From contig JAPLCJ010000047.1 in assembly GCA_026392255.1 (NCBI GenBank), positions 1 to 64,000 on the forward strand: 64,000 bases of DNA, written 5' to 3'. This stretch comes from Solirubrobacterales bacterium. GTDB lineage: Bacteria; Actinomycetota; Thermoleophilia; Solirubrobacterales; Solirubrobacteraceae. Below the pieces are notes generated by a model. The model made no database searches. It was not told where the DNA came from and saw only the letters and a list, made by a program, of their open reading frames with translations. The translations under genes were made by a program, and so were the position numbers. Shown here one piece after another: positions 1-64,000 of this stretch (within the stretch, counting starts at the first letter, position 1; each line of letters starts with the position of its first letter).

Positions 1-243
1 ACCGAGATCAACGCGCTGGACTAAGCCGACGTGGGCAAGGGCCTCCAGTGCGCGATAGATACTTGCGCGGCCTACCCGACGGTTGGCGCCAGCGAGCGTG
101 CGCTCAATCTGTTCTGCGCTGACTGCGCATGTCTCCTGCGCGAGCTGGGTGATCACTTCTGCACGGGCTCCACCCGCACGGCGGCCGGACGCGTGGAGCT
201 CGGTCGTGGCGTTCTCAACCCATTCAGTGTCGATACGAGTCAT
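1..243 (-). CDS. Fur-family metalloregulator, probably Zur (C-terminus off window)
   Basis: Only the first 81 codons are in the window. They give an N-terminal winged-helix domain ending in GRASIYRALEALAHVGLVQR, which matches the Fur/Zur recognition helix pattern (RxSIYRxLxxLxxxGLV). The metal-binding and dimerisation half lies beyond base 1, so metal specificity cannot be read. The ATG overlaps the stop of the upstream permease gene (ATGA), so it is translationally coupled as the last visible gene of a zinc/manganese ABC operon. Co-transcription with the importer, plus the Zur-like box upstream of the operon, suggests it is the zinc-sensing repressor of its own operon. This is inferred from context. 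Confidence 0.85.
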   Translation of the reverse strand, partial: MTRIDTEWVENATTELHASGRRAGGARAEVITQLAQETCAVSAEQIERTLAGANRRVGRASIYRALEALAHVGLVQRVDLG

Positions 244-1043
244 GTGGTGATCTGCTTCGGGAGTAGGAGGGCGGAGGCTGCTGCAGGAATGATCGCGCAG
301 ATCGCGATTGTTGGTCCAGCCGCGATTCCCGCATGCCAAGCGACCTCAATGCCGACAACAGCTGAGAGTGCCGCAATGCCTGCCGCAAGCCAGAGCATTG
401 TTGATGCGCGCAGCGCCATCCGTTCGGCGGCTGACGCCGGCCCGATAATTAGTGCCACTGCGAGAAGAGCACCGAGGCTTCCAGCGGCCATGGCCGTGGC
501 AACTACCAGCAGGCAGATCACGAGGGTGTCCATGCGACTGGAGTCGGATGATCTAACCCCAGAGGCAAGCAACCGCCAGTGGGCGGTGCGGAGGAGTACA
601 AGGAGCACGGGTGTGAGCACGAGGGCCGTCAACAGATCTGTTGTGTCTGCTGCCAGAACATCGCCAAAGAGAGCGTCTCCCACACCGGGGGGTACGGGGC
701 CTGAGAGCGCAAGGATCGCCCCGAGGCCGAGGAGTGGTGTGATTGCTACGGCCACAGAATGATTGTCTGGTGACACCCAGCGGCGTGCCGCAGTGATGGC
801 CGCTGCAGCGACGGCGAGTCCCGCTATTCCGCCTATCGCGATTGGAATACCAAGCAGAGATGCCGCGACAAGCCCAGGGAACATTCCATGTGAAAGGGAC
901 TCGGCCGCATAGGGCAGGTCCCGCAGTAGAACCCAGCAGCCGATCGCAGCCGCCGAGGCTCCAACGACGACAGTTACGGCCGCGCCTGGACCAACAATCG
1001 CGGACTGCCATGGGTCAAGGAGCCATTGAAATGGAGCAGGCAT
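240..1043 (-). CDS. Zinc/manganese ABC transporter permease (ABC-3 family)
   Basis: A 267-residue integral membrane protein with about seven to eight hydrophobic segments and the features of ZnuB/MntB permeases: an early LRDLPYAAESLSHGMFPGL segment (the family LRxxxxxGDxLSHxxLPG region) and a late SLGALLAVALIIGPASAAER segment (family GxLLVxALLxxPAAxA). The start ATG shares one base with the stop of the ATPase gene (TGATG), and the end overlaps the Fur-family gene. It is the second permease of the system, because a first permease domain is fused to the binding protein at 1794-3533. It should form the translocation pore with that domain and the ATPase at 1043-1807. Confidence 0.9.
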   Translation of the reverse strand: MPAPFQWLLDPWQSAIVGPGAAVTVVVGASAAAIGCWVLLRDLPYAAESLSHGMFPGLVAASLLGIPIAIGGIAGLAVAAAAITAARRWVSPDNHSVAVAITPLLGLGAILALSGPVPPGVGDALFGDVLAADTTDLLTALVLTPVLLVLLRTAHWRLLASGVRSSDSSRMDTLVICLLVVATAMAAGSLGALLAVALIIGPASAAERMALRASTMLWLAAGIAALSAVVGIEVAWHAGIAAGPTIAICAIIPAAASALLLPKQITT

Positions 1044-1807
1044 CAGTGGTCGTGGTGGTGATGTGGGGGAGCCATGAAACCGCCCCCGGGGATCTCAAGA
1101 AGGTCGCTTCCAAATGTGGCTTCCAAGGTCTGTCGGGTCAGGACGGCCTCTGGAGGTCCGAACGCGAGCTGCTCGCCATTGAGGCACAGCACCTTCTCCC
1201 AAGAGCGCGCTTGGTCGAGGTCATGTGTCGCAATCAGGAGCGTTGTTCCGCTGTCGGCAAGGGTCGCGAGGAGTTTCTCGAGCCGGTCTGCAGCTACGGC
1301 ATCTAGGCCTGCAAATGGCTCGTCAAGCAGGAGGACGCTAGCTCCTCCCGCTAAGGCAGCAGCAACTTGTGTGCGGCGCTGTTGACCGCCTGAGAGTTCG
1401 CCATAAGGAGTTGAGGAGCGCTCCCCAAGCCCGACTGCCTCTAATGCCTCGCGGGCGGCCCTCCGCTGTGCCTTCCCGGGGACTCGCCACCACGGAAGGG
1501 CATCAAGGGTTCCGCAGATCGCGACATCAAGTGCTGTGACCGGCCAGTCGTTGCGGCCACTGCTCTTCTGGGGGACATGTCCGACTATGCCCCGGAGAGT
1601 GAAGGTGCCGCTAATCGGAGTCAGGTCACCTTGGAGGGTCCTGATCAGGGTTGTCTTTCCGCCGCCGTTTGGGCCCAAGAGGGCTACGCGCTCACCGGGC
1701 GCAGCCACGAAGTCAAGGCCTGTTAGGGCTGGTGTCCCACCGTAGCCGGCAACGAGCTCTTCGACTAACACGGCTGGTTGGGCTGATTGCGCACTAATAG
1801 GAACCAC
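1043..1807 (-). CDS. Zinc/manganese ABC transporter ATP-binding protein with His-rich tail
   Basis: An ABC ATPase of about 254 residues. Walker A is GPNGGGKTTL, the signature is LSGGQQRR, Walker B with catalytic Glu is LLLDEPFAGLD, and the switch His lies in IATHDLD. The C-terminus ends in HHHHDH, a plausible metal-binding tail. An open frame continues upstream to 1936 but would run through the end of the binding-protein gene. I chose the GTG at 1805-1807, which overlaps that gene by 14 bp; a second GTG near 1771 is possible. It should power the permeases on either side for Zn or Mn uptake. Confidence 0.88.
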   Translation of the reverse strand: MVPISAQSAQPAVLVEELVAGYGGTPALTGLDFVAAPGERVALLGPNGGGKTTLIRTLQGDLTPISGTFTLRGIVGHVPQKSSGRNDWPVTALDVAICGTLDALPWWRVPGKAQRRAAREALEAVGLGERSSTPYGELSGGQQRRTQVAAALAGGASVLLLDEPFAGLDAVAADRLEKLLATLADSGTTLLIATHDLDQARSWEKVLCLNGEQLAFGPPEAVLTRQTLEATFGSDLLEIPGGGFMAPPHHHHDH

Positions 1808-3533
1808 CTCCGTTCTGAGTGATTGCGCAGGTGACACGTCCACCTGAGAGCGCTGAGACGAGCGTTTCCACATTGTTGACCCACATTCCTTGCCACGTCC
1901 CGTTGCGCGTACCGGCTGCGCCGAGCGTGTCGGCATCGAGCTGCTCTTTTGAGGAGGCTCCGGTCTGCCGGCCGAGGTTCACGGCCAGGCGAGGGTCCAC
2001 TGCTCGCTCGGGGAAAATGGCTTTGACTCCCAATGAGCGAATCTTGCGAGCTAAGCCGTCGAGTGCTCGGGGGGATGGTGCGGCGGCAGTCGACTGCGAT
2101 GGGATTAGCGTCCCGATGATGCGAAGCCCAAGGCGGTCGGCCAAATAGCCAAAGGCGTCGTGATCGGTTACCAGGTTGCGTTCTCCGGATTTAAGCTTTG
2201 AGACGCATCGACGTGCTCGCCGGTCTAGGTCGGCGGCTGTGCGCGCCAGTCGCCCAGCGCGGGCTCGGTAGGCCAAAGCATGGGTCGGGTCGATCTCTGA
2301 CAGTGCGTTACCGATGGTGACGGCCGCGGCAGCGATATTGCGTGGATCGTGGAACCAATGGGGGTCTGTGCTCTTGAACTGAGCGGCGTTGCGAGCGATG
2401 GGCAGTCCTGCGGCTAGATCCAGGGTGGTCGCCTTACCTCCTGCTCGATCTTGTGCACGCTTAGCCCAGTCGTCCATTCCCGGGCCAGACCGCACGAGCA
2501 ACTCGGCTGTGGAGAGCGCATCAATGTCACTGGGGCGTGGTTCGTAGCTGTGCGGGTCCGCGCCGGCGGGGATCAGTGTCTTGACCGTGATGTCGTTACC
2601 AGCTACCTGCTGTGTGATTGAGCCGATGATCGGCGTGGTCGCGACTACCGGTGGGGTGGTCGTCTGGGCGCAACCAACTGTTGTCACGATGAGTGCGCTG
2701 AGTGCCATGGCTGCCGCGCCGCCGCCCCCGATGGGAGCTCTAGAGATTGACCGCGAGACTGAGCGTGCGCAGAGCGATCCCACGACGCAGAGGCCGGCAG
2801 TGAGAGCGATCGTTGCCCCGGGCGGCGTGTCGAAGCTAAGGCTGGCTGTGAGGCCAAGGAGGGACATGAAAACCGCGAATACTCCTGTGACAAATGCCCA
2901 TCGCTGGATTGTGCTGGCCCATGGGCGTGCCGCCGCTGCCGGTAGGACTAACAGGGTGGACGCCAGTAGGGCTCCGACTGCTGCCAGTTGGGCAATGACT
3001 GCGATTGCGACCACGCCCAGCAGGGCGCTGTTCCAAAATGGCCAGGACCTGCCAAGCATCCCCTCAGACAGCCACCTTGGTCCGCCTAGCCGAACTGCCC
3101 CGACTGCTAGGCACGCCGCCCCAGCCGCGGTGAGCAGGTCAGCTGTGGTGCTGGTCAAAAGGCTGCCAAACAGTGCGGAATCCACTCCGGCGCCAGGGCG
3201 AGAGATGTTGCTTGCCAGCAGAGCTCCAACTGCCATTGCTCCTGTCAGCCAGAGGGCTGTTCTCGTGCCTGTGCGCGTAGTCGGGCTGACCACTCCTGAT
3301 CCCGCTGCGACTCCCATGGCTCCAAGGGTGGCCCCAAGTTGAGGGGCGATGCCAAGGGCATCAGCGGCAATCAGGCCTGGGAAGGCGGCTGTGCCGATCG
3401 CGTGGGCGAAGAACCCGAGTCCGCGCATCAGTATCCACGGGCCCAGAGCAGCGGCAGTCACGCAGAGTAGGAGTAGCTCCAAGGAGGCTCGCTGAACAAA
3501 GGGATGGAGGAACTGACTGGCTAGATGCGACAT
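1794..3533 (-). CDS. Fused ABC-3 permease and metal-binding solute-binding protein
   Basis: One uninterrupted 579-residue frame. Residues 1 to about 268 are a complete ABC-3 permease with many membrane segments, including LRGL-type GLGFFAHAIGTAAFPGL and the late GALLASTLLVLPAAAAR. From about residue 276 comes a hydrophobic stretch with a lipobox-like VTTVGC (Cys288). The rest is a ZnuA/TroA-type binding protein with GADPHSYEPRPSD, DPHWFHDP and LVTDHDAFGYLADRLGL. No His-rich loop typical of many ZnuA proteins is visible. No stop or frameshift separates the two halves. An internal start near the hydrophobic stretch (GTG or Met276) could also yield a free lipoprotein. It is the first gene of the metal-import operon, behind a Zur-like box. 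Confidence 0.85.
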   Translation of the reverse strand: MSHLASQFLHPFVQRASLELLLLCVTAAALGPWILMRGLGFFAHAIGTAAFPGLIAADALGIAPQLGATLGAMGVAAGSGVVSPTTRTGTRTALWLTGAMAVGALLASNISRPGAGVDSALFGSLLTSTTADLLTAAGAACLAVGAVRLGGPRWLSEGMLGRSWPFWNSALLGVVAIAVIAQLAAVGALLASTLLVLPAAAARPWASTIQRWAFVTGVFAVFMSLLGLTASLSFDTPPGATIALTAGLCVVGSLCARSVSRSISRAPIGGGGAAAMALSALIVTTVGCAQTTTPPVVATTPIIGSITQQVAGNDITVKTLIPAGADPHSYEPRPSDIDALSTAELLVRSGPGMDDWAKRAQDRAGGKATTLDLAAGLPIARNAAQFKSTDPHWFHDPRNIAAAAVTIGNALSEIDPTHALAYRARAGRLARTAADLDRRARRCVSKLKSGERNLVTDHDAFGYLADRLGLRIIGTLIPSQSTAAAPSPRALDGLARKIRSLGVKAIFPERAVDPRLAVNLGRQTGASSKEQLDADTLGAAGTRNGTWQGMWVNNVETLVSALSGGRVTCAITQNGGGSY

Positions 3534-3543
3534 CGGCCTAAAT

Positions 3544-3562
3544 GATACTGATTCCCATTATC
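3544..3562. promoter_or_regulatory. Zur/Fur-type operator candidate
   Basis: GATACTGATTCCCATTATC, an imperfect palindrome with arms GATAxTGx and xCAxTATC. It lies 11 bp upstream of the first gene of the metal ABC operon (start 3533). It resembles AT-rich Zur boxes with GATAATG/CATTATC half-sites. With a Fur-family gene closing the same operon, autoregulated zinc repression is the natural reading. Confidence 0.55.
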
Positions 3563-3612
3563 GTCAGAGCCCGTGGGTTCTGATCGGGCGTTGTCTGAGT
3601 TGGCCTGCCTAG

Positions 3613-4572
3613 TTAGCTTTCGGCCCGCCGCAACAGCTCAGCGACCATCTGGGGGACATCGAGGGTGGGGTCAAGTGTCTTGACCTCCTTAACAGCCGCG
3701 CGGCGTCCACCCAGGGCAGTCATGCCCTTGCGCCCGTGCTCCTCAGCGAACTCAGTCAGGGCCTGCGCGCGACGCCGGGCGGCCCTCTCAGTTACAAGGT
3801 CGACACTCTCCCCGTGAGCATCCACGGCATCGATCAGGTCGGAGATGCCAGATGCTGGCGGTACAGACGAAACGGCAACGACCGAGGTCTTGGTCGCTCC
3901 GAGGGAGCGGAGTGCCGCGTGTAGATCCCTGCGGGCGCGTTGAGCGATCTGCCCAAGGTCGGCCTTGGTTACCACGAGGACATCTGGGATCTCCATGATT
4001 CCGCTCTTGATGAATTGCAGGGCGTCACCTGATGCCGGCTGGACAACTACGCAGACCGTGTCAGCAATGTCTGCGATCTCAGTCTCGGACTGACCGACAC
4101 CGACCGTCTCGACAATGACCACGTCGTAGGCGGCGGAGAGGGCTGCCGCAGCGTCACGGGTGGGCCGCGCAAGCCCGCCGAGTCGATCACCAGTGGCCAT
4201 AGAACGAATCAAGAGGTTCTTATCGGCTGGATCAAAATCAATCCGTGCGCGATCGCCAAGCAGCGAACCGCCTGAACGCTTGCTGGAGGGGTCCACCGCA
4301 ATGACCGCCACTGATCGGTCTGCGGCGCGCAGCTCACGCACGAGGACGCTGATCAGCGTTGACTTACCTGCCCCTGGGGGACCGGTTATCCCAACAACGT
4401 GGCCAGCCGGTTCATGCCCCAGTACGGCCGGTGAAGTGGCCTTTAGAAGATCCTGACGGTCGGCAGAGTCAGCACTCGCTGAGCTCTCGAGCAGGTTCAG
4501 CGCATCCGGAGCAGCGGTCAGGTCGCGCTCTGCGAGCCGATGGCCCAGCGCGGAACCCCGAGGTTCAGTCAC
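3613..4572 (-). CDS. meaB: MeaB/ArgK-type G3E GTPase, chaperone of the B12-dependent mutase
   Basis: A 319-residue protein with P-loop GPPGAGKSTL, a DPSSKRSGGSLLGDRAR segment characteristic of MeaB (switch I region), ETVGVGQSE (switch II) and VVTKADLG in the G4 position. MeaB proteins gate adenosylcobalamin loading and protect acyl-CoA mutases from inactivation. The ATG overlaps the stop of the mutase gene (ATGA), giving coupled expression. The length matches the family. The 79 bp downstream hold the promoter of the metal operon. Confidence 0.95.
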   Translation of the reverse strand: MTEPRGSALGHRLAERDLTAAPDALNLLESSASADSADRQDLLKATSPAVLGHEPAGHVVGITGPPGAGKSTLISVLVRELRAADRSVAVIAVDPSSKRSGGSLLGDRARIDFDPADKNLLIRSMATGDRLGGLARPTRDAAAALSAAYDVVIVETVGVGQSETEIADIADTVCVVVQPASGDALQFIKSGIMEIPDVLVVTKADLGQIAQRARRDLHAALRSLGATKTSVVAVSSVPPASGISDLIDAVDAHGESVDLVTERAARRRAQALTEFAEEHGRKGMTALGGRRAAVKEVKTLDPTLDVPQMVAELLRRAES

Positions 4573-6563
4573 GCCGACTGGGCTACCCCGTTGCGCTCAG
4601 CTACCAGCGCAACAATTTCGCTGATGATCTCTGTCAGGTTGTAGTCCTTGGGCGTGTATACAGCGGCTACTCCAGCGGCTGTCAGCTCGGGAACATCTTG
4701 GTCGGGAATGATTCCGCCAACGACGACGGGGACGTCTCCAGCTCCGGCCTCCTTGAGCGCGCCAATGACGGATGGAATCAGCTCGCGATGTGAGCCGGAG
4801 AGGATCGACAGGCCGATCACGTGAACGCCTTCCTGTACGGCTGAGGCAGCGATCTGTGAAGGAGTCAAACGGATGCCCTCATAGACAACATCCATTCCCG
4901 CATCGCGGGCCCTAACGGCGATCTGCTCGGCTCCGTTGCTGTGCCCATCGAGGCCAGGCTTGCCGACCAGAATTCTGATCCGACGGCCGATTGCCTCGGA
5001 TACGCGGTCAACTTCATCGCGCAGACCCTCGAGCTCCTCATCGCCAGCGAAGCTGCCTGCGGCCTCGCCAACACCGGTTGGTGCGCGGTATTCACCGAAC
5101 GCATTGCGCAGGGTGGCTGACCATTCGCCGGTGGTAGCGCCAGCGCGGGCAGCCGCGATTGTCGAGGGCATGATGTTCTCGTCTGGTGTTTCGGCAACCC
5201 GGGCAACCTCGGCCAGCGCTGCATCAACTGCGGCTTGGTCCCGCTCAGAGCGCCACTTGACAAGCGCTTCGGTCTGCTGTGCCTCGACGGCTGAGTCCAC
5301 GACAAGAATTCCACCCTCAGAGTCATCTGTCAGAGGGGAGTGCTCGGTCTCGCGGTAGTCGTTGATGCCAACAACCTTCATCTCTCCTGTTTCGATTTTG
5401 CGGATGCGAGCGCGGTGGCTCTCGACAAGTTCAGCCTTCATGTAAGGGACGGCTTCTACTGCGCCGCCATGTTCAGCGACAACGGCCATCTCAGCGCGCG
5501 ATCCCTCAAGCATTTCGGCAACCAGACCGTCCATCACCTTCGAGCCCTCGAAGATGTCCGGGTAGTCCAAGATGTCGGTCTCAAAGGCCATCACCTGCTG
5601 GATGCGGAGCGACCACTGCTGATCCCATGGTCGCGGAAGGCCGAGGGCCTCGTTCCAAGCTGGAAGCTGGATTGCCCTGGCACGGGCGTCGCGACCGAGT
5701 GTGACTGCGAGCGTTTCAAGGACGATGCGCTGAACGTTGTTTTCAGGCTGGGCTTCGGTCAAACCAAGGGAGTTGACCTGGACTCCGTAACGGAAGCGGC
5801 GCAGCTTGTCGTCGGTTACGCCGTAGCGCTCGCGGCCGAGCTCATCCCAGAGGATGCTCATGGCGCGGAGCTTGGCGTGCTCCTCGATAAACCGCACACC
5901 GGCGTTGACGAAGAACGAGATACGCGAGAACACTTGTGGCATCAGTGACTCATCCACTCGGTCACGGACTGCATCAAGAACTGCGATCGCGTTGCTCATT
6001 GCGTACGCGATCTCCTGAATTGGAGTGGCTCCAGCCTCTTGGAGGTGGTAGGAGCAGATGTTGATCGGATTCCACTTTGGAACGTTGGTCACCGTGTAGG
6101 CGACCATGTCAGCGATCAGGCGCATCGAAGGGGCTGGCGGGAACGCGTAGGTTCCACGAGCGAGGAATTCCTTGATGATGTCATTCTGGGTGGTGCCTTG
6201 AAGCTGGTCCTCGGTAGCGCCCTGTTCCTCCGCGGCAACGATGTAAAGGCCGAGCAGCCAAGCGGCTGTAGCGTTAATCGTCATCGACGTATTCATCTGG
6301 TCAAGTGGGATGCCATCCAAAAGAACCTTCATGTCGCCACGATGGGCGACGGGCACGCCGACTTTGCCTACCTCGCCGCGGGCAAGCTCGTCACCTGCGT
6401 CATACCCGGTCTGGGTGGGGAGGTCAAAGGCAATGGAGAGGCCGGTCTGGCCTTTGGCAAGGTTGCCGCGGTACAGCTCGTTGGACTTGGCCGCAGTGGA
6501 GTGGCCGGCGTAGGTCCGCATCATCCATGGACGGTCGGGCTTGGGAAGTCGATGGTCGCTCAT
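4569..6563 (-). CDS. meaA: Adenosylcobalamin-dependent ethylmalonyl-CoA mutase-type enzyme (MeaA)
   Basis: A 664-residue single-chain mutase. The N-terminal TIM-barrel part has RTYAGHSTAAKSN, YRGNLAKGQTGLSIAFDLPT, MNTSMTINATAAWLL and GTTQNDIIKEF. The C-terminal B12-binding domain carries GKPGLDGHSNGAEQ (base-off DxHxxG motif near residue 540), GLSILSGSH and VVVGGIIP. The RTYAGHSTA opening and overall length fit MeaA/Ecm better than the longer methylmalonyl-CoA mutase alpha subunit, and ccr lies nearby. It would convert ethylmalonyl-CoA to methylsuccinyl-CoA. Start: ATG at 6561-6563, with a TACACT hexamer 8 bp upstream; the open frame runs on to 6725 but only across the divergent gene. Confidence 0.9.
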   Translation of the reverse strand: MSDHRLPKPDRPWMMRTYAGHSTAAKSNELYRGNLAKGQTGLSIAFDLPTQTGYDAGDELARGEVGKVGVPVAHRGDMKVLLDGIPLDQMNTSMTINATAAWLLGLYIVAAEEQGATEDQLQGTTQNDIIKEFLARGTYAFPPAPSMRLIADMVAYTVTNVPKWNPINICSYHLQEAGATPIQEIAYAMSNAIAVLDAVRDRVDESLMPQVFSRISFFVNAGVRFIEEHAKLRAMSILWDELGRERYGVTDDKLRRFRYGVQVNSLGLTEAQPENNVQRIVLETLAVTLGRDARARAIQLPAWNEALGLPRPWDQQWSLRIQQVMAFETDILDYPDIFEGSKVMDGLVAEMLEGSRAEMAVVAEHGGAVEAVPYMKAELVESHRARIRKIETGEMKVVGINDYRETEHSPLTDDSEGGILVVDSAVEAQQTEALVKWRSERDQAAVDAALAEVARVAETPDENIMPSTIAAARAGATTGEWSATLRNAFGEYRAPTGVGEAAGSFAGDEELEGLRDEVDRVSEAIGRRIRILVGKPGLDGHSNGAEQIAVRARDAGMDVVYEGIRLTPSQIAASAVQEGVHVIGLSILSGSHRELIPSVIGALKEAGAGDVPVVVGGIIPDQDVPELTAAGVAAVYTPKDYNLTEIISEIVALVAERNGVAQSA

Positions 6564-6571
6564 AGGTGTGA

Positions 6572-6585
6572 AGTGTAGGTACTGT
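6572..6585. promoter_or_regulatory. Overlapping divergent -10 elements for meaA and the metallo-hydrolase gene
   Basis: Only 30 bp separate two divergent starts. On the minus strand TACACT (6572-6577) ends 8 bp before the meaA ATG. On the plus strand TACTGT (6580-6585) ends 8 bp before the GTG at 6594. No Shine-Dalgarno is visible on either side, so both transcripts are probably leaderless. Confidence 0.5.
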
Positions 6586-6593
6586 GCGCCTTT

Positions 6594-7466
6594 GTGAGTA
6601 CTGCGGCAGACATCGAACCGATTGACATCCTCCACCTCGGTAGGGAGAAAGTTCTCTGCACTTGGCGCGTTGGGGATCTGATCATCGATCCAGGGCCAAC
6701 AACCTGTGCTGACACGCTGGTCCAAGCCCTAGGCGGGCGGGTCCCGAAAGCGATCCTCCTGACCCATATTCATCTGGACCACGCAGGTGCCACAGGGGAG
6801 CTTGTGCGCCGCTGGCCGGGTGTTGAGGTCTACGTCCATGAACGTGGGGCCAGACACATGATTGACCCTTCCAAACTGATCAACAGCGCCTCAATGCTTT
6901 ACCAAGAGCAGATGGAGGTCCTCTGGGGTGAGATCGTCCCTGTTCCAGAGGAATCAGTACGCATCCTCACCGGAGGGGAGACAATTGCCCTCGAAGGAGG
7001 AATTGAAGTCGCATACACGCCAGGTCACGCGCAGCATCATGTTTCCTATCTCCACCTTGGTTCAGGGACCGCGTTTGTGGGTGATGTGGCTGGCGTGAGG
7101 ATTCCGCCAGGCGGAGCAGTGATCGCTCCGACTCCACCACCAGACATCAATGTTGAGGTGTGGCACGAATCGATTGACCTGATTGAGCGCTGGGCTCCGA
7201 ACGCGTTGGGTCTTACTCACTGGGGTCGGGTAGATGACCCAGCTGCTCAGCTAGAGGCTGTCAGGCGTTGTCTGGATGATCACGCAGCCCTTGCCCGTGA
7301 TCTCGACCCCGGGGAGTTCGCTACCGCAGTCCGTGAGCGGCTTGCCCGTGATGTCGGTCGAGAGGTTGCCGAGGCTTACTTCCAGGCGGCGCCACCGGAT
7401 CAACTTCACGCCGGATTAGCCCGCTACTGGGCCAAGCGAGCCGAGCGCGAGGCGGAGGGCGCCTGA
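6594..7466 (+). CDS. MBL-fold metallo-hydrolase
   Basis: A 290-residue protein with the metallo-beta-lactamase motif HIHLDH near residue 60, a further His in YTPGHAQHHV, Asp in FVGDVAG and His in LGLTHWGR. Together these form a two-metal site of the glyoxalase II/hydrolase type. The C-terminal 60 residues are helical and charged. It starts with GTG and ends overlapping the clpS start (TGATG), so the two are co-transcribed. The substrate is unknown; nothing here identifies it as a true glyoxalase II or lactonase. Confidence 0.88.
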   Translation: MSTAADIEPIDILHLGREKVLCTWRVGDLIIDPGPTTCADTLVQALGGRVPKAILLTHIHLDHAGATGELVRRWPGVEVYVHERGARHMIDPSKLINSASMLYQEQMEVLWGEIVPVPEESVRILTGGETIALEGGIEVAYTPGHAQHHVSYLHLGSGTAFVGDVAGVRIPPGGAVIAPTPPPDINVEVWHESIDLIERWAPNALGLTHWGRVDDPAAQLEAVRRCLDDHAALARDLDPGEFATAVRERLARDVGREVAEAYFQAAPPDQLHAGLARYWAKRAEREAEGA

Positions 7467-7753
7467 TGGGCAAGACGGTCGAGCAGGAGCGCACCAGTGG
7501 ACCGGGCACGGGGCTGGGCGGTAACTGGAATGTGATCGTCCTCAACGACGAGCACAACACCTTTGACCATGTCGCTCATGTTCTTGCCCGTTACCTGCCT
7601 GGCGTGACGGTCGGAGACGGCTTCCGTATCGCGGATGAAATTCACGGGGCGGGCCGCGCCATTGTCTGGACTGGTCAGCTTGAGATTGCCGAGCACTACT
7701 CAGAGCAGCTCCAAGCCGCGGGCCTGACTATGGCCCCGCTTGAACGCTCCTAG
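7466..7753 (+). CDS. clpS: ATP-dependent Clp protease adaptor ClpS
   Basis: A 95-residue protein with the ClpS core: WNVIVLNDEHNTFDHVAHVL, in which NDxxxTFDHV is the N-degron pocket region, and a later GRAIVWTGQLEIAEHYSEQL that fits the xxGxAxVxxGxxExAExxxxxL pattern. ClpS delivers N-end-rule substrates to ClpA or ClpC. It is co-transcribed with the upstream hydrolase (1 bp overlap). No clp ATPase or aat gene is in the window. Confidence 0.92.
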   Translation: MGKTVEQERTSGPGTGLGGNWNVIVLNDEHNTFDHVAHVLARYLPGVTVGDGFRIADEIHGAGRAIVWTGQLEIAEHYSEQLQAAGLTMAPLERS

Positions 7754-7765
7754 AGAGTTAGCTGA

Positions 7766-8092
7766 TCAGGCGGTTTCTGCGTACGACGCGCTGCCTGTGA
7801 CGATCTTGTCAGACCAGCTGTAGAGCACTCCAAGCTGGAAGAGCCCCCCGTTGTGAATCCGGAAGTTCCTGAATTCAGGGCCTTCCCACCACTCAGTGAA
7901 GCCTTCATATACCGGGAAGTCAGCAGTAAGGAGGAACTTGTAGCGGTCATCGCGCTGGCGAGTGACGGTGTAGGAGGTAGCCCCATAGTTGAGCGCAGAT
8001 GGTGCGATCTTGGCCAAAGCGGCCTGAAGATCGTCACCCCTGAGTCCCGTGGCGTACCAAGGGATCTGAACTGTTCCGCCCTTGCCGGCCAT
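7766..8092 (-). CDS. Conserved hypothetical protein coupled to ccr
   Basis: A 108-residue soluble protein, aromatic-rich (WYATG, TEWWEGPEF, YSWSD), with alternating strands and helices. It has no signal peptide or recognisable catalytic motif. The small size and WxGPEF-like pattern recall dimeric alpha-beta barrel proteins, but I cannot assign a family. Its ATG shares a base with the ccr stop (TAATG), so it is coupled to crotonyl-CoA carboxylase/reductase and may act in that pathway. This is inference from position only. Confidence 0.8.
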   Translation of the reverse strand: MAGKGGTVQIPWYATGLRGDDLQAALAKIAPSALNYGATSYTVTRQRDDRYKFLLTADFPVYEGFTEWWEGPEFRNFRIHNGGLFQLGVLYSWSDKIVTGSASYAETA

Positions 8093-9348
8093 TAGGCACC
8101 AACCTCTGCCCGGATTGCTCCAGGGCCTTCGGCGGTCTTGCCTTCACCCTCGGCGGCTGCGCCGACGAGGATTGAGATCTTGCCCAAGTGCTTGTTGTCG
8201 CTGAGCAGCTGGTGTGCCTCGGCTACTTGATCGAATCCCATGGTCTTCCACAGTACAGGCCGGACCTTCGCACTCTCGATTAGCTCGTTGGCGCGAGTCG
8301 CCTCCCAAGCATTCGCGAAGTGCGAACCGATGATCTGCTTCTGGCGCATCCACAGGTACCGAACATCAAAGTCAAGGTTGTACCCGGATGTTGCACCGCA
8401 AATCACGACCTTGCCAAATGGCTTGACGCAGAGGACCGAAGTCGGGAACGTGGCCTGACCGACGTGCTCGAACACAACATCAGGCGGTCCGCCGAGGAGT
8501 TCCTCAACGCGCTGGCAGAAGCGCCTCGACTCCTTGAAGCGGGCCTTCTCCTCTTCTGGGGTCTCACCGCCCTTGCGCATCATCCCTGCGAACTCATTGC
8601 GGTCGATCCAACCGGTGGCACCGAGTGTCTCTAGCAAGGCGCCCTTGTCAGGGGATGAGACGACGCCAACCGAGTCGGCGCCGGCAGCAGCACAGAGTTG
8701 GGTTGCAAACACGCCTAATCCGCCGGCAGCACCCCAAATAAGAACCTTGTCGCCGGCCTGAATTTCAGCCTGGTCCATCAGCATCCGGTAGGCGGTGAAG
8801 TAGGTAAGGCCATATGAAGCGGCCTCTTCCCATGACAGCGCCTTCGGCTTTGGCAGGAGCTGCTGTGCCTGCACCTTGCAGAACTCAGCGAAGGAACCCC
8901 ATGTGGTCTCGTAGCCCCAGATCCTCTGGCTTGGAGCTGCGAGCGGGTCAAGTCCGTGGACCTCAGGGTCCTCGTAGGAGGCTTGGTTGCAATGGACAAC
9001 GACTTCGTCACCTGGCTTCCAGCGTGTGACGCCCTCGCCAACCTTCCAGACAATTCCGGAGGCGTCGGAGCCGCCGATGTGATGGCCGGTCTCAGGGTGA
9101 TCCCCGTAACGGAAGACCGAAATTGGCTCGCCTCTGGCAGCCCATACGTTGTTGAAGTTGACGCCGGCAGCCATCACCCGAACGATGACCTCAAACGCAC
9201 CCGGTTGTGGAACGTCTACTTCCTCAAGCCGGATTGCATCAATTGGCTCGCCAAACTTGCCATCGCGGACAACCCAAGCGGCCATCTTGTCGGGAAGTGT
9301 TCCGGGCTCAACTGTGAGGGACGAAAGGTTTGAGATGTCGATGCTCAT
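8092..9348 (-). CDS. ccr: Crotonyl-CoA carboxylase/reductase
   Basis: A 418-residue MDR-superfamily enzyme with Ccr features: GVNFNNVWAARGEP, GHHIGGSDASGIV, GYETTWGSFAEF, the NADPH site WGAAGGLGVFATQL, and GSHFANAWEA. In characterised Ccr enzymes an Asn, the Phe-Glu pair region and the His of GSHFAN-like segments hold CO2; the corresponding NN, YE and SH residues are present, so carboxylation rather than plain reduction is likely. It makes (2S)-ethylmalonyl-CoA, the substrate upstream of the MeaA-type mutase at 4569-6563. The 108-residue gene downstream is coupled to it. Confidence 0.93.
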   Translation of the reverse strand: MSIDISNLSSLTVEPGTLPDKMAAWVVRDGKFGEPIDAIRLEEVDVPQPGAFEVIVRVMAAGVNFNNVWAARGEPISVFRYGDHPETGHHIGGSDASGIVWKVGEGVTRWKPGDEVVVHCNQASYEDPEVHGLDPLAAPSQRIWGYETTWGSFAEFCKVQAQQLLPKPKALSWEEAASYGLTYFTAYRMLMDQAEIQAGDKVLIWGAAGGLGVFATQLCAAAGADSVGVVSSPDKGALLETLGATGWIDRNEFAGMMRKGGETPEEEKARFKESRRFCQRVEELLGGPPDVVFEHVGQATFPTSVLCVKPFGKVVICGATSGYNLDFDVRYLWMRQKQIIGSHFANAWEATRANELIESAKVRPVLWKTMGFDQVAEAHQLLSDNKHLGKISILVGAAAEGEGKTAEGPGAIRAEVGA

Positions 9349-9477
9349 CGGTAATCGGGCTCCACGCTTAGAGGGACGGTCTACGGCGCGGATGCTAGCG
9401 GGACAGCTTGCTGCTGTGTCGTCTCGCGCTGGAGGCTCGCGCAGGCGATGATGGTGCTAGCTTTCCGCCTGTCGTAA

Positions 9478-9495
9478 CGGCACCAGCTGGTGCCG
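9478..9495. promoter_or_regulatory. Perfect 18-bp palindrome, operator candidate
   Basis: CGGCACCAGCTGGTGCCG is a perfect inverted repeat in the 178-bp divergent region between ccr and the large secreted hydrolase. It ends 31 bp before the hydrolase ATG, close to the -35 position relative to an ATAACT segment at 9503-9508. It could bind a dimeric regulator acting on either gene. Confidence 0.45.
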
Positions 9496-9526
9496 CCGGC
9501 ACATAACTCTGGGGAGAGTGAGATAT

Positions 9527-12028
9527 ATGAGTCGCTTTGTGACCAAGTTCTGCGTAGCTGCGCTCGTTGCAGCCACGTCCATCGCCGTAGCCAGTTCGGC
9601 AGGCGCAACGGGCTCGCTCTCTGTGAGTGCTGTCTCCACATCTGCCAAAACTGTGATCTCGGCCAAGGCGCTGACTGTCAACGTGACAGTGCCAAGCGGG
9701 ACTGCACAGCTCACGGCAACGCTCTCCGACGGCTCGGTTGACCCAATACCCGCAACCACCGTTAAGTCAGTTACAGCCAGCGGCACCACGAAGCTCACGC
9801 TGACGGCGCTCGGTAAGACCCTCGCTGCTCAGTGCGCGACGATCCGGTATCACGTGGTTGCCACAGCTGGCTCAGCAACAGCATCCGCTGACGGATCTTT
9901 GACCAGGTCCAGCAAGTGCGTCAAGTACGTGGCAACGCCTAGCGTTGATGCAACAACTGCACCCCGCTGTGAGTTCATCGCAGACGCGGCCCAGCGTTGC
10001 ATGCTCCCTTACCCGAGTAACTGGTTCACACGCGAGGACCCCACCAGCGACACGGGCCTGAGAGTCAACATTGCACAGGCCTCGATGATCGCTAACCACG
10101 CCGGCGTTCACATCAACCCAGCAGAGTGGAATAAGGACAATGGCTTCAGCCCTGATCCAAAGATCATGGCCACGCTCCCCGGCCTGATCAAGGACACAGA
10201 CACAGCTGCGCAGATCCTCGCTGTTTCAACCAACACAGGTTGGCCGACTGTTGCCACTATCGGTAACTACAGCCTTGCCTCATCACCAGTTGTGCTGGTA
10301 GACAAAGCAACTGGCGCCCGTCAGTCTGTCTGGGCTGAACTCGATGCGACAGTTGGCAAGTCCGGGAAGCCAATCCTGATCCATCCAGCCAAGGCACTTA
10401 CGGAAGGACACACCTACGTGGTGGCACTGCGTGGCTTCAAGAACTCGTCGAACGTATTGGTTCCAGCCACCAAGGCGTTCGCGCTCTATAGAGACGCAAA
10501 GCTGACGGCCTCTCCAAGTGTCGAAAGCCGCCGTGCCGCTTTTGAAGATGACTTTGCTGCTCTTGCAAAGACTGGCGTCGGTAGGACAAGCCTCCAGCTC
10601 GCTTGGGAGTTCACGGTTGGCAGCACGCCCAACTTCACCCGCCGCATGCTCGGCATCCGCAACAATGCGTTTGCGCAGTTGGGTGATACCAACCTCGCCA
10701 ACCTGGTGCCAGAAGGTGTCTCGCCAACGTTCACGATCACCTCGGTCGAGAACTTCACCTCAAGTCAGAACTCAAAAACTGCCCGCAGGGTGGTGGGACG
10801 GATTACGACTCCGTGTTACCTGACGAGTGTGAACAGTGTTCCGTGTGCCCCAGGCAGCGTGTTCAACTACGCAGCTGGCGCCGGACCGGATGCTCTGCCA
10901 GTCCAGAACGGGACCTACTCATCTGAGTTCCGTTGTGAGATTCCGCGAGTCGCATTCAACGACACAACGGGGGCAGGTAATGCACTGCCACCTGTGGTCT
11001 ACGGACACGGCCTCCTCGGAGACAAGGGAGAGGTTGGCTCGAATGCTCAGGTTGACTTCGCGCAGGCTTACGGTTACGTCTACTGCGCGACTGATGAGAT
11101 CGGCTTTTCGGAGGACGACGTGCCAGTTGCTGAGTCAGCGCTTGCTGACCTGAGCAACTTCAACAAGATGGCCGACCGCACACAGCAGGGCATGCTCAAT
11201 GAGCTGTACCTCGGTCGTGCGCTGGTCTCAAGCTCAGGTTTGAGGACTAACGCGGCATTCCAAGGGTCCGATTCAGCCAGTGTCCTTGGTGGCAGCAGAC
11301 TGTTCTACGACGGCAACAGCCAGGGCGGAATCCTCGGTGGTTTGCTGACAGCGATCGCGCCGGACTTCGATCACGCCGTGCTCGGAGTTGCGGGTATGAC
11401 CTACTCGACGCTTCTAGATCGATCGGTTGACTTCTTGGGCTACCTCGGGTTGGCATACGCCCCGAGTTACCAGACGTCAATCGACAGGTCGGTTGGCCTC
11501 GCATTGATCCAGCAGCTTTGGGATCGCGCGGAGCCAGGTGGGTATGTCAATCACATGACAACCAATCCGCTTCCCAACACTCCAGCGCATCAGGTTCTGA
11601 TTCAGATTGGACTCGGTGACTTCCAAGTCTCAAACGTCACAGCTGATGCTGAGGCAAGGAGCATTGGGGCCAAGATTATGACCCCAATCACAGATACCGG
11701 TCGAGCAGGCACCGTCAACCCAGGTTGGGGTCTGAGCGCGATCAGCGCCTATCCGTTCAACGGGTCGGCACTCGTCTACTTCGACTCGGGCTCAGTTAGG
11801 TCCAACGGCTCAGGAGGATGGCTGGGCAACACCCCAACCATCTTTGCCAATAAGACTCCAATTGAGGCAGCTGGTTCCGTCGCCAATGACGGAGAGGATC
11901 CACACGAGCATCCACGTCGTTCTGCCACTGGCCGCTTAATGAAGTCCGGCTTCCTCAGAGTTGGCGGTGTCATTAACCAGACCTGCGGAATCAGGGCTTG
12001 TTACGCCAATGGCTGGGCAGGCAACTGA
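9527..12028 (+). CDS. Large secreted alpha/beta-hydrolase-like protein
   Basis: An 833-residue protein with a Sec signal peptide (cleavage near ASSAGA). A beta-rich Ser/Thr segment of about 120 residues follows, then a long catalytic part. GHGLLGDKGEV looks like an oxyanion region and FYDGNSQGGILGG contains a GNSQGG nucleophile elbow. A later Asp (IGLGDFQVSN) and His (GEDPHEHPR) could complete a triad. Several Cys pairs suggest disulfides. ATG at 9527 is preceded by GGGGAGAG at good spacing; an in-frame GTG at 9518 is less likely. Substrate unknown; an extracellular esterase or lipase-like role is inferred. Confidence 0.8.
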   Translation: MSRFVTKFCVAALVAATSIAVASSAGATGSLSVSAVSTSAKTVISAKALTVNVTVPSGTAQLTATLSDGSVDPIPATTVKSVTASGTTKLTLTALGKTLAAQCATIRYHVVATAGSATASADGSLTRSSKCVKYVATPSVDATTAPRCEFIADAAQRCMLPYPSNWFTREDPTSDTGLRVNIAQASMIANHAGVHINPAEWNKDNGFSPDPKIMATLPGLIKDTDTAAQILAVSTNTGWPTVATIGNYSLASSPVVLVDKATGARQSVWAELDATVGKSGKPILIHPAKALTEGHTYVVALRGFKNSSNVLVPATKAFALYRDAKLTASPSVESRRAAFEDDFAALAKTGVGRTSLQLAWEFTVGSTPNFTRRMLGIRNNAFAQLGDTNLANLVPEGVSPTFTITSVENFTSSQNSKTARRVVGRITTPCYLTSVNSVPCAPGSVFNYAAGAGPDALPVQNGTYSSEFRCEIPRVAFNDTTGAGNALPPVVYGHGLLGDKGEVGSNAQVDFAQAYGYVYCATDEIGFSEDDVPVAESALADLSNFNKMADRTQQGMLNELYLGRALVSSSGLRTNAAFQGSDSASVLGGSRLFYDGNSQGGILGGLLTAIAPDFDHAVLGVAGMTYSTLLDRSVDFLGYLGLAYAPSYQTSIDRSVGLALIQQLWDRAEPGGYVNHMTTNPLPNTPAHQVLIQIGLGDFQVSNVTADAEARSIGAKIMTPITDTGRAGTVNPGWGLSAISAYPFNGSALVYFDSGSVRSNGSGGWLGNTPTIFANKTPIEAAGSVANDGEDPHEHPRRSATGRLMKSGFLRVGGVINQTCGIRACYANGWAGN

Positions 12029-12075
12029 TCTAAGTAGGTAAGCGAGTCAGCCGACTCGCCAAGGAGATGCATTGG

Positions 12076-12103
12076 TCTACTGCTGCCTCAGGGCAGCAGT
12101 AGA
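12076..12103. terminator. Bidirectional hairpin terminator
   Basis: TCTACTGCTGCC and GGCAGCAGTAGA form a perfect 12-bp stem around a 4-base loop, between the convergent ends of the secreted hydrolase (12028) and a lipoprotein gene whose stop at 12088-12090 lies inside the hairpin. The tail is not strongly T-rich, so Rho independence is only likely. Confidence 0.6.
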
Positions 12104-12564
12104 TCGTTCTGGGCGCTTGCGCGTTCCGCTGTGACAGTGAGTTGCTCGGAAGCGAGTTTGTCTGCGAGGACCTCGCAGGTTCCCTCAGCCAGGGTCGCGG
12201 TGAGAGTCCCAGTGCCACCGACAAGAATTGGTCCGGCTACAGCCTCACTCGTTACGCAGCCAGGTAGACCGTCGCGGGAGCGGAGGCTGACCTTGCGGAC
12301 GACGAAGTTGCCGTGGTTAGTGATCTTGAGGGTGATGGGGCCGCCGCCGACTGATGCCGGAGAGATGCGAGCCGTCTTGCCATCAAGGAGTAGCGCAACG
12401 ATGTGCGTGATTGGGGGTCGAAAGCCTTGGTCGGTGTTGCGAGCATCGCCGCAGCCTGTGGTTGTGGCCGCCACAGCGCCGATGCAGGTCAGGGCGATTG
12501 CCCCGCTGCGTCCAACTGTTTTGATCTGACCGCGTCCTCTCACTGTGTGAGGAGAGTAGATCAA
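12088..12564 (-). CDS. Small predicted lipoprotein
   Basis: About 158 residues with an N-terminal signal and lipobox (ATTTGC, Cys near residue 38). The mature part is beta-rich (GGGPITLKITNHGNFVVRKV, then LVGGTGTLTATLAEGTCEVLA), resembling a compact cupredoxin- or Ig-like sandwich, but no copper-ligand set is obvious. The TTG start overlaps the stop of the YgfZ-like gene (TTGA). An in-frame GTG at 12541-12543 is an alternative start with a shorter n-region. Function unknown. Confidence 0.7.
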   Translation of the reverse strand: MIYSPHTVRGRGQIKTVGRSGAIALTCIGAVAATTTGCGDARNTDQGFRPPITHIVALLLDGKTARISPASVGGGPITLKITNHGNFVVRKVSLRSRDGLPGCVTSEAVAGPILVGGTGTLTATLAEGTCEVLADKLASEQLTVTAERASAQNDLLLP

Positions 12565-13589
12565 GCGGCCCCACTTGGCGAATCCAGCACGGGGAAGGGC
12601 AGCTCGATGACCTCTGCCTCGACACCGCCAGCGTCAAGAATTGTTCCCGGGGTTGCCTCCATCCGCACTAGGGCGAGAGCGGTGACAGCGTCGCCAATTG
12701 GGGCTGTGACTGAACCGACTCGACCAACGTCCTTGCCGGTGGTTGTGTTGAGGAGCGTGGTCCCGGTCTCGACTATGTCGTCGAGCAAGAGTCCCCGCAG
12801 GATTCTGTTGGGGCTCCCGCGGTAGTAGAGCCGGGCGACTGTCTCCTGCCCTACGTAACAGCCTTTGGTGAATGACACGAGCCGCCCGTTGAGGTCGGCT
12901 TCCTGTGGGATCACGCTGCTATCCAGGTCGACCCCGTAGAGCGGCAGTCCAGCTTGGATCCGAAGGTATTGGGCGGCAGCCTCGTCCCCTTCCGTTGCTC
13001 CAGCGGCCAAGAGAGCGGTCTTCACCCCGGCGGAGTTGGCGGTGGGGCAGAGGATGTCTACGCCTTCAGCCGTCAAAATCATTCGGACTCGACTCCCGCC
13101 GAGCATGGCGGCGCGGCTTTCATGCTCGCTGGTCAGGTCGCTGAGACCAGCTATGCGATCGGCCTTAGGGCCTACGAGCGAGAGCTGTGCGGTTTCAACG
13201 GTTGCCTTTTCCAGCTCGGCGGAGTGGCCCACTGCAGAGCGTCGGAGTGTGTCGAAGAGGTCTTGAAGACTGACCCGGTCGGTGTCAAGGTGGTAAGCCT
13301 CTTCGTCCGTACGGAGCACGCGCACTATTCCGAGAAGCTTGCCCTTGGGCGTCAGCAGACCAGCCTCGCAGCCCTTCCCAACTTCCAGTGATTCGATGTC
13401 ATTTGAGATCTGGCCGTGGAGCAGACTTGCAGCGTCAGCCCCCTTAAGGATCAGCCGGCCTCGGGAGGAACGGTCGAGAAGTCCGCACCCGTTTTCTAGG
13501 ACTGCGATCGCACCTGGCTCAGGCCGCCAAGCTGGCGTGGGCGGGTTACCCGCTGGTGGTGTTGATGCGCCTTCCATTCGGGCGAGCAT
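12561..13589 (-). CDS. YgfZ/GcvT-like folate-binding protein
   Basis: A protein of about 342 residues with the YgfZ signature KGCYVGQE and a GcvT-like aminomethyltransferase fold (LLHGQISNDIESL near the N-terminus, AGLPLYGVDL before the signature). Family members support Fe-S cluster enzyme maturation or repair in a tetrahydrofolate-dependent way. The ATG at 13587-13589 follows a GGGGGCAAGG stretch; ATG 13577 is an alternative. The open frame extends to 13946, but that part overlaps the divergent regulator and is rejected. Confidence 0.88.
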   Translation of the reverse strand: MLARMEGASTPPAGNPPTPAWRPEPGAIAVLENGCGLLDRSSRGRLILKGADAASLLHGQISNDIESLEVGKGCEAGLLTPKGKLLGIVRVLRTDEEAYHLDTDRVSLQDLFDTLRRSAVGHSAELEKATVETAQLSLVGPKADRIAGLSDLTSEHESRAAMLGGSRVRMILTAEGVDILCPTANSAGVKTALLAAGATEGDEAAAQYLRIQAGLPLYGVDLDSSVIPQEADLNGRLVSFTKGCYVGQETVARLYYRGSPNRILRGLLLDDIVETGTTLLNTTTGKDVGRVGSVTAPIGDAVTALALVRMEATPGTILDAGGVEAEVIELPFPVLDSPSGAA

Positions 13590-13634
13590 AGCCTTGCCCC
13601 CAAGTGAGGGTTTAGGTGTGCCATAATCTGAAGT

Positions 13635-14312
13635 ATGGTGAGCCTTGAGATCCAGAGGTCTAGAGCGGTAGAGGACTACGCGAAGGCGATCCACGACCTT
13701 CAAGGCGATGGGCTGGAGGAGGCCGTTGGCACGAACGCGCTTGCGGCACGGCTTGATGTAACTCCAGCGTCCGCCTCTGGGATGGTCAGGCGACTTGAGT
13801 CGCTCGGTGTTGTCGAGCACACGCCGTACCGCGGGGTCCGCCTTACCGCCGGGGGGGAGCGCATCGCCCTTTCCGTCATCCGCCGGCACCGCCTGCTGGA
13901 GACATTTCTGTCGTTGAGGCTTGGCATCCCGTGGGACAGAGTCCACGCCGAGGCTGAGGTTCTAGAACATGTTCTCTCCAGTGAGCTCGAGGCAGCGATT
14001 GCTTTGGACCTAGGCGACCCGGAGAGCGACCCCCATGGCGCTCCGATTCCACGCCCGGACGGAACACTGCCGGGCGGAGAGACCATCGCACTACTTGAGG
14101 CCAAGGAAGGGGAGCGAGTCAAGTTCATCCGTATCCCGGACGAGCGGCCAGACATGCTCCGATGGCTTGCTGAGAGAGCAATTGCGCCTGGGGTGATTTT
14201 GGAAGTACTTGGCAGCGAACCCTTCGGGGGAGCGATGCGCATCTCGGCAAATGCGGGAGAGCACTCGTTTGGATCAGAGCTAGCTGAGGCGATGAGAGTG
14301 GAGCGGGTTTGA
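13635..14312 (+). CDS. DtxR/MntR-family metal-dependent repressor
   Basis: A 225-residue protein. An N-terminal winged helix (ALAARLDVTPASASGMVRRL, then GVVEHTPYRGVRLTAGG) is followed by the metal-binding dimerisation domain (RRHRLLETFL, HAEAEVLEHVLSSELE), and a C-terminal SH3/FeoA-like domain from about residue 150. Its stop overlaps the start of an Nramp gene, so the pair is probably a manganese (less likely iron) homeostasis unit. TAATCT at 13624-13629 lies 8 bp before an in-frame GTG at 13638, so the true leaderless start may be that GTG, three bases downstream of the ATG given here. Confidence 0.9.
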   Translation: MVSLEIQRSRAVEDYAKAIHDLQGDGLEEAVGTNALAARLDVTPASASGMVRRLESLGVVEHTPYRGVRLTAGGERIALSVIRRHRLLETFLSLRLGIPWDRVHAEAEVLEHVLSSELEAAIALDLGDPESDPHGAPIPRPDGTLPGGETIALLEAKEGERVKFIRIPDERPDMLRWLAERAIAPGVILEVLGSEPFGGAMRISANAGEHSFGSELAEAMRVERV

Positions 14313-15535
14313 GCACGCTCGATGCGCCCCGGCGAGGCAGGAAGCTCCTTCCGCTCCTTGGGCCCGCCTTCGTCGCGTCGATCGCTTATGTGGATCCCGG
14401 CAACTTCGCTACAAACACGGCAGCTGGTGCCAAGTACGGCGACATGCTCCTATGGGTGGTTCTTGGCGCCAATCTGATGGCCATGCTCATCCAGTGGCTC
14501 GCTGCCAAGCTTGGGGTCGTAACCGGCAAGGGGTTAGCTGAGGTCTGTCGCGACCGGTATTCGAAGCGCGTAAGGCGCGGTCTCTGGGTGCAGGCTGAGG
14601 TTGTCGCGATGGCAACTGATCTGGCCGAAATTGTCGGGTCTGCAATCGCACTGGACATGCTGTTTGGCATTCCCGCTCTTCCAGCAGGCTTGATAGCGGC
14701 GCTCGTTGCCACAGCTCTGCTTGAACTGGAGCGAAGGGGGCACAGACGCTTTGAGATCGTGATTGTCGGGATGCTCAGCGTCATTCTCGCCGGATTCCTT
14801 TATTCAGCGTTCAGGGCCGGCGGTGACCTCGGTGCGGCGCTGGATGGATTTCAGCCACACCTCGACGGACCGGATTCGGTCTTGTTGGCAGTGGGCATCC
14901 TCGGCGCAACCGTCATGCCCCATGTGATCTACCTGCATTCGTCGCTGGCAGCTCGTCGCGCAGCCGGAGCCGACGACACCATCAGGGAACGGTTGCTGAA
15001 GGCGACAAGGACTGACGTCCTCATTGCTCTCGGCATTGCCGGCGTGGTCAACCTCGCGATGCTGTGGGTCGCCGCCACGCTGCTTCATCCGCTACCTCAG
15101 TCCACGGTAGACACGCTCCCTAAGGCTCACGACGCGTACGCCTCGGTAGCTGGTCAGGGAACGGCATTGGCATTCGCTCTCGCCCTTCTGGTTTCGGGAT
15201 TCGCATCGGCGAGCGTGGGGACGTTCTCGGGCCAGGTCGTCATGGCTGGCTTCACGGGACGGAAGATCCCCGTCCTTGTCCGTCGTTTTGTAACGCTTGC
15301 CCCAGCGTTGATCGTCTTAGCGATCGGTGTTGACCCAACCGCAGCTCTAGTACTGAGCCAGGTTGTCCTTAGCTTCGGGATCCCATTCGCGTTGATCCCA
15401 CTCGTCCGTTTCACCTCAGATCGGAGTCTGATGGGGACATTCACTGTCAGTCGCATCACGACAGCGTCTGCAGTGATGGTGGCCGCGGCGATCATTGGGC
15501 TGAACGCGTTTCTCCTATTGCGCATTTCTGGGTGA
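14309..15535 (+). CDS. mntH: Nramp-family divalent metal transporter
   Basis: A 408-residue membrane protein with the Nramp TM1 motif DPGN (residues 29-32) and the TM6 motif MPH in GATVMPHVIYLHSS; these supply the metal ligands. About eleven membrane segments are visible. The TTG start overlaps the stop of the MntR-like repressor (TTGA), so the transporter is translationally coupled to its likely regulator. Proton-coupled Mn(II) import is the expected role. Confidence 0.93.
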   Translation: MSTLDAPRRGRKLLPLLGPAFVASIAYVDPGNFATNTAAGAKYGDMLLWVVLGANLMAMLIQWLAAKLGVVTGKGLAEVCRDRYSKRVRRGLWVQAEVVAMATDLAEIVGSAIALDMLFGIPALPAGLIAALVATALLELERRGHRRFEIVIVGMLSVILAGFLYSAFRAGGDLGAALDGFQPHLDGPDSVLLAVGILGATVMPHVIYLHSSLAARRAAGADDTIRERLLKATRTDVLIALGIAGVVNLAMLWVAATLLHPLPQSTVDTLPKAHDAYASVAGQGTALAFALALLVSGFASASVGTFSGQVVMAGFTGRKIPVLVRRFVTLAPALIVLAIGVDPTAALVLSQVVLSFGIPFALIPLVRFTSDRSLMGTFTVSRITTASAVMVAAAIIGLNAFLLLRISG

Positions 15536-15576
15536 ATCTGATCTTCGGCTCCGCGGCTCGCTAGCCTTAGCCTTGT

Positions 15577-15939
15577 ATGAGTCTCCTGACCGAATTTGAC
15601 CGGATTACATCGGCACTGCCAGATGACTGGACCGACCTTGAGCTCGACCTCCGAATTCACGACGAGCCGCGTTACATCGAGGCGGCCACTCTCTTGGTGA
15701 CTTGTAACGCACAGCCGTACAGCCGACATGACTGGCACTGGCGCATTCCAGTGGCAAACAAGTTCGGCCACGCCGCAGCTGTCCCAGCTGTGCGCAGTGC
15801 CCTGCGGTTGCTCGACAACGTCGGGATCGAAGGCGAACTCGTGGAGCGCGGAGTTCGCGTTGGACGGGTTGAGGTCACGCACGACTGGGGTCGCCCCGAG
15901 TCGGTGACCAGCCGGATGCGCGACATCCGCGGCCAGTAG
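15577..15939 (+). CDS. Hypothetical protein, 120 residues
   Basis: A soluble acidic protein without signal peptide. It begins with a helical segment (LLTEFDRITSALPDDWTDL), then strands with HDWHWRIPVANKFGHAA and a C-terminal RVEVTHDWGRP. I do not recognise the family. TAGCCT at 15562-15567 lies 9 bp before the ATG, suggesting a leaderless transcript. It precedes the receiver-like gene by 15 bp and is probably co-transcribed with it. Confidence 0.75.
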   Translation: MSLLTEFDRITSALPDDWTDLELDLRIHDEPRYIEAATLLVTCNAQPYSRHDWHWRIPVANKFGHAAAVPAVRSALRLLDNVGIEGELVERGVRVGRVEVTHDWGRPESVTSRMRDIRGQ

Positions 15940-15954
15940 CTGGGAAGAGCCACC

Positions 15955-16326
15955 ATGGCCAAGGTTGTCGTCTTCACCCCTGATCTTCTGTTTGGCTCAA
16001 GCCTTGTTGGAGCCCTCGTCGCCACAGGCCACTCCGCCGCGATGTGCTCAGGCGTGGAGGCCCTGGAGGCCGAGGCTCCCGCTGCTGCCTGCGTGATAGT
16101 GGACCTCACCGACTCGGTTACCGAGCGGCTTGCAGAGCTCGCTCAGGTCAAGGAGTCAGGAGTTCTTGATGACATCGCGTTACTGGGGTACCACAGCCAT
16201 GTGGATCCCGATAGCCGTGACTTAGGGATCCAAGCTGGAATCACCAAGGTTGTCCCGCGGTCGCGTATGCACCGCGAGCCCGGCGCCTTGGTTGACGCTC
16301 TGCTCAGTTCATCTCCCGATAACTGA
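15955..16326 (+). CDS. Stand-alone receiver-like (CheY fold) protein, probably degenerate
   Basis: A 123-residue protein with a receiver-like alternation: VVVFTPDLLFGSSLVGALVA, then CVIVDLTD, ALLGYHSHVD, and a terminal KVVPRSRM. The expected acidic pair after strand 1 (DD/ED) is replaced by TPD, and the Asp of VIVDLTD could be the phosphorylation site. The Lys of strand 5 may be K in ITKVVPRS. There is no output domain. It has a GGAAGAG ribosome site and follows the 120-residue gene. Its stop abuts the stop of the convergent lipoprotein gene. Confidence 0.65.
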   Translation: MAKVVVFTPDLLFGSSLVGALVATGHSAAMCSGVEALEAEAPAAACVIVDLTDSVTERLAELAQVKESGVLDDIALLGYHSHVDPDSRDLGIQAGITKVVPRSRMHREPGALVDALLSSSPDN

Positions 16327-17301
16327 TCAGTTCACAAAGCGAGCATCAAATGCGGCGGTGACATCGGGCTTGGATGTCACAAGACCTGACGAGAGCTCCC
16401 AAGTTGCCCACTGAGCCAAAAGCTTGGGGTCAAGCGACCCCGCACTTCCGTCGGGAGGCAGGATCGCGTCAAGAGCGGCCTTCATGCGGGCTGGGAAGAG
16501 TTTTGGGTCGCCCGCGCCGATCTTGTGCCTGACGATTAGGTCGGCCTGCACTGGGTCCGCCTCGGCCAGCTCAGTCCCGGCGATGAAGGCCCTCACGACA
16601 CCAGCAACAAGATCAGGGTCGGAATCAAGCTTCTGGCGAGTGGTGACCAGCACCAGCTCCGGGTAGGCGGGACTTCCAAACTGATCTAGCCGAAAGACGT
16701 GGTAGCCAGGATGCTTGGTTGTAACCGCGACACCTTCCTCGTTGAAGAACCCGATTGCTGCTGAGGTCCTACCGCCAAGTAGGGCTGCGATGGCCCCAAA
16801 CCCCGTGTTGCGCAATGTCACCTTGGAGGCATCGCCGCCGTCACCTTGGATGATTGCTTTGGTGACTGCCGCGTCACTGGGGACGCCAGTAACGGCGACA
16901 TCTCTGCCCACTAGGTCTGCGGGGCGCTTGATCTCTGGACTGGCGATCAAGGCGGCAAGGGGGTGGCCAACAATTGCCATCACAGCAACAAGGTCGCGCC
17001 CGCGTTCTCTGGCGATTGCAAGGTCATGGATGTCCATCACGGCCAGATCGGCTCGCTTGGAAAGCAAGAGGCGGACTCCGTCGGCCGACGAACTGGGCGT
17101 GTGCAGGGTGACCGAAACACCCTGTTTCCGGTCCAAGCCCTTGGCCAGCGCGGTGAGTATTCCACTGTGGGCCGGATTTGCGGTCCAGTCGAGCAGCACT
17201 GTTGCGCTGGCCACCTTGGTCGGCGAATTTGTTGCCCCGCAGGCTGTCAACGCCAGTACACATGCGGTCACGAGCGCTGCTGTCAGAGAACGGGTGGTCA
17301 C
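16327..17301 (-). CDS. ABC transporter substrate-binding lipoprotein, NMT1/SsuA-like
   Basis: About 324 residues with a lipoprotein signal (VLALTACG, Cys about residue 22) and a type-II binding-protein fold of the NMT1/ThiY/SsuA group: VLLDWTANPAHSGILTALAKGL, DLAVMDIHDLAIA, LVGRDVAVTGVPSDAA, ALLGGRTSAAIGFFNEEGV. LDWTxNxxHxG is typical of pyrimidine/thiamine-precursor binders. No permease or ATPase is adjacent. The GTG start at 17299-17301 has TACTGT 7 bp upstream, so it is likely leaderless; a longer TTG start at 17331 is less convincing. Confidence 0.85.
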   Translation of the reverse strand: MTTRSLTAALVTACVLALTACGATNSPTKVASATVLLDWTANPAHSGILTALAKGLDRKQGVSVTLHTPSSSADGVRLLLSKRADLAVMDIHDLAIARERGRDLVAVMAIVGHPLAALIASPEIKRPADLVGRDVAVTGVPSDAAVTKAIIQGDGGDASKVTLRNTGFGAIAALLGGRTSAAIGFFNEEGVAVTTKHPGYHVFRLDQFGSPAYPELVLVTTRQKLDSDPDLVAGVVRAFIAGTELAEADPVQADLIVRHKIGAGDPKLFPARMKAALDAILPPDGSAGSLDPKLLAQWATWELSSGLVTSKPDVTAAFDARFVN

Positions 17302-17388
17302 CCAAGCAACAGTAGGGATGGGAGGACACAAGCGTCGCGCGTCGAAAAAGAAGGTGCCTTCTGTACAGCAATAAAAGGAGATGCCGTA

Positions 17389-18105
17389 ATGAAACAGAGT
17401 GAAATCAAGCCTTATGTAGCTGAGTTTGTAGGGACGTTCTTCCTAGTTGCCTTCATCTGCGGGTTGCTTGATGTCTGGGGTACAGGCGACAAGTCGCTTT
17501 CTGCCACTGACCTTGGGTTCCTCCACGGGTTCCTCCTGATGGCGATCGTCTTTGGGATCGGCCGGATCTCAGGCGCGCATGTAAACCCAGCGGTGACAAT
17601 CGCAATGTGGTCGATCAAGAAGATCAGCCAACGCGACGCCGGTGGCTACATTGTTGCCCAGCTTCTTGGCGGTATTGCCGGTGCTTTCCTCATGAAGGCT
17701 TTCTTCACGGGACGTGGCGAGGTTGTCAATTACGGCGCTGCTCATGTGAGCAACGCCTATCTCCATGGCGGCAGCCCTTGGCTTGCACTGATCGCTGAAG
17801 CTCTTGGCGCCTTTGTCCTGGTCTGGGCGATCATGGCGACGACTGTCACCAAGGACGCATCGCCAACTAATGCAGCGCTTGCCATTGGCCTCAGCCTTGG
17901 CGTCGCAGTAATGGTGCTTGGTCCCGCAACCGGTGGTTCATTCAACCCGGCGCGTTGGCTTGGCCCAGCATTGGCGTCAGGGACCTTCCCTGACTTCTGG
18001 CTTTACATCGTTGGTCCGATTGCTGGCGCAGTGCTTGCCGCATCGGCATATCAGTGGCTGCTTGGCGAAGGCGATAAGCCCGAGTCAACTAGCGTTGCTG
18101 GCTAA
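17389..18105 (+). CDS. MIP-family aquaporin or aquaglyceroporin
   Basis: A 238-residue channel with both NPA boxes (HVNPAV near residue 61, FNPARW near 184) and six membrane segments plus two half-helices. The residue after the second NPA is Arg, as usual in the selectivity filter. The start is fixed by a strong AAAAGGAG at 17373-17380, 8 bp before the ATG; a longer open frame from 16963 runs through the opposite-strand lipoprotein gene and is rejected. AqpZ-like water versus glycerol selectivity cannot be settled by reading alone. Confidence 0.92.
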   Translation: MKQSEIKPYVAEFVGTFFLVAFICGLLDVWGTGDKSLSATDLGFLHGFLLMAIVFGIGRISGAHVNPAVTIAMWSIKKISQRDAGGYIVAQLLGGIAGAFLMKAFFTGRGEVVNYGAAHVSNAYLHGGSPWLALIAEALGAFVLVWAIMATTVTKDASPTNAALAIGLSLGVAVMVLGPATGGSFNPARWLGPALASGTFPDFWLYIVGPIAGAVLAASAYQWLLGEGDKPESTSVAG

Positions 18106-18135
18106 CCAGCAGTCCTGAGTACACGTCTGGCCCGG

Positions 18136-18156
18136 CCGCTCACCTAGACTGAGCGG
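18136..18156. promoter_or_regulatory. Inverted repeat around the fbiC -10 region
   Basis: CCGCTCA-CCTAGAC-TGAGCGG, a perfect 7-bp inverted repeat. The spacer and the first base of the right arm hold TAGACT (18145-18150), a good -10 hexamer 10 bp before the fbiC ATG. It may be an operator for fbiC, or a terminator hairpin of the upstream aquaporin gene. Confidence 0.4.
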
Positions 18157-18160
18157 TCGG

Positions 18161-20413
18161 ATGGCCGGCCGTGTCACATACTCCAAGAACGTGACCTTGT
18201 CACTGTCGCGTTCCTGTGCCTCCCACTGCAAGTACTGCGCGTTTGCAACGCACAAGGCGCACCTACAACCCCCGGAGGAAGTTGGGCGGATCCTTGACCG
18301 CGCTGCACGGCAGGGCGTGAAGGAGCTACTCGTCCTCACAGGAGAGCGTCCAGAAAGCATTCAGGGCGTCCAAGAGCGACTTGAGGCCCTCGGGCACCCA
18401 GACTTCGTCGCATACGTCGTGTGGGCCTGTGAGCAGGCTCTGGAGCGAGGGATCCTGCCCCACACCAACCTTGGGCCACTGACAGCCGAAGACCTGGGCC
18501 GTTTGCGCCGTGTGACCGCATCACAGGGCCTGATGCTTGAGTCATCGGCAGCACGGCTACTTGAGGCGGTCCATGCCGGATCGCCCGGGAAGGACCCAGC
18601 CGTACGACTCGCAACCATGCGTGCCGCTGGCGAGCTCCGCATTCCATTCACCACAGGGATTCTGGTTGGGATTGGCGAGACCCCCGCAGAGCGACTTGAG
18701 TCGCTGGATGCGATTGCCGAGGTTCACGCCGAGTACGGCCACATTCAAGAGGTGATCCTTCAGAACTTTGTTCCCCACCGCAAGTACTACGGGGAGGAAC
18801 CGGCTGACATTGCTGAGGCTGCCGCAGACGACTACTGGCGCACTGGAATTGGAACGCATCCGACGCTGGACCTTCCGGCCTGGGCATGTGAGGTGACAGT
18901 TGAGGACATGGTCGGCTTGGTTGAGGCAACGCGGGAGCGGATGCCAGACGTCGCCATTCAGATTCCTCCCAACCTTGCTGATTGGTGGCCTGAGCTTGTT
19001 GCTGCCGGAGCAGATGACCTTGGGGGACTCTCAGCTAACGGTGACCACATCTCTCCGGAGCACCCGTTCCCATCCCCAACGCGGGTTGCCCGCGACCTTG
19101 CCGAGACCGGGCACGCGTTGACCGAACGGCTGTGTGTTCACTCCGGCTTCATCAACAGCGACTGGGTTGATGCAGATGTCCTAGAGGTAATTCACGAGTC
19201 ACACGCGAGTTTCATGCCACGGACCACCCGCGAGCGATTGAGCTCAGGCCCCGTGCGTCCGAGGGACGAGATTGCTGGAATCGTGAGTCGCGCCCATGCC
19301 GGCGATCGCCTCAGTGACGAGGACTTGACGGCTCTCTTCAGGGAGGTCCGGCCAGAGGCAGTTGAGGACATCCGCCAGGCTGCGGATGACCTTCGCTCCG
19401 TGATGGTTGGAGACACGGTCACCTTCGTTGTCAACCGGAACCTCAACATCAGCAATGTTTGCCAGGTTGGCTGCGCTTTCTGCGGATTTGGCAAGGGCAA
19501 ACGCTCCCCCGAGGCCTATGAATATGGGGAGGATGAGTTCACAGCCCGAGTAAAGGAGGCGCTGCTGTTTGGTGCTACCGAGCTGTGCATCCAGTCGGGG
19601 ATTCACCCGGACTGGGGGATCGAGGACTACACGCGCTGGCTCAAGCTCGCCAAGGAGATCAGCCCAACGGTCCACCTTCACGCGTACTCGCCGATGGAGG
19701 TTGACCACATCTGCTCAGTAGCGGGCATCGAGCCCGATGAGGCATTCGCTCGCCTAAAAGCCGCCGGTCTTGATTCTGTCCCAGGGACCGCAGCGGAAGT
19801 CCTCGACGATGACATCCGGGCCCGGATTAGCCCCAACAAGCTGCCAGCGGCTCGCTGGGTGGAGATCATCGAGGCGTCGCATCGTGCGGGCCTGCCGTCA
19901 ACCGCAACAGTCATGTTCGGTCACATTGAGACCCCCGAGAGTCTGGCTCGCCACATGAACGTGATCCGTGACCTGCAGGAGCGCACCGGCGGGATCACCG
20001 AGTTTGTGCCGCTGTCCTTTGTCCCGGATCAGACCCGGCTTGGTCGCAGTCATGGGATCACTGAGATGACTATGGAGGACAACCTCCGTCATGCGGCTGT
20101 TTACAGACTGGCGATCGGGCGCAGCATCAAGAGCCTCCAAGCCAGCTGGGTCAAGATGGGCCTAGAGGCTGCAGTTGAGTCCCTCGACTGGGGTGTCAAC
20201 GACCTCGGTGGAACACTGATGGAGGAGTCGATCACCCGGATGGCCGGCGGTAAACACGGAACTGGAAGGTCCCCTACGGATCTGATTGCCGCAGCCCACA
20301 AGGCTGGTAGGCCAGCTGCTGAGCGAACCACGCTCTACGGCCTGCGGGAGGAGTACCCACTCCCACTGCCTGAATATGCAGAGTGGGCCCGCCAGCTCGC
20401 TGTAGCTGGCTGA
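18161..20413 (+). CDS. fbiC: FbiC: fused CofG/CofH 5-deazaflavin (FO) synthase
   Basis: A 750-residue protein with two radical-SAM domains. The first has CASHCKYCAF (Cys19, 23, 26); the second has CQVGCAFCGF (about residues 434-441). This is the fused architecture of actinobacterial FbiC, which joins a tyrosine-derived moiety to 5-amino-6-ribitylaminouracil to form FO, the F420 chromophore. Both halves look complete, including GIGETPAERLESL in the CofG part and SGIHPDWGIEDY in the CofH part. It converges with cofE over a 20-bp gap and heads the F420 region. Confidence 0.96.
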   Translation: MAGRVTYSKNVTLSLSRSCASHCKYCAFATHKAHLQPPEEVGRILDRAARQGVKELLVLTGERPESIQGVQERLEALGHPDFVAYVVWACEQALERGILPHTNLGPLTAEDLGRLRRVTASQGLMLESSAARLLEAVHAGSPGKDPAVRLATMRAAGELRIPFTTGILVGIGETPAERLESLDAIAEVHAEYGHIQEVILQNFVPHRKYYGEEPADIAEAAADDYWRTGIGTHPTLDLPAWACEVTVEDMVGLVEATRERMPDVAIQIPPNLADWWPELVAAGADDLGGLSANGDHISPEHPFPSPTRVARDLAETGHALTERLCVHSGFINSDWVDADVLEVIHESHASFMPRTTRERLSSGPVRPRDEIAGIVSRAHAGDRLSDEDLTALFREVRPEAVEDIRQAADDLRSVMVGDTVTFVVNRNLNISNVCQVGCAFCGFGKGKRSPEAYEYGEDEFTARVKEALLFGATELCIQSGIHPDWGIEDYTRWLKLAKEISPTVHLHAYSPMEVDHICSVAGIEPDEAFARLKAAGLDSVPGTAAEVLDDDIRARISPNKLPAARWVEIIEASHRAGLPSTATVMFGHIETPESLARHMNVIRDLQERTGGITEFVPLSFVPDQTRLGRSHGITEMTMEDNLRHAAVYRLAIGRSIKSLQASWVKMGLEAAVESLDWGVNDLGGTLMEESITRMAGGKHGTGRSPTDLIAAAHKAGRPAAERTTLYGLREEYPLPLPEYAEWARQLAVAG

Positions 20414-20433
20414 ACTCCACTTCGTAAGCCGAC

Positions 20434-21201
20434 TCAGCGCAGAAACATGTCTTGGTCAGCCGGTCGCCGTAAAGCGGCAGCACCAGGTCCATCTTCTGCG
20501 GTGATGAACCGTGCCAACCCTGAGACGAGCACGAACGGCTGACCAGAGTCCTTCGAGCGAGCCAGATCTGCTGCTGCTGCGACCGCGTCGGCGATGCCGA
20601 TTTCCGTTGCCGCAAGCGTTCTTCCATCGCGGTCGTTCCGGCCCCTCCAGTCATCCAGTGGGGCAAGGCCGGCGCATCCAATTGCGACATCCACTTGGCC
20701 AATGCGCCACGCACGTCCGAACGAGTCGGTGATCACCACGGCTGGGGCTGGGAGACCGGTCTGGTCGACGATATCAGCACGGATTTGGCGGGCTGAAGCG
20801 TCCGGGTCAACCGGGAGGAGGATGACCGTCTCCTCATCTGGAGAGTTGGATTCGTCAACGCCAGCGTTGGCGCAAACAAAGCCATGGTGGGTTAGGGAGA
20901 TCAGAACGCCTTGCTCCGCACGGATCAGCCGTTGCGACTGATCGAGGATGACCTGAACATGGCGAGGGTCTCTCGCCTGCTCTTTGGCGATCCGCTCAGC
21001 TTCCACAGTCGGGGTCACCTCGCCAAGCAGACGTGTGCTGCCCTCGGATTTGGAGACGACCTTGTGGGAGATGACTACAACGTCCTCGTTAGAGAAGCCG
21101 TCAGGCCCAACTGCGCTGATCGCAAGCGAGGCAATGTCAGTTCCCAGACGCACCTCTGCGGGGGAAGGGAGGGGACGGATGTGGATTCCCCCGTCAGTCA
21201 A
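20434..21201 (-). CDS. cofE: Coenzyme F420-0:L-glutamate ligase (CofE / FbiB N-terminal type)
   Basis: A 255-residue CofE-fold protein with VVISHKVVSKSEG, CANAGVDESN, VVITDSFGRAWRIGQ and AIGCAGLAPLDDWRG, all typical of F420 gamma-glutamyl ligase. It adds glutamates to F420-0. Many actinobacterial FbiB proteins carry an extra C-terminal nitroreductase-like FMN domain; this one ends at the CofE length, so that domain is absent or encoded elsewhere. The start is a TTG overlapping the end of cofC by 8 bp. Confidence 0.93.
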   Translation of the reverse strand: MTDGGIHIRPLPSPAEVRLGTDIASLAISAVGPDGFSNEDVVVISHKVVSKSEGSTRLLGEVTPTVEAERIAKEQARDPRHVQVILDQSQRLIRAEQGVLISLTHHGFVCANAGVDESNSPDEETVILLPVDPDASARQIRADIVDQTGLPAPAVVITDSFGRAWRIGQVDVAIGCAGLAPLDDWRGRNDRDGRTLAATEIGIADAVAAAADLARSKDSGQPFVLVSGLARFITAEDGPGAAALRRPADQDMFLR

Positions 21202-21859
21202 CGGCCACCTGCGCCATCTGCGTCAGAAGACCACGGGTGTGCGCGGCTCCGCCATGGAAGCCGAGAAGATGGGCGCGCATCGCGACTAGGTCCTCCGCGG
21301 TGTCAATGTCCAACGCAAGGCTTGGAATAGAGACTGTCTTTCCGGCGACTGAGGCGTCGGCTGCGAGGCCAAGGTGACGCTCGTGTGAGCCCGGGCCAAA
21401 TGCTGGACTGATGGCATCGGGTGGGCAGACCAGAAGCGCATTGGTCCCGGTTCCATGCCGGTCGGGAACTACAACTAGGCCGGTTGAGGATCTGTGCTCG
21501 ATCAGGAACGCGTCAACCTCAACTGCATCAAGCGCTGGGCAGTCACCGGGGACAAGGAACACACGCTCCGCTCCGTTCGCGATCGCATAGGTAACGCCAA
21601 CTGAGGCCGCAGCGCTATGGCTTTGGGCTCCAGCGTCGTCTAGCCACTCGGCGCCGTGGTGACCGGCCATGCGTGCTGTCTCTGGATCACCGGAAACAAC
21701 AACGACGGTTTCGATCCCACTGCAGCGACCTAGGGCCACCAGAACATCAGCGAACATAGCCGCCGCTAGGGCCCGCCGTTGAGCATCCGGGATCTCCCCG
21801 TAGAGGCGCGATTTGCCTACCTCGGGTGACTTCATCGGCAGGATTGCGAAGGTGGTCAT
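21194..21859 (-). CDS. cofC: 2-phospho-L-lactate (or PEP) guanylyltransferase CofC/FbiD
   Basis: A 221-residue MobA-like nucleotidyltransferase with an N-terminal ILPMKSPEVGKSRL loop (family VPxKxxxxAKSRL), VVVVSGDPET, FLVPGDCPAL and VVVPDRHGTGTNAL. It activates phosphoenolpyruvate or phospholactate with GTP for the CofD step. It overlaps cofD by 4 bp and cofE by 8 bp in one minus-strand operon. Confidence 0.93.
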   Translation of the reverse strand: MTTFAILPMKSPEVGKSRLYGEIPDAQRRALAAAMFADVLVALGRCSGIETVVVVSGDPETARMAGHHGAEWLDDAGAQSHSAAASVGVTYAIANGAERVFLVPGDCPALDAVEVDAFLIEHRSSTGLVVVPDRHGTGTNALLVCPPDAISPAFGPGSHERHLGLAADASVAGKTVSIPSLALDIDTAEDLVAMRAHLLGFHGGAAHTRGLLTQMAQVAVD

Positions 21860-22806
21860 CGCCCGTCGCCCTCGAGGCCCATCGCGAACGCGAGAGTCTC
21901 GGCTGCGAGCCGCCGGCGGCCGTCCTCTCCCTCCATCAGAAGATCTGTCAACAGCGTTGGTGTGTCGGCTACGTCCTGGTCGGCTACGAGCCCGTCGATC
22001 AGCGCCGCGTAGTGCTGCGCGATCCCCGCGGCGGACTGTTCGACGCCAGCCGCACGAAGGAACTCCTCCGTTGGCCCCTTGACCGCATTGCCATGGACAA
22101 GGGGGCTGACCGCGACCACTGGGGCCCTCGCTGATTGGATTGCCTCCGTCATGCCCGGGACAGCCAGAATCGGGCCAATCGAGATTGCCGGGTTGGAAGG
22201 GCCGATCACAATCACGTCAGCAGAGGCAATAGCTGACAGGACCTCTGGGGTTGGAGTAGCAGCAGCGATTCCCTCCAGCACCACGGCCTCCACGGGGCCG
22301 GCGGCTTGGTCAACGATCATGAATTCTTGGAATGGGCGTTCTACGCCCCCGACCACAACCTGGGTTGCCACGGGTTCATCACACATGGGTAGGACCGCTG
22401 CCTCGATGCCGAACGACTCCGCGAGGGCAGCAGTGGCCTGAGTAAGGGTCTGTCCTTCAGCCAGCCTCTGCGCTCGGTCGATCCCGATCGCGAGGTCCTT
22501 ATCGCCGAGCTGGAACCAGTTCTCGGCATCGAGTTCACCCAGCTGGGCCATTGCGTGGAATGTGTCGCCGTCAAGTCCCCAGCCGCGTTCATTGATGCGA
22601 CCAGCCAGGTGGAAGATGATCAAGTCCGGATCCGGGCACACGCGTGCGCCATAAATGGAGACGTCATCACCAGTGTTAGCGATGACACTTAGACGGACAT
22701 CGGGAAGGGCAGCAAAGCCACTTGCGAGCTTGGCGCCACCGGTGCCCCCAGCAAGTACGACGACGCTGCTACGTGCGTCAGGCGTCGGGGTTGAGTCCTG
22801 TGACAC
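21856..22806 (-). CDS. cofD: 2-phospho-L-lactate transferase CofD/FbiA
   Basis: A 316-residue protein with the N-terminal VLAGGTGGAKLASG, NTGDDVSIYGARVCPDPD, WGLDGDTFHAM and WFQLGDKDLA segments that define CofD. It transfers the activated lactyl/PEP group to FO, giving F420-0 (or the dehydro form). The GTG start lies 29 bp inside the end of the fno gene. The gene directly follows the F420 reductase and precedes cofC and cofE. Confidence 0.95.
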   Translation of the reverse strand: MSQDSTPTPDARSSVVVLAGGTGGAKLASGFAALPDVRLSVIANTGDDVSIYGARVCPDPDLIIFHLAGRINERGWGLDGDTFHAMAQLGELDAENWFQLGDKDLAIGIDRAQRLAEGQTLTQATAALAESFGIEAAVLPMCDEPVATQVVVGGVERPFQEFMIVDQAAGPVEAVVLEGIAAATPTPEVLSAIASADVIVIGPSNPAISIGPILAVPGMTEAIQSARAPVVAVSPLVHGNAVKGPTEEFLRAAGVEQSAAGIAQHYAALIDGLVADQDVADTPTLLTDLLMEGEDGRRRLAAETLAFAMGLEGDGR

Positions 22807-23446
22807 GAACGCCCGTCCTCGCCTTGTGGCGGATGTTGATGGAGATCATCAGGGCGGTCATCTGTTCAGTGACCTTCGCAAGTTCGAGGCGTCCAGCGTC
22901 GATCGAACGCAGTCCAGGAACAAGGTTGAGGATCTCGGCGACCTTGGCGATCGCGTCGCGGTCGTTTGAGCAGAGGAGCGTGTCCTCATCAAGGTCGTGC
23001 TCAAGATCGCCTAGGAGGTCTGCGCTAACTGTGTGAAGGCCGGCGACAACGGTCACGCCGGCAGGGACAAGGCTCTCAGCCTGCTGTGCTGCGGAGCCCT
23101 GCCAGACCCCGAGTGTCCTGGTGGGCGGACCACCAACATTGGTGGCCAGTGGAACTGTCGCGTCCACAAGAATTGTCCCCTCCGCAAGTGAGCCCTTAAT
23201 TTCCTTCAGGGTGGCGGCCTGCGAGGAGAACGGCACGCAGACAAAAACGATGTTTCCTGCTGCGGCCGCGTCGACATTAGAAAGCCCAGTAACAGCGCCT
23301 TGCCCAGTGATGCTTGCGGCAACCTCGGCTGCGCGACTGGCGTCACGGGAGCCGATCACGACGTCACGTCCAGCAACAGCCAAGCGGGCTGCAAGGCCTC
23401 TCCCAAGAGCGCCGGTTCCACCGATGATTGCGATCGCGTCAGCCAC
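22778..23446 (-). CDS. fno: F420-dependent NADP reductase (Fno type)
   Basis: About 222 residues with a Rossmann start AIIGGTGALGRGLA, the NADP-phosphate region VVIGSRDASRAAE, VFVCVPFSSQAATL and LVDATVPL, as in NADPH:F420 oxidoreductases. It moves hydride between NADPH and F420 made by the linked operon. The GTG at 23444-23446 has TATACT 8 bp upstream, so leaderless initiation fits; an open frame up to 23824 only mirrors the divergent SDR gene. Confidence 0.9.
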   Translation of the reverse strand: MADAIAIIGGTGALGRGLAARLAVAGRDVVIGSRDASRAAEVAASITGQGAVTGLSNVDAAAAGNIVFVCVPFSSQAATLKEIKGSLAEGTILVDATVPLATNVGGPPTRTLGVWQGSAAQQAESLVPAGVTVVAGLHTVSADLLGDLEHDLDEDTLLCSNDRDAIAKVAEILNLVPGLRSIDAGRLELAKVTEQMTALMISINIRHKARTGVRVTGLNPDA

Positions 23447-23454
23447 GGCGTCGC

Positions 23455-23464
23455 AGTATAGGCT
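23455..23464. promoter_or_regulatory. Overlapping divergent -10 elements for fno and the SDR gene
   Basis: The gap between the fno GTG and the SDR ATG is 24 bp. TATACT (minus strand, 23455-23460) lies 8 bp before fno. TAGGCT (plus strand, 23459-23464) lies 6 bp before the SDR ATG. The two hexamers share bases, so the promoters probably compete. Confidence 0.5.
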
Positions 23465-23470
23465 TTGGCA

Positions 23471-24223
23471 ATGAATAGATTCGAAGGGAAGACAGCTTTG
23501 ATCACCGGTGGCGCCTCTGGCATTGGCGCTGCGACCGCTGCCCGGCTCGCCGCTGAGGGTGCGCGCGTGGCAATTGTTGACGTCAACATGGACAAGGCCA
23601 ACGAGGTCGCAGCTGACCTTGGAGCCTTCGCCGTGCAGGCAGATGTGTCGGATCCCGAGGCAGCTAATGCTGCTGTTGCGTTGGCTGTAGCGGAGCTTGG
23701 ACCGATCGATGTCCTCGTCAATAACGCTGGCACAGACCTTCCCGGTTACTTCATCAACACCACTCCAGAGGTTTGGGACGTTGTCCTTGGGATCAACCTG
23801 ATTGGCACATTCACCTTCACCCACGCGATTCTTGGCTCGATGCAGGAGCGTGGCACCGGATCGATCATCAACGTTGCCAGCGAGGCCGGTAGGGCAGGTT
23901 CACCAGGCAATGCCGTCTACAGCGCTGCCAAGGCTGGAGTGATTGGCTTCACTCGCGCAATCGCCCGTGAAGGCGCCCGCTACGGAGTTCGCTGCAACGC
24001 GGTTGCCCCAGGCCCAATTGAGACCCCACTGCTCAACGCAGCTGCGGAGATCTACGGCGACATGGGTGTTCGGATGAAGCAGGGGATGATCGACTCAACC
24101 GTGATGGGTCGTGCCGGTGAGGTTGACGAGGTCTCGGGCACAATCGCATTCCTTGCGAGTGACGAAGCCTCATTCATTACAGGCCAGACGCTGAATGTCA
24201 GCGGCGGCATCACGATGTCCTGA
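23471..24223 (+). CDS. Short-chain dehydrogenase/reductase (FabG-like)
   Basis: A 250-residue classical SDR: NAD(P) motif TGGASGIG, NNAG (VLVNNAGTD), active-site Ser in INVASEAG and YSAAK (YxxxK). Asp at the end of strand 2 (VDVN) suggests NAD preference. It is followed 8 bp later by HMG-CoA lyase and is probably co-transcribed with it, which hints at a 3-hydroxyacyl-CoA or branched-chain substrate. The substrate cannot be read from the sequence. Confidence 0.9.
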   Translation: MNRFEGKTALITGGASGIGAATAARLAAEGARVAIVDVNMDKANEVAADLGAFAVQADVSDPEAANAAVALAVAELGPIDVLVNNAGTDLPGYFINTTPEVWDVVLGINLIGTFTFTHAILGSMQERGTGSIINVASEAGRAGSPGNAVYSAAKAGVIGFTRAIAREGARYGVRCNAVAPGPIETPLLNAAAEIYGDMGVRMKQGMIDSTVMGRAGEVDEVSGTIAFLASDEASFITGQTLNVSGGITMS

Positions 24224-24231
24224 GGGTCTAG

Positions 24232-25152
24232 ATGTCACTCCCCAACTTGGTCAGCATCCGCGAGGTCGGTCCAAGGGACGGCTTTCAGAACGAGCCGGAG
24301 ATAATCGCCACTGCCGACAAGATCGAGCTGATCAACGCGCTCGCTCGGACAGGGCTTAAGCGGATTGAGGTAACAAGCTTTGTCAGGGCCGATGTGATTC
24401 CTCAGCTGGCTGACGCAGAGGAAGTCCTCGCCGGTGTAGATCTCCCTGAGGGTGTCTCGGCTTCTGTCCTAATTCCAAACCTGAAGGGCTTGGAGCGAGC
24501 GCTCGATAGCCGGGACAAATTTGATGAGGTGAATGTCTTCCTCTCTGCGTCCGAGACCCACAACCGCAAGAACGTCAACCGCTCTGTGGATGAATCACTG
24601 GCCGGAGCGGCTGATGTCCTCGCGATGGCTGGCGCCCAGGATCTGCGGCGAGAGGCTGTCATCTCAACCTCCTTCGGCTGTCCTTACGAGGGACGTGTCG
24701 CGCCGGAACGCGTAGTGGAGCTTGCCGCGCGCCTCGCTGACGCGGGGGCTGACGAGATTGGGTTTGGGGACACTACGGGGATGGCCAATCCCGTCCAGGT
24801 CAGGGAGTTCTTCGAGCTCGCGCGTGAGGTTCTCCCAGGTATTCAGCTGACCGCTCACTTCCATAACACTCGCGGCCAAGCGCTTGCCAATGCTGTTGCC
24901 GCATTGCAGGCTGGAGTTACCTCGTTTGAGTCAAGCTTCGGCGAGATTGGCGGCTGCCCCGTGCCACCTGGTGCCACCGGCAATGTTGCAACCGAGGACC
25001 TTGTCTCAATGTTTGAGGAGATGGGCGTCGCGACAGGGATAGACCTACATGCACTGCTGGGAACTGTCTCGCGGGTGGGCGATGTGCTCGGTAGGCCGCT
25101 AGGTAGTCACACTCTTGTGGCCGGCCCGGTGGACTGGTCGCCTGAGTCCTGA
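24232..25152 (+). CDS. Hydroxymethylglutaryl-CoA lyase
   Basis: A 306-residue DRE-TIM metallolyase with REVGPRDGFQNE at the N-terminus, HFHNTRGQAL (metal-binding His pair) and the catalytic Cys loop GGCPVPPGATGN. It cleaves HMG-CoA to acetyl-CoA and acetoacetate, the last step of leucine degradation. The nearby carboxyltransferase (27006-28532) and enoyl-CoA hydratase (26168-26947) would fit the preceding steps. Confidence 0.93.
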   Translation: MSLPNLVSIREVGPRDGFQNEPEIIATADKIELINALARTGLKRIEVTSFVRADVIPQLADAEEVLAGVDLPEGVSASVLIPNLKGLERALDSRDKFDEVNVFLSASETHNRKNVNRSVDESLAGAADVLAMAGAQDLRREAVISTSFGCPYEGRVAPERVVELAARLADAGADEIGFGDTTGMANPVQVREFFELAREVLPGIQLTAHFHNTRGQALANAVAALQAGVTSFESSFGEIGGCPVPPGATGNVATEDLVSMFEEMGVATGIDLHALLGTVSRVGDVLGRPLGSHTLVAGPVDWSPES

Positions 25153-25160
25153 ACAGCTGG

Positions 25161-26168
25161 TCAGGGAATTAGAACTACTTTGCCGATGTTCCTGCGCTCG
25201 GCGATGATGCGGTGAGCCTCTGGAGCATTGTCAAACGGGACTGAGTCGGAGACGACTGGGTTGACTGTTCCGTCGGCGATCATCGCCATCAGAGGAGTAG
25301 TCCACGGCTCGAGGCTTCCACGGTCATCCCAGAGGCGGAGCATGTTTAGGCCAATCACGGCTTTGGAGTCACCCATCTGGTCCATCAGGTTGAAGCCGCG
25401 GATCATCCTCAACGCTTGGGGGATCGCAGCCGAGAGACGCTTACGGTCGCCGGGCAGAACGATCGATGCGCCGAAGGCCACTACGCGACCGCCTGGGCGA
25501 AGGAGGTTGTAGCTGCGCTTGAGTGACTCGCCCCCGATGGCGTCCATCACTAGGTCCATTTTAGGAAGACCGGTCTCCCAACCCTTCTGGGTGTAGTCAA
25601 TGACGTGGTCAACCCCTTGGGCCGTGATCGCCGCATGCTTACTCGGTGAGGAAGTGCCCCAGACCTCGGCTCCTGTCCGTTTGGCTATCTGCGTTGCCGC
25701 AATCCCGACGCCACCAGCTGCCGCATGGATCAGGACCTTCTCGCCAGCGCGAAGTGATCCGTAACCGAGCAGACCAGCCCATGCCGTGCCGTAGTTGACC
25801 GGGAAGGCGGCGCCTTGCTCAAAGCTGAAGCGATCTGGCAGTGGGAGGGCGTCCGCAACTGGAACGCAGACCTTCTCGGCGTAGCCACCGAATCGCGTTC
25901 CTGCCATAACTCGCATTCCAAGTGGAAGCGTTGCGACGTCTACTCCAAGTCCGTGGTCAATAACTGTCCCGGCAACCTCATATCCGACAATCGCCGGCAG
26001 GTCGGGAGCATCGTCGTATAGACCGGCGCGTGCCATCGTGTCCGCGAAGTTCACGCCGGCAGCAGCGACGCCAATCAGTATCTCGCCCGGACCTGGGGTG
26101 GGATCGGGCTGGTTCTCAACAGTTAGAACATCCGGTCCCCCATTGCGCGGAATTACGACTACGCGCAT
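25161..26168 (-). CDS. MDR-family NADPH:quinone oxidoreductase-like protein
   Basis: A 335-residue zinc-free medium-chain reductase: GVNFADTMARAGLY in the catalytic domain and nucleotide site IHAAAGGVGIAATQIA (AxxGxxG) in the Rossmann part, ending with AHRIIAERRNIGKVVL. No structural-zinc Cys cluster is seen. It is co-transcribed behind the enoyl-CoA hydratase (ATGA overlap), so an enoyl-CoA or quinone substrate is possible. Its closest relative in the window is the gene at 44442-45416. Confidence 0.87.
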   Translation of the reverse strand: MRVVVIPRNGGPDVLTVENQPDPTPGPGEILIGVAAAGVNFADTMARAGLYDDAPDLPAIVGYEVAGTVIDHGLGVDVATLPLGMRVMAGTRFGGYAEKVCVPVADALPLPDRFSFEQGAAFPVNYGTAWAGLLGYGSLRAGEKVLIHAAAGGVGIAATQIAKRTGAEVWGTSSPSKHAAITAQGVDHVIDYTQKGWETGLPKMDLVMDAIGGESLKRSYNLLRPGGRVVAFGASIVLPGDRKRLSAAIPQALRMIRGFNLMDQMGDSKAVIGLNMLRLWDDRGSLEPWTTPLMAMIADGTVNPVVSDSVPFDNAPEAHRIIAERRNIGKVVLIP

Positions 26169-26947
26169 CAGGAGCCTTTGAAGTTGGGCTGACGGCGCTC
26201 GTTGACGGCGTTGGCCCCTTCAATGAAATCCTCGGTGGCAGCGCAGACGGTTTGGGCCGTGACCTCGAGTTCAAGATTCTGCGACAGGTTTGGTCTCGCG
26301 ACGGAGTCAAGGACTCGCTTGGCAAGGCCGACTGCGATCGGTGCGCATCCCAAAAGTTCGTCCACAAGTGTCTGGACGGCTTCGTCCAGCTGTTCTGCGG
26401 GAACCGATCTGTTGGCCAAGCCGATCCGCTCGGCCTCATCACCATTGATGAATTTGCCGGTCATGATCAGCTCCTTCGCGCGGCCCAGTCCAACGATTGC
26501 CGGAAGGCGAGCGGATCCTCCAACATCAGGAATAAGGCCGATGCGGGTCTCAGGCAGGCTCCAGACTGCATCATCAGCTGTGACGCGCATGTCGCAGGCG
26601 AGAGTCAGTTCCATCGCCATTCCGATGGCTGCTCCGTGAACCTGAGCGATCACCGGCTTGGTCATCTCCTCACAGCGGTTGAAGGCACGGATCATTGCTT
26701 CGCGGGTGGGACGCAGCTTCGATAGCCCACCGGAGAAGTCACTCAGGGTCGACGTGTCGACCCCAGCGGAGAACATTGGTCCGTCGCCGCGGATGACAAC
26801 GCAGCGGATCGCAGGATCGTTCTGCGTGTCCAGCAGTGCGGCATCGAGGTCAGCGATGAACTCTGAGTTCATGGCGTTGCGCTTGTCGGCACGGTCAAAG
26901 ATCAGGTGGCGGACCGATTCACGGTCCTCAATTCGAATATGGCTCAT
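26168..26947 (-). CDS. Enoyl-CoA hydratase/isomerase family protein
   Basis: A 259-residue crotonase. Oxyanion-hole segments are FSAGVDTSTL and GAAIGMAMELTLACD, followed by FLP-type WSLPETRIGLIPDVGG, with Glu in the usual active-site loop. ATG 26945-26947 has TAGGCT 8 bp upstream on the same strand, so I rejected the long upstream open frame to 27289. It forms an operon with the quinone-oxidoreductase-like gene. Hydratase versus isomerase activity is not decidable. Confidence 0.9.
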   Translation of the reverse strand: MSHIRIEDRESVRHLIFDRADKRNAMNSEFIADLDAALLDTQNDPAIRCVVIRGDGPMFSAGVDTSTLSDFSGGLSKLRPTREAMIRAFNRCEEMTKPVIAQVHGAAIGMAMELTLACDMRVTADDAVWSLPETRIGLIPDVGGSARLPAIVGLGRAKELIMTGKFINGDEAERIGLANRSVPAEQLDEAVQTLVDELLGCAPIAVGLAKRVLDSVARPNLSQNLELEVTAQTVCAATEDFIEGANAVNERRQPNFKGS

Positions 26948-26955
26948 ATGGCGGC

Positions 26956-26997
26956 AGCCTACCGCCGCATCGGCGATTTGCGGGGTGCGGTTAGGCT
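26956..26997. promoter_or_regulatory. Divergent promoter pair, identical TAGGCT -10 boxes
   Basis: In the 58-bp divergent gap, TAGGCT occurs on the minus strand at 26956-26961 (8 bp before the enoyl-CoA hydratase ATG) and on the plus strand at 26992-26997 (8 bp before the carboxyltransferase ATG). The mirror-like geometry supports leaderless starts for both genes. Confidence 0.55.
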
Positions 26998-27005
26998 CCG
27001 CAGTG

Positions 27006-28532
27006 ATGAGTGACGACAGCACAGTCAGCGAAGCGATCGAACGCAGTCTGGCCGGGGGCCCTGAGCGGCACCGTGAGAAAGCGCTTGAGCAGGGGCGACT
27101 TCCCGTCCGGGAACGGGTCTCCCTGCTGCTCGACGACGGGTCATTTGTGGAAGAAGCACTGCTTGCCAACTGGGAAGAGGATGGCCTTGGGGCCGACGGT
27201 GTCGTGACCGGGGTTGGCACGGTGGACGGACGCCCAGTTGCGGTTATGGCAAACGACCCAACTGTCAAGGCCGGCTCATGGGGCGCCAAAACTGTCGAGA
27301 AGATTCTTCGTATCCAAGAGCGTGCAATGGAACGGCGGATCCCGATTGTCTACCTCGTTGATTCAGCGGGAGCTCGGATCACTGATCAGGTGAAAATGTT
27401 CCCTGGCCGTCGTGGCGCTGGACGGATCTTCTTCAACCAGGTGGAGCTATCCGGTGTTGTTCCGCAGGTCTGTGTTCTGTTTGGCCCAAGTGCTGCCGGC
27501 GGTGCCTACATCCCAGCTTTCTGTGATGTGGTGATCATGCGTGAGGGCAACGCGTCGATGTACCTCGGGTCCCCACGAATGGCCGAGATGGTGATTGGGG
27601 AAACGGTCACCCTTGAGGAGATGGGTGGAGCCAAGATGCACACCGGCGTTTCGGGCTGTGGTCATATGCTCGTCAAGGACGACACCGAGGGAATCGAAGT
27701 TGCCAAGCGGCATCTCTCCTACCTTCCGACATCGTGGGAGGACCCTGCTTCCATTGCTGATCCCGTTGAGCCCTCGCGCAAAACACTGAGTGGAGTCGTC
27801 CCCGACGATGAGAACCAGCCATTTGACATGCGCGAACTACTTGAGGCAGTTATTGACGCTGACTCTTTCCACGAGATTCACGCCCGCTGGGCAAAAGAGC
27901 TGCTTGTCGGCTTCGCTCGGCTCAACGGCAAGCCAATCGGCATTGTGGCCAACCAACCCAAGGTGAAGGGGGGAGTTCTGTTCGTGGACTCCGCCGACAA
28001 GGCCGCCCGCCACATCAGCCTGTGCAACGCCTTCGGACTGCCAATTCTGTTTCTCGCTGACGTTCCGGGCTTCATGATCGGAACCAAGGTTGAGCGTGAG
28101 GGAATCATTCGCCATGGGGCGAAGATGATCTCCGCTCTGAGTGAGGCAACTGTTCCCAAGATTTCCGTTGTCGTACGCAAGGCCTACGGCGCCGGTCTCT
28201 ACGCGATGGCCGGTCCTGCGTTCGAACCCGATGGCGTGATTGCGCTGCCTGGTGCGTCGATCGCAGTGATGGGGCCTCAAGCTGCTGTCAACGCAGTCCA
28301 CCTGAACAGACTTCAGGCGATTGAGGATCCCCAGGAGAGAGAACGAGTCACTGCTGAGCTTAGGGATGAGTACGCCGCAGACATTGATCTGCTCAGGCTG
28401 GCATCGGAGCTAGTGATTGACGCGATCGTTGAGCCAGACGATCTGCGCGCTGACTTGGTCGTGCGTTTTGCTCAGGCCGAACGGCGGGTTCGCACGCGCG
28501 CGCCGCGCCGTGGCCCCGTTCGTCCCGTCTGA
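27006..28532 (+). CDS. Acyl-CoA carboxylase carboxyltransferase (beta) subunit
   Basis: A 508-residue protein with two crotonase-like halves. The N-half has YLVDSAGARITDQ and FGPSAAGGAYIPAF; the C-half has LADVPGFMIGTKVEREGIIRHGAKM and VVRKAYGAGLYAM. This is the AccD5/PccB/MccB family that carboxylates propionyl-, acetyl- or methylcrotonyl-CoA with a biotinylated alpha subunit; none is encoded in this window. Proximity to HMG-CoA lyase favours a leucine-pathway role (methylcrotonyl-CoA), but propionyl-CoA would suit the nearby mutase genes. The ATG at 27006 is set by the TAGGCT box 8 bp upstream. Confidence 0.9.
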   Translation: MSDDSTVSEAIERSLAGGPERHREKALEQGRLPVRERVSLLLDDGSFVEEALLANWEEDGLGADGVVTGVGTVDGRPVAVMANDPTVKAGSWGAKTVEKILRIQERAMERRIPIVYLVDSAGARITDQVKMFPGRRGAGRIFFNQVELSGVVPQVCVLFGPSAAGGAYIPAFCDVVIMREGNASMYLGSPRMAEMVIGETVTLEEMGGAKMHTGVSGCGHMLVKDDTEGIEVAKRHLSYLPTSWEDPASIADPVEPSRKTLSGVVPDDENQPFDMRELLEAVIDADSFHEIHARWAKELLVGFARLNGKPIGIVANQPKVKGGVLFVDSADKAARHISLCNAFGLPILFLADVPGFMIGTKVEREGIIRHGAKMISALSEATVPKISVVVRKAYGAGLYAMAGPAFEPDGVIALPGASIAVMGPQAAVNAVHLNRLQAIEDPQERERVTAELRDEYAADIDLLRLASELVIDAIVEPDDLRADLVVRFAQAERRVRTRAPRRGPVRPV

Positions 28533-28541
28533 TCCCCTTAG

Positions 28542-28748
28542 TTAGGGGTAGACCTGCTCACCCGTGTCATCGTCAAAAACGGCAATGGCGACGGAGGGGC
28601 AGACTGATGCGGCTTCAAGGATCAGGTCGTCTGGTCCGGTTCCGATGACGACTGCGATGTCGTCGATGCGGAAGACCTGTGGGGCTACCTCAACGCAGTC
28701 TCCGTGGAGCGCGCATGCGGATTCATCAATTACGGGTCGTAGTGACAT
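28542..28748 (-). CDS. Small ferredoxin, P450/oxygenase type
   Basis: A 68-residue single-cluster ferredoxin. CALHGDCVEVAPQVF and the distal CPSVAI give three Cys, consistent with a [3Fe-4S] cluster as in P450-associated actinobacterial ferredoxins. The start ATG has an AAGAAAGG ribosome site. It is the last gene of the redox operon and sits 11 bp behind its likely reductase. It could also serve the P450 at 47979-49220. Confidence 0.88.
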   Translation of the reverse strand: MSLRPVIDESACALHGDCVEVAPQVFRIDDIAVVIGTGPDDLILEAASVCPSVAIAVFDDDTGEQVYP

Positions 28749-28759
28749 TGCTGCCTTTC

Positions 28760-29920
28760 TTACGGCTTGAGCGTAGGGACGGTAAAGAGCTTGCGTAGCG
28801 CGGGGAGGGAGCGGGGGCGACCGACCGCTAGTGCTGCTGTCGGGGTGTCCCCGTCGTACCAAATCGCTTCGAAGTCGAGGCTGTCGGTCTCACCATCAAT
28901 CTCAAGGCGATCAGTGTCAGATGCTTTGCCCAGATGCTGGAGCCTGACCCCGTACATGTCTGACCAGAACGAGGACATCGGCTCGGCTCCAGCGGGAAGG
29001 CCAAGCATGTCCTTGGCAACAGCGCGTGCCTCGGCACCGGCGGCTTCCCAATGCTCAGTGCGATGGTGTCGACCAAGTCGGTCATTCCAGTGACAGGCGA
29101 CATCGCCAGCTGCCCAGATTCCTTCCGCATCGGTTTGTCCAACTGCGTTGCAGCGAATCCCGTTCTCAACGTTGAGTCCACTGCTCTCAAGCCACTGGCT
29201 GTTAGGCGCCGCGCCAACGGCGACAAGCAGGTGATCGAGTGGGATCTCACTCCCGTCGGATAGAACGACAGCTTCGGCGACTCGCTCACCCTTGACCGCT
29301 GCCACTCCGGTGCCGCACCTAAGGTCGACGCCTTCGCGCCGGTGCCAGGCAGCCAGCCAGGTGCCGAGCTCATGTCCAAGTATCCCGCGTAGGGGAATGT
29401 CTTCTGCCTCGATGATCGTGACCTCGACGCCCAGCTTTCTCGCTGTGGAGGCAACCTCGAGTCCAATGAAGCCCGCGCCGATGATGGTCAGCTTGGTGCC
29501 TGGAACAAGGGCATCGCGGAGGAGTCGTGCATCAGCGGCACTTCTCAACACATGGGAGTTGAGGAAGGCATCAAAGCCTGGAATCATCTTTGCGCGTGAA
29601 CCTGTTGCCAGAAGAATGCGGTCGGCAGAGTGCTGAGCGCCTGATGCGAGCCAGACGGTGCCGGAGCCAGTCTCTAGGTCGGTAGCCGGATCGCCGAGGA
29701 CAAGCTCGACGCCGTGCTCCACGTACCACTCGGCTGTGCGAAAGCTTGTGTCAGGGAACTCGTCGCCCGACAGAGCTTCCTTGGAGAGCGGCGGGCGGTC
29801 GTAGGGGAGGCTTGGTTCATCGGAGACCATCGTGATGGGGCCTTCTGCGCCCTCACGATGGAGTGCCTCAATACAGCGTTGTGCCGCAAGGCCACCGCCA
29901 ATGACAAGAGTTGACGTCAT
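28760..29920 (-). CDS. FAD-dependent ferredoxin reductase (rubredoxin/rhodocoxin reductase type)
   Basis: A 386-residue two-dinucleotide-binding flavoprotein. FAD motif VIGGGLAAQRCIEAL at the N-terminus, YDRPPLSKE, ATGSRAK, a second GxGxxG at IIGAGFIGLEVA (NAD site), and FAD contact GIWAAGDVA. This is the class that reduces P450 or dioxygenase ferredoxins. It lies between the ferredoxin and the ferric-reductase-like gene (ATGA overlap with the latter), suggesting one NAD(P)H-to-ferredoxin-to-membrane electron route. Confidence 0.92.
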   Translation of the reverse strand: MTSTLVIGGGLAAQRCIEALHREGAEGPITMVSDEPSLPYDRPPLSKEALSGDEFPDTSFRTAEWYVEHGVELVLGDPATDLETGSGTVWLASGAQHSADRILLATGSRAKMIPGFDAFLNSHVLRSAADARLLRDALVPGTKLTIIGAGFIGLEVASTARKLGVEVTIIEAEDIPLRGILGHELGTWLAAWHRREGVDLRCGTGVAAVKGERVAEAVVLSDGSEIPLDHLLVAVGAAPNSQWLESSGLNVENGIRCNAVGQTDAEGIWAAGDVACHWNDRLGRHHRTEHWEAAGAEARAVAKDMLGLPAGAEPMSSFWSDMYGVRLQHLGKASDTDRLEIDGETDSLDFEAIWYDGDTPTAALAVGRPRSLPALRKLFTVPTLKP

Positions 29921-30621
29921 CGGCCGGGACCCCTTTGTAGATCCCTATTGAGAGGGGCCGGAATAGTGACTTGGGTTTCAGTGCCAGCGCGCGCTGGTCG
30001 TCCACCGTGGGAGTCGACGATCACGGTGTCACCGTGGGTGCCTGGTGCGCTGATGTCTCTATCCCGGTTGCCCTCCGGGAGCCAGCGGTAAAGGGTGAGG
30101 AAAAGGGCTGGAGCGACACTGGCAAGGATGATAGCTCGGAGCCAGATCGTGCCCGCGTCGGTTCCAGCCCCGAGTGAATGTACGACGCCCATGATCCAAA
30201 CCACAATGATGAAACGGTGCATCAGCCGCCAACGCTTGACCCCGATCAACTTGCGGGCATAGAACGAAAGAGCCAAGAGGATTGTGGTGTACCCAGCAAC
30301 GATCCCGATGGCAACCCAGAAAGGCCGGTAGCCGATCACACCAGGAACGGCGATCCCGGCCACTGAGGCCTTAAGCCATTTGTCCCCCAGCAGCGTTACT
30401 CCGTGGACCACGATCATCAAGACGGAGAAGAGCGCAAGGTATTCGTGGGCTGGCATCAACTTGGCTTTTAGACCGCGCTTATTGATGATTCCGCTTGCCA
30501 TCACGAGGCCAAGGATTGTCGACAGCGTGACGAAGAGAAGCGCAGTGATCCCGGCTGCTCGACTTGCGAGCCACCAGCTGTACTTGAACGGATCCGGGTT
30601 AGTCAGAGCGAGCGGAATCAA
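29917..30621 (-). CDS. Ferric-reductase-like transmembrane haem protein
   Basis: A 234-residue protein with about six membrane helices and paired His residues on two of them (AHEYLALFSVLMIVVHG and RLMHRFIIVVWIMGVVHSLG), the pattern of b-haem ligation in ferric reductase/NOX/MsrQ-like proteins. A soluble basic C-tail of about 50 residues follows, without FAD/NAD domains. Electrons must therefore come from a partner such as the ferredoxin system next door. The overlap with apbE and with the reductase shows a tight operon. Confidence 0.88.
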   Translation of the reverse strand: MIPLALTNPDPFKYSWWLASRAAGITALLFVTLSTILGLVMASGIINKRGLKAKLMPAHEYLALFSVLMIVVHGVTLLGDKWLKASVAGIAVPGVIGYRPFWVAIGIVAGYTTILLALSFYARKLIGVKRWRLMHRFIIVVWIMGVVHSLGAGTDAGTIWLRAIILASVAPALFLTLYRWLPEGNRDRDISAPGTHGDTVIVDSHGGRPARAGTETQVTIPAPLNRDLQRGPGR

Positions 30622-31613
30622 GCTGCATCCGCATTAGAGGGATGAACGAGCCTCAGGTGACGTCGCTCCATCGCCGTTGCCACAGGTCCGTAGAGCTCCA
30701 CAGTGCCATCATCCAAGAGGGCTACCCCGCCGTCGAGTTCAAGTATCGAGGTGGCTTTAGGGCCACCCAGTAGAACCTGCTTGGCGCGAGTCTCAGCCTC
30801 AAGCGCAGTTGGCGCCATCGCAGTGGCTTGGACGATCCCAGTCCATGCCGGTTGTCCGGTGGACGGGTCAAGCAGGTGGTGGGCGTAGCCGTAATCGGTC
30901 TTCCAGATCCGGGAACCGATCCCCGATGTGGCAACGGCTCCATGACCAACTTTGATAACTACGAGGTGGTCCCCGCCGAATGGATCTTCGATGGTCACGC
31001 GGTAAGGGTCGATTGACGCGTCTGGTCCGCCAATGCGCATGTCACCAGCTGCGTTAACGCAGAACCGCTCCCGGTCGGTGAGCATCGCCGCAGCGGCGTC
31101 CGCCACCAGGCCTTTGCCGACTCCACCAGAGTCAATTCTCACTCCCACTGGCCGTGTGACTGTCCCGGCGTTGTGGTCCACGTAGATCTCGCGCCAGATG
31201 GAGTCCCGGCGGGCAGCCGCCGGCCGCGCCGGTGGGGCGCAGAGCAGTGCCTCGGCCAGCGGTGCTGGGGTGGCGTTGCGGAATGTCTCCAGGTAACCAA
31301 CCTCCTCCAGCTCGCCGACGAGGGTTGGGTCTAGGAGTCCATCGCTCTGCTCTGCCGCCCAGATTGCCGCTGATACCAGGGACCGCAACAGTGGACTTGC
31401 GGGAACAGTTTCGTTCGGGTCTGTGTTCAGTCGAGAGAGTTCGCTGCCCGAGTTAAATCTTGAAAGGCTTTGATCAAACCGTTCGATGCTCGCTCGCACG
31501 GCTCCAGCCTCGGCCTCGGCCGGTGTGCCCGAGGGTCGGGTGCTTGGCCCAACCAGTACGCGGATACCGCACCCCATGGCGTTGAACGGCAGGTCGTATT
31601 CAGGCAAGGCCAT
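30618..31613 (-). CDS. apbE: ApbE-family FAD:protein FMN transferase
   Basis: A 331-residue ApbE-like protein with NAMGCGIRVLV near the start, RFDQSLSRFNSGSELSRLN (family SxxxxxSExxxLN), RIDSGGVGKGLVADAAA (the GGxxKG motif), VNAAGDMRIGG, and the late Mg-binding TAMAPTALEAETRAK. It would covalently attach FMN to a Thr of a secreted or membrane partner. No signal peptide is obvious. No FMN-binding domain protein or D-x-x-(S/T)-G-A-T acceptor is visible in the neighbours, so its target is open. Confidence 0.9.
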   Translation of the reverse strand: MALPEYDLPFNAMGCGIRVLVGPSTRPSGTPAEAEAGAVRASIERFDQSLSRFNSGSELSRLNTDPNETVPASPLLRSLVSAAIWAAEQSDGLLDPTLVGELEEVGYLETFRNATPAPLAEALLCAPPARPAAARRDSIWREIYVDHNAGTVTRPVGVRIDSGGVGKGLVADAAAAMLTDRERFCVNAAGDMRIGGPDASIDPYRVTIEDPFGGDHLVVIKVGHGAVATSGIGSRIWKTDYGYAHHLLDPSTGQPAWTGIVQATAMAPTALEAETRAKQVLLGGPKATSILELDGGVALLDDGTVELYGPVATAMERRHLRLVHPSNADAA

Positions 31614-31619
31614 TGGTGA

Positions 31620-32033
31620 TCAGCCGCCAGACGACCCTGAAGAGACTGTGGGGGCTGAGTAGGTTGGCGCTGAATAGGTTGGCGCTGGAGACGAGTATGA
31701 GCTGCTTCCACCGGATCCTCCGTAGGAATTACTCGATGAGCTACCGGATGACGAGTAGTCGCTCGAGTAGCCGCCGTAGCTGTCTGGCACTGGGGCGTCA
31801 TAAACCCTGGTGACGATGATCTTCTTGACCTTGTGATGGACCACTTTGCGCTTCTGCCAGCCGTGTCCAAGCGATGGGTCCTTGCCTGCGGCAACCTGGA
31901 ATCCGAGCAGGGAGGTGAAGGTTACAAATGTGACCACGCCGGCGGCGAAGACAGGCTTGGGGCCGATCCGCTTTGGCCGCGCTGGGACTTGTCTTGGCCT
32001 TGCTTCTCTGGGTCTCGGTGCTGGGTCAGCCAT
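31620..32033 (-). CDS. Small Ser/Gly/Tyr-rich membrane-anchored protein
   Basis: About 137 residues. A basic Pro-rich N-terminus (residues 1-25), one membrane segment (FAAGVVTFVTFTSLLGFQVAA) and then KVVHHKVKKIIVTRVYDAP. The tail is low-complexity Ser/Gly/Tyr with a PTYSA repeat, predicted outside the cell (type II topology). It belongs to the ferric-reductase/ApbE operon and overlaps the upstream small protein gene by 8 bp. It shares with that protein the order hydrophobic segment, basic beta-like stretch, Ser/Thr/Pro-rich tail, so the two may be paralogues. Function unknown. Confidence 0.78.
   Translation of the reverse strand: MADPAPRPREARPRQVPARPKRIGPKPVFAAGVVTFVTFTSLLGFQVAAGKDPSLGHGWQKRKVVHHKVKKIIVTRVYDAPVPDSYGGYSSDYSSSGSSSSNSYGGSGGSSSYSSPAPTYSAPTYSAPTVSSGSSGG
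31654..31683. repeat. Tandem 15-bp repeat coding for PTYSA units
   Basis: GCTGAGTAGGTTGGC is followed directly by GCTGAATAGGTTGGC, one mismatch apart. In the overlapping minus-strand gene these encode the PTYSA repeats of the Ser-rich tail, so copy number may vary between strains. Confidence 0.7.
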
Positions 32034-32424
32034 CGCTGCCTTCCTGTTCACTGTGTCGAGCACTATCGTCGCCTGATCCGTCTTCGCCCTCAGATGAGTA
32101 CCCGCCGCTGCTGTGTGTGCTCACGGTTGGCGCTGGAGTGGTCGCTGCTGGCGTCGATCGGTAGGTGGCTGTTTGCGCTGGAGGATTTGCTGCAGCGTAA
32201 GTTGTCCCTCCCGTTGTTACTGGTGCAGTCAGAGGATGTGCTCTTGGCTTAGCCCGGAGGTGAATCGTCCGGCGGATTATTTGGACTTCGGTCTTGATCA
32301 CATCGGACTGAGCAACGGTCTTTCCGGCCATGCCGGGATTGGCTGCGCCCATCCCGACCGCTGCGAATGCGCCAACGGTTGCAATTGTTGCTCCTGCTGC
32401 GATTCCTGTCTTACTGCTGAACAT
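32026..32424 (-). CDS. Small secreted or membrane-anchored protein, Thr/Pro/Ser-rich
   Basis: About 132 residues with an N-terminal hydrophobic segment (GIAAGATIATVGAFAAVGMGAA), then VIKTEVQIIRRTIHLRAKP and a Thr/Pro/Ser-rich tail with an acidic end (EGEDGSGDDSARHSEQ). The start is fixed by AGGAG a few bases before ATG 32422-32424. It is the first gene of the six-gene redox operon and diverges from the response-regulator gene. Family not recognised. See the downstream gene for a similar design. Confidence 0.75.
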   Translation of the reverse strand: MFSSKTGIAAGATIATVGAFAAVGMGAANPGMAGKTVAQSDVIKTEVQIIRRTIHLRAKPRAHPLTAPVTTGGTTYAAANPPAQTATYRSTPAATTPAPTVSTHSSGGYSSEGEDGSGDDSARHSEQEGSDG

Positions 32425-32576
32425 TTTTTCTCCTGTTATCGGCCTTGGACTGTCTTGCTTCACACAGTCTGGAAGGCCGTTAGTAAGTCCTTTCCAGCCG
32501 ATGTCCATTGTTGAGTAAAAACGTAAGAGAGTCCTGTGAGTGCCTCAACGGCCGCGGAAACGGTCAGCGTTGGGTG

Positions 32577-32582
32577 TAGAGT
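32577..32582 (+). promoter_or_regulatory. -10 element of the two-component operon
   Basis: TAGAGT ends exactly 8 bp before the ATG at 32591, with no Shine-Dalgarno between, arguing for a leaderless response-regulator mRNA and against the longer open frame beginning at 32540. Confidence 0.5.
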
Positions 32583-32590
32583 CCCCACCT

Positions 32591-33343
32591 ATGGAACTTC
32601 AAGCGGGATCAGAAGGAACCATTCTCTTTGTAGAGGACGAACCTGACATCAGCGCAGGGCTTACTCGGCAGCTGACACGGGCTGGGTTCGAGGTCACTAC
32701 GGCGCGTACGGTCAAGGAAACGCGCGGCATCCTCGCGCACAGTGCTTTGCCAGACCTCGTTCTGTTGGACCTCGGACTCCCCGATGACCCGGAGGGTGGG
32801 CTTGTGCTTGCCGCAGAGATTCGCGGCAAGTCCGGCGGGCACGTTCCGATCCTCATCTTCTCCGCCGATAGCACCGATGAGAGCGCTCGAATGGCCGACA
32901 AGCTTGGCGCATGGGATTTCATTGTCAAGGGGACGCGCGAGACAGAGACTGTTATTCAGCGCATCAAACGGCTGATCGAGATTTCGAGACTGAACCAAAA
33001 ACGCGCCACGGTTGAATCACGGGGGCCGGTCGCCATTGGTGATCTACACGTCGACTTTGACCGCTATGAGGCCACCATCGGTGGTGAGCGTATGTTGCTT
33101 AGCCACAAGGAGTTTGAGCTGCTCAGGCGTCTGCTTGAGGACTCAGGCAAGGTCGTGACGCGGGAGCAGCTGATGGCTGATGTCTGGGACGAGAACTGGT
33201 TCGGCTCGACCAAGACCCTTGATGTTCACATCGGCTGGTTGCGCCGCAAACTCCATGACGATCCGGCGGAGCCCAAGTATCTCTTCACCGTTCGCGGTGT
33301 TGGGTTCAGGTTCGCTTCGGCCGAGGAATTGGAAGCAGTCTGA
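32591..33343 (+). CDS. OmpR/PhoB-family response regulator
   Basis: A 250-residue protein. The receiver domain has the acidic pair in FVEDEPD, phospho-acceptor Asp60 in LVLLDLGLPD, and a conserved Lys in FIVKGT. The C-terminal winged helix has LLSHKEFELLRRLLEDSGKV, then TKTLDVHIGWLRRKL and VRGVGFRF. Its stop overlaps the CTG start of the histidine kinase (CTGA). Divergent from the redox operon, it is the obvious candidate regulator of that operon. Confidence 0.93.
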   Translation: MELQAGSEGTILFVEDEPDISAGLTRQLTRAGFEVTTARTVKETRGILAHSALPDLVLLDLGLPDDPEGGLVLAAEIRGKSGGHVPILIFSADSTDESARMADKLGAWDFIVKGTRETETVIQRIKRLIEISRLNQKRATVESRGPVAIGDLHVDFDRYEATIGGERMLLSHKEFELLRRLLEDSGKVVTREQLMADVWDENWFGSTKTLDVHIGWLRRKLHDDPAEPKYLFTVRGVGFRFASAEELEAV

Positions 33344-34794
33344 GTCTCCGGGCGAGGCTTCTGTGGGCTCTCGCCTACATCCTTGTGCTCGCGATTGTCG
33401 CGCTCGAGGTTCCTCTCGGTATCAACGTTGTTGACCGAATTCGGTCGGATGCCAAGGCACAGGCTCTCTCGCAGGCTCAGAGCACGGCTGCGGCTGCCAA
33501 CGACAGCATTGAGCCGCCGCAGCTGGCAAACCTTGACGAGCTCGTGAAGACAAACGCGGCCACTGCAAAGGGGCGCGTCATGGTCTTCAACAAAACCGGG
33601 CTTACCCTGGCCGACAGCTCAGGTCCCGGCCGTTCGGGTGCTGACTATTCGACTCGGCCGGAGGTCAAGGCCGCCATTGGGGGTGATGTGGTGCAGATCG
33701 AGCGCCACTCAAACACGATGGATAGGGACATGCTCGCTACTGCCGTGCCGGTCATCCACTTTGGCAAGACGGTTGGAGCCGTCCGTATCACGCAGGACTC
33801 AACGGTCATTACAGACTCAGTCAACAGGGCAGTGGTTGGATTGGTCGCGATCGGGCTGCTCGTCCTGCTGCTAGGTCTTGCGGCTGGCTGGCTGATCGCC
33901 AACCAGCTCTCGCGTCCAATGAGGCGATTGGAAAAGACAGCTGAGCGCGTTTACCTCGGTGATCTAAACGCACGAGCCGCGATCGAGGGTCCAAGAGAGC
34001 AGCGAGCGTTGGCAGTCGCCCTCAACAACATGCTCGACCGATTGATCGGGATGTTCAACTCCCAGCGCGACTTTGTTGCGGATGCGTCGCATCAGCTCCG
34101 AACGCCTCTGCAAGCTCTGCGAACAGCGGTGGAAGAGATTGTGTTCGTAGCGGAATCTCCGGAAATTCAACCTGAGGTGGCCAAAGCAAACGCTGCGTTC
34201 ACGCGCATCAACAGCACCATCGACCAGTTGCTGTTCCTCAGTCAGCTTCGTGACAGGAAGGTTGTAGCGACAAGGATTGACTTGCCTCAATACGCCGAAT
34301 CGGTGGCCTCCAGGTGGCGGCCGAACGCTGCCACAGCGGGGATAGATATCAACGTCAAGGGTGCCCCACCTTGGGGTAGACGCTATGGGATGTGCGCGCA
34401 GGAAGACCTTGACCGGGTGATTGACGCACTGGTGGAAAACAGCGTCGCCTACTCGCACGGAAAGGGACCGATTGAGATTGGTGCAGTAGCGGGTGGTATC
34501 GAGATCACTGACCGTGGGCCGGGGCTTCAGACGGGAGAGGAGGAACGTGTCTTCGAGCGTTTCGCCCGGGGCTCCGCTGGCGCAGATCGGTCGGAAGGAA
34601 CAGGACTGGGCCTCGCTATCGCCAGAGAGATCATGGAGATCTGGAATGGGTCGGTTGAGTTGACTAACCGGACTGATGGCATTACGGGAGCGAGAGCACT
34701 GGTGCTCGTTTCAGGGGGCGTGAGGGACGACGAGCACAACGATGAGGAGCTTGACCTGCGGGATGATGGCGACTTCGGAGATAACGTCAACTAG
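33340..34794 (+). CDS. Sensor histidine kinase with probable CTG start
   Basis: About 484 residues: TM1 (LLWALAYILVLAIVALEVPLG), a periplasmic-type sensor region with WVVIHFGKTVG-like cache features, TM2 (VGLVAIGLLVLLLGLAAGWL), HAMP (SRPMRRLEKTAERV), H-box DASHQLRTPLQ (His about residue 248) and ATPase boxes (ALVENSVAYS, DRGPGLQ, GTGLGLAIA). The first in-frame ATG/GTG is GTG 33385, which would cut TM1 in half. Reading from the CTG at 33340 restores the full TM1 and the common MSLRARL-like start, with a CTGA overlap to the regulator. Confidence 0.88.
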   Translation: MSLRARLLWALAYILVLAIVALEVPLGINVVDRIRSDAKAQALSQAQSTAAAANDSIEPPQLANLDELVKTNAATAKGRVMVFNKTGLTLADSSGPGRSGADYSTRPEVKAAIGGDVVQIERHSNTMDRDMLATAVPVIHFGKTVGAVRITQDSTVITDSVNRAVVGLVAIGLLVLLLGLAAGWLIANQLSRPMRRLEKTAERVYLGDLNARAAIEGPREQRALAVALNNMLDRLIGMFNSQRDFVADASHQLRTPLQALRTAVEEIVFVAESPEIQPEVAKANAAFTRINSTIDQLLFLSQLRDRKVVATRIDLPQYAESVASRWRPNAATAGIDINVKGAPPWGRRYGMCAQEDLDRVIDALVENSVAYSHGKGPIEIGAVAGGIEITDRGPGLQTGEEERVFERFARGSAGADRSEGTGLGLAIAREIMEIWNGSVELTNRTDGITGARALVLVSGGVRDDEHNDEELDLRDDGDFGDNVN

Positions 34795-35109
34795 ATGCTT
34801 GAGTTCACGCGTAGCCGAATTGTTGTGCTTGCCATTGTGGGACTGATGATCGCCGCCCTGCTTGGCTGGGCTGTCGAGGGGCTCGCGACAGAAAAGGTTC
34901 TGCTCTCTGGTGCCTCTGCTGACGCCGGCTATGACTTGACTCCGGACGGTAAGGCAGCCAAGGCCGCTTCCTCAAGCAGCAGTAATGCCGCCCCGTTGGT
35001 AACTGAGGTCGGCCCAGACGGCAAGATCAAGGTTGTGTCCGGCCATGCCTCCACCGGCGGGAGCAGCTACACGGCGGATAACTCCAAGAGCCGCAGCCGC
35101 GACGACTGA
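34795..35109 (+). CDS. Small membrane-anchored protein in the two-component operon
   Basis: A 104-residue protein beginning directly after the kinase stop. One membrane helix (RIVVLAIVGLMIAALLGWAV) is followed by an exported low-complexity segment with a Ser run, LVTEVGPDGKIKVVSG and a basic/acidic end. No family recognised. Its design recalls the two small proteins of the divergent redox operon, so it may be an accessory or ligand-sensing partner of the kinase. Confidence 0.75.
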   Translation: MLEFTRSRIVVLAIVGLMIAALLGWAVEGLATEKVLLSGASADAGYDLTPDGKAAKAASSSSSNAAPLVTEVGPDGKIKVVSGHASTGGSSYTADNSKSRSRDD

Positions 35110-35158
35110 TTCTCGCAGTTGGCTGCCACATGCTTGGCAGGTCTAGGATCTAGAAGTC

Positions 35159-37114
35159 ATGGAGCAGTTTGTCTGGACCCCTGACCCGGTGCTTGCCGCC
35201 GACACCAACGTTGCCCGCCTGATGGGCAAAGCAGGCTGCGCTGACATCACACAGATGCGCGCCTGGTCGGCCGCCAACCCGAAAGAGTTCTGGGACCTTG
35301 TTGTTGACGATCTTGGGATCCCGTTCAACACTCCTTACGCGACAACCTTTGATGATTCTGATGGCATTGAGTGGACGCGCTGGTTTGCGGATGGTCGGAT
35401 CAACCTGACGGACGTCTGCGTAGACCGCTGGCGGGAGGATCCAGAGCGCTCGCTCCAACCGGCCCTAATTGCTGAGGAGGAGGACGGCACAGTCACCAGC
35501 CTGACCTTTGCTCAGCTGGCGCTTGAGGTTGACCGGCTGACCGCCGCCTTGCGGGCGGATGGTGTCAAGCCAGGGGACTCTGTCGCGGTCTTCATGCCAA
35601 TGGTCTCAGAGGCTGTAATTGCCGCCTACGCTGTGGCGAAGGTTGGGGCGCTCTATCTCCCAATCTTCTCTGGGTTTGCCGCTGGTGCGATCGCCTCCAG
35701 AATCCAAGACTCTGATGCCCACACGGTCCTGACAGCTGCAAGCTCCTGGCGCAAGGGCAAGCCCGTTGAGCTCCTTCCAGCGCTGAACGAGGCCCTCCTG
35801 AGCTGCCCGATGGTGAAGCGGGTTGTGGTTCTTGAACGGAGTGGCTTCGCAACACCCCAGCTGCACAAAGAGCGGGACATGCTGTGGGACAGGTTCCTCG
35901 ACGCCGGCAATGGGCACGACGGCCGGGCCGCGCACGACACGGCGGCAGAGGACCCGTGGATGCTCGCCTACACCTCGGGGACCACAGGTAAGCCCAAGGG
36001 AGCTGTTCATGTTCACGGCGGCTTCACGGTGAAGATCGCCAGCGAGGCTGCGTATGCGCTTGATGTCAAGGCCGGCGATCACTTCCAGTGGATCACCGAT
36101 ATGGGCTGGATCATGGGCCCGTTCACGATGATCGGCGCGCACGCTAACGGGGCAGCCATGGTGATGCTTGAAGGGTCCCCGGACTATCCGACACCGAGTC
36201 GCGTCTGGGAGACGGCAGAGCGGCATGACGTGGCGGTTCTGGGTATCTCGCCGACGTTGATCCGGGCGCTGAAGGCCAAAGGAGACGAGTGGGTGGATGG
36301 ACACAAGTTTCCAAACCTGCGCATTCTTGGCTCGACTGGCGAGCCGTGGAACCCCGAGCCATACATCTGGCTGTCGGACAAGGTTGGCGGGGGTCGAGTG
36401 CCAATCATCAACATCTCAGGCGGGACTGAGGTTGGAGCCTGCTTCCTCTCGCCCTATCCGGTGGAGCCCTTGAAGGCTTGCACCCTTGGCGGGGCGTGCC
36501 TAGGGATGGACGTGGATGTGTTTGACCCTGAAGGCAATCCCTTGAGGGGCAAAGTTGGCGAACTGGTGTGCAAGTCGCCATGGCCTGGGATGACGCGCGG
36601 TGTATGGGGCGACAGAGAGCGCTACTTGGAGTCCTACTGGACCATGTACCCCGGGGTCTGGCGGCACGGCGACTGGGCAATGGTTGACACCGACGGTCAG
36701 TGGTTCCTCTATGGCCGGTCTGATGAGGCGATCAATGTGGCCGGCAAGCGACTGGGTCCTTCTGAGGTTGAGTCAGTGTTGGTCTCCGACCCTGCTGTAG
36801 CCGAGGCTGCCACTGTCGGCGTTCCTCACGAGACAAAGGGAGAGGCGGTCTGGTGTTTCTGGGTTCCAGTTGACCCTGATGGCGAGGACGTCTCGCCGCG
36901 CCTGCGCGAACTTGTGGCGGCTGAGCTAGGCCGGCCATTCGCCCCGTCACGGGTGGTGAGAGTCCCTGCGCTGCCAAAGACTCGTTCAGCGAAGATCCTC
37001 AGACGGGCAGTTCGAGCTGTGGCGATCGGCGAAGACCCAGGCGACCTATCTAGCGCTGAAAACCCCGAGTCACTTGATGCCATCGCGAAAGCGATTGCGG
37101 CCTCGGAGCTGTAA
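35159..37114 (+). CDS. AMP-dependent acyl-CoA synthetase (acetyl-/propionyl-CoA synthetase-like)
   Basis: A 651-residue ANL-superfamily enzyme with an ACAS-type N-terminal cap (FWDLVVDDLGI), P-loop YTSGTTGKPKGAVHVHGG, ITDMGWIMGP, NISGGTEVGACF, YGRSDEAINVAGKRLGPSEVE and the C-terminal lysine motif LPKTRSAKILRR. The cap and length match Acs-like enzymes for short carboxylates. The WITDMGW-type motif (ITDMGW) is shared with Acs, but the chain specificity is uncertain. TAGGAT lies 9 bp before the ATG, suggesting a leaderless start. Confidence 0.88.
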   Translation: MEQFVWTPDPVLAADTNVARLMGKAGCADITQMRAWSAANPKEFWDLVVDDLGIPFNTPYATTFDDSDGIEWTRWFADGRINLTDVCVDRWREDPERSLQPALIAEEEDGTVTSLTFAQLALEVDRLTAALRADGVKPGDSVAVFMPMVSEAVIAAYAVAKVGALYLPIFSGFAAGAIASRIQDSDAHTVLTAASSWRKGKPVELLPALNEALLSCPMVKRVVVLERSGFATPQLHKERDMLWDRFLDAGNGHDGRAAHDTAAEDPWMLAYTSGTTGKPKGAVHVHGGFTVKIASEAAYALDVKAGDHFQWITDMGWIMGPFTMIGAHANGAAMVMLEGSPDYPTPSRVWETAERHDVAVLGISPTLIRALKAKGDEWVDGHKFPNLRILGSTGEPWNPEPYIWLSDKVGGGRVPIINISGGTEVGACFLSPYPVEPLKACTLGGACLGMDVDVFDPEGNPLRGKVGELVCKSPWPGMTRGVWGDRERYLESYWTMYPGVWRHGDWAMVDTDGQWFLYGRSDEAINVAGKRLGPSEVESVLVSDPAVAEAATVGVPHETKGEAVWCFWVPVDPDGEDVSPRLRELVAAELGRPFAPSRVVRVPALPKTRSAKILRRAVRAVAIGEDPGDLSSAENPESLDAIAKAIAASEL

Positions 37115-37939
37115 CTAGCGGTCGTTCAGGCTCTTGGCCGCGGCGATAATCGCCGTGCCGGATTCAAACTCCCAAGTCCGACAGGCGCCATCGCAGGTTT
37201 GATGTCGCTTGAGAACACGGCGGTCACGACCCTCTGTGCCAGCGCCGAGGATGAGTAGGTCGAAGACGATCCGGTCGGTTTCTTTGAGCCCGTCGACAGC
37301 GTCTAGAGCGAGGAGGATTCCAGATGTCTTTAGAGAGTCCCCTTCGCGCGTGTTGGGAGAGAGAACGACGGCTCCGATGCAAATAACCGCAGCGAGCACG
37401 GGAAGGAGTGCTAGTGCGCTCAGCGTCTGAGGCGTGGAATCCGCAATTGCTTCGGTAGCCGCGATGACCAGCAGCGCAACCGTCGAGATCCCCAAGACGG
37501 GCCAAGCCCGGTCCAGAACGGCTCCCGTCAGTGTGCCGCGCTTGCGCGGTGTGTCAGACCTGACCAGAAGCAGCACGCGCTTGCTATTAGCCTTGTAAGG
37601 CCCGCGGTTGAGCGCGTCCTGGGTAGCTGACTTGCGTGCGCAAATGGAGAGAGGGCTGGTCCGCCCGGAGGCCTCAGCCGCCCACGCAGCAAGGAGGATC
37701 ACCAAGAAAAATCCACTCGCAAGCGGCGACGTTGACATCAGAGCGGCGCCGGCGACAACAAACACTCCCATTAGACAGAGGATTGGCCTGCGATCGGCCC
37801 TAACCCACAGTTTGACCCGCTGCATGGCAAGTCCTCGACTCACTGCGAGGCCGACGAGCTGATCACATACGGCGATCTCAGCAAGCGAGGCTGGGGGTGC
37901 TCCTACGATGCGGGCCTCTGGCGGAATGCTCTGACTCAT
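37115..37939 (-). CDS. Four-helix membrane protein, possibly a degenerate M28-type peptidase
   Basis: About 274 residues with two central pairs of membrane segments (PILCLMGVFVVAGAALM, then VLGISTVALLVIAATEA and ALALLPVLAAVICIGAVVL). The order of flanking segments recalls membrane-inserted M28-like zinc peptidases: RVLLLVRSD would align with the usual AHYD zinc-ligand strand, SPNTREGDSLKTSG with the GANDNASG motif and LLILGAGTEG with the TGAEE motif. Here the zinc ligands are not conserved and the C-terminus is short, so it would be inactive if related. This relationship is my inference. Confidence 0.6.
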   Translation of the reverse strand: MSQSIPPEARIVGAPPASLAEIAVCDQLVGLAVSRGLAMQRVKLWVRADRRPILCLMGVFVVAGAALMSTSPLASGFFLVILLAAWAAEASGRTSPLSICARKSATQDALNRGPYKANSKRVLLLVRSDTPRKRGTLTGAVLDRAWPVLGISTVALLVIAATEAIADSTPQTLSALALLPVLAAVICIGAVVLSPNTREGDSLKTSGILLALDAVDGLKETDRIVFDLLILGAGTEGRDRRVLKRHQTCDGACRTWEFESGTAIIAAAKSLNDR

Positions 37940-37972
37940 ATCTGTGATCTTCCCAACTCTTGACATCGGCGG

Positions 37973-37978
37973 TAACCT
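37973..37978 (+). promoter_or_regulatory. -10 element of the amidase gene
   Basis: TAACCT ends 7 bp before the amidase ATG at 37986 in the 46-bp divergent gap. TTGACA at 37960 is too close to be its -35 partner (7-bp spacer). Confidence 0.45.
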
Positions 37979-37985
37979 CCGACCC

Positions 37986-39368
37986 ATGAACTCAACAGAT
38001 CTCGCATTCGCAGGTGCCGCTGTTCAAGCAGAGATGATCCGGAATGGTGATGTCTCCTCAGTCGAGGTTGTTCAGGCGGCTCTTGACCGAATTGATCGTC
38101 ACGACGGACTGTTGAACAGCTTTCGCGTTGTGCTCAGAGACCAAGCGCTCGCCGACGCAGCTGCTGCTGACGCGGCCCGGTCAGATGGAGGCGGTTCGCT
38201 CAATGGTGTCCCGGTTGCCATCAAGGACGACACTGACGTTGCTGGCCAGTCCACGCTCGTGGGAACAAATGCCACAGACAAGACCCCGAAGACCGCTGAC
38301 GCTGAGGTCGTAAAGAGGCTGCGCGATGCCGGAGCGGTGATTATTGGCAAGACCAATGTCCCGGAGCTGACTCAGTGGCCATTCACTGAGACCGATGCCT
38401 TTGGTGTTACGCGGAATCCTTGGAACACTTCCCATACCCCGGGCGGCTCTAGCGGCGGTTCGGCAGCTGCTGTCGCAGCTGGCTTTGCTGCGGTGGCGCT
38501 CGGCAGTGACGGCGGCGGCTCAATCCGGATTCCTGCCGCGTGCTGCGGCCTGTTTGGGATTAAGACCCAGCGTGGACGGGTTCCACTCGCACCAAAGCAG
38601 GAGGCTTGGCATGGGCTCTCTGTCTACGGACCACTCGCTCGGACAGTGATGGATGCCGCGCTCTTCTTGGACGTCACAGGGGACAGGGCCCCGGGCGAGA
38701 GCCCGTTTGTAGATGCCGTGGGATCAGACCCAGGCAAGCTACGAATCGCCTTCTCAACGAAGACTCCACTCCCCGGGCCAGTTGGCAAGGACCAGAAGGC
38801 CGCTCTGGCGCGGATCGTCGGCGTACTAGAGGGATTGGGTCATTCCGCTACCGGAGAGGACCCGAAGTGGGGGTCGGTAATTCCTGCCTTCATTCCGCGG
38901 TACCTAAGGGGGATTGGCGACGATGCGAAGGCGGTGGAGAACTTCGACGCGCTTGAGAGCCGAACAAAGGGAATGGCCAAGCTCGGGAGTCTGATCAGCG
39001 ACAAGCGCCTTCAGGCCTCACTAGACGCTGAGTCCAAAGTTGCCGGCAAGATCAACTCGATCTTCGATTCGCATGATCTTCTGCTCACCCCAGTTCTCGC
39101 GGCCCAGCCGCTTCCGGTCGGCAAGTATGCCGGGAAGGGAACAATCTGGACCTTCAACGGCGTGGCACGGTTCACCCCGTTCTCGGCGCCGTTCAATCTG
39201 ACCGGCCAGCCTGCGGTCAGCATCCCCGCTGGCTTTGACTCAGACGGACTGCCACTCTCGGTTCAGATTGTGGGGCCAGCTAACTCTGAGGCACTCTTGA
39301 TTGCCGTCGCAGCGCAGATTGAGGCTGCCGCGCCATGGGCCGACAGCCGCCCTCAGCTGCCAGCTTGA
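37986..39368 (+). CDS. Amidase-signature family hydrolase
   Basis: A 460-residue amidase with the Ser-cisSer-Lys triad regions: PVAIKDDTDVAG (Lys), TPGGSSGGSAAAVA (cis-Ser) and GSDGGGSIRIPA (nucleophile). It could act on amides or belong with GatA-like enzymes, but no GatB/GatC partner is near, so a stand-alone amidase is likelier. The next gene starts inside its 3-prime end, showing an operon with the inositol-phosphatase-like gene. Confidence 0.92.
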   Translation: MNSTDLAFAGAAVQAEMIRNGDVSSVEVVQAALDRIDRHDGLLNSFRVVLRDQALADAAAADAARSDGGGSLNGVPVAIKDDTDVAGQSTLVGTNATDKTPKTADAEVVKRLRDAGAVIIGKTNVPELTQWPFTETDAFGVTRNPWNTSHTPGGSSGGSAAAVAAGFAAVALGSDGGGSIRIPAACCGLFGIKTQRGRVPLAPKQEAWHGLSVYGPLARTVMDAALFLDVTGDRAPGESPFVDAVGSDPGKLRIAFSTKTPLPGPVGKDQKAALARIVGVLEGLGHSATGEDPKWGSVIPAFIPRYLRGIGDDAKAVENFDALESRTKGMAKLGSLISDKRLQASLDAESKVAGKINSIFDSHDLLLTPVLAAQPLPVGKYAGKGTIWTFNGVARFTPFSAPFNLTGQPAVSIPAGFDSDGLPLSVQIVGPANSEALLIAVAAQIEAAAPWADSRPQLPA

Positions 39369-40198
39369 GCGACACGGCAGCTCTATTAGCGGTTGCCAGA
39401 GAGGCCGCTCAAGCGGGAGCAGCAGCTGTCGTTGAGCGGGTGGGCAACCACGGCCTGGTTCGCACAAAGAGCTCAGCCACGGACCCAGTGACCGAGGCCG
39501 ATGAAGCCGGAGAGGCAGCGGTCCGTGCAGTCCTAGCCGCGCGGCGTCCTGATGATGGAATCGTCGGAGAGGAGGGTGATGATCAGCTCGGCTCCTCAGA
39601 TCTCCGCTGGTTTGTAGACCCACTCGACGGAACAGTCAACTTCCTTTACGGGATGCCGCAGTGGTGTATCTCGGTAGCAGTGGCCGACGGTGACGGGCCT
39701 CTGGTCGGGGTTGTCCTTGACCCTTCGCGCAATGAGGAGTTTGCAGCCGTCAAAGGGGAGGGGCTGACCTTCAATGGTGATCCGTTCGTCAGGCATGGCG
39801 TCCATGGGCCTGAGGGAGCCGCGGATCCGTTATCGGGCGTGATGCTTGCGACCGGCCTCAACTACGACGCGGGAGTGCGGGCACTACAAGGCGATGTTCT
39901 CGCTGGGTTGAGCCCGAGAGTCAGAGACATTCGGCGCGGCGGTAGTGCCGCCCTTGATCTCTGCTGGGCTGCGATTGGGCGTGTGGATGCCTACTTCGAG
40001 CATGGAGTTAGAGCCTGGGATGTTGCTGCTGGCGGGCTGATCTGCCAGAGCGCAGGCCTGACGGTCCTGCGGCTATCCGAAGGGAATGGGTGGCCTGCGG
40101 GAATTGCTGCGGGGGACGCGAGCGTTGTGGCAGCCGTGGCTGAGGCTCTTGGGGCCAGCAGCACGGCCGCGGCATGGCCCGCTGCTTGGATTGACTGA
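39365..40198 (+). CDS. Inositol monophosphatase-family phosphatase
   Basis: About 277 residues with the metal-binding motifs GEEG, DPLDGTVNF and late WDVAAGGLI of the IMPase/FBPase/PAP-phosphatase fold. Likely Mg-dependent and Li-sensitive; the substrate may be inositol-1-phosphate, histidinol phosphate or PAP. Start choice: TTG at 39365 overlapping the amidase stop (TTGA), as at several other junctions here; an ATG at 39335 would add ten residues. Confidence 0.88.
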   Translation: MSDTAALLAVAREAAQAGAAAVVERVGNHGLVRTKSSATDPVTEADEAGEAAVRAVLAARRPDDGIVGEEGDDQLGSSDLRWFVDPLDGTVNFLYGMPQWCISVAVADGDGPLVGVVLDPSRNEEFAAVKGEGLTFNGDPFVRHGVHGPEGAADPLSGVMLATGLNYDAGVRALQGDVLAGLSPRVRDIRRGGSAALDLCWAAIGRVDAYFEHGVRAWDVAAGGLICQSAGLTVLRLSEGNGWPAGIAAGDASVVAAVAEALGASSTAAAWPAAWID

Positions 40199-40212
40199 GT
40201 TGTAGAAGGCCC

Positions 40213-40331
40213 TCTCCGTTGGGATCGCAGTACGGCGAGTGGGAATCGAACCCACACGTCCTTGCGGACAGCGGATTTTGAATCCGCCGCGTCTACCGTT
40301 CCGCCACCGCCGCAGGTGATCCCAACGGAGA
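40213..40331. repeat. 14-bp perfect inverted repeat bracketing tRNA-Leu(CAA)
   Basis: TCTCCGTTGGGATC (40213-40226) and GATCCCAACGGAGA (40318-40331) are exact reverse complements, each 4 bp outside the mature tRNA ends. In the precursor RNA they would form a long stem extending the acceptor stem, which may guide end processing or mark an inserted gene cassette. Confidence 0.8.
40231..40313 (-). tRNA. tRNA-Leu (anticodon CAA)
   Basis: An 83-nt class II tRNA on the minus strand. Acceptor GCGGCGG pairs with TCGCCGT (GU at both ends), D-arm TGGCGGAACGGTAGACGC, anticodon stem GCGGA/TCCGC with loop TTCAAAA, long variable arm, and T-arm GTGGGTTCGATTCCCAC. No CCA is encoded. It decodes UUG. Confidence 0.93.
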
Positions 40332-40341
40332 AGGTCTCAGG

Positions 40342-40863
40342 TCAGCCCAGTGCCGGGTCAGCGGCGCCGGGCTCTGGCAACGAGCCACCTGCCGGTATTT
40401 CCACTTCCACTTGCCACTCCTGTCGAAAGGCTCGAGTACAGGCAACAACAACTGCGATTTGGAGCAGAACAAGGATCATCGTCATCAGGCCGAGCACTGC
40501 CGGAGGAAGGCCAGCTGAGCCCCAAACGGCTTGTGGCTCTGCATAACCCGGCGCATCGCGGTCAGCCCAAGTTGGAACGGCGATGGCAACAAAGATTGCG
40601 AGCAAAATTGCGAGCGCTGCTCCCACGGCAAGGGGTCCACGAGCCCAGTTAGAAACACGCCAGATAAGGATCGCGTAGATCAGGATGTATCCGAAGGAAA
40701 CGGCGAGCATCCCTTCGAGGACCGACCAGCCGAATGCAAGGATCGCGAGCATTAGCAGCATTGAGAGGCCAAATAGAAGAACGACGGCCGTACGCGCGCC
40801 GTTTGTCTCCGGCGTGTCCCTGTTTGGGTGGGTCACCACCACTTCTGCCTCGGTTGCTCCCAT
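40342..40863 (-). CDS. Four-helix membrane protein, unknown
   Basis: A protein of about 173 residues with four membrane helices in two pairs (VVLLFGLSMLLMLAILAFG, ILIYAILIWRVSNWA, LAVGAALAILLAIFVAIAV, AVLGLMTMILVLLQIAVVV) and a Pro/Gly-rich C-tail. ATG 40861-40863 has TAAAGT 7 bp upstream on the same strand, consistent with leaderless initiation. It lies directly upstream of tRNA-Leu(CAA) on the same strand, so one transcript may carry both. No family recognised. Confidence 0.75.
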   Translation of the reverse strand: MGATEAEVVVTHPNRDTPETNGARTAVVLLFGLSMLLMLAILAFGWSVLEGMLAVSFGYILIYAILIWRVSNWARGPLAVGAALAILLAIFVAIAVPTWADRDAPGYAEPQAVWGSAGLPPAVLGLMTMILVLLQIAVVVACTRAFRQEWQVEVEIPAGGSLPEPGAADPALG

Positions 40864-40964
40864 GGCAGTGACTTTACACCGGGTGCCAATGACCTGGCAC
40901 CAGCGCAGGCAAAATGTTGCCCAAGGCGCGTGATTTTGGCTAAACACTGCGCTACCCTCAGATC

Positions 40965-41351
40965 ATGGCTTCAACCAACCTTAAGAAGATTTCTGCGCTG
41001 CTTTGCGTTGTCGCCCTGACAGCCTCACCGGCCATGGCTGTTGCCGACCCCGGCGGCGATCAGTACTGCGATCCCTTCGGCGGCTGTGGGGTTGACCCCG
41101 GACCGGGCGGTGGGGGCACTAAGGGTCACGGCAAGAAGCACCCAACCGCTCCCGACCAGAAGATTCTCGACGCTATTGCGGAGGCGATGCAAGCCCAGTC
41201 GCTAAGTGCTGCCGAACGCGCAGCGAAGGCGGCGGGCGCAGATGCGGCTGCAATTGCTGCTTGGCGTAAGGCTTCGAAGCTTGCGCGCGCCGGCGTGGTT
41301 CTGGACGCAGCAGGGCTCTCAGCAGTGCGCAGTTCGCTCCCCTCAAGCTGA
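40965..41351 (+). CDS. Small secreted protein, Gly/Asp-rich then helical
   Basis: A 128-residue protein with a signal peptide (LLCVVALTASPAMAVA), a Cys-containing Gly/Pro/Asp segment (QYCDPFGGCGVDPGPGGGG) and a helical Ala-rich C-half (ILDAIAEAMQAQSLSAAERAAKAAGADAAAI is interrupted at this length). TACCCT is 6 bp before the ATG. No family recognised; a surface or periplasm-like structural role is possible. Clearly a real coding gene given the signal peptide and codon pattern. Confidence 0.72.
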   Translation: MASTNLKKISALLCVVALTASPAMAVADPGGDQYCDPFGGCGVDPGPGGGGTKGHGKKHPTAPDQKILDAIAEAMQAQSLSAAERAAKAAGADAAAIAAWRKASKLARAGVVLDAAGLSAVRSSLPSS

Positions 41352-41377
41352 CACCGGCTACCATGCTGGGTCGCACT

Positions 41378-41448
41378 GGGGGACTAGTGTATCGGTAACA
41401 CGGTGGTCTCCAAAACCGCAACGCCAGGTTCGATTCCTGGGTCCCCCG
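41378..41448 (+). tRNA. tRNA-Trp (anticodon CCA)
   Basis: A 71-nt tRNA: acceptor GGGGGAC/GTCCCCC, D-arm AGTGTATCGGTAACAC, anticodon stem GTGGT/ACCGC with loop CTCCAAA, T-arm CCAGGTTCGATTCCTGG, discriminator G. The D-arm resembles Gln/Glu tRNAs but the anticodon loop reads CCA. Confidence 0.88.
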
Positions 41449-41495
41449 TCAGTCAGTTTTCCCCACTGCAACAGGGAAACTCAGCATGGGCTGCT

Positions 41496-42020
41496 TTAGC
41501 CTCCGCCGTTCTCTCCGGAGCCTGGGCGTGGAGCGCCGACCTTTCCATGCCATGCTGCCTTGGCGCCTGAGTGCCCGGCCTGGACAATCCAAACTGTTGT
41601 CAGTGTGCCGAACAGGACAAGGCCGACGGTGATCAGTGTTCCCATCCATTTAGGAGAGAGGAAGTCCTTCAGGAAACCGCTCTTGATGGTCTCGTTGACG
41701 ACGACAAGTTCACGCACGCCCCAGACCAGCAGAGCACCCGCGAAGAGGATCGCAAAATTTCGTGCCATCTCACCCAACTGCTGGTGGTTGGAAACGAGCT
41801 GAGACTCCTGGACACGCTCCTGGAGCCACTCGCCGCTCTGAGTGGCGAGGATGGCGGTAAAGGCACCGATCCCGCCGAGGACGACTGTTGGGTAGATCAG
41901 GGCGCTTCGCCAGCTGGGCCTGACAAGACAGAGAATCACGCCAACCAGCGCGAGAGGAAGCAGAACCACTGATGCGTGGACGATCAGGGGGTGGCTAGGT
42001 ATTCCAAAGATCTCGTTCAT
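41496..42020 (-). CDS. DUF2231 membrane protein
   Basis: A 174-residue protein with the DUF2231 start GIPSHPLIVHASVVLLPLA and four membrane segments, plus a Gly-rich tail (GAPRPGSGENGGG). The N-terminal HPxxVH-like pair of His residues is conserved in the family and may bind haem or metal, but the function is not established. GGAG precedes the ATG at good spacing. Confidence 0.85.
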   Translation of the reverse strand: MNEIFGIPSHPLIVHASVVLLPLALVGVILCLVRPSWRSALIYPTVVLGGIGAFTAILATQSGEWLQERVQESQLVSNHQQLGEMARNFAILFAGALLVWGVRELVVVNETIKSGFLKDFLSPKWMGTLITVGLVLFGTLTTVWIVQAGHSGAKAAWHGKVGAPRPGSGENGGG

Positions 42021-42233
42021 GCGGTTCTCCGTTGCTAGTTGCGGTTGGGGATAGTCATTCTTTCGACGAGACTTGCGAAAACCCTAAGAGTGAGGAAATG
42101 AGGGTCTTGGACCGGCTGCCCCAGCCGCCGTCACTCCGAGCATGGAGGAGCCGGCGTACGATTGCCAGATGGGCACCGCTTACCACGCGAGAACGCTTAC
42201 TCCTCTTCCCCTGACAGGACGGGTCGGGTCGAG

Positions 42234-43067
42234 ATGATGGGTCCTCAGGTACTTGCTGAAGGGGCGCTCAATGGGCAGGTGGCCGTGGTCACCGGCGGCG
42301 GGACTAACCTCGGGCTTGCCGCAGCGCAGGAACTCGCGGCTTGTGGCGCGTCAGTTGTTATCGCCGGGCGTCGTGAGGAAGTCCTAGCCCAGGCAGTCAC
42401 TCGTATTGGTGGCGACTCGAGCTTTGTTGTGGCGGATATCCGCGAGGACTCAGGCGCGCAAGCAATCGTTACCAGTGCGCTGGAAAGGCACGGACGGCTC
42501 GACCTCCTCCTCAACAATGCGGGCGGTCAGTTCTGGGCCCCAGCGGAGGGCATCAGCACCAATGGCTTCGCGGCGGTTCGGCGTTTGAATGTTGAGGGAA
42601 GCCTCCGCATGTGCGAGACCGCGTGGGAGTTAGCAATGAGGATTCAAGGGTCGGGGACAATCATCAACACGACAGTTTCTCCCCATACGGGAATGCCCGG
42701 CATGGCACACACCGGGGCTGCGCGGGCGGCGGTGGAGTCCCTCACTAAGGATCTAGCTAGCCAATGGAGTTCAGACGGTGTGGCCGTGGTGGCGCTTGCT
42801 CTCGGTCGATTGGCGACCGAATCACTGAAGAAGTACCCGGAGCCGATCTGGCGGACCGCGCAGCAGACCGTGCCACTCCAGCGCTTGGGCTCGATGGCCG
42901 ACTACGGGTCACTAGTGACTTTGCTTGCGGGCCCGTTAGGCCGCGGGCTTTCGGGAACAGTCATTGACCTTGATGGGGGGCTTGCCAACTGGCATGGCGT
43001 CTGGCCACCGGACGAGACAGGTCACGAGGACGGGCTTGTCCCCACGGAGCAACGCCCAGCGGGCTGA
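42234..43067 (+). CDS. Atypical SDR, 2,4-dienoyl-/trans-2-enoyl-CoA reductase-like
   Basis: A 277-residue SDR with TGGGTNLGLAAA (cofactor), NNAGGQF and, where classical SDRs have YxxxK, GMAHTGAARAAVESLTKDL. Replacement of Tyr by His-Thr-Gly and of Lys by Arg is typical of the DECR/PECR branch (motif HSGAARAGV) acting on enoyl-CoA. The start is ATG 42234 or 42237. A role in unsaturated acyl-CoA metabolism is likely. It is monocistronic. Confidence 0.82.
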   Translation: MMGPQVLAEGALNGQVAVVTGGGTNLGLAAAQELAACGASVVIAGRREEVLAQAVTRIGGDSSFVVADIREDSGAQAIVTSALERHGRLDLLLNNAGGQFWAPAEGISTNGFAAVRRLNVEGSLRMCETAWELAMRIQGSGTIINTTVSPHTGMPGMAHTGAARAAVESLTKDLASQWSSDGVAVVALALGRLATESLKKYPEPIWRTAQQTVPLQRLGSMADYGSLVTLLAGPLGRGLSGTVIDLDGGLANWHGVWPPDETGHEDGLVPTEQRPAG

Positions 43068-43118
43068 TCCTGCCCGTTGCTGTGGAAGGTGGTTTTGGGG
43101 AGTAGCGTGATTAGGGAC

Positions 43119-43841
43119 ATGAGTTCACAAGGCCACTATCACCCCAACGAAGAGGAGATTGAGCGCAGCGTTGAGGCTCCGCTCGCCGTCCTAGTTGTCG
43201 TCGCCCTACAGGTGATGCTTGCGTCGGTCAGCCTCGAACGGGGCTGGTCACTTTGGCATCTCCCAGGCTGGGTTTGGCTTATCCCAATAGTTCCTGAGGT
43301 ACTTCTGGTCGGTGCTTTGGTAGTACATCGACGCCGGTCGGTGGCGATCGTTGACGGTATGCGTCGGGTAGCTTCCTTGATGCTTGTCGGCGTCGTTGCA
43401 GTCACCAACTTTCTCGCACTAGTGATGTTGATCGGGTCGCTCCTGTCACACCAAACCCACAGCGGTGCCGAGCTCCTCCTCAAGGGACTGACAATCTGGG
43501 GTACAAACGTCGTTACCTTCGGGCTCTTCTATTGGGAGATGGACGGGGGTGGGCCGGACGAGCGGATCGCGACCGAGTGGCAGCGCGACTTGCCCGGCTT
43601 CAAGGAGCGCGACTTTCAGTTCCCACAAATGGAAAACCCTCAAATAACTGGGGAAGGCCACACGTGGCGGACTCACCTCGTCGACTATGTGTTTCTCTCC
43701 TTCACTAACTCGATCGCCTTCAGCCCAACTGATGCGATGCCGATCAGTCACCGGGCCAAGCTTTTGATGATGGGCGAGGCGAGTATCTCCGCTGTCACCG
43801 TGCTGCTGGTTGCTGCCCGCGCGGTCAACATCCTTCACTAG
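43119..43841 (+). CDS. Conserved membrane protein, unknown
   Basis: About 240 residues with six hydrophobic segments, including PLAVLVVVALQVMLASVSL and LMLVGVVAVTNFLALVMLIGSL. A cytoplasmic loop has WEMDGGGPDERI and FQFPQME, followed by HLVDYVFLSFTNSIAFSPTDAMP. The FYWEMDGGGP and SPTDAMPxS motifs look like signatures of a conserved actinobacterial family of membrane proteins. I cannot name a function. ATG 43119 chosen; a longer frame from 43077 is less likely. Confidence 0.75.
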   Translation: MSSQGHYHPNEEEIERSVEAPLAVLVVVALQVMLASVSLERGWSLWHLPGWVWLIPIVPEVLLVGALVVHRRRSVAIVDGMRRVASLMLVGVVAVTNFLALVMLIGSLLSHQTHSGAELLLKGLTIWGTNVVTFGLFYWEMDGGGPDERIATEWQRDLPGFKERDFQFPQMENPQITGEGHTWRTHLVDYVFLSFTNSIAFSPTDAMPISHRAKLLMMGEASISAVTVLLVAARAVNILH

Positions 43842-43899
43842 TCCAGCGCGCGAAGCCTCCGTCCGGTGGTCGCCGGTAGACTCAACTGCGGTTCGTCAT

Positions 43900-43970
43900 G
43901 CGGGCGAGGTGTTGTGGTTGCACAGGAGCCTTCCAAGCTCTTAGGGCGGGTTCGATTCCCGTCGCCCGCT
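43900..43970 (+). tRNA. tRNA-Gly (anticodon TCC)
   Basis: A 71-nt tRNA: acceptor GCGGGCG/CGCCCGC, anticodon stem GGAGC/GCTCT with loop CTTCCAA, T-arm GCGGGTTCGATTCCCGT, discriminator T as expected for Gly. It decodes GGA. It sits 10 bp upstream of tRNA-Pro. Confidence 0.92.
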
Positions 43971-43980
43971 TTAGGATCAT

Positions 43981-44054
43981 CGGGGCGTGGCGCAGTCTGG
44001 TAGCGCACCCGGCTGGGGGCCGGGCGGTCGCAGGTTCAAATCCTGCCGCCCCGA
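43981..44054 (+). tRNA. tRNA-Pro (anticodon GGG)
   Basis: A 74-nt tRNA: acceptor CGGGGCG/CGCCCCG, D-arm GCGCAGTCTGGTAGCGC, anticodon stem CCCGG/CCGGG with loop CTGGGGG, T-arm GCAGGTTCAAATCCTGC, discriminator A. It probably shares a transcript with tRNA-Gly. Confidence 0.93.
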
Positions 44055-44078
44055 CTCAGGAGGGCGAGGCCAACCCAT

Positions 44079-44390
44079 TTAGCCGACGGGGAGTCCGTGC
44101 GCGTAATAGACCGCGTGCGTCGTTGTTGACGCGTGGCGGTGGGCGGCGAGCTCGCGGTACTCAGGCGAGTTCCACCAGCCTTGGAGAGCTTCCTCGGATG
44201 GGAATTGGATCATCACGGTGCGGCCTGCGGCGTGATCACCCTCAAGGATGACTGGGTTGTCGTCGAATGTCACAAACTGTCCGCCGTGTGCCTTGAGTAT
44301 CGGGAAGAATCCCTTCTCGTAGACGCGGTAGCCATCTGGATCATTGACTGTGAAGTGTGCGATGAAGTGAACGCCGGGGGATTCAGACAT
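44079..44390 (-). CDS. DUF1330-family protein
   Basis: A 103-residue ferredoxin-like-fold protein with FTVNDPDGYRVYEKGFFPIL, an alternating strand/helix pattern and RTVMIQFPSEEALQGWWNSPEY, which matches DUF1330 (family pattern xxDPxxYxxY...xFPSxExAxxWYxSPEY). The function is not established. It diverges from the quinone-oxidoreductase-like gene. Confidence 0.9.
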   Translation of the reverse strand: MSESPGVHFIAHFTVNDPDGYRVYEKGFFPILKAHGGQFVTFDDNPVILEGDHAAGRTVMIQFPSEEALQGWWNSPEYRELAAHRHASTTTHAVYYAHGLPVG

Positions 44391-44441
44391 GAATGAGTGG
44401 CCTTTCGGTTAGTGACGATTGAGCGTACTAAGCTGCCAACG

Positions 44442-45416
44442 ATGCGCGCACAACAGATCTCAGAACTAGGCGGACCGGACTCACTCACACTCGTTGATCT
44501 GCCTGACCCAGTTGCCGATGCTGGGTCAGTGTTGATTGAGGTTTATGCAGCAGGCGTCAGCTTCCCAGACCTACTCCTCACCCAAGGGCTTTACCAAATG
44601 AAGCCGGAGCTTCCTTTTGTACCAGGAGTTGATGTTTCAGGAGTAGTGATCACCGCGCCAGAAGGGTCCGACCTCAAGCCTGGGGATCGCGTCGCCGCCA
44701 TGACAGGGCTGGGTGGGTTCGCGCAGCTCGCAGCCGCTCCTGCCATGCTCACGTTTGCGATCCCCGACACACTCTCCTTTGAGGCTGCCGCTGGGTTTGT
44801 GATGAACCACCACACCGCGGTCTTCGCCCTTCAGCGACGCGGTGAGTTGAAGGCAGGGGAGACCGTGCTCATCCTCGGGGCTGGCGGCGGCGTAGGGACA
44901 GCCGCCATCCAAGTGGCACATGCGATTGGCGCGAGGGTGATTGCTGTTGCCTCAAGCGACGCAACGCGCGCGGCCGCGACGGCAGCCGGGGCTGAGACAG
45001 TTCTTGACGGGGCAGCGGACTGGGGCCCGCAGGTCAAAGAGTTGACAGGTGGGCGTGGGGTTGATGTGGTTGTTGACCCGGTCGGCGGCGACGCTTTCAC
45101 TGCCGGGCTGCGTTCTCTTGCCCCTGAGGGCCGCCTGCTCGTAATCGGTTTCGCAGCAGGCTCAATCCCTGAGATCGCTGCCAACCGGATCCTTCTGCGC
45201 AATGTCTCAGTGGTTGGCGTGAACTGGGGTGGCTACATCGCGGGGCACCCTTCCTATGCGGCTGAGGCAGCAGCCCAGCTAGCCGAATGGCTCGATCAGG
45301 GCCTGATCCGTCCAGAGGTTGGCCTTACCTACTCCTTTGAGGATTCGGCCCAAGCATTGCGTGATCTGGGTGACCGCAAGGCTGTTGCCAAGTCTGTGAT
45401 TCGCGTTAAGGACTGA
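44442..45416 (+). CDS. MDR-family NADPH:quinone oxidoreductase
   Basis: A 324-residue zinc-free MDR with PFVPGVDVSGVV, LGAGGGVGTAAIQVA (cofactor site) and VDVVVDPVGGDAF, ending in KAVAKSVIRV. The order matches QOR/NADPH2:quinone reductase-like proteins. TACTAA is 10 bp upstream of the ATG. It converges with egtD and overlaps it by 11 bp. Confidence 0.88.
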   Translation: MRAQQISELGGPDSLTLVDLPDPVADAGSVLIEVYAAGVSFPDLLLTQGLYQMKPELPFVPGVDVSGVVITAPEGSDLKPGDRVAAMTGLGGFAQLAAAPAMLTFAIPDTLSFEAAAGFVMNHHTAVFALQRRGELKAGETVLILGAGGGVGTAAIQVAHAIGARVIAVASSDATRAAATAAGAETVLDGAADWGPQVKELTGGRGVDVVVDPVGGDAFTAGLRSLAPEGRLLVIGFAAGSIPEIAANRILLRNVSVVGVNWGGYIAGHPSYAAEAAAQLAEWLDQGLIRPEVGLTYSFEDSAQALRDLGDRKAVAKSVIRVKD

Positions 45417-46410
45417 GCTGGGGATGACTCAGCGATAGGGCGAACTGGCCTGCGCTGTCAGTCTCAAACCAGGCAAGCTCGAGTCCAGCGCCGGCTAGGT
45501 CCTGCTCAAGCCGCTCCGGCGTGAATTTGGCGCTCACCTCGGTCAGGATTTCCTCGCCCGCCTCAAAGACCACCCTGAGGGCGCTGAGGTTCTTAATTGT
45601 CACTTCCTGAGCCAGGGTTGACCGCAGACGCATCTCGATCTGCTCCTCCTGCTCGTTGTAGAGGGCAATGTGTTCGAAAGAGTTGAGATCAAAATCAGCG
45701 TCGAGCTCCCGGTTGATCACTTGGAGCACGTTGCGATTGAAGGCTGCGGTGACCCCCTGCGAGTCGTCATATGCGGCTTCCAGTGGCGCGCGGTCCTTGA
45801 CGAGGTCAGTGCCTAGCAGGAGGTAATCGGTTGGCCGCAGGGCCGCGCTGATCCCCGCGAGGAGATCGGCCCTATCGGCCCCAATGAAGTTGCCGACAGT
45901 TCCGCCCAACAAGGCCACGATTCGCGGTCCCTCGCTTGCCGGGACAGCGTCCATGTGTCGCAGAAAGTCCCCGGCAACACCGTGAACCTTGAGCCCCGGG
46001 TATTCGTCTGCGATTGCTTCGCATACCTGCCGAAGCTGTTGCTCGGCCACGTCCATCGGGACGTACGTATCTAGTGTTCCGGCTTCGGATAGAGCCGTCA
46101 GAAGTACCCGAGTCTTGTCGGCACTTCCGGCGCCAAGCTCCACCAACTCTGTCGCCCCTGTCAGTTGAGCGATCTGGGCAGATTGCGTGACAAGGATCTC
46201 CCTTTCAGCGCGGGTTGGGTAGTACTCGGGAAGGTCGCAGATCTGGTCAAACAGCTCCGCTCCTACCGAGTCGTAGAAGTGCTTTGGTGGAAGTGTCTTA
46301 GGGCTTGCGCTGAGCCCGGCAAGGACGTCGTCAGCGAGGGTCCGCTGGCTGGTGTCGGCGAGTAGCGTCGTGACTGTTATGTCAGGAGCTGTGTCGGGTA
46401 GAGGTGTCAT
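45406..46410 (-). CDS. egtD: L-histidine N-alpha-methyltransferase EgtD
   Basis: A 334-residue protein with PPKHFYDSVGAELFDQI, LPEYYPTRAE, SAM site LVELGAGSADKTRVLL and LLLGTDLVKD, the usual EgtD pattern. It trimethylates histidine to hercynine, the first step of ergothioneine synthesis. It overlaps egtB by 4 bp. No egtA, egtC or egtE is present in this window, suggesting the reduced two-gene pathway or genes elsewhere. Confidence 0.94.
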   Translation of the reverse strand: MTPLPDTAPDITVTTLLADTSQRTLADDVLAGLSASPKTLPPKHFYDSVGAELFDQICDLPEYYPTRAEREILVTQSAQIAQLTGATELVELGAGSADKTRVLLTALSEAGTLDTYVPMDVAEQQLRQVCEAIADEYPGLKVHGVAGDFLRHMDAVPASEGPRIVALLGGTVGNFIGADRADLLAGISAALRPTDYLLLGTDLVKDRAPLEAAYDDSQGVTAAFNRNVLQVINRELDADFDLNSFEHIALYNEQEEQIEMRLRSTLAQEVTIKNLSALRVVFEAGEEILTEVSAKFTPERLEQDLAGAGLELAWFETDSAGQFALSLSHPQLSP

Positions 46411-47519
46411 GCGTCAGCAGCTAGCCGCAGGCCGGAGAAGATCTGACGTCTTTGGGGAAGATCCCAGTTGCGGAATGTGGTGGTTGCAACCCGGGGCGAA
46501 CTTGCCCACGAGCCGCCCCGAAGCACTCTGTACTGATCGCCAAAGAACACCTCTGAGTACTCGCGGTAGGGGAAAGCTTGAAAGCTGGGATATCCACCAA
46601 AGGTGCTTGACGTCCATTCCCACCCATAGCCCGTTCCGTCGAGCAGGCCTGCTGCAGCTGCGACCTCCCACTCATGCTCTGCTGGAAGTCGACAGTCAGA
46701 GAACCGTGCAAAGGCCTCGGCTTCGTGAAACGAGATATTGGCAACTGGTGCTGCAGGCTCCCCGGTGTCCCAGCGGAGCGGCGCCGTGACATCGGCGTCT
46801 GTGCGCCACGCCCATCCTTCTGGTGACCACAGCTCCTCGCGGAGATACCCGTCGGAGTTGATGAACTCTGCCCAGCTCTGATTATTGACGGGGCTGCTCG
46901 CTATCGCGAATGAGGCAAGAACGACGGTGTGACGTGGCCGCTCGTTGTCATAGGCAAAGCAGTCGTTGTCTGCCCCAATCCAATTCTCGCCGGCGGGGAC
47001 AACGACGGACGGACGGTCGGTGCCTGATACGGCCTCATGTCCGCTGGGCGGCTCGTCTGAGGGGAGCAGTCTGCCAAGAGCCATTGTCTGACGCATGGTC
47101 TCTGTGTGCTGAAGCTCATGCCGTATGACCATCTCGTGAAAGAACTCATGGGCGCCTAGTCGCCTGGTGCCCTCAGCGACTCGGGCCCGGACGGCTGCCA
47201 GATAATCAAGGGCTTCGGTGTACGTGAGCAGTCCTAGGTCACCACGGACCTCCCGGGGTGTCTCAAATGCGTCATAGAGGGCTGCTAGTTCGGGCTGAAG
47301 CAGATCCATCCCGAAGGTCCGATGGGAGAGCCAAAGGTCTTCGTATGCTGCGATATGGCCTAAGTCCCAGGCCAAGGGGCTCATCAGTGGGTCAATGACA
47401 CGTTCCATGTCAAATGTGGTGATCTGAGCAACAAGGTCCAGCGTTTGGAGTCGTGCCGCGTCCAACTCGGAGAGTAGGTCCTCGCTTCCGACTGATGTAC
47501 TTGGCTGTGTGGCTGACAT
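46407..47519 (-). CDS. egtB: EgtB-type hercynine oxygenase (sulfoxide synthase)
   Basis: A 370-residue protein: N-terminal DinB-like helical bundle with iron ligands DLGHIAAYEDLW and RHELQHTETM (H-x3-H), then an FGE-sulfatase-like domain with VPAGENWIGADND, LPAEHEWEVAAA, GYGWEWTSS and VLRGGSW. Length and motifs fit EgtB, which joins hercynine to cysteine or gamma-glutamylcysteine. TAGAGT lies 9 bp before the ATG. It is the first gene of the egtB-egtD operon. Which thiol donor it uses cannot be read. Confidence 0.93.
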   Translation of the reverse strand: MSATQPSTSVGSEDLLSELDAARLQTLDLVAQITTFDMERVIDPLMSPLAWDLGHIAAYEDLWLSHRTFGMDLLQPELAALYDAFETPREVRGDLGLLTYTEALDYLAAVRARVAEGTRRLGAHEFFHEMVIRHELQHTETMRQTMALGRLLPSDEPPSGHEAVSGTDRPSVVVPAGENWIGADNDCFAYDNERPRHTVVLASFAIASSPVNNQSWAEFINSDGYLREELWSPEGWAWRTDADVTAPLRWDTGEPAAPVANISFHEAEAFARFSDCRLPAEHEWEVAAAAGLLDGTGYGWEWTSSTFGGYPSFQAFPYREYSEVFFGDQYRVLRGGSWASSPRVATTTFRNWDLPQRRQIFSGLRLAADA

Positions 47520-47571
47520 TAACTAGCCACTCTAACTTCGACTGCTGTCAGCGGCTAGGCTTCCCAACCCC

Positions 47572-47958
47572 ATGCGATTGATCAAATTTCTCTGCGGACC
47601 GTTCTTCATCTTTGCGGGAGTCATGCACTTCGTACGGCCCGACTTCTACCTTCAGATCATGCCGCCATGGCTGCCCGCTCACGAGCTAATGAATTACGCC
47701 AGCGGGGCTGCTGAGGTTGCTGGTGGCGCAGCCCTGATGTCCCCCGACCCAAAGGTGCGCAGGGCGGGAGGTTGGTTCACGCTGTTGACCTTGCTGGCTG
47801 TTTACCCGGCCAACATTCACATGGCACTGAATGCTGAGGACTACCCCAATGTTCCTGGTGGTCAAATGGGACTACTTGTCAGATTGCCTTTTCAAGCTGT
47901 CTTTGCAGCGTGGGTCTGGAGCGCGATGAATCGCGGCCGGACTAGCTCTGAAAGCTAG
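47572..47958 (+). CDS. DoxX-family small membrane protein
   Basis: A 128-residue protein with four membrane segments and the DoxX pattern: FIFAGVMHFVRPDFYLQIMPPWLP, then EVAGGAALM and NIHMALN. DoxX proteins are linked to thiol/redox stress, which would suit the ergothioneine genes that diverge from it (52-bp gap). Exact role unknown. Confidence 0.85.
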   Translation: MRLIKFLCGPFFIFAGVMHFVRPDFYLQIMPPWLPAHELMNYASGAAEVAGGAALMSPDPKVRRAGGWFTLLTLLAVYPANIHMALNAEDYPNVPGGQMGLLVRLPFQAVFAAWVWSAMNRGRTSSES

Positions 47959-47978
47959 GCGTTTCTGCTCCCCGCGGC

Positions 47979-49220
47979 CTAAGAGGCACGGGGCCCCAAG
48001 GTGACCGGAAGCGCCTTGAGCTGATTTACAAACCCGGAGATGACCTGCGTCGGTGCCCCGTTGAGTTCCATCGCTGGATAGCGAGAGAAGGTTTCCTCCA
48101 GAAGGATCTTCAGCTCAAGGCGTGCGAGCGCTGAGCCAAGGCAGAAGTGTCGCCCGCCCGCACCAAAGGACTGGTGGGTTGGGTTGCGCTCGACGTCAAA
48201 CTCATCGGCTCGCTCAAACTCGTCCTCATCGCGCCCGGCTCCGATGTACCACATGACAACCTTGTCGCCTTCCTTGATCTCCTGCCCGTTGATGACCGTG
48301 TCCTTGGTCGCTGTACGGCGGAAGTGAGCGAACGCGGGGAACATTCTCAGTGATTCCTCGACGGTGCTGGGGACAAGGTCCATGTTTGCCAGGAGCTTGG
48401 CCTTCTGGTCTGGGTTCTCAAGCAGGGCCCTAACCGCACTTGAGAATGTTGACTTAGTGCTGTCGTTCCCCGCTGCCATCAGTAGGAAGAACCCCATGAT
48501 GATCTCGTGGTCCTCAAGCTTCTCGCCGTCAACCTCGGCGTGGACTAGGACACTGGTGAGGTCCTCGGTCGGGTTCTCGCGGCGGGCGTTGACCAGTGCT
48601 TGAGCTTTCTCGAAGACGAGCGGCATGTCGCGCTCCATGATTGATTGCAGGCCTTCGGGGTTCACATCGAGATCATTGGCGGCGAGGATCGTGTTGATCA
48701 GCTCTGACCAGATCAGAACATCCTCATCTGCAATGCCCATGAAGCCGCAGATCACGCGGGCAACGACCGGTTGGGCAATGTCGTGGACGACATCGCACGT
48801 CTCTTGGTCGTCGAGCTTGTCCAGCTCCTCGCGCACGATTTGACGGATTTCGTCCTCGTGCATCGCAATGCGCTTCGGGGTGAAGCCGCGCTGGAAGAGC
48901 GCTTTAAGTCGATCGTGCTTGGGCGGGTCCATCGCAATGAACATGCTCTGCATAAGCTCGAGTGGCAGTGCGCCAGTGGCTGCGAGTATGCCCCCGCGCT
49001 CTGAGGAAAAGGTTTCCCAGTCGCGGCTGACGGTCCTTAAGTCGTCGGCCTTGGTCAGCGACCAGAAGCCAGGCTCGTCGGGAAAGTCCAGCATGTCGGC
49101 CGTGAAGTGCACGGGGCATTCGTTGCGCAGTCGCTTGAAGAACTCGTAGGGAGGGCCATCAGCCCACATCTCCTCGTCGAACGCTGGCATCTCATCAAGT
49201 GGGATTTCCTTCTCTGACAT
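47979..49220 (-). CDS. Cytochrome P450
   Basis: A 413-residue P450: I-helix LLMAAGNDSTKS, ExxR in EESLRMFPAFAHFRRT, and haem-Cys loop FGAGGRHFCLGSALARLEL. It resembles bacterial soluble P450s of the CYP124/125/142-like group that hydroxylate lipids or steroids, but the substrate is unknown. AGAGGAG precedes the ATG. The ferredoxin and reductase at 28542-29920 could supply electrons. It ends near DoxX and diverges from the thiolase operon. Confidence 0.93.
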   Translation of the reverse strand: MSEKEIPLDEMPAFDEEMWADGPPYEFFKRLRNECPVHFTADMLDFPDEPGFWSLTKADDLRTVSRDWETFSSERGGILAATGALPLELMQSMFIAMDPPKHDRLKALFQRGFTPKRIAMHEDEIRQIVREELDKLDDQETCDVVHDIAQPVVARVICGFMGIADEDVLIWSELINTILAANDLDVNPEGLQSIMERDMPLVFEKAQALVNARRENPTEDLTSVLVHAEVDGEKLEDHEIIMGFFLLMAAGNDSTKSTFSSAVRALLENPDQKAKLLANMDLVPSTVEESLRMFPAFAHFRRTATKDTVINGQEIKEGDKVVMWYIGAGRDEDEFERADEFDVERNPTHQSFGAGGRHFCLGSALARLELKILLEETFSRYPAMELNGAPTQVISGFVNQLKALPVTLGPRAS

Positions 49221-49406
49221 CCGGCTCTCCTCTGAGTAGTGGCGACCACCTCGAACTTGACGGCTGCGTCAACTTTGGCGTGTTCACACTCTACCGATTG
49301 GGAAGACAGAAGTCACGGGCATGACGGTGTCAGCGACGTGTGGTCTGCGGTTTGGCCCCGAAGATTGCACTCGGGGCGCGATTCTGTGGCAGGCCGGGTA
49401 CCCTTG

Positions 49407-49422
49407 TTGACTCGTCAGTCAA
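49407..49422. promoter_or_regulatory. Palindromic operator of the thiolase-fadB operon
   Basis: TTGACTCGTCAGTCAA: perfect TTGACT/AGTCAA half-sites with a 4-bp centre, 21 bp upstream of the thiolase ATG in a 223-bp divergent region. The shape is typical of TetR-family operators on fatty-acid genes. TTGACT could also serve as a -35. Confidence 0.5.
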
Positions 49423-49443
49423 TAAGAGATCAGGAGTTAGACG

Positions 49444-50661
49444 ATGTCAAGCAGTGAAGCGCTGGTATTCGACGCAATCCGCACGCCCCGCGGCAAGGGC
49501 AAATTCAACGGATCCCTCCACGGCACCAAGCCAGTGGACCTCGTTGTTGGCCTCATGCACGAGATTCTCGCGCGTAACGACCAGCTGGACCCCAACGTGA
49601 TTGACGACGTTGTCCTCGGCTGCGTAACCCCGGTCGGCGACCAGGGTGCTGACATCGCCAAGACCGCTGCAATCAAGGCAGGTCTTCCTGACACGGTTGC
49701 CGGCGTTCAGCTCAATCGCTTCTGCGCATCAGGCCTTGAGGCAGTCAACATTGCAGCCCAGAAAGTTGCCTCCGGCTGGGAAGACATGGTCTTCGCTGGT
49801 GGTGTTGAGTCAATGTCACGTCTCCCAATGGGCTCAGACGGTGGCGCTTGGGCAATGGATCCAGAGACCAACTACGACACGTCTTTCGTCCCACAGGGCG
49901 TAAGCGCAGACCTGATCGCGACCATCGAGGGGTTCACCCGCGATGACGTTGATGCCTACGCCGTCCGTTCACAGGACCGCGCCTCGGCTGCGCAGGCTGA
50001 AGGTCGCTTCGCAAACTCTGTCGTTCCAGTGCTGGACATGAACGACCAAGTTGTCCTCGACAACGATGAGTTCATCCGCGCAGGTACGACAACCGAGACG
50101 CTCGGTGGACTCAAGCCATCGTTCGCAGCGATGGGCGAGATGGGCGGCTTCGACGCCGTTGCTCTCCAGAAGTTCCACTGGATCGAGAAGATCAACCACG
50201 TTCACACACCGGGTAACTCATCCGGCATCGTGGACGGCGCATCACTGGTCGCCATCGGTAACGCTGAGACCGGCGAGAAGATGGGCATGAAGCCACGTGC
50301 TCGCATCCTCGCCACCGCGCTCTCCGGTGACGATCCAACGATCATGCTCACAGGCCCAGCGCCGGCTGCCAAGAAGGCGCTTGCCAAGGCCGGAATCACC
50401 AAGGACGACCTTGATCTAGTGGAGATCAACGAGGCTTTTGCCGCCGTCGTTCTTCGCTTTGTGCGTGACATGGACCTCGACATGGAGAAGGTCAACGTCA
50501 ACGGTGGCGCAATCGCAATGGGGCATCCACTCGGAGCCACTGGCGCAATGATCCTCGGAACAATCATCGATGAACTCCATCGCACCGGTGGCCGCTACGG
50601 CCTCTGCACGCTCTGCGTCGGCGGCGGCATGGGCATCGCGACCGTAGTGGAGGCGATCTAA
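49444..50661 (+). CDS. Acetyl-CoA C-acyltransferase (thiolase)
   Basis: A 405-residue thiolase with the nucleophile in [12 protein letters not shown], base motifs [16 protein letters not shown] and [13 protein letters not shown] ribosome site (AGGAG) precedes the ATG. With fadB starting 3 bp later, it completes a beta-oxidation operon: the thiolase cleaves 3-ketoacyl-CoA made by FadB. The codon use in this pair appears smoother (more C-ending) than in neighbours, suggesting high expression; this is a visual impression. Confidence 0.93.
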
Positions 50662-50663
50662 AC

Positions 50664-52850
50664 ATGGCTGAAAGCAAGACAATTCGTTGGGATCAGGACG
50701 CTGATGGCGTTGTAATCCTGACTCTTGACGACCCAAACCAGTCCGCAAACACGATGAACCGTGATTACGGCGAGTCGATGGCCGCAACGGTTGATCGTCT
50801 TGAGGCCGAAAAGGACTCAATCAAGGGCGTAATCCTTACTTCAGCCAAGAGCACATTCTTCGCTGGTGGAGACCTCAACGACCTCAGGGGAGCGCAGCCA
50901 GAACAGGCCGGCGAGCTTGAGGAAATGGTTCGTGAGCTCAAAAGCCAGCTCCGCAGGCTTGAGTCACTCGGCAAGCCAGTTGTGGCAGCCATCAACGGGG
51001 CCGCACTTGGCGGTGGGTTGGAGATCGCTCTCGCAACTCATTATCGAATCGCTGTCAATTCACCCAAGGTTCAGCTTGGCTTCCCCGAGGTTAAGCTCGG
51101 ACTGCTTCCAGGCTGTGGTGGCGTCGTCCGCACGGTCCGTATGCGCGGCATCACCGATGCCCTCATGTCATGGCTGATGCAGGGACAGCAGCGCCGTGTA
51201 GACAAGGCGCTGGAGCTTGGCCTGCTTGACGAGATCGTTGAGTCAGAAGCTGACCTGATTCCTGCCGCAAAGAAGTGGATCGAAGCCAACCCAGAGGCAG
51301 TTCAGCCATGGGACGTAAAGGGCTACAAGATTCCAGGCGGCACGCCTTCCAACCCGGCTCTGGCAATGAACTTGCCTGCATTCCCGGCCAATCTGCGCAA
51401 GCAGATCAAGGGCGCTAACTATCCGGCGCCGAAGCACATCATGTCCGTCGCAGTTGAGGGCGCACAGGTTGACTTCGACACCGCGATTGAGATCGAAGGC
51501 CGTTACTTCGTTGACCTGCTCACGGGCAAGGTTGCTAAGAACATGATCCAGGCATTCTTCTTTGACCTCCAAGAGGTCAACGGAGACCGTGGCCGTCCAG
51601 CCGACATCGAGACATTCGATCCCAAGAAGGCCGTTGTACTTGGGGCCGGCATGATGGGTGCCGCAATTGCCTACGTCTGTGCCAAGGCTGGCATTGAGGT
51701 CATCCTCAAGGATGTGTCTCAGGAAGCCGCCGATCGTGGCAAGGGTTACTCGGCCAAGCTTGTTGAGAAGCAGCTTGAGAAGGGGAGGACCACGCAGGAC
51801 AAGGCTGATGCCCTCCTCGCGCTGATCACAGCCACTGACGATCCAGCTCTTGCTGATGGTGCCGACATGGTCATTGAGGCCGTGTTTGAGGATCCAAAGG
51901 TCAAGGAGCAGGTTTACGCGGAGATCGAGCCTCACCTGGCTCCTAACGCACTGCTTGGGTCCAACACTTCAACCCTGCCAATCACCGACCTCGCTGAGGG
52001 CGTGTCACGTCCCGATGATTTCATCGGCCTTCACTTCTTCAGCCCAGTGGACAAGATGCCACTGCTTGAGATCATTCGCGGCAAGAAGACCACTGACGAG
52101 ACGCTTTACCGCGCACTCGACGTCGCCAAGAAGATCAAGAAGACTCCGATCGTTGTCAATGACAGCAGAGGGTTCTTCACCAGCCGCGTGATCGGTACGT
52201 TCATCAACGAGGGCATTGCAATGCTCAACGAGGGCATTCCTGCCCCAACGATTGAGCAGGCCTCATCGCAGGCTGGTTACCCAGCGCCTGTGCTGCAGCT
52301 CTCAGATGAGCTCAACCTCAACCTGATGCGTCGCATTCGGCTTGCCTATGAGGCAGCTATGGATGCTGACGGCGGTGCGTGGCATGACCACCCAGCCACA
52401 ATCGTCATTGACCGCATGCTCGACGAGTACAAGCGCGGTGGCCGTCTGGACGGAGCCGGCTTCTACGAGTACGAAGAAGGCAAGCGCGTTGGCCTCTGGC
52501 CTGGCATTAAGGAGGCATTCGGGGGAGACAACCTCGACGCCGACTTCAAGGACCTCCAAGAGCGGATGATGTTCATCGAGTCTCTTGAGACAGTCAAGTG
52601 CCTCGACGAAGGTGTGATCGAGACAGTCGCCGACGCAAACATTGGCTCCATCTTCGGAATTGGATTCCCAGGCTGGACAGGTGGAGTGCTCCAGTACATC
52701 AATGGCTATGAGGGTGGCGTCGCAGGATTTGCCGCCCGCTCGAATGAGCTCGCTGAGAAATACGGCGAGCGTTTCCTTCCACCTGCTTCACTGGTCGCTA
52801 AGGCCGAAGCAGGCGAGCTTTACCTGGACTCAGTGCCCTCACCGGCCTGA
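50664..52850 (+). CDS. FadB/FadJ-type multifunctional enoyl-CoA hydratase/3-hydroxyacyl-CoA dehydrogenase
   Basis: A 728-residue protein. The N-terminal crotonase domain has FFAGGDLNDL, ALGGGLEIALATHYRI and LGFPEVKLGLLPGCGG (active-site Glu residues). The C-terminal 3-hydroxyacyl-CoA dehydrogenase has VLGAGMMGAAIAYVCAKAG, SNTSTLPITDLA and GLHFFSPVDKMPLLEI (catalytic His), then two helical C-domains. It is co-transcribed with the thiolase and followed by a strong hairpin terminator. Confidence 0.95.
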   Translation: MAESKTIRWDQDADGVVILTLDDPNQSANTMNRDYGESMAATVDRLEAEKDSIKGVILTSAKSTFFAGGDLNDLRGAQPEQAGELEEMVRELKSQLRRLESLGKPVVAAINGAALGGGLEIALATHYRIAVNSPKVQLGFPEVKLGLLPGCGGVVRTVRMRGITDALMSWLMQGQQRRVDKALELGLLDEIVESEADLIPAAKKWIEANPEAVQPWDVKGYKIPGGTPSNPALAMNLPAFPANLRKQIKGANYPAPKHIMSVAVEGAQVDFDTAIEIEGRYFVDLLTGKVAKNMIQAFFFDLQEVNGDRGRPADIETFDPKKAVVLGAGMMGAAIAYVCAKAGIEVILKDVSQEAADRGKGYSAKLVEKQLEKGRTTQDKADALLALITATDDPALADGADMVIEAVFEDPKVKEQVYAEIEPHLAPNALLGSNTSTLPITDLAEGVSRPDDFIGLHFFSPVDKMPLLEIIRGKKTTDETLYRALDVAKKIKKTPIVVNDSRGFFTSRVIGTFINEGIAMLNEGIPAPTIEQASSQAGYPAPVLQLSDELNLNLMRRIRLAYEAAMDADGGAWHDHPATIVIDRMLDEYKRGGRLDGAGFYEYEEGKRVGLWPGIKEAFGGDNLDADFKDLQERMMFIESLETVKCLDEGVIETVADANIGSIFGIGFPGWTGGVLQYINGYEGGVAGFAARSNELAEKYGERFLPPASLVAKAEAGELYLDSVPSPA

Positions 52851-52873
52851 CCCAGATCAACTCAAGGCTTGTT

Positions 52874-52915
52874 CTGCGGGGAGCGGTCAGCTCCCCGCAG
52901 CTTGTCTTGCCTTTC
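52874..52915 (+). terminator. Intrinsic terminator of the thiolase-fadB operon
   Basis: CTGCGGGGAGC and GCTCCCCGCAG form a perfect 11-bp GC-rich stem with a 5-base loop, followed by a CTTGTCTTGCCTTTC pyrimidine tail, 23 bp after the fadB stop and 26 bp before typA. Confidence 0.85.
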
Positions 52916-52940
52916 AAACACACAAACAGAATTGAACCCC

Positions 52941-54785
52941 TTGGCTGAACGCTCAGACATCAGAAACGTCGCAATCATCGCCCACGTAGATCACGGTAAG
53001 ACCACACTGGTTGACGCCATGCTCCAGCAGTCCGGAGCCTTCCGACAGGGCGCCGAGCTCAAAGACCGAGTGATGGACTCAATGGATCTCGAGCGGGAAA
53101 AGGGAATCACGATTCTCGCCAAGAACACTTCGATCCAATATGACGATGTCAAGCTCAACATCATTGACACACCAGGACACGCTGACTTCGGTGGCGAGGT
53201 AGAGCGCGGACTGTTCATGGTGGACGGCGTGCTTCTGCTTGTTGATGCGAGCGAGGGCCCACTTCCACAGACACGCTTCGTTCTGCGTAAGGCACTTGAC
53301 GCCAAGCTGCCAGTAATTCTCGTTGTCAACAAGGTCGATCGTCCGGACGCACGGATTGCTGAAGTTGTCCATGAGGTTGAGGAGCTGTTCCTTGACCTTG
53401 AGGCCGCTGAGGAACAGCTTGAGTTCCCTGTCGTCTACACCAACGCCAAGACCGGGACGGCGTCAATGTCTGCCGACAGCCAGGCCGACGATCTGAAGCC
53501 TTTGATGGATCTCCTAGTCGAGACAATTCCAGCACCTGTGTATGAAGAGGGTGCCCCACTGAGGATGCAGGTAACCAACCTCGACGCTTCCGACTACCTT
53601 GGCCGCTTGGCTATCTGCCGCGTGCACGATGGCTACGTCAAGAAGGGGCAGACCGTTGCCTGGTGTCGCCGTGACGGGACAATCGAAAGCGCCAAGATCA
53701 CAGAACTGTTCGTCACCCAAGCCCTTGAGCGTAAGTCGGCTGATGAAGCTGGCCCAGGGGAGATTGTCGCCGTAGCCGGCATCCCCGAGGTGACGATTGG
53801 CGAGACCCTGGCCGATCCAGAGAACCCTGTTGCACTTCCGCTCATCGCAGTTGATGAGCCAAGCCTCAGCGTGACGGTGGGAATCAACACCTCGCCACTC
53901 GCTGGCACTGACGGGTCCAAGTTGACAGCAAGGCAGCTTCTCTCTCGCCTTGAGGCCGAGTTGATCGGCAATGTGTCGCTCCGAATCCTTGATACTGACC
54001 GTCCCGATTCATGGGAGGTTCAGGGCCGTGGAGAGCTCGCGCTCGCAATCCTCGTGGAGCAGCTCCGCCGTGAAGGCTTTGAGATGACGGTTGGGCAGCC
54101 ACGCGTCGTCACCCGTGAGGTTGATGGCAAGACCAACGAGCCCGTTGATGCGCTCACCATTGATGTTCCCGAGGAGTACGTCGGTGCTGTCACGCAGCTT
54201 CTGGCCAACCGTAAGGGGCGTATGGAGGAGATGGGCAACCACGGCACAGGTTGGGTCCGGATGGAGTACCTCGTGCCCGCACGTGGCCTGATTGGCTTCC
54301 GGACGGAGTTCCTGACGGAGACCCGCGGGACAGGAATCGCTCACAGCGTCTTTGACCGTTGGGAGCCTTGGTACGGCGAGCTTCGCACTCGTCCTTCCGG
54401 CTCACTTGTTTCAGACAGGTCGGGTCCCGTGACCGCTCACGCCTGCGGCGCAATGCAAGAGCGTGGCGTGCTGTTCGTTGAGCCAGGCGAGACCGTTTAT
54501 GAGGGGATGATTGTCGGCGAGAACAGCAGAGCCGATGACCTTGATGTCAACGCTGTCCGCGAGAAGAAGCTGACCAACATGCGGACATCAAGCGCTGACG
54601 AGATGGTCAAGCTTGTGCCCAAGAAGGCACTCTCGCTAGATCAAGCCTTTGAGTTCCTGCGCAGCGATGAGGCCGTCGAAGTGACTCCAAACTTCATCCG
54701 CCTCCGCAAGACCGTGCTTGATCAGACCGGTCGGGTCCGGGAGTCACGCCGTGCCGCAAAGGGCGCGGCAGTTCAGTCTGACTGA
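52941..54785 (+). CDS. typA: Translational GTPase TypA/BipA
   Basis: A 614-residue GTPase with AHVDHGKTTL (G1), DTPGHADFGGEVERGLF (G3), NKVDRPDA (G4), then EF-G-like domains and the BipA-specific C-terminal region (VPARGLIGFRTEFL, PNFIRLRKTVLD). It binds 70S ribosomes and assists assembly and stress responses. The start is TTG at 52941 (LAERSDIRNVAII); no better start exists after the terminator. It converges with the glycosyltransferase gene, overlapping by 13 bp. Confidence 0.94.
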   Translation: MAERSDIRNVAIIAHVDHGKTTLVDAMLQQSGAFRQGAELKDRVMDSMDLEREKGITILAKNTSIQYDDVKLNIIDTPGHADFGGEVERGLFMVDGVLLLVDASEGPLPQTRFVLRKALDAKLPVILVVNKVDRPDARIAEVVHEVEELFLDLEAAEEQLEFPVVYTNAKTGTASMSADSQADDLKPLMDLLVETIPAPVYEEGAPLRMQVTNLDASDYLGRLAICRVHDGYVKKGQTVAWCRRDGTIESAKITELFVTQALERKSADEAGPGEIVAVAGIPEVTIGETLADPENPVALPLIAVDEPSLSVTVGINTSPLAGTDGSKLTARQLLSRLEAELIGNVSLRILDTDRPDSWEVQGRGELALAILVEQLRREGFEMTVGQPRVVTREVDGKTNEPVDALTIDVPEEYVGAVTQLLANRKGRMEEMGNHGTGWVRMEYLVPARGLIGFRTEFLTETRGTGIAHSVFDRWEPWYGELRTRPSGSLVSDRSGPVTAHACGAMQERGVLFVEPGETVYEGMIVGENSRADDLDVNAVREKKLTNMRTSSADEMVKLVPKKALSLDQAFEFLRSDEAVEVTPNFIRLRKTVLDQTGRVRESRRAAKGAAVQSD

Positions 54786-55525
54786 GGGGCGCTGAGGATC
54801 GGCGCAGCGGCGGCCGGACGGCCGCCGTCCATGCGCAGCCTCAACAGGGAACGGATCACGCGGAAACCGTCGGCGGAGGTGAGCTTCTTGCCCTCACTCG
54901 TAGGCCGTGCTGCGTAGTGAACCGGAAGCTCAATGATCTTCTCGCCCCGTTGAATGAGTCGAGCAGTGATCTCAGGCTCGATCGCGAATCCAGTCTCCCG
55001 AAGCTCAAGGGACTTGAAGATCTCAGTGCGGATCACCTTGTGGCAGGTCATGATGTCGCGCAGATAGACGTTAAAGAGGATGTTGCAAGCGAGGGTCACG
55101 CCACGGTTGCCCAGTACGTATAGGAATGAGTGACTTGACGAGCCGTCGAATGCGCGGACGCCATAGGCGACGTTGGCCTTGCCGTCCAGCAGGGGGACCA
55201 TCAGACCGACTAGATCGGCGGGCTCGTATTCAAGGTCAGCGTCAAGGATTGCGGAGTATTCCCCGTTAGCTGCCTGCAGTGCCGTGCGGACAGCTGCGCC
55301 CTTGCCCTGATTCTGGTCGTGAAGGATGACGCGGACTTCCTTTGGCCACTTAGTCCCAGTCAGGATCTCCCGTGTTCCATCGGTCGAGCCGTCATCCACA
55401 ATCACAAGCTCGCGGTCAACGGGCATTTTTGTTGCGAGTGTTTCTGCGATCGCCCGTTCAACAGTCTTCAGTTCGTTGTAGACCGGCATGAGGATTGAGA
55501 GGCGTGGAGTCATTGTCGCCATCAT
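54773..55525 (-). CDS. Family 2 glycosyltransferase (dolichyl-/polyprenyl-phosphate mannosyltransferase-like)
   Basis: A 250-residue GT2 enzyme: SILMPVYNELKTVERAI, IVDDGSTDGT, GKGAAVRTALQ and the metal motif DADLEYEP (DxD), without C-terminal membrane helices. It resembles DPM1-type enzymes that load a sugar onto a polyprenyl phosphate for cell-envelope glycans or glycoproteins. Two Met codons (55525 and 55513) are possible starts. Confidence 0.88.
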   Translation of the reverse strand: MMATMTPRLSILMPVYNELKTVERAIAETLATKMPVDRELVIVDDGSTDGTREILTGTKWPKEVRVILHDQNQGKGAAVRTALQAANGEYSAILDADLEYEPADLVGLMVPLLDGKANVAYGVRAFDGSSSHSFLYVLGNRGVTLACNILFNVYLRDIMTCHKVIRTEIFKSLELRETGFAIEPEITARLIQRGEKIIELPVHYAARPTSEGKKLTSADGFRVIRSLLRLRMDGGRPAAAAPILSAPQSD

Positions 55526-55579
55526 AGGAGTTGAGGCATTAGGTGGTAGTGCGTGAACGGGTGCCGGCTGAGGTCGCGA

Positions 55580-55996
55580 CTAGCCAGTGATGCTGAAGGA
55601 GAAGGAGTCGGTCTTTTTGTTGTACGCGCTGGCGATTGCGTACCCGGAGAGATAGACGCGTGAGTAGGTTGAGTGCGCACGGCCCTCTCCCTTACGGGAA
55701 AGGATTGGCCGGGGATCGGAGCTAGCTCGCTTCTCGCTCTTTTTCTTGATGATCCACCAAGAGCATGAGTAGGGAAGCTTGCGTCCAGAGCATGTTGTCT
55801 CGATTACCCGACCGGACGCCTGATTGGCATGTGTTGACTTGATGGCGTCGTAGAGCCTGTCGGCAGCGGATTCGGGCTCGTTACCAGCAGAGTGGGCAAG
55901 TTGGCCTACGGCGCCAGCTGGGAGAGCACAGGCTGCCACTAGAGAGATGACCGCCGTGATGAGGGAGAGCCTTCGAAGAGTGAGGTTGATCTTCAT
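55580..55996 (-). CDS. Small secreted protein, unknown
   Basis: A protein of about 138 residues with a signal peptide (RLSLITAVISLVAACALPAGAVG), two Cys in ETTCSGRKLPYSCSWWIIKK and a basic central segment. The C-end is aromatic (SGYAIASAYNKKTDSFSFSI). TAGGAT lies 7 bp before ATG 55994-55996, so the longer frame to 56086 is rejected. No family recognised; an extracellular disulfide-bonded small domain is likely. Confidence 0.75.
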   Translation of the reverse strand: MKINLTLRRLSLITAVISLVAACALPAGAVGQLAHSAGNEPESAADRLYDAIKSTHANQASGRVIETTCSGRKLPYSCSWWIIKKKSEKRASSDPRPILSRKGEGRAHSTYSRVYLSGYAIASAYNKKTDSFSFSITG

Positions 55997-56086
55997 GGAG
56001 AGAATCCTAAGCTCGGTTACCCCAAGACCACTGCCGCGGAAGGTAAAGCCTTGGTAAAGACACCGTTGCTGTGGAACAATCACCAA

Positions 56087-56554
56087 ATGGACGGAACGAT
56101 TGACCGGGTCGGGCTGGAGGACCTATCGGAGCTCCTCAAGTTGATGCGCAGCTACTGCGACTTCTACGAGGTGAAGCCTGCAGATGAGGTCTTGGAAGAA
56201 CTCATAGAGAGTCTTGTCGCTAACCCAGCTGAGGGGATCCAGCTGATAGCCCGCAACGAGATGGGTGAGGCTGTCGGGTTTGCCACGGTCTACTGGACTT
56301 GGCAAACCCTCTCCGCCCAACGTACGGGAGTAATGAACGACCTCTTTGTTGCTCCCGACCACCGTGGGTCTGGATGGGCCGACGCCTTGATTGAGGCGTG
56401 TGCCCAAGAATGCCGAACCAAGGGTGTCACTAGCCTCGTTTGGCAAACAGCCTTGGACAATGCGCGAGCCCAAGCGGTCTATGATCGGTTGGGTGCTGTG
56501 AGTGAGAGGTGGCTGGACTACTCGCTCGATGTCAGCCCCAGCTCAGACAGCTAG
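56087..56554 (+). CDS. GNAT-family N-acetyltransferase
   Basis: A 155-residue protein with the acetyl-CoA pyrophosphate loop VAPDHRGSGWADALIEAC (R/Q-x-x-G-x-G/A motif) and TALDNARAQAVYDRLGA in motif B. It may acetylate a small molecule or protein N-terminus; the substrate is unknown. Its stop overlaps the convergent secreted zincin gene by 4 bp. Confidence 0.88.
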   Translation: MDGTIDRVGLEDLSELLKLMRSYCDFYEVKPADEVLEELIESLVANPAEGIQLIARNEMGEAVGFATVYWTWQTLSAQRTGVMNDLFVAPDHRGSGWADALIEACAQECRTKGVTSLVWQTALDNARAQAVYDRLGAVSERWLDYSLDVSPSSDS

Positions 56555-57714
56555 TTCCCGGGGTCCCCGACCGTCATCTTCCACTTGCCGCTTCCGGAGA
56601 GGCGTGTGACCTTGATGATGGCCGCTGAGGTTCCGCAGAGCGACGCTTTGGCTGTTGTCGAACTGCCCGACAGTGCAAGGGGCTGACCGTTAGCCGCGTT
56701 GGCAGTCACCCGGACCCTGAGCGTACCGGTGACCGTGGTGAGGTATTCCAGACGCCCATCGAGAGTTGTGGGGATAGTGATTGTCGACACCTGAGGGCCA
56801 CTGGGTCCGAGTGGGGCGGTCAAGCTCTGCTTGTGCTGTCCAGCCCATGGAGTACTCACATCCTTGGCCGCAGCAGCAAGGTTGGTTGGAGTCTGGGTCC
56901 ACCCAAGCCAAGTGGCGAGGTCGCTGCCTGGAGCAAAGGAGGCCCAAGTATCCGGAACGAGGCCTGCGAAAGTTGAGGCATATACCCGGTATGACTCTGC
57001 CCAGATCTCGCCTGGGTTGGAATAGTAGTGATCGCCTTCATCACCAGGGTGCATCTCGCCCGTAGCAACTTTCTCGCAAACATGCATTGAGGTTGCCCAG
57101 CGCTTTGGCCCCCGGCCAAGCGTGTCCCATGGGTAGTTAACCCGGAAGCCAGCTATGTGGTGGGCATACTCGTGAGCTGCGATCTGCTGGATGTTGGCCC
57201 CGTCTGGTGGGGTCTCACCGGTTAGATAGATCCTGCCCGCGTCTGGCCAATAACAGGAGTCGGCCCAAGCGCCGCAATACTGCGACTGGATCTGATCAAA
57301 AGTGGCGATGTAGAGAGTCAGATGGGCAAGTTCGGCTCCATGGGGCAGCCTCGCGTAGAAGAGCGCCCATGAGCGATTGACGGCCGCGTTAGTTGCAAAT
57401 CGAGACGAGAGCCAGACGGTCACCTTGACTGTCTTGCCACCAACGACAACGGAGTATGAGCCGCCCGTCCAAGGCGGTTTGCTCGCGGTAGCGGAGCGAG
57501 CCAGGGAGCTTGGAGAGACGGCTGAGGGTGTACCGGAGATGATCGTGTCTCGGCCGTGTCCTGACCCCGTTGCTTGAGCCGCGGCTTGAAGGGGAGTAAG
57601 AGCTTGGGGCTTGGCTGCGGCGGCAGTTCCCGGTAAAGCGCCGATCCCAGCGGCCGTGACCCCGCATACCAAGGCCAGACGGGTGAGTCGCTGTTGTGAA
57701 GGTAGGTGACGCAT
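56551..57714 (-). CDS. Secreted zinc metallopeptidase-like protein (HExxH)
   Basis: A 387-residue protein with a signal peptide (ending near GTAAAA), an Ala/Ser-rich linker, and HEYAHHIAGF in the middle (HExxH). NPGEIWAESYRVYAS follows about 60 residues later, so the Glu of GEIWAE could be the third zinc ligand, as in gluzincins. Cys residues at SQYCGAWADSCYW suggest a disulfide. The C-terminal third is a beta-rich domain (TITIPTTLDGRLEYLTTVTG). Probably an extracellular peptidase of an uncharacterised family. Confidence 0.78.
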   Translation of the reverse strand: MRHLPSQQRLTRLALVCGVTAAGIGALPGTAAAAKPQALTPLQAAAQATGSGHGRDTIISGTPSAVSPSSLARSATASKPPWTGGSYSVVVGGKTVKVTVWLSSRFATNAAVNRSWALFYARLPHGAELAHLTLYIATFDQIQSQYCGAWADSCYWPDAGRIYLTGETPPDGANIQQIAAHEYAHHIAGFRVNYPWDTLGRGPKRWATSMHVCEKVATGEMHPGDEGDHYYSNPGEIWAESYRVYASTFAGLVPDTWASFAPGSDLATWLGWTQTPTNLAAAAKDVSTPWAGQHKQSLTAPLGPSGPQVSTITIPTTLDGRLEYLTTVTGTLRVRVTANAANGQPLALSGSSTTAKASLCGTSAAIIKVTRLSGSGKWKMTVGDPGN

Positions 57715-57806
57715 TAGGCTTGAGTGGAGACTAAGCCCTGCGGAGGCAAGACCACGCCAGCCACTGGTAATGATTAGGTCAAGTAGCGGGGTTATTGGAA
57801 GCGACG

Positions 57807-58586
57807 CTAGAAGCTAATGAGCAGAGGAACGTGATCCGAGGGCTTCTCGCCTTTGCGGAAGTCCCTGACCACAGTGCACTCATCGAGGCTGTCTGCAATG
57901 TCCGGTGAGATCAGGAAGTGGTCAATTCGCATGCCGAATCCTCTGTGAAACGAGCCTCCCCTGTAATCCCACCAAGTGAACTGAACATCGTCCACGCCGA
58001 GGAGGGCGTCATGAGCATCAACCAGTCCGCCTGCAGATGCCACTGCTGCCAAAGCAGACCGCTCAGATGGGGTCACATGAGTGGAGCCTTCTAAGGCTGC
58101 TGTGTCCCAGACGTCACTGTCCCTTGGAGCAACGTTCATATCGCCGGCGATCAGGAGTCGGCCGTTGACAGCTAGTTCAGCTGCCCGCTGGGCAGCCACT
58201 CCAAGGAACTCGAGCTTCGCATCAAAGTGTTCAGTTCCAACCTCCCTGCCATTGGGGACGTAGACGCTCACGGCTGTGAGGTCTCCAATCTGCACCTCAA
58301 TCCACCGTGCTTCATCAGGGTTGGGCTGACCTGGCAGTCCAGAGCCGAGGATGGTCAGGTCACTCTCTGCTGGGGCGAGAGCGGCTACTCCGCACCAGCG
58401 GCCTCCGCTTACATCCACCGCTTTGTAGCCAAGCTCAGCGATGGCATCGTGCGGGAACTGCTCGGGTGAACACTTGGTCTCCTGCAACAGAAGCAGGTCA
58501 GGTTTGACCTGCTCAAGGAATTCACCGACACGTTCAAGCCGTGCTCGCAAAGAGTTGACATTCCATGTGACGCAGATCACGGCCAT
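57807..58586 (-). CDS. xth: Exodeoxyribonuclease III (AP endonuclease, Xth)
   Basis: A 259-residue EEP-fold nuclease: TWNVNSLRARLERV, LLLQETKCSP (catalytic Glu), GDMNVAPRDSDVWD and late RIDHFLIS with SDHVPL (His-Asp). It acts in base-excision repair at abasic sites and on 3-prime ends. Only 21 bp separate it from the divergent secreted-protein gene. Confidence 0.94.
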   Translation of the reverse strand: MAVICVTWNVNSLRARLERVGEFLEQVKPDLLLLQETKCSPEQFPHDAIAELGYKAVDVSGGRWCGVAALAPAESDLTILGSGLPGQPNPDEARWIEVQIGDLTAVSVYVPNGREVGTEHFDAKLEFLGVAAQRAAELAVNGRLLIAGDMNVAPRDSDVWDTAALEGSTHVTPSERSALAAVASAGGLVDAHDALLGVDDVQFTWWDYRGGSFHRGFGMRIDHFLISPDIADSLDECTVVRDFRKGEKPSDHVPLLISF

Positions 58587-58607
58587 TCAGAGTACCTTTA
58601 GAAACCA

Positions 58608-58979
58608 ATGACCGCGCTCGCAGCCCTCCTGACGACAATCGCCATTGCGCCAGCTGGGGTTTTCTCCGGATCTTCAGCCATGGCCCCGGAGGTCTCGGTG
58701 ACTGTTCAGAGCGACCGCGTGGTAGCTGCGTCTGCTTGGACAAATGTCTTTAACTGTGAGCTTGGTGGGAATGTTGGGCCGGCTTCAGTCTCAATCAAAA
58801 CATCGGCGAGGATTGCTTCCAATGGATCCGTTTCGTTTAGCGCTGGCAAGCGCTCGCGGAAGCTGAGTGCTCGCCTTCGTTACCGCAAGGGTCGCATCTC
58901 GGGACGCATCCGAGTGAGCGGAACAATTGGCGGACCGTGTGCTTCTCCTAGCATTCCGGTCAGTCTCCGCCGCCGCTGA
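58608..58979 (+). CDS. Small secreted basic protein, unknown
   Basis: A 123-residue protein with a signal peptide (LAALLTTIAIAPAGVFSGS) and a beta-rich, Ser/Arg-rich mature part (FSAGKRSRKLSARLRYRKGRISG cut here), with Cys at NCELGG and PCASPS forming a likely disulfide. It ends in LRRR. The ATG lies 21 bp from the divergent xth start. Family not recognised. Confidence 0.65.
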   Translation: MTALAALLTTIAIAPAGVFSGSSAMAPEVSVTVQSDRVVAASAWTNVFNCELGGNVGPASVSIKTSARIASNGSVSFSAGKRSRKLSARLRYRKGRISGRIRVSGTIGGPCASPSIPVSLRRR

Positions 58980-59016
58980 GTTCAGCTCTCGTCGTTAGAT
59001 CGAGTGCTTCTGGCAG

Positions 59017-59100
59017 TGCGGCTGAGAGGACTCGAACCTCCACGGGGTTGCCCCCACACGGACCTGAACCGTGCGCGTCTACCAATTCCGCCACAGCCGC
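59017..59100 (-). tRNA. tRNA-Leu (anticodon CAG)
   Basis: An 84-nt class II tRNA on the minus strand: acceptor GCGGCTG/CAGCCGC, D-arm TGGCGGAATTGGTAGACGC, anticodon stem CACGG/CCGTG with loop TTCAGGT, long variable arm, T-arm GAGGTTCGAGTCCTC, discriminator A. It decodes CUG. Confidence 0.94.
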
Positions 59101-59216
59101 TTATGCGTGGTGACGATACAGGGCTGAGGGCCAGCGCGACCAACTGGGTCTGTGCGAGTGATCAACTGCGGCCATCCTCCTAAAGCGCTTCATTGCTAGT
59201 CTCGACCGCGCAGCCT

Positions 59217-59289
59217 GCCGCTATCGTCTAGGGGACTAGGACGCCGCCCTCTCACGGCGGAAACCGGGGTTCGAATCCCCGTAGCGGTA
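59217..59289 (+). tRNA. tRNA-Glu (anticodon CTC)
   Basis: A 73-nt tRNA: acceptor GCCGCTA/TAGCGGT, D-arm CGTCTAGGGGACTAGGACG, anticodon stem CCGCC/GGCGG with loop CTCTCAC, T-arm CGGGGTTCGAATCCCCG, discriminator A. It decodes GAG. A TAGTCT box lies about 18 bp upstream (59197-59202). Confidence 0.94.
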
Positions 59290-59440
59290 CTTCTCTGCCC
59301 ATCAAACAGCTGGGCTCTCAGAGCGGTCGGACAGTTGGGCTGGAGCCGACCACTCCCGTTGTGCGAGCCCACGAGGCCGTTAGCTCGTGTAGTCAACTCG
59401 TGCTGTACTGGCGTAGCCTGCGGACTAGGAATCGCCACCA

Positions 59441-60259
59441 ATGCTGAAAGCCGTTCACATAACTGATCTCCACGCAGGCCGACATGATGTTGCGGCCGCG
59501 GATGAGCTACTGCTTGATATCGAGGCGGCAGGGGCTGACATTGTCCTGATAGGTGGAGACTTCACCCAGCGGTCCAGGCGCTCTGAGTGGGAACTGGCGG
59601 CCAGTTGGTTGGAACGAATTTCAGCGCCGTGGCTCGCGACGCCAGGTAACCACGACATCCCGCTGTTTGATGTCGGCAGGAGAATCGCCTCCCCATTTGG
59701 CCGTTACGCGGAAGCAGTCTCGGCTGATTTGGAACCAATGATTGAGTTGGATGGCATGTTGTTTGTTGCCTCGAGAAGTGCGGCACCGGAACGCCGGGCA
59801 GAGGGCGCAGTATCGGGTTCATCATCCGGACTTTTGGAACAACGTCTGGAGAACTCAAAGGCTGCAGGACCGAGGGTTCTAATGACCCACCATCCACTGG
59901 TGCGCCATCCCCAAGCAAGGCCGGGCCGGCCCGCGCGAGGATGGGAAGAGACCCTGTCAGTCGCTCAAGCTGGCGGGGTGGACCTGCTACTCAGTGGACA
60001 CACCCACAGAAGGCACGACGGGCCGTTCTCAGTCAACGTTGAAGGCCGGAGCCTTATCGCGGCGCAGTCCGGCACTGCATGTTCAACCCGTTTGAGGGGG
60101 ATGGAACCAGCCTCATGGCAGGTCCTTGAACTTGAGCCTGACCGCATTCGCATCGAGCCGCGGATATGGAACCCAGAGTTGGGATGTTTTCTGACCGGGC
60201 CCGTTTCGGAGTGGGTCGGGACGGCGGGATCTTGGGAGAAGGACTTAGCTGGGGCGTGA
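59441..60259 (+). CDS. Calcineurin-like metallophosphoesterase
   Basis: A 272-residue protein with all dimetal motifs: TDLHAGRHD, GGDFTQRSR, TPGNHD, MTHHPLVRH and SGHTHRRHDG. Similar enzymes act as phosphodiesterases or nucleotide phosphatases; the substrate is unknown. The 3-prime end overlaps the convergent adenosyltransferase gene by 15 bp. Confidence 0.91.
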   Translation: MLKAVHITDLHAGRHDVAAADELLLDIEAAGADIVLIGGDFTQRSRRSEWELAASWLERISAPWLATPGNHDIPLFDVGRRIASPFGRYAEAVSADLEPMIELDGMLFVASRSAAPERRAEGAVSGSSSGLLEQRLENSKAAGPRVLMTHHPLVRHPQARPGRPARGWEETLSVAQAGGVDLLLSGHTHRRHDGPFSVNVEGRSLIAAQSGTACSTRLRGMEPASWQVLELEPDRIRIEPRIWNPELGCFLTGPVSEWVGTAGSWEKDLAGA

Positions 60260-60805
60260 GGCGCCGGGCTGCCACAGCTCGTCGTGACCACCGTTAGCGC
60301 CACGGGCAAGGATGAAGAGAAGGTCACTGAGGCGGTTGAGGTAGCGCAGCACCTCGGGGGAGAGGCCCTCGCAACTGACCGCGTGGCGCTCTGCTCGGCG
60401 ACAGACCGTTCGGCACACGTGGAGGCGTGCTGCCGCTTGGCTTCCGCCTGGGAGCACGAATGACTTGAGTGGTTCAAGGGTGGAGTTGACCTCATCGCAG
60501 CGCTCTTCAAGCCACTTGGTCTGACTCTCTATCACCCGCAGGCGCTGCTCGCCCTCAGTCTGTGGCACTGAAGTGTCAGCGCCAACATCAAAAAGGTCAT
60601 TCTGAATTCTTGTCAACCACGGGCGATAAGCCTCTGGAAGGTCGTCACAGGCAGCAATGACGACGCCGATCAGAGAGTTGAGCTCGTCAACAGTGCCGTA
60701 GGTCTCAATCCGCGGGTGAGCCTTCCCGACCCGGCTCATGTCACCAAGATGGGTCTCTCCGTCGTCTCCGAGCCTTGTGTAGATGCGTGTGAGGTTCACT
60801 GTCAT
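60245..60805 (-). CDS. PduO-type cob(I)alamin adenosyltransferase
   Basis: A 186-residue protein with the ATP loop TRLGDDGETHLGD, YGTVDELNSLIGVV and C-terminal LRYLNRLSDLLFILARGAN, the PduO/MMAB signature. It makes adenosylcobalamin, the cofactor of the mutase at 4569-6563. ATG 60803-60805 has TAGCGT 7 bp upstream, so it is probably leaderless; it is divergent from the cobalamin riboswitch operon. Confidence 0.94.
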   Translation of the reverse strand: MTVNLTRIYTRLGDDGETHLGDMSRVGKAHPRIETYGTVDELNSLIGVVIAACDDLPEAYRPWLTRIQNDLFDVGADTSVPQTEGEQRLRVIESQTKWLEERCDEVNSTLEPLKSFVLPGGSQAAARLHVCRTVCRRAERHAVSCEGLSPEVLRYLNRLSDLLFILARGANGGHDELWQPGASRPS

Positions 60806-60910
60806 AAGCAGCACGCTATCGAACGGCGACCCTGTGAGCGGGAAAGTCAGTGCTTGCCCTGACCACTAGCGCATGGCCGCTGGCGGTGGTAACCTACGCC
60901 GCGAAGTATT

Positions 60911-61070
60911 GGTCGGTGGTTCATGGGAAGTCCGGTGAGAATCCGGCGCGGTCCCGCCACTGTGACCGGGGATGTCCCCCGCACGCATCGAAAGGTGCAG
61001 CCACTGGAGATTCGTTCTCTGGGAAGGCGCGGGAGGGTTGGCCCGGGAGCCAGGAAACCTGACTCCGACC
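60911..61070 (+). ncRNA. Cobalamin (B12) riboswitch
   Basis: The closing stem GGTCGG (60911-60916) pairs with CCGACC (61065-61070). Between them are the conserved elements GGGAAGTCCGGTGAGAATCC, CGGTCCCGCCACTGTGA, a second GCAGCCACTGGAG, TGGGAAGGCGCGGG and GAGCCAGGAAACCTGACTCC. The order and the B12-box GCCAGGAAACCTG match the cobalamin riboswitch. It lies upstream of a DUF4430/ECF operon whose ribosome site (AGGAAAGG, 61091-61098) follows within 30 bases, so control could be by translation initiation. Confidence 0.96.
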
Positions 61071-61106
61071 AAAAATTACATACACGCTCGAGGAAAGGTG
61101 TGGCTA

Positions 61107-61883
61107 ATGCCATCTATCACCCGTACCAGTAACTGGTCCGTCAGGATCGCTGCAACGCTAGTAGTCCTTGCCGTTGTTCCATTTGTAAGTTCCGCCTCAG
61201 CCGCGGGACCGAAGGTAAGCACTGTCATCGCTAATCGCGTTGGAATTGTGTTTGGCCCCAAGACGACCGAAGCACATTCGTTCGTCACTGAGGTCGGATC
61301 AGCCAAACGGCGCTGCCAAGTTGCGCAGGGCACGCCGTTAGCAGCACTCAAAGGCACAGGAGTGTTCTTTCATCTGAAGGACTTTGGACGCTGTTCGATG
61401 AGCACAAGCGCATCAGCCGGGCTGTTTCTAGACAAGCTTGTGGACACGACCAACACTGGTACCTCCGGCTGGACCTTCAAGGTCAATAACAGGGCCGGAA
61501 CAGCAGGAGCCGCTGATCCCACTGGTCCGTTTGGGTCTGGTCCACTTGTCACAGGTGACAAGGTCATCTGGTTTTGGTGCGTATTTGATGCCAACTGGGC
61601 GTGCCAGCGCAACCTTGTCTTGGTTGCTCCCACGACTGCAAGCGCGGGGTCGTCCATCTCGGTTTCTGTCAGGGCCTATGACGACGCGGGAATGTGGATT
61701 CCAGCCGTGGGCGCACGCGTAACCCTAGGAACGACAAGGCTGGTGACTGGGCCCTCAGGAACCGTCTCAATCAAGGCGCCCGACGCGCCGGGGTCGTACC
61801 TGATTAAGGCAGTAGATGCCACGGGTAGCTCTAGAGGCGGCCAGCGAGCCCCATCCTTCCCAACTGCGCTGGCAGTTTCTTAG
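61107..61883 (+). CDS. Secreted DUF4430-like (transcobalamin-like) protein
   Basis: About 258 residues. A signal peptide (VLAVVPFVSSASAAG) is followed by a region of about 130 residues with Cys pairs, TSGWTFKVNNRAGTAGA and GDKVIWFWCVFD, which looks like the DUF4430 beta-domain of transcobalamin/intrinsic factor. A C-terminal Ig- or carboxypeptidase-regulatory-like beta-sandwich follows (SVSVRAYDDAGMWIPAVGARVTL). The first gene after the B12 riboswitch; ATG 61107 lies 8 bp after AGGAAAGG. Probably an extracellular corrinoid or corrinoid-carrier binding protein; inferred from context and domain. Confidence 0.82.
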   Translation: MPSITRTSNWSVRIAATLVVLAVVPFVSSASAAGPKVSTVIANRVGIVFGPKTTEAHSFVTEVGSAKRRCQVAQGTPLAALKGTGVFFHLKDFGRCSMSTSASAGLFLDKLVDTTNTGTSGWTFKVNNRAGTAGAADPTGPFGSGPLVTGDKVIWFWCVFDANWACQRNLVLVAPTTASAGSSISVSVRAYDDAGMWIPAVGARVTLGTTRLVTGPSGTVSIKAPDAPGSYLIKAVDATGSSRGGQRAPSFPTALAVS

Positions 61884-61910
61884 TCAGCAGGAATGTTGAA
61901 GGGGCTGAGG

Positions 61911-62858
61911 ATGCCGAGGCGACGACTCTTTCCCGGGGTCGTCGCTTTCGGGCTCTCGGCCGGTCTGCTGGCTGCTGGTTGTGGCCTGGGGCCGGGTTCT
62001 GAAACTGGGAGCGTTGCGCTAGTCGTTACGTCCGACTTCGGATCCCGGCAGATGGGCAAGCCAACTACGGAAAGAGCAACCCAATCAGAGACAGCTATGC
62101 GACAGTTGCAGCGCCTAAAGCGAGTAAAGACAAGCTACGGAGGGCGTTTCGTCGAGTCGATCAATGGTCTCTCAGGGGGCTCATCGGGTGGGAGCTCTTT
62201 TGACTGGTTCTTCTTCGTAAATGGAGTGGAGTCAGCTGTTGGAGCGGCCGAGGTAACGCTCACCGAAGGGGATGACATTTGGTGGGACCACCGTGACTGG
62301 AGCGCGGCAAGCCATGTTCCGGCGGTTGTAGGTGCGTGGCCACATCCGTTCTCCGCTGGACCGTCCGGGAAGCGTCTCCCGACCCGGCTGCTGTGTTCTC
62401 CAACCGCAGCCACGGCCTGCGCCCGAGTGGAGGCTGCCCTCGCCGCTGAAGGGATCGTTGCGACGCGGGGCAAGCTAGGCACGGAAGGCAAGTCGAAGGG
62501 ACCGATGATCGTCGTCGGGACTTGGGGCGAGATTCGAACCGACCCCGCGGCGAGGCTCCTCCTCGGTGGCCCGGACGAGTCCGGTGTGTATGTGCAGCCC
62601 ACGCGGAGCGGGTCAACATTCAATGTCCTAAACCCCAAGGGTTCGCTGGCCGCCGCTTATTCGGCTGGGACAGGCCTAGTTGCAGCCACGGTGGTCGGCG
62701 GAGCATCACCGACGTGGTTAGTCACGGGTACAGACACGAAAGGCCTGAACCTTGCGTCTGGGGCACTAAACCTTCGGTCTCTCACTCGCCACTTTGCGGT
62801 GGTTGTGACTGACGGCGGCAGGGTTCTGTCGGCGCCGATGCTGGCAGGCAAACGTTGA
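61911..62858 (+). CDS. DUF4430 lipoprotein with additional C-terminal domain
   Basis: About 315 residues with a lipobox (LLAAGCGLG), a DUF4430-like domain at about residues 40-125 (INGLSGGSSGGSSFDWFFFV then NGVESAVGAAEVTL and DDIWWDHRDW, typical of the fold), then about 180 residues of unrecognised sequence (VVGAWPHPFSAG; ALAAEGIVATRGKLG). An alternative start is ATG 61893. Second gene of the riboswitch operon, overlapping ecfT by 4 bp. It may be the membrane-tethered receptor partner of the preceding protein. Confidence 0.82.
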   Translation: MPRRRLFPGVVAFGLSAGLLAAGCGLGPGSETGSVALVVTSDFGSRQMGKPTTERATQSETAMRQLQRLKRVKTSYGGRFVESINGLSGGSSGGSSFDWFFFVNGVESAVGAAEVTLTEGDDIWWDHRDWSAASHVPAVVGAWPHPFSAGPSGKRLPTRLLCSPTAATACARVEAALAAEGIVATRGKLGTEGKSKGPMIVVGTWGEIRTDPAARLLLGGPDESGVYVQPTRSGSTFNVLNPKGSLAAAYSAGTGLVAATVVGGASPTWLVTGTDTKGLNLASGALNLRSLTRHFAVVVTDGGRVLSAPMLAGKR

Positions 62859-63724
62859 GCAACCCTTCCACCCCAACCGCGCTCTCGGCCGCTCGGGCTG
62901 GCGTCGCAGCCATCTGGTGCGGGACCCTGATGGCCGCCGCCCTGACTATTGACCATCCGGTTGGCCTGCTCGCACTGCTAGCGGCCGTCATCTGGGCCGG
63001 TTGGCTAGCCGGGGCTGGGGAGCAACTCCGCAAGGCTTCCCGTTTCGCGTTACCTCTAGCGCTGATGGTCGTTGCAATAAACGCGATCGTCTCGCGTGAT
63101 GGCGTGACGGTTGTCGCCCGACTTGGTGAGGTCCCGATATTGGGACGGCTGGATATAACGCTAGAGGGCCTCGTCTATGGGGCCGTGCTTGGACTCCGGG
63201 TGGTCTTAGTCAGCTTGGCCGCCGTTCTGTTCACCGCCGTCGTGGATCAGGATGAGCTGCTCGGCCTAGTTAGGAGGCGGAGCGGCCGCTTTGGGCTAGC
63301 AGCCTCTGTGGCAGGCCGACTGATGCCCCTACTGGCCGCGGACGGGGCTCGGATGGCCGAGGCCCGTAAGGCGGTCCCCAAGACACTTGCAGTATCCCGC
63401 TTTGACCTGGTGTCATCAATCGCGACCGGTGCACTCGACCGTGCTGCGGATGCGGCTGCCGCGCTGGAGCTGCGCGGTCTTGGTGAGGGCCCGTGTCTCG
63501 CACCGCGCGCACACCGCCCATGGTCACGACACGACTTCGGACTACTGATCTCCAGCTTCGCGTGCTGTGTTGTGGTCGCAGCAGCTTTAGTCGGCGGGTG
63601 GGTGGACTTTCAGAGCGCGAGCTCAATACGCGCTGCTTGGGGGCTTGGCCTGGCTGTGACGGTCCTCGCGCTCCCTCTAGTCCTTGTTGCACCGCTGTTT
63701 GAGCGCAGAGGGGTTGGTCAGTGA
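62855..63724 (+). CDS. ecfT: ECF transporter transmembrane (T) component, CbiQ/EcfT-like
   Basis: A 289-residue membrane protein with about five to six helices. The cytoplasmic coupling helices are MAEARKAVPK and LELRGLGEG (the E-x-R-G/A-R-G-type EcfT motif). The TTG start overlaps the previous stop (TTGA). No S component precedes it; one may lie beyond the window, or the DUF4430 proteins may feed a shared module. With the next gene it forms the energising unit of a B12-regulated importer. Confidence 0.87.
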   Translation: MSNPSTPTALSAARAGVAAIWCGTLMAAALTIDHPVGLLALLAAVIWAGWLAGAGEQLRKASRFALPLALMVVAINAIVSRDGVTVVARLGEVPILGRLDITLEGLVYGAVLGLRVVLVSLAAVLFTAVVDQDELLGLVRRRSGRFGLAASVAGRLMPLLAADGARMAEARKAVPKTLAVSRFDLVSSIATGALDRAADAAAALELRGLGEGPCLAPRAHRPWSRHDFGLLISSFACCVVVAAALVGGWVDFQSASSIRAAWGLGLAVTVLALPLVLVAPLFERRGVGQ

Positions 63725-64000
63725 TGGAAAGGCGCGTCGCGATTCAGCTCATCGATTTCTCCTACAAGCATCCCGAGGGCAGCCGTAAGGCGCTGGATGA
63801 CATCAATGTTTCCATTCGCGAAGGGGAGTTTGTGATCATTGCCGGAGAGTCAGGAGCGGGGAAATCAACCCTGGTCAGGGCAATTGCTGGCCTCGCCCCA
63901 GCCTTTGATGGCGGAACGGCGGCTGGGAGCATTTCGGTCTGCGGTCTGAACACTCGGGATAACGGTCCGGCTGGCATCGCTCGTGTCTGCGGAACCGTTC
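63724..64000 (+). CDS. ecfA: ECF transporter ATP-binding (A) component, partial
   Basis: About 92 codons before the window ends. ABC ATPase start: QLIDFSYKHPEGSRKALDDI, FVIIAGESGAGKSTLVRAIA (Walker A GESGAGKST). The ATG shares a base with the ecfT stop (TGATG). Motifs for the signature and Walker B lie outside. The loading domain is of the CbiO/EcfA type. Could be a single A subunit or the first half of a tandem A1/A2 fusion. Confidence 0.88.
   Translation, partial: MERRVAIQLIDFSYKHPEGSRKALDDINVSIREGEFVIIAGESGAGKSTLVRAIAGLAPAFDGGTAAGSISVCGLNTRDNGPAGIARVCGTV

Follow-up and report, generated by a model that had tools for sequence, protein, structure and literature searches.

Membrane-anchored disordered tails as candidate ApbE substrates in a putative electron-export operon of Actinobacteriota

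The window analyzed here, that is, the whole stretch of DNA of 64,000 nucleotides, belongs to an actinobacterial genome of 1.66 Mb (61 contigs, 93% complete) and contains a compact redox operon that, in our judgment, probably encodes a transmembrane electron-export system in which the flavin carrier is one or two membrane-anchored disordered tails flavinylated by ApbE. There is no biochemical evidence for this assignment. What can be read from the sequence is the operon and its gene order, the heme-ligand pattern of its membrane protein, the anchor-plus-tail architecture of its two small proteins, the conservation of a serine motif in their tails, the co-occurrence of these proteins with ApbE, and the absence of any other substrate among those searched for.

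A Redox Operon with Two Small Anchored Proteins

Six minus-strand open reading frames (ORFs) are arranged head to tail from 32424 to 28542, in the order SmA, SmB, ApbE, FerRed, FdR, and Fd. SmA and SmB overlap by 8 bp, the ApbE/FerRed and FerRed/FdR pairs overlap by 4 bp each, and the remaining neighbors are separated by 6 bp (SmB-ApbE) and 11 bp (FdR-Fd). These positions bear out the original prediction of a tightly packed six-gene redox operon divergent from a two-component system, the genes of which occupy the plus strand from 32540. The start codon of Fd was chosen to match relatives of 68 amino acids (aa). The features are the following:

32026..32424, minus strand: SmA, 132 aa; signal-anchor-like N terminus, basic strip RRTIH, disordered-looking Thr/Ser/Gly/Pro tail, and acidic C terminus
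32101..32127, minus strand: SmA motif TVSTHSSGG, residues 100-108; candidate FMN-serine site
31620..32033, minus strand: SmB, 137 aa; one transmembrane helix (residues 26-48), basic strip, and Ser/Gly/Tyr/Pro tail without predicted fold
31623..31649, minus strand: SmB C-terminal motif TVSSGSSGG*, residues 129-137; candidate FMN-serine site
30618..31613, minus strand: ApbE, 331 aa, FAD:protein FMN transferase family (PF02424, E 3e-42); related ApbE structures have been solved
29917..30621, minus strand: FerRed, 234 aa, ferric-reductase/STEAP/NOX-like b-heme membrane protein
28760..29920, minus strand: FdR, 386 aa, NAD(P)H:ferredoxin reductase of the oxygenase/P450 type (Pyr_redox_2, E 2e-61; Reductase_C, E 5e-11)
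28542..28748, minus strand: Fd, 68 aa, ferredoxin with CxxHxxC...CP (Fer4_13, E 2e-7; also Fer4_15)
32540..33343, plus strand: OmpR-type response regulator (RR), divergent from the operon and its probable regulator
33385..34794, plus strand: HAMP sensor histidine kinase (HK), divergent from the operon
34795..35109, plus strand: SmC, small one-helix protein after the kinase, ending in DD* as most SmA proteins do

FerRed was originally predicted to be a ferric-reductase-like b-heme protein without an FAD domain of its own, and indeed neither an FAD nor an NAD domain is present in its 234 residues. The match to Ferric_reduct (PF01794; E 2e-4, 22.1 bits) falls under the 28-bit cutoff, and the prediction is sustained by four His residues (59, 73, 135, and 148) that are invariant in 55 homologs, by the AlphaFold model (mean pLDDT 84.6), and by Foldseek matches, the top ones being to STEAP1/2 and to the membrane domains of Streptococcus pneumoniae NOX. 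The structural matches are weak, with E-values >0.05 and none reaching E 0.001; the likeness to NOX also has profile support. The four His residues, spaced as in two-heme ferric reductase/NOX proteins, are probably the heme ligands, in the pairs 59/73 and 135/148. FdR and Fd qualify as an oxygenase/P450-type pair, the former by its combination of Pyr_redox_2 and Reductase_C domains and the latter by its single-cluster cysteine pattern. FdR is additionally AndAa/HcaD-like in NCBIfam, below the cutoff, and Fd matches a P450-fused ferredoxin.

Conservation of the Locus in Relatives

In a set of 41 loci, consisting of the window and 40 ApbE neighborhoods fetched from relatives, FerRed was detected in 37, SmB in 34, SmA in 28, the response regulator and the histidine kinase in 28 each, Fd in 19, and FdR in 16. 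These counts are lower bounds, given that some contigs end early. The conserved core consists of the tails, ApbE, and FerRed, together with the two-component system, and the electron donor genes lie outside it, being either variable or too diverged for detection. The gene order, whose conservation in relatives had been put forward as a check of the original prediction, is conserved, with FdR and Fd less constant than the other members and each detected in fewer than half of the loci. In the same-genus genomes, FdR and Fd occupy the same place in four of four cases, with Fd not called separately by the gene caller in one. The distribution counts given below come from a search of 151 genomes (the window's own and those of relatives) and not from the ApbE search of genome contigs, in which the only matches, close relatives of the window ApbE, were on two pieces of one freshwater-type Actinomycetota metagenome-assembled genome.

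SmA and SmB match no family in Pfam or NCBIfam. In the SmB homologs, a single transmembrane helix at the N terminus is followed by a basic strip and then by a linker that differs greatly in length between proteins, and the end is conserved; in the AlphaFold model of SmB, helix 26-48 is the sole structured element and the tail is of low confidence. The tails are rich in Ser, Thr, Pro, and Ala and have acidic ends. In both families, the net charge is positive on the N-terminal side, which favors an N-in/C-out orientation. SmB was identified in 54 of the 151 genomes, all 54 within the 93 that encode ApbE (hypergeometric P ~6e-16, shared ancestry ignored), and 47 of these 54 have no FMN_bind. Homologs of SmA are present in 56 genomes, including 49 with E<1e-5, every one of which has ApbE.

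Search for a Known Flavin Carrier

The window's genome, at 93% completeness, has a single copy of ApbE. No FMN_bind (PF04205), NqrB/RnfD, or DUF2271 protein was found in this incomplete genome (DUF3570, Flavodoxin_4, and FMN_red were outside the search), and neither was any coding site of the canonical form D-x-h-[ST]-G-A-[ST]-x-[ST], since of the two DNA matches one places Cys at the acceptor position and the other contains a stop codon. On this basis, and for the genome as assembled, a canonical-motif protein, FMN_bind, NqrB/RnfD, and DUF2271 were rejected as alternative substrates. Thus, the claim that no FMN-binding domain is encoded in the neighborhood can be extended to the genome as far as it is assembled. 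The finding that would have refuted the original prediction, a pairing of this ApbE with an FMN_bind gene at another site, did not materialize in that genome, and in relatives the ApbE homologs alongside FMN_bind, where there are any in the fetched loci, are of a distant type (<40 bits, canonical AD..T). Conversely, for the tail-linked ApbEs in the fetched loci, the surrounding 3.5 kb yielded no FMN_bind. Across the 151 genomes, FMN_bind occurs in 17, and 77 of the 93 ApbE genomes are without it, so that most of the group requires some other substrate; 61 of these 77 have SmA, SmB, or a Ser-tail neighbor.

A Serine Motif in the Tails

Among 42 B-type proteins, 27 end in [ST]x[AST]S* (asterisk, stop codon), against 1.5 expected from shuffling. 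A wider set comprised 87 proteins of low complexity whose genes lie immediately upstream of apbE in the sampled loci, taken as the lowest-complexity ORF ending near the apbE start; some neighbors may be misassigned. In this set, 77 proteins end in [ST]xxS*, and Ser or Thr is found at position -3 in all 77 proteins with a terminal Ser, whereas shuffled sequences gave a mean of 5.0 and a maximum of 13 in 5000 rounds, and other ORFs of the same loci show this end in only 45 of 2600 cases (1.7%). Among the ten exceptions are the three same-genus proteins, in which the motif is followed by GG, one protein in which RTPG follows, and three located beside FMN_bind-linked ApbE. The canonical ends TGAS* and SGAS* were observed in some relatives. 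Tails accompanying sister or outlying ApbE types end in SGGS*, SSGAS*, or VTSGAS*, with PVTGAS* in the outlier locus L062, and loci sampled elsewhere in the phylum yielded VTTGGS*, STGGS*, VTRSGGS*, and similar ends, some with a few residues after them. In SmA tails, the pattern P-h-x-T-x-[ST]-S-G is repeated, with one to four copies of hx[TS]x[ST]SG in 18 of 29 proteins (32 sites, compared with 0.3 in shuffles). The window SmA and SmB share the pattern TVS[ST]xSSGG, which is written in almost wholly different codons.

The motif is not the canonical one. The xSSGG form of the window's genus departs from the family consensus, and the window tails (TVSTHSSGG and TVSSGSSGG*) do not satisfy D-x-x-[ST]-G-A-[ST], of which only some relatives have the [ST]GA[ST] part; the tail motif generally is without the canonical aspartate and usually also without Gly-Ala. 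The aspartate had only a minor effect in one mutational study (PMC12052999) but has been called essential elsewhere (PMC10722498). A 7-residue motif suffices for ApbE, works best at a protein terminus, and may contain serine as the acceptor (PMC12052999). Because the tails are rich in Ser and Thr, relaxed versions of the motif often arise by chance, and although composition is controlled by shuffling, the counts are inflated by homology, so that 77 tails do not amount to 77 independent events. Independent support is provided by the co-occurrence with ApbE and by unrelated-looking tails (L062, L067, and L068) that keep the motif end. Together with the lack of any other searched-for substrate, the flavinylation-type motif and the strict co-occurrence lend support to the earlier idea of the small proteins as flavin partners of an unusual kind, flavinylation itself being an inference.

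Alternative Explanations

The terminal motif might be a mere by-product of translational coupling or of start/stop overlap with apbE, given that many tail genes end in TCATGA or TCGTGA and so overlap the apbE start. However, overlap leaves unconstrained both the first two bases of the final codon and the residue at -3, which is encoded by a mixture of ACN, TCN, and AGC, and the explanation fails for stops located 20-107 bp upstream of apbE, for internal SmA motifs, and for SmB paralogs away from apbE, three of which still end in VQSAAS*, VRSGTS*, and VVTSSS*. This explanation, already disfavored, is extremely improbable and was rejected for the main part of the motif; the terminal Ser codon is always TCN, and overlap explains only part of the third-base bias (TCA, TCG). 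We also consider it unlikely that SmA and SmB are unflavinylated structural or metal-binding partners, the motif being a recognition, glycosylation, or processing signal and the ApbE substrate lying elsewhere, undetected. Tails rich in Ser, Thr, Pro, and Ala with acidic ends, such as those seen here, are a usual feature of the glycosylated linkers found in proteins that actinobacteria secrete, and ~7% of the genome is missing. Nevertheless, a missing contig is not a sufficient argument when the same absence of FMN_bind extends to 77 of the 93 ApbE genomes of relatives, and the motif not only resembles the ApbE site, exactly so in the loci with TGAS* or SGAS*, but also tracks ApbE over the 151 genomes.

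The electron donors pose a separate question, as FdR and Fd could work with a different protein, for example the cytochrome P450 encoded in the window at 47979-49220, with the FerRed/ApbE/tail module fed by quinol or another reductase. The resemblance of both proteins to partners of oxygenases and P450s, the presence of the P450 gene, and the detection of FdR and Fd in only 16 and 19 of the 41 loci, respectively, are compatible with this possibility, which we regard as doubtful but worth keeping in mind, because both genes belong to the operon, where their ends overlap or almost touch those of their neighbors, and because their position is the same in each of the four same-genus genomes.

ApbE and the Proposed Electron Path

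The window ApbE is a strong family match with most motifs intact, including the D and K of DxGGxxKG, GD, TS, and the His taken as the general base in Vibrio cholerae ApbE. The metal site, with ligands taken from the Escherichia coli Ftp structure paper (PMC4767422), is altered: the Asp of metal site 1 is replaced by Glu in 79 and by Asn in 16 of 98 aligned ApbEs, and the Thr four positions on is Lys in 80 of 98, the window enzyme carrying Glu and Lys. FMN_bind-linked ApbEs of the same genomes keep both the Asp and the Thr; their ORFs start at the domain, and they were lost by length from our ApbE tree, which is a quick tree. The altered metal site may reflect adjustment to a different substrate or may signal changed activity. 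A signal peptide cannot be accommodated in the apbE gene, and with the tails predicted to be outside, modification would have to precede tail export, as it would for the FMN_bind-linked ApbEs; cytosolic ApbEs exist, according to a review (PMC12052999).

We propose that electrons would pass from NAD(P)H through FdR (FAD) and Fd (FeS) to FerRed, cross the membrane along its two b hemes, and reach the tail FMN and then an acceptor of unknown identity in or beyond the cell wall. ApbE would join FMN by a phosphoester to the serine of the short [ST]-x-[AST]-S motif, near the C terminus in SmB and ahead of the acidic end in SmA, turning each tail into a tethered, freely moving extracytosolic flavin arm. 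Flavinylation, its site, the topology, the direction of electron flow, and the acceptor are all inferred. The membrane electron conduit envisaged earlier fits the operon anatomy and the conserved gene order, with its acceptor unidentified.

Relationship to Known Flavinylation Systems

The MsrQ-like flavinylation systems (Meheust et al. 2021; PMC8238504) similarly couple a ferric-reductase-like b-heme protein to ApbE in Actinobacteria. However, in these systems an FMN_bind gene is typical and the heme protein often carries an NAD-binding domain, whereas the window operon has neither; instead, it encodes FdR and Fd as separate proteins, along with the small tails. A PF01794-like protein beside ApbE is present in the form of FerRed (E 2e-4, below the curated cutoff, with the invariant His residues and weak STEAP/NOX Foldseek matches); an FMN_bind partner is not, there being no PF04205 in the genome, yet such a partner, albeit typical, is not required by the operational definition (PMC8238504). 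The same survey removed genes without a signal peptide or lipidation site, so that ApbE and tails of the window type could have escaped it, and it recorded 670 genomes with ApbE but no known partner, in which unknown substrates are expected.

The ApbE substrates listed so far are FMN_bind, DUF2271, DUF3570, NqrB/RnfD, Flavodoxin_4, and FMN_red, and unidentified ones remain (PMC8238504, PMC11334425). Like the tails, they combine a Ser/Thr motif with proximity to the apbE gene, and in FMN_red substrates the site is on an unstructured C-terminal extension, somewhat as proposed for SmA and SmB; unlike the tails, which have no predicted folded flavin domain, all are folded proteins. Multi-flavinylated proteins (PMC8238504, PMC10339131) resemble SmA of relatives in having several candidate sites per protein but are strings of folded FMN_bind domains. 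As far as its description in PMC12052999 goes, the engineered Flavin-tag of Tong et al. demonstrates that a short terminal motif is enough for ApbE; it is a laboratory construct, in contrast to the C-terminal motif found here, which is natural and conserved. No disordered ApbE substrate was found in the literature, limited to open-license PMC papers, and a tail-type flavin carrier, which occurs widely in relatives, appears not to have been described in the part searched.

More broadly, we lean toward the view that these tails represent an ApbE substrate class without a folded flavin domain, in which disordered, membrane-tethered tails with a natural flavin tag at or near the C-terminal serine would act as whip-like electron carriers outside the cytosol in much of Actinobacteriota, the ApbE metal site being remodeled to match. 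What is proposed as new is that no folded flavin domain is involved, that the site lies at the extreme C terminus, and that the distribution is wide, with flavinylation unproven. If correct, this would supply a substrate for many ApbE genes without a known partner, imply that flavin can be carried without a folded domain, and reveal a very simple design for electron transfer through a thick cell wall; the ApbE lineage with an altered metal site is flagged as well.

Flanking Genes

No iron-specific gene is present within the operon, and nothing that was found points specifically to iron; an Nramp gene located 13 kb from the operon is not evidence. Alignment of the promoter region from three genomes revealed a short conserved stretch, in which no regulator site was established. 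The P450 encoded in the window could compete for Fd. Finally, small proteins related to SmC are present in several relatives.

Small tail proteins and the ApbE metal site

Directly after the gene for the HAMP sensor histidine kinase lies that of a further small protein, and related proteins are encoded at the same position in relatives.

34795-35109 (+), SmC, one-helix protein

Because most SmC proteins and most SmA proteins, small, putatively membrane-anchored products of the ApbE operon, terminate in DD*, their sequences suggest that the two may have a partner in common. In some relatives (L040, L042, L048, L053, L057 and L060), an additional, third small tail protein is encoded between SmA and SmB, with the motif located internally (e.g., PVTTRTSGG).

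Among the relatives (loci L032-L161), ApbEs encoded beside tail proteins carry Glu/Lys, or Asn/Thr in a sister type, in place of the metal-site Asp/Thr, a replacement absent from the FMN_bind-linked ApbEs of the same genomes.

Intergenic region and other genes in the window

Between the divergent operons (32425-32600), a short TTTTTACTCAACAATG-like stretch, possibly a promoter or regulator site, is kept in three same-genus genomes. Elsewhere, the cytochrome P450 is a possible alternative partner of the ferredoxin (Fd) and its reductase (FdR).

47979-49220 (-), cytochrome P450 gene
60972-63724 (+), consecutive genes for a DUF4430 protein and a CbiQ-like transport protein
18161-22806 and 45406-47519, F420-synthesis-like (FO synthase, CofE, CofD) and ergothioneine-synthesis-like (EgtB, EgtD) genes

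The DUF4430/CbiQ-like pair, preceded by another exported protein, resembles components of an ECF-type system for the uptake of a vitamin or metal. The apparent F420 and ergothioneine synthesis genes were assigned solely by reading their translations.
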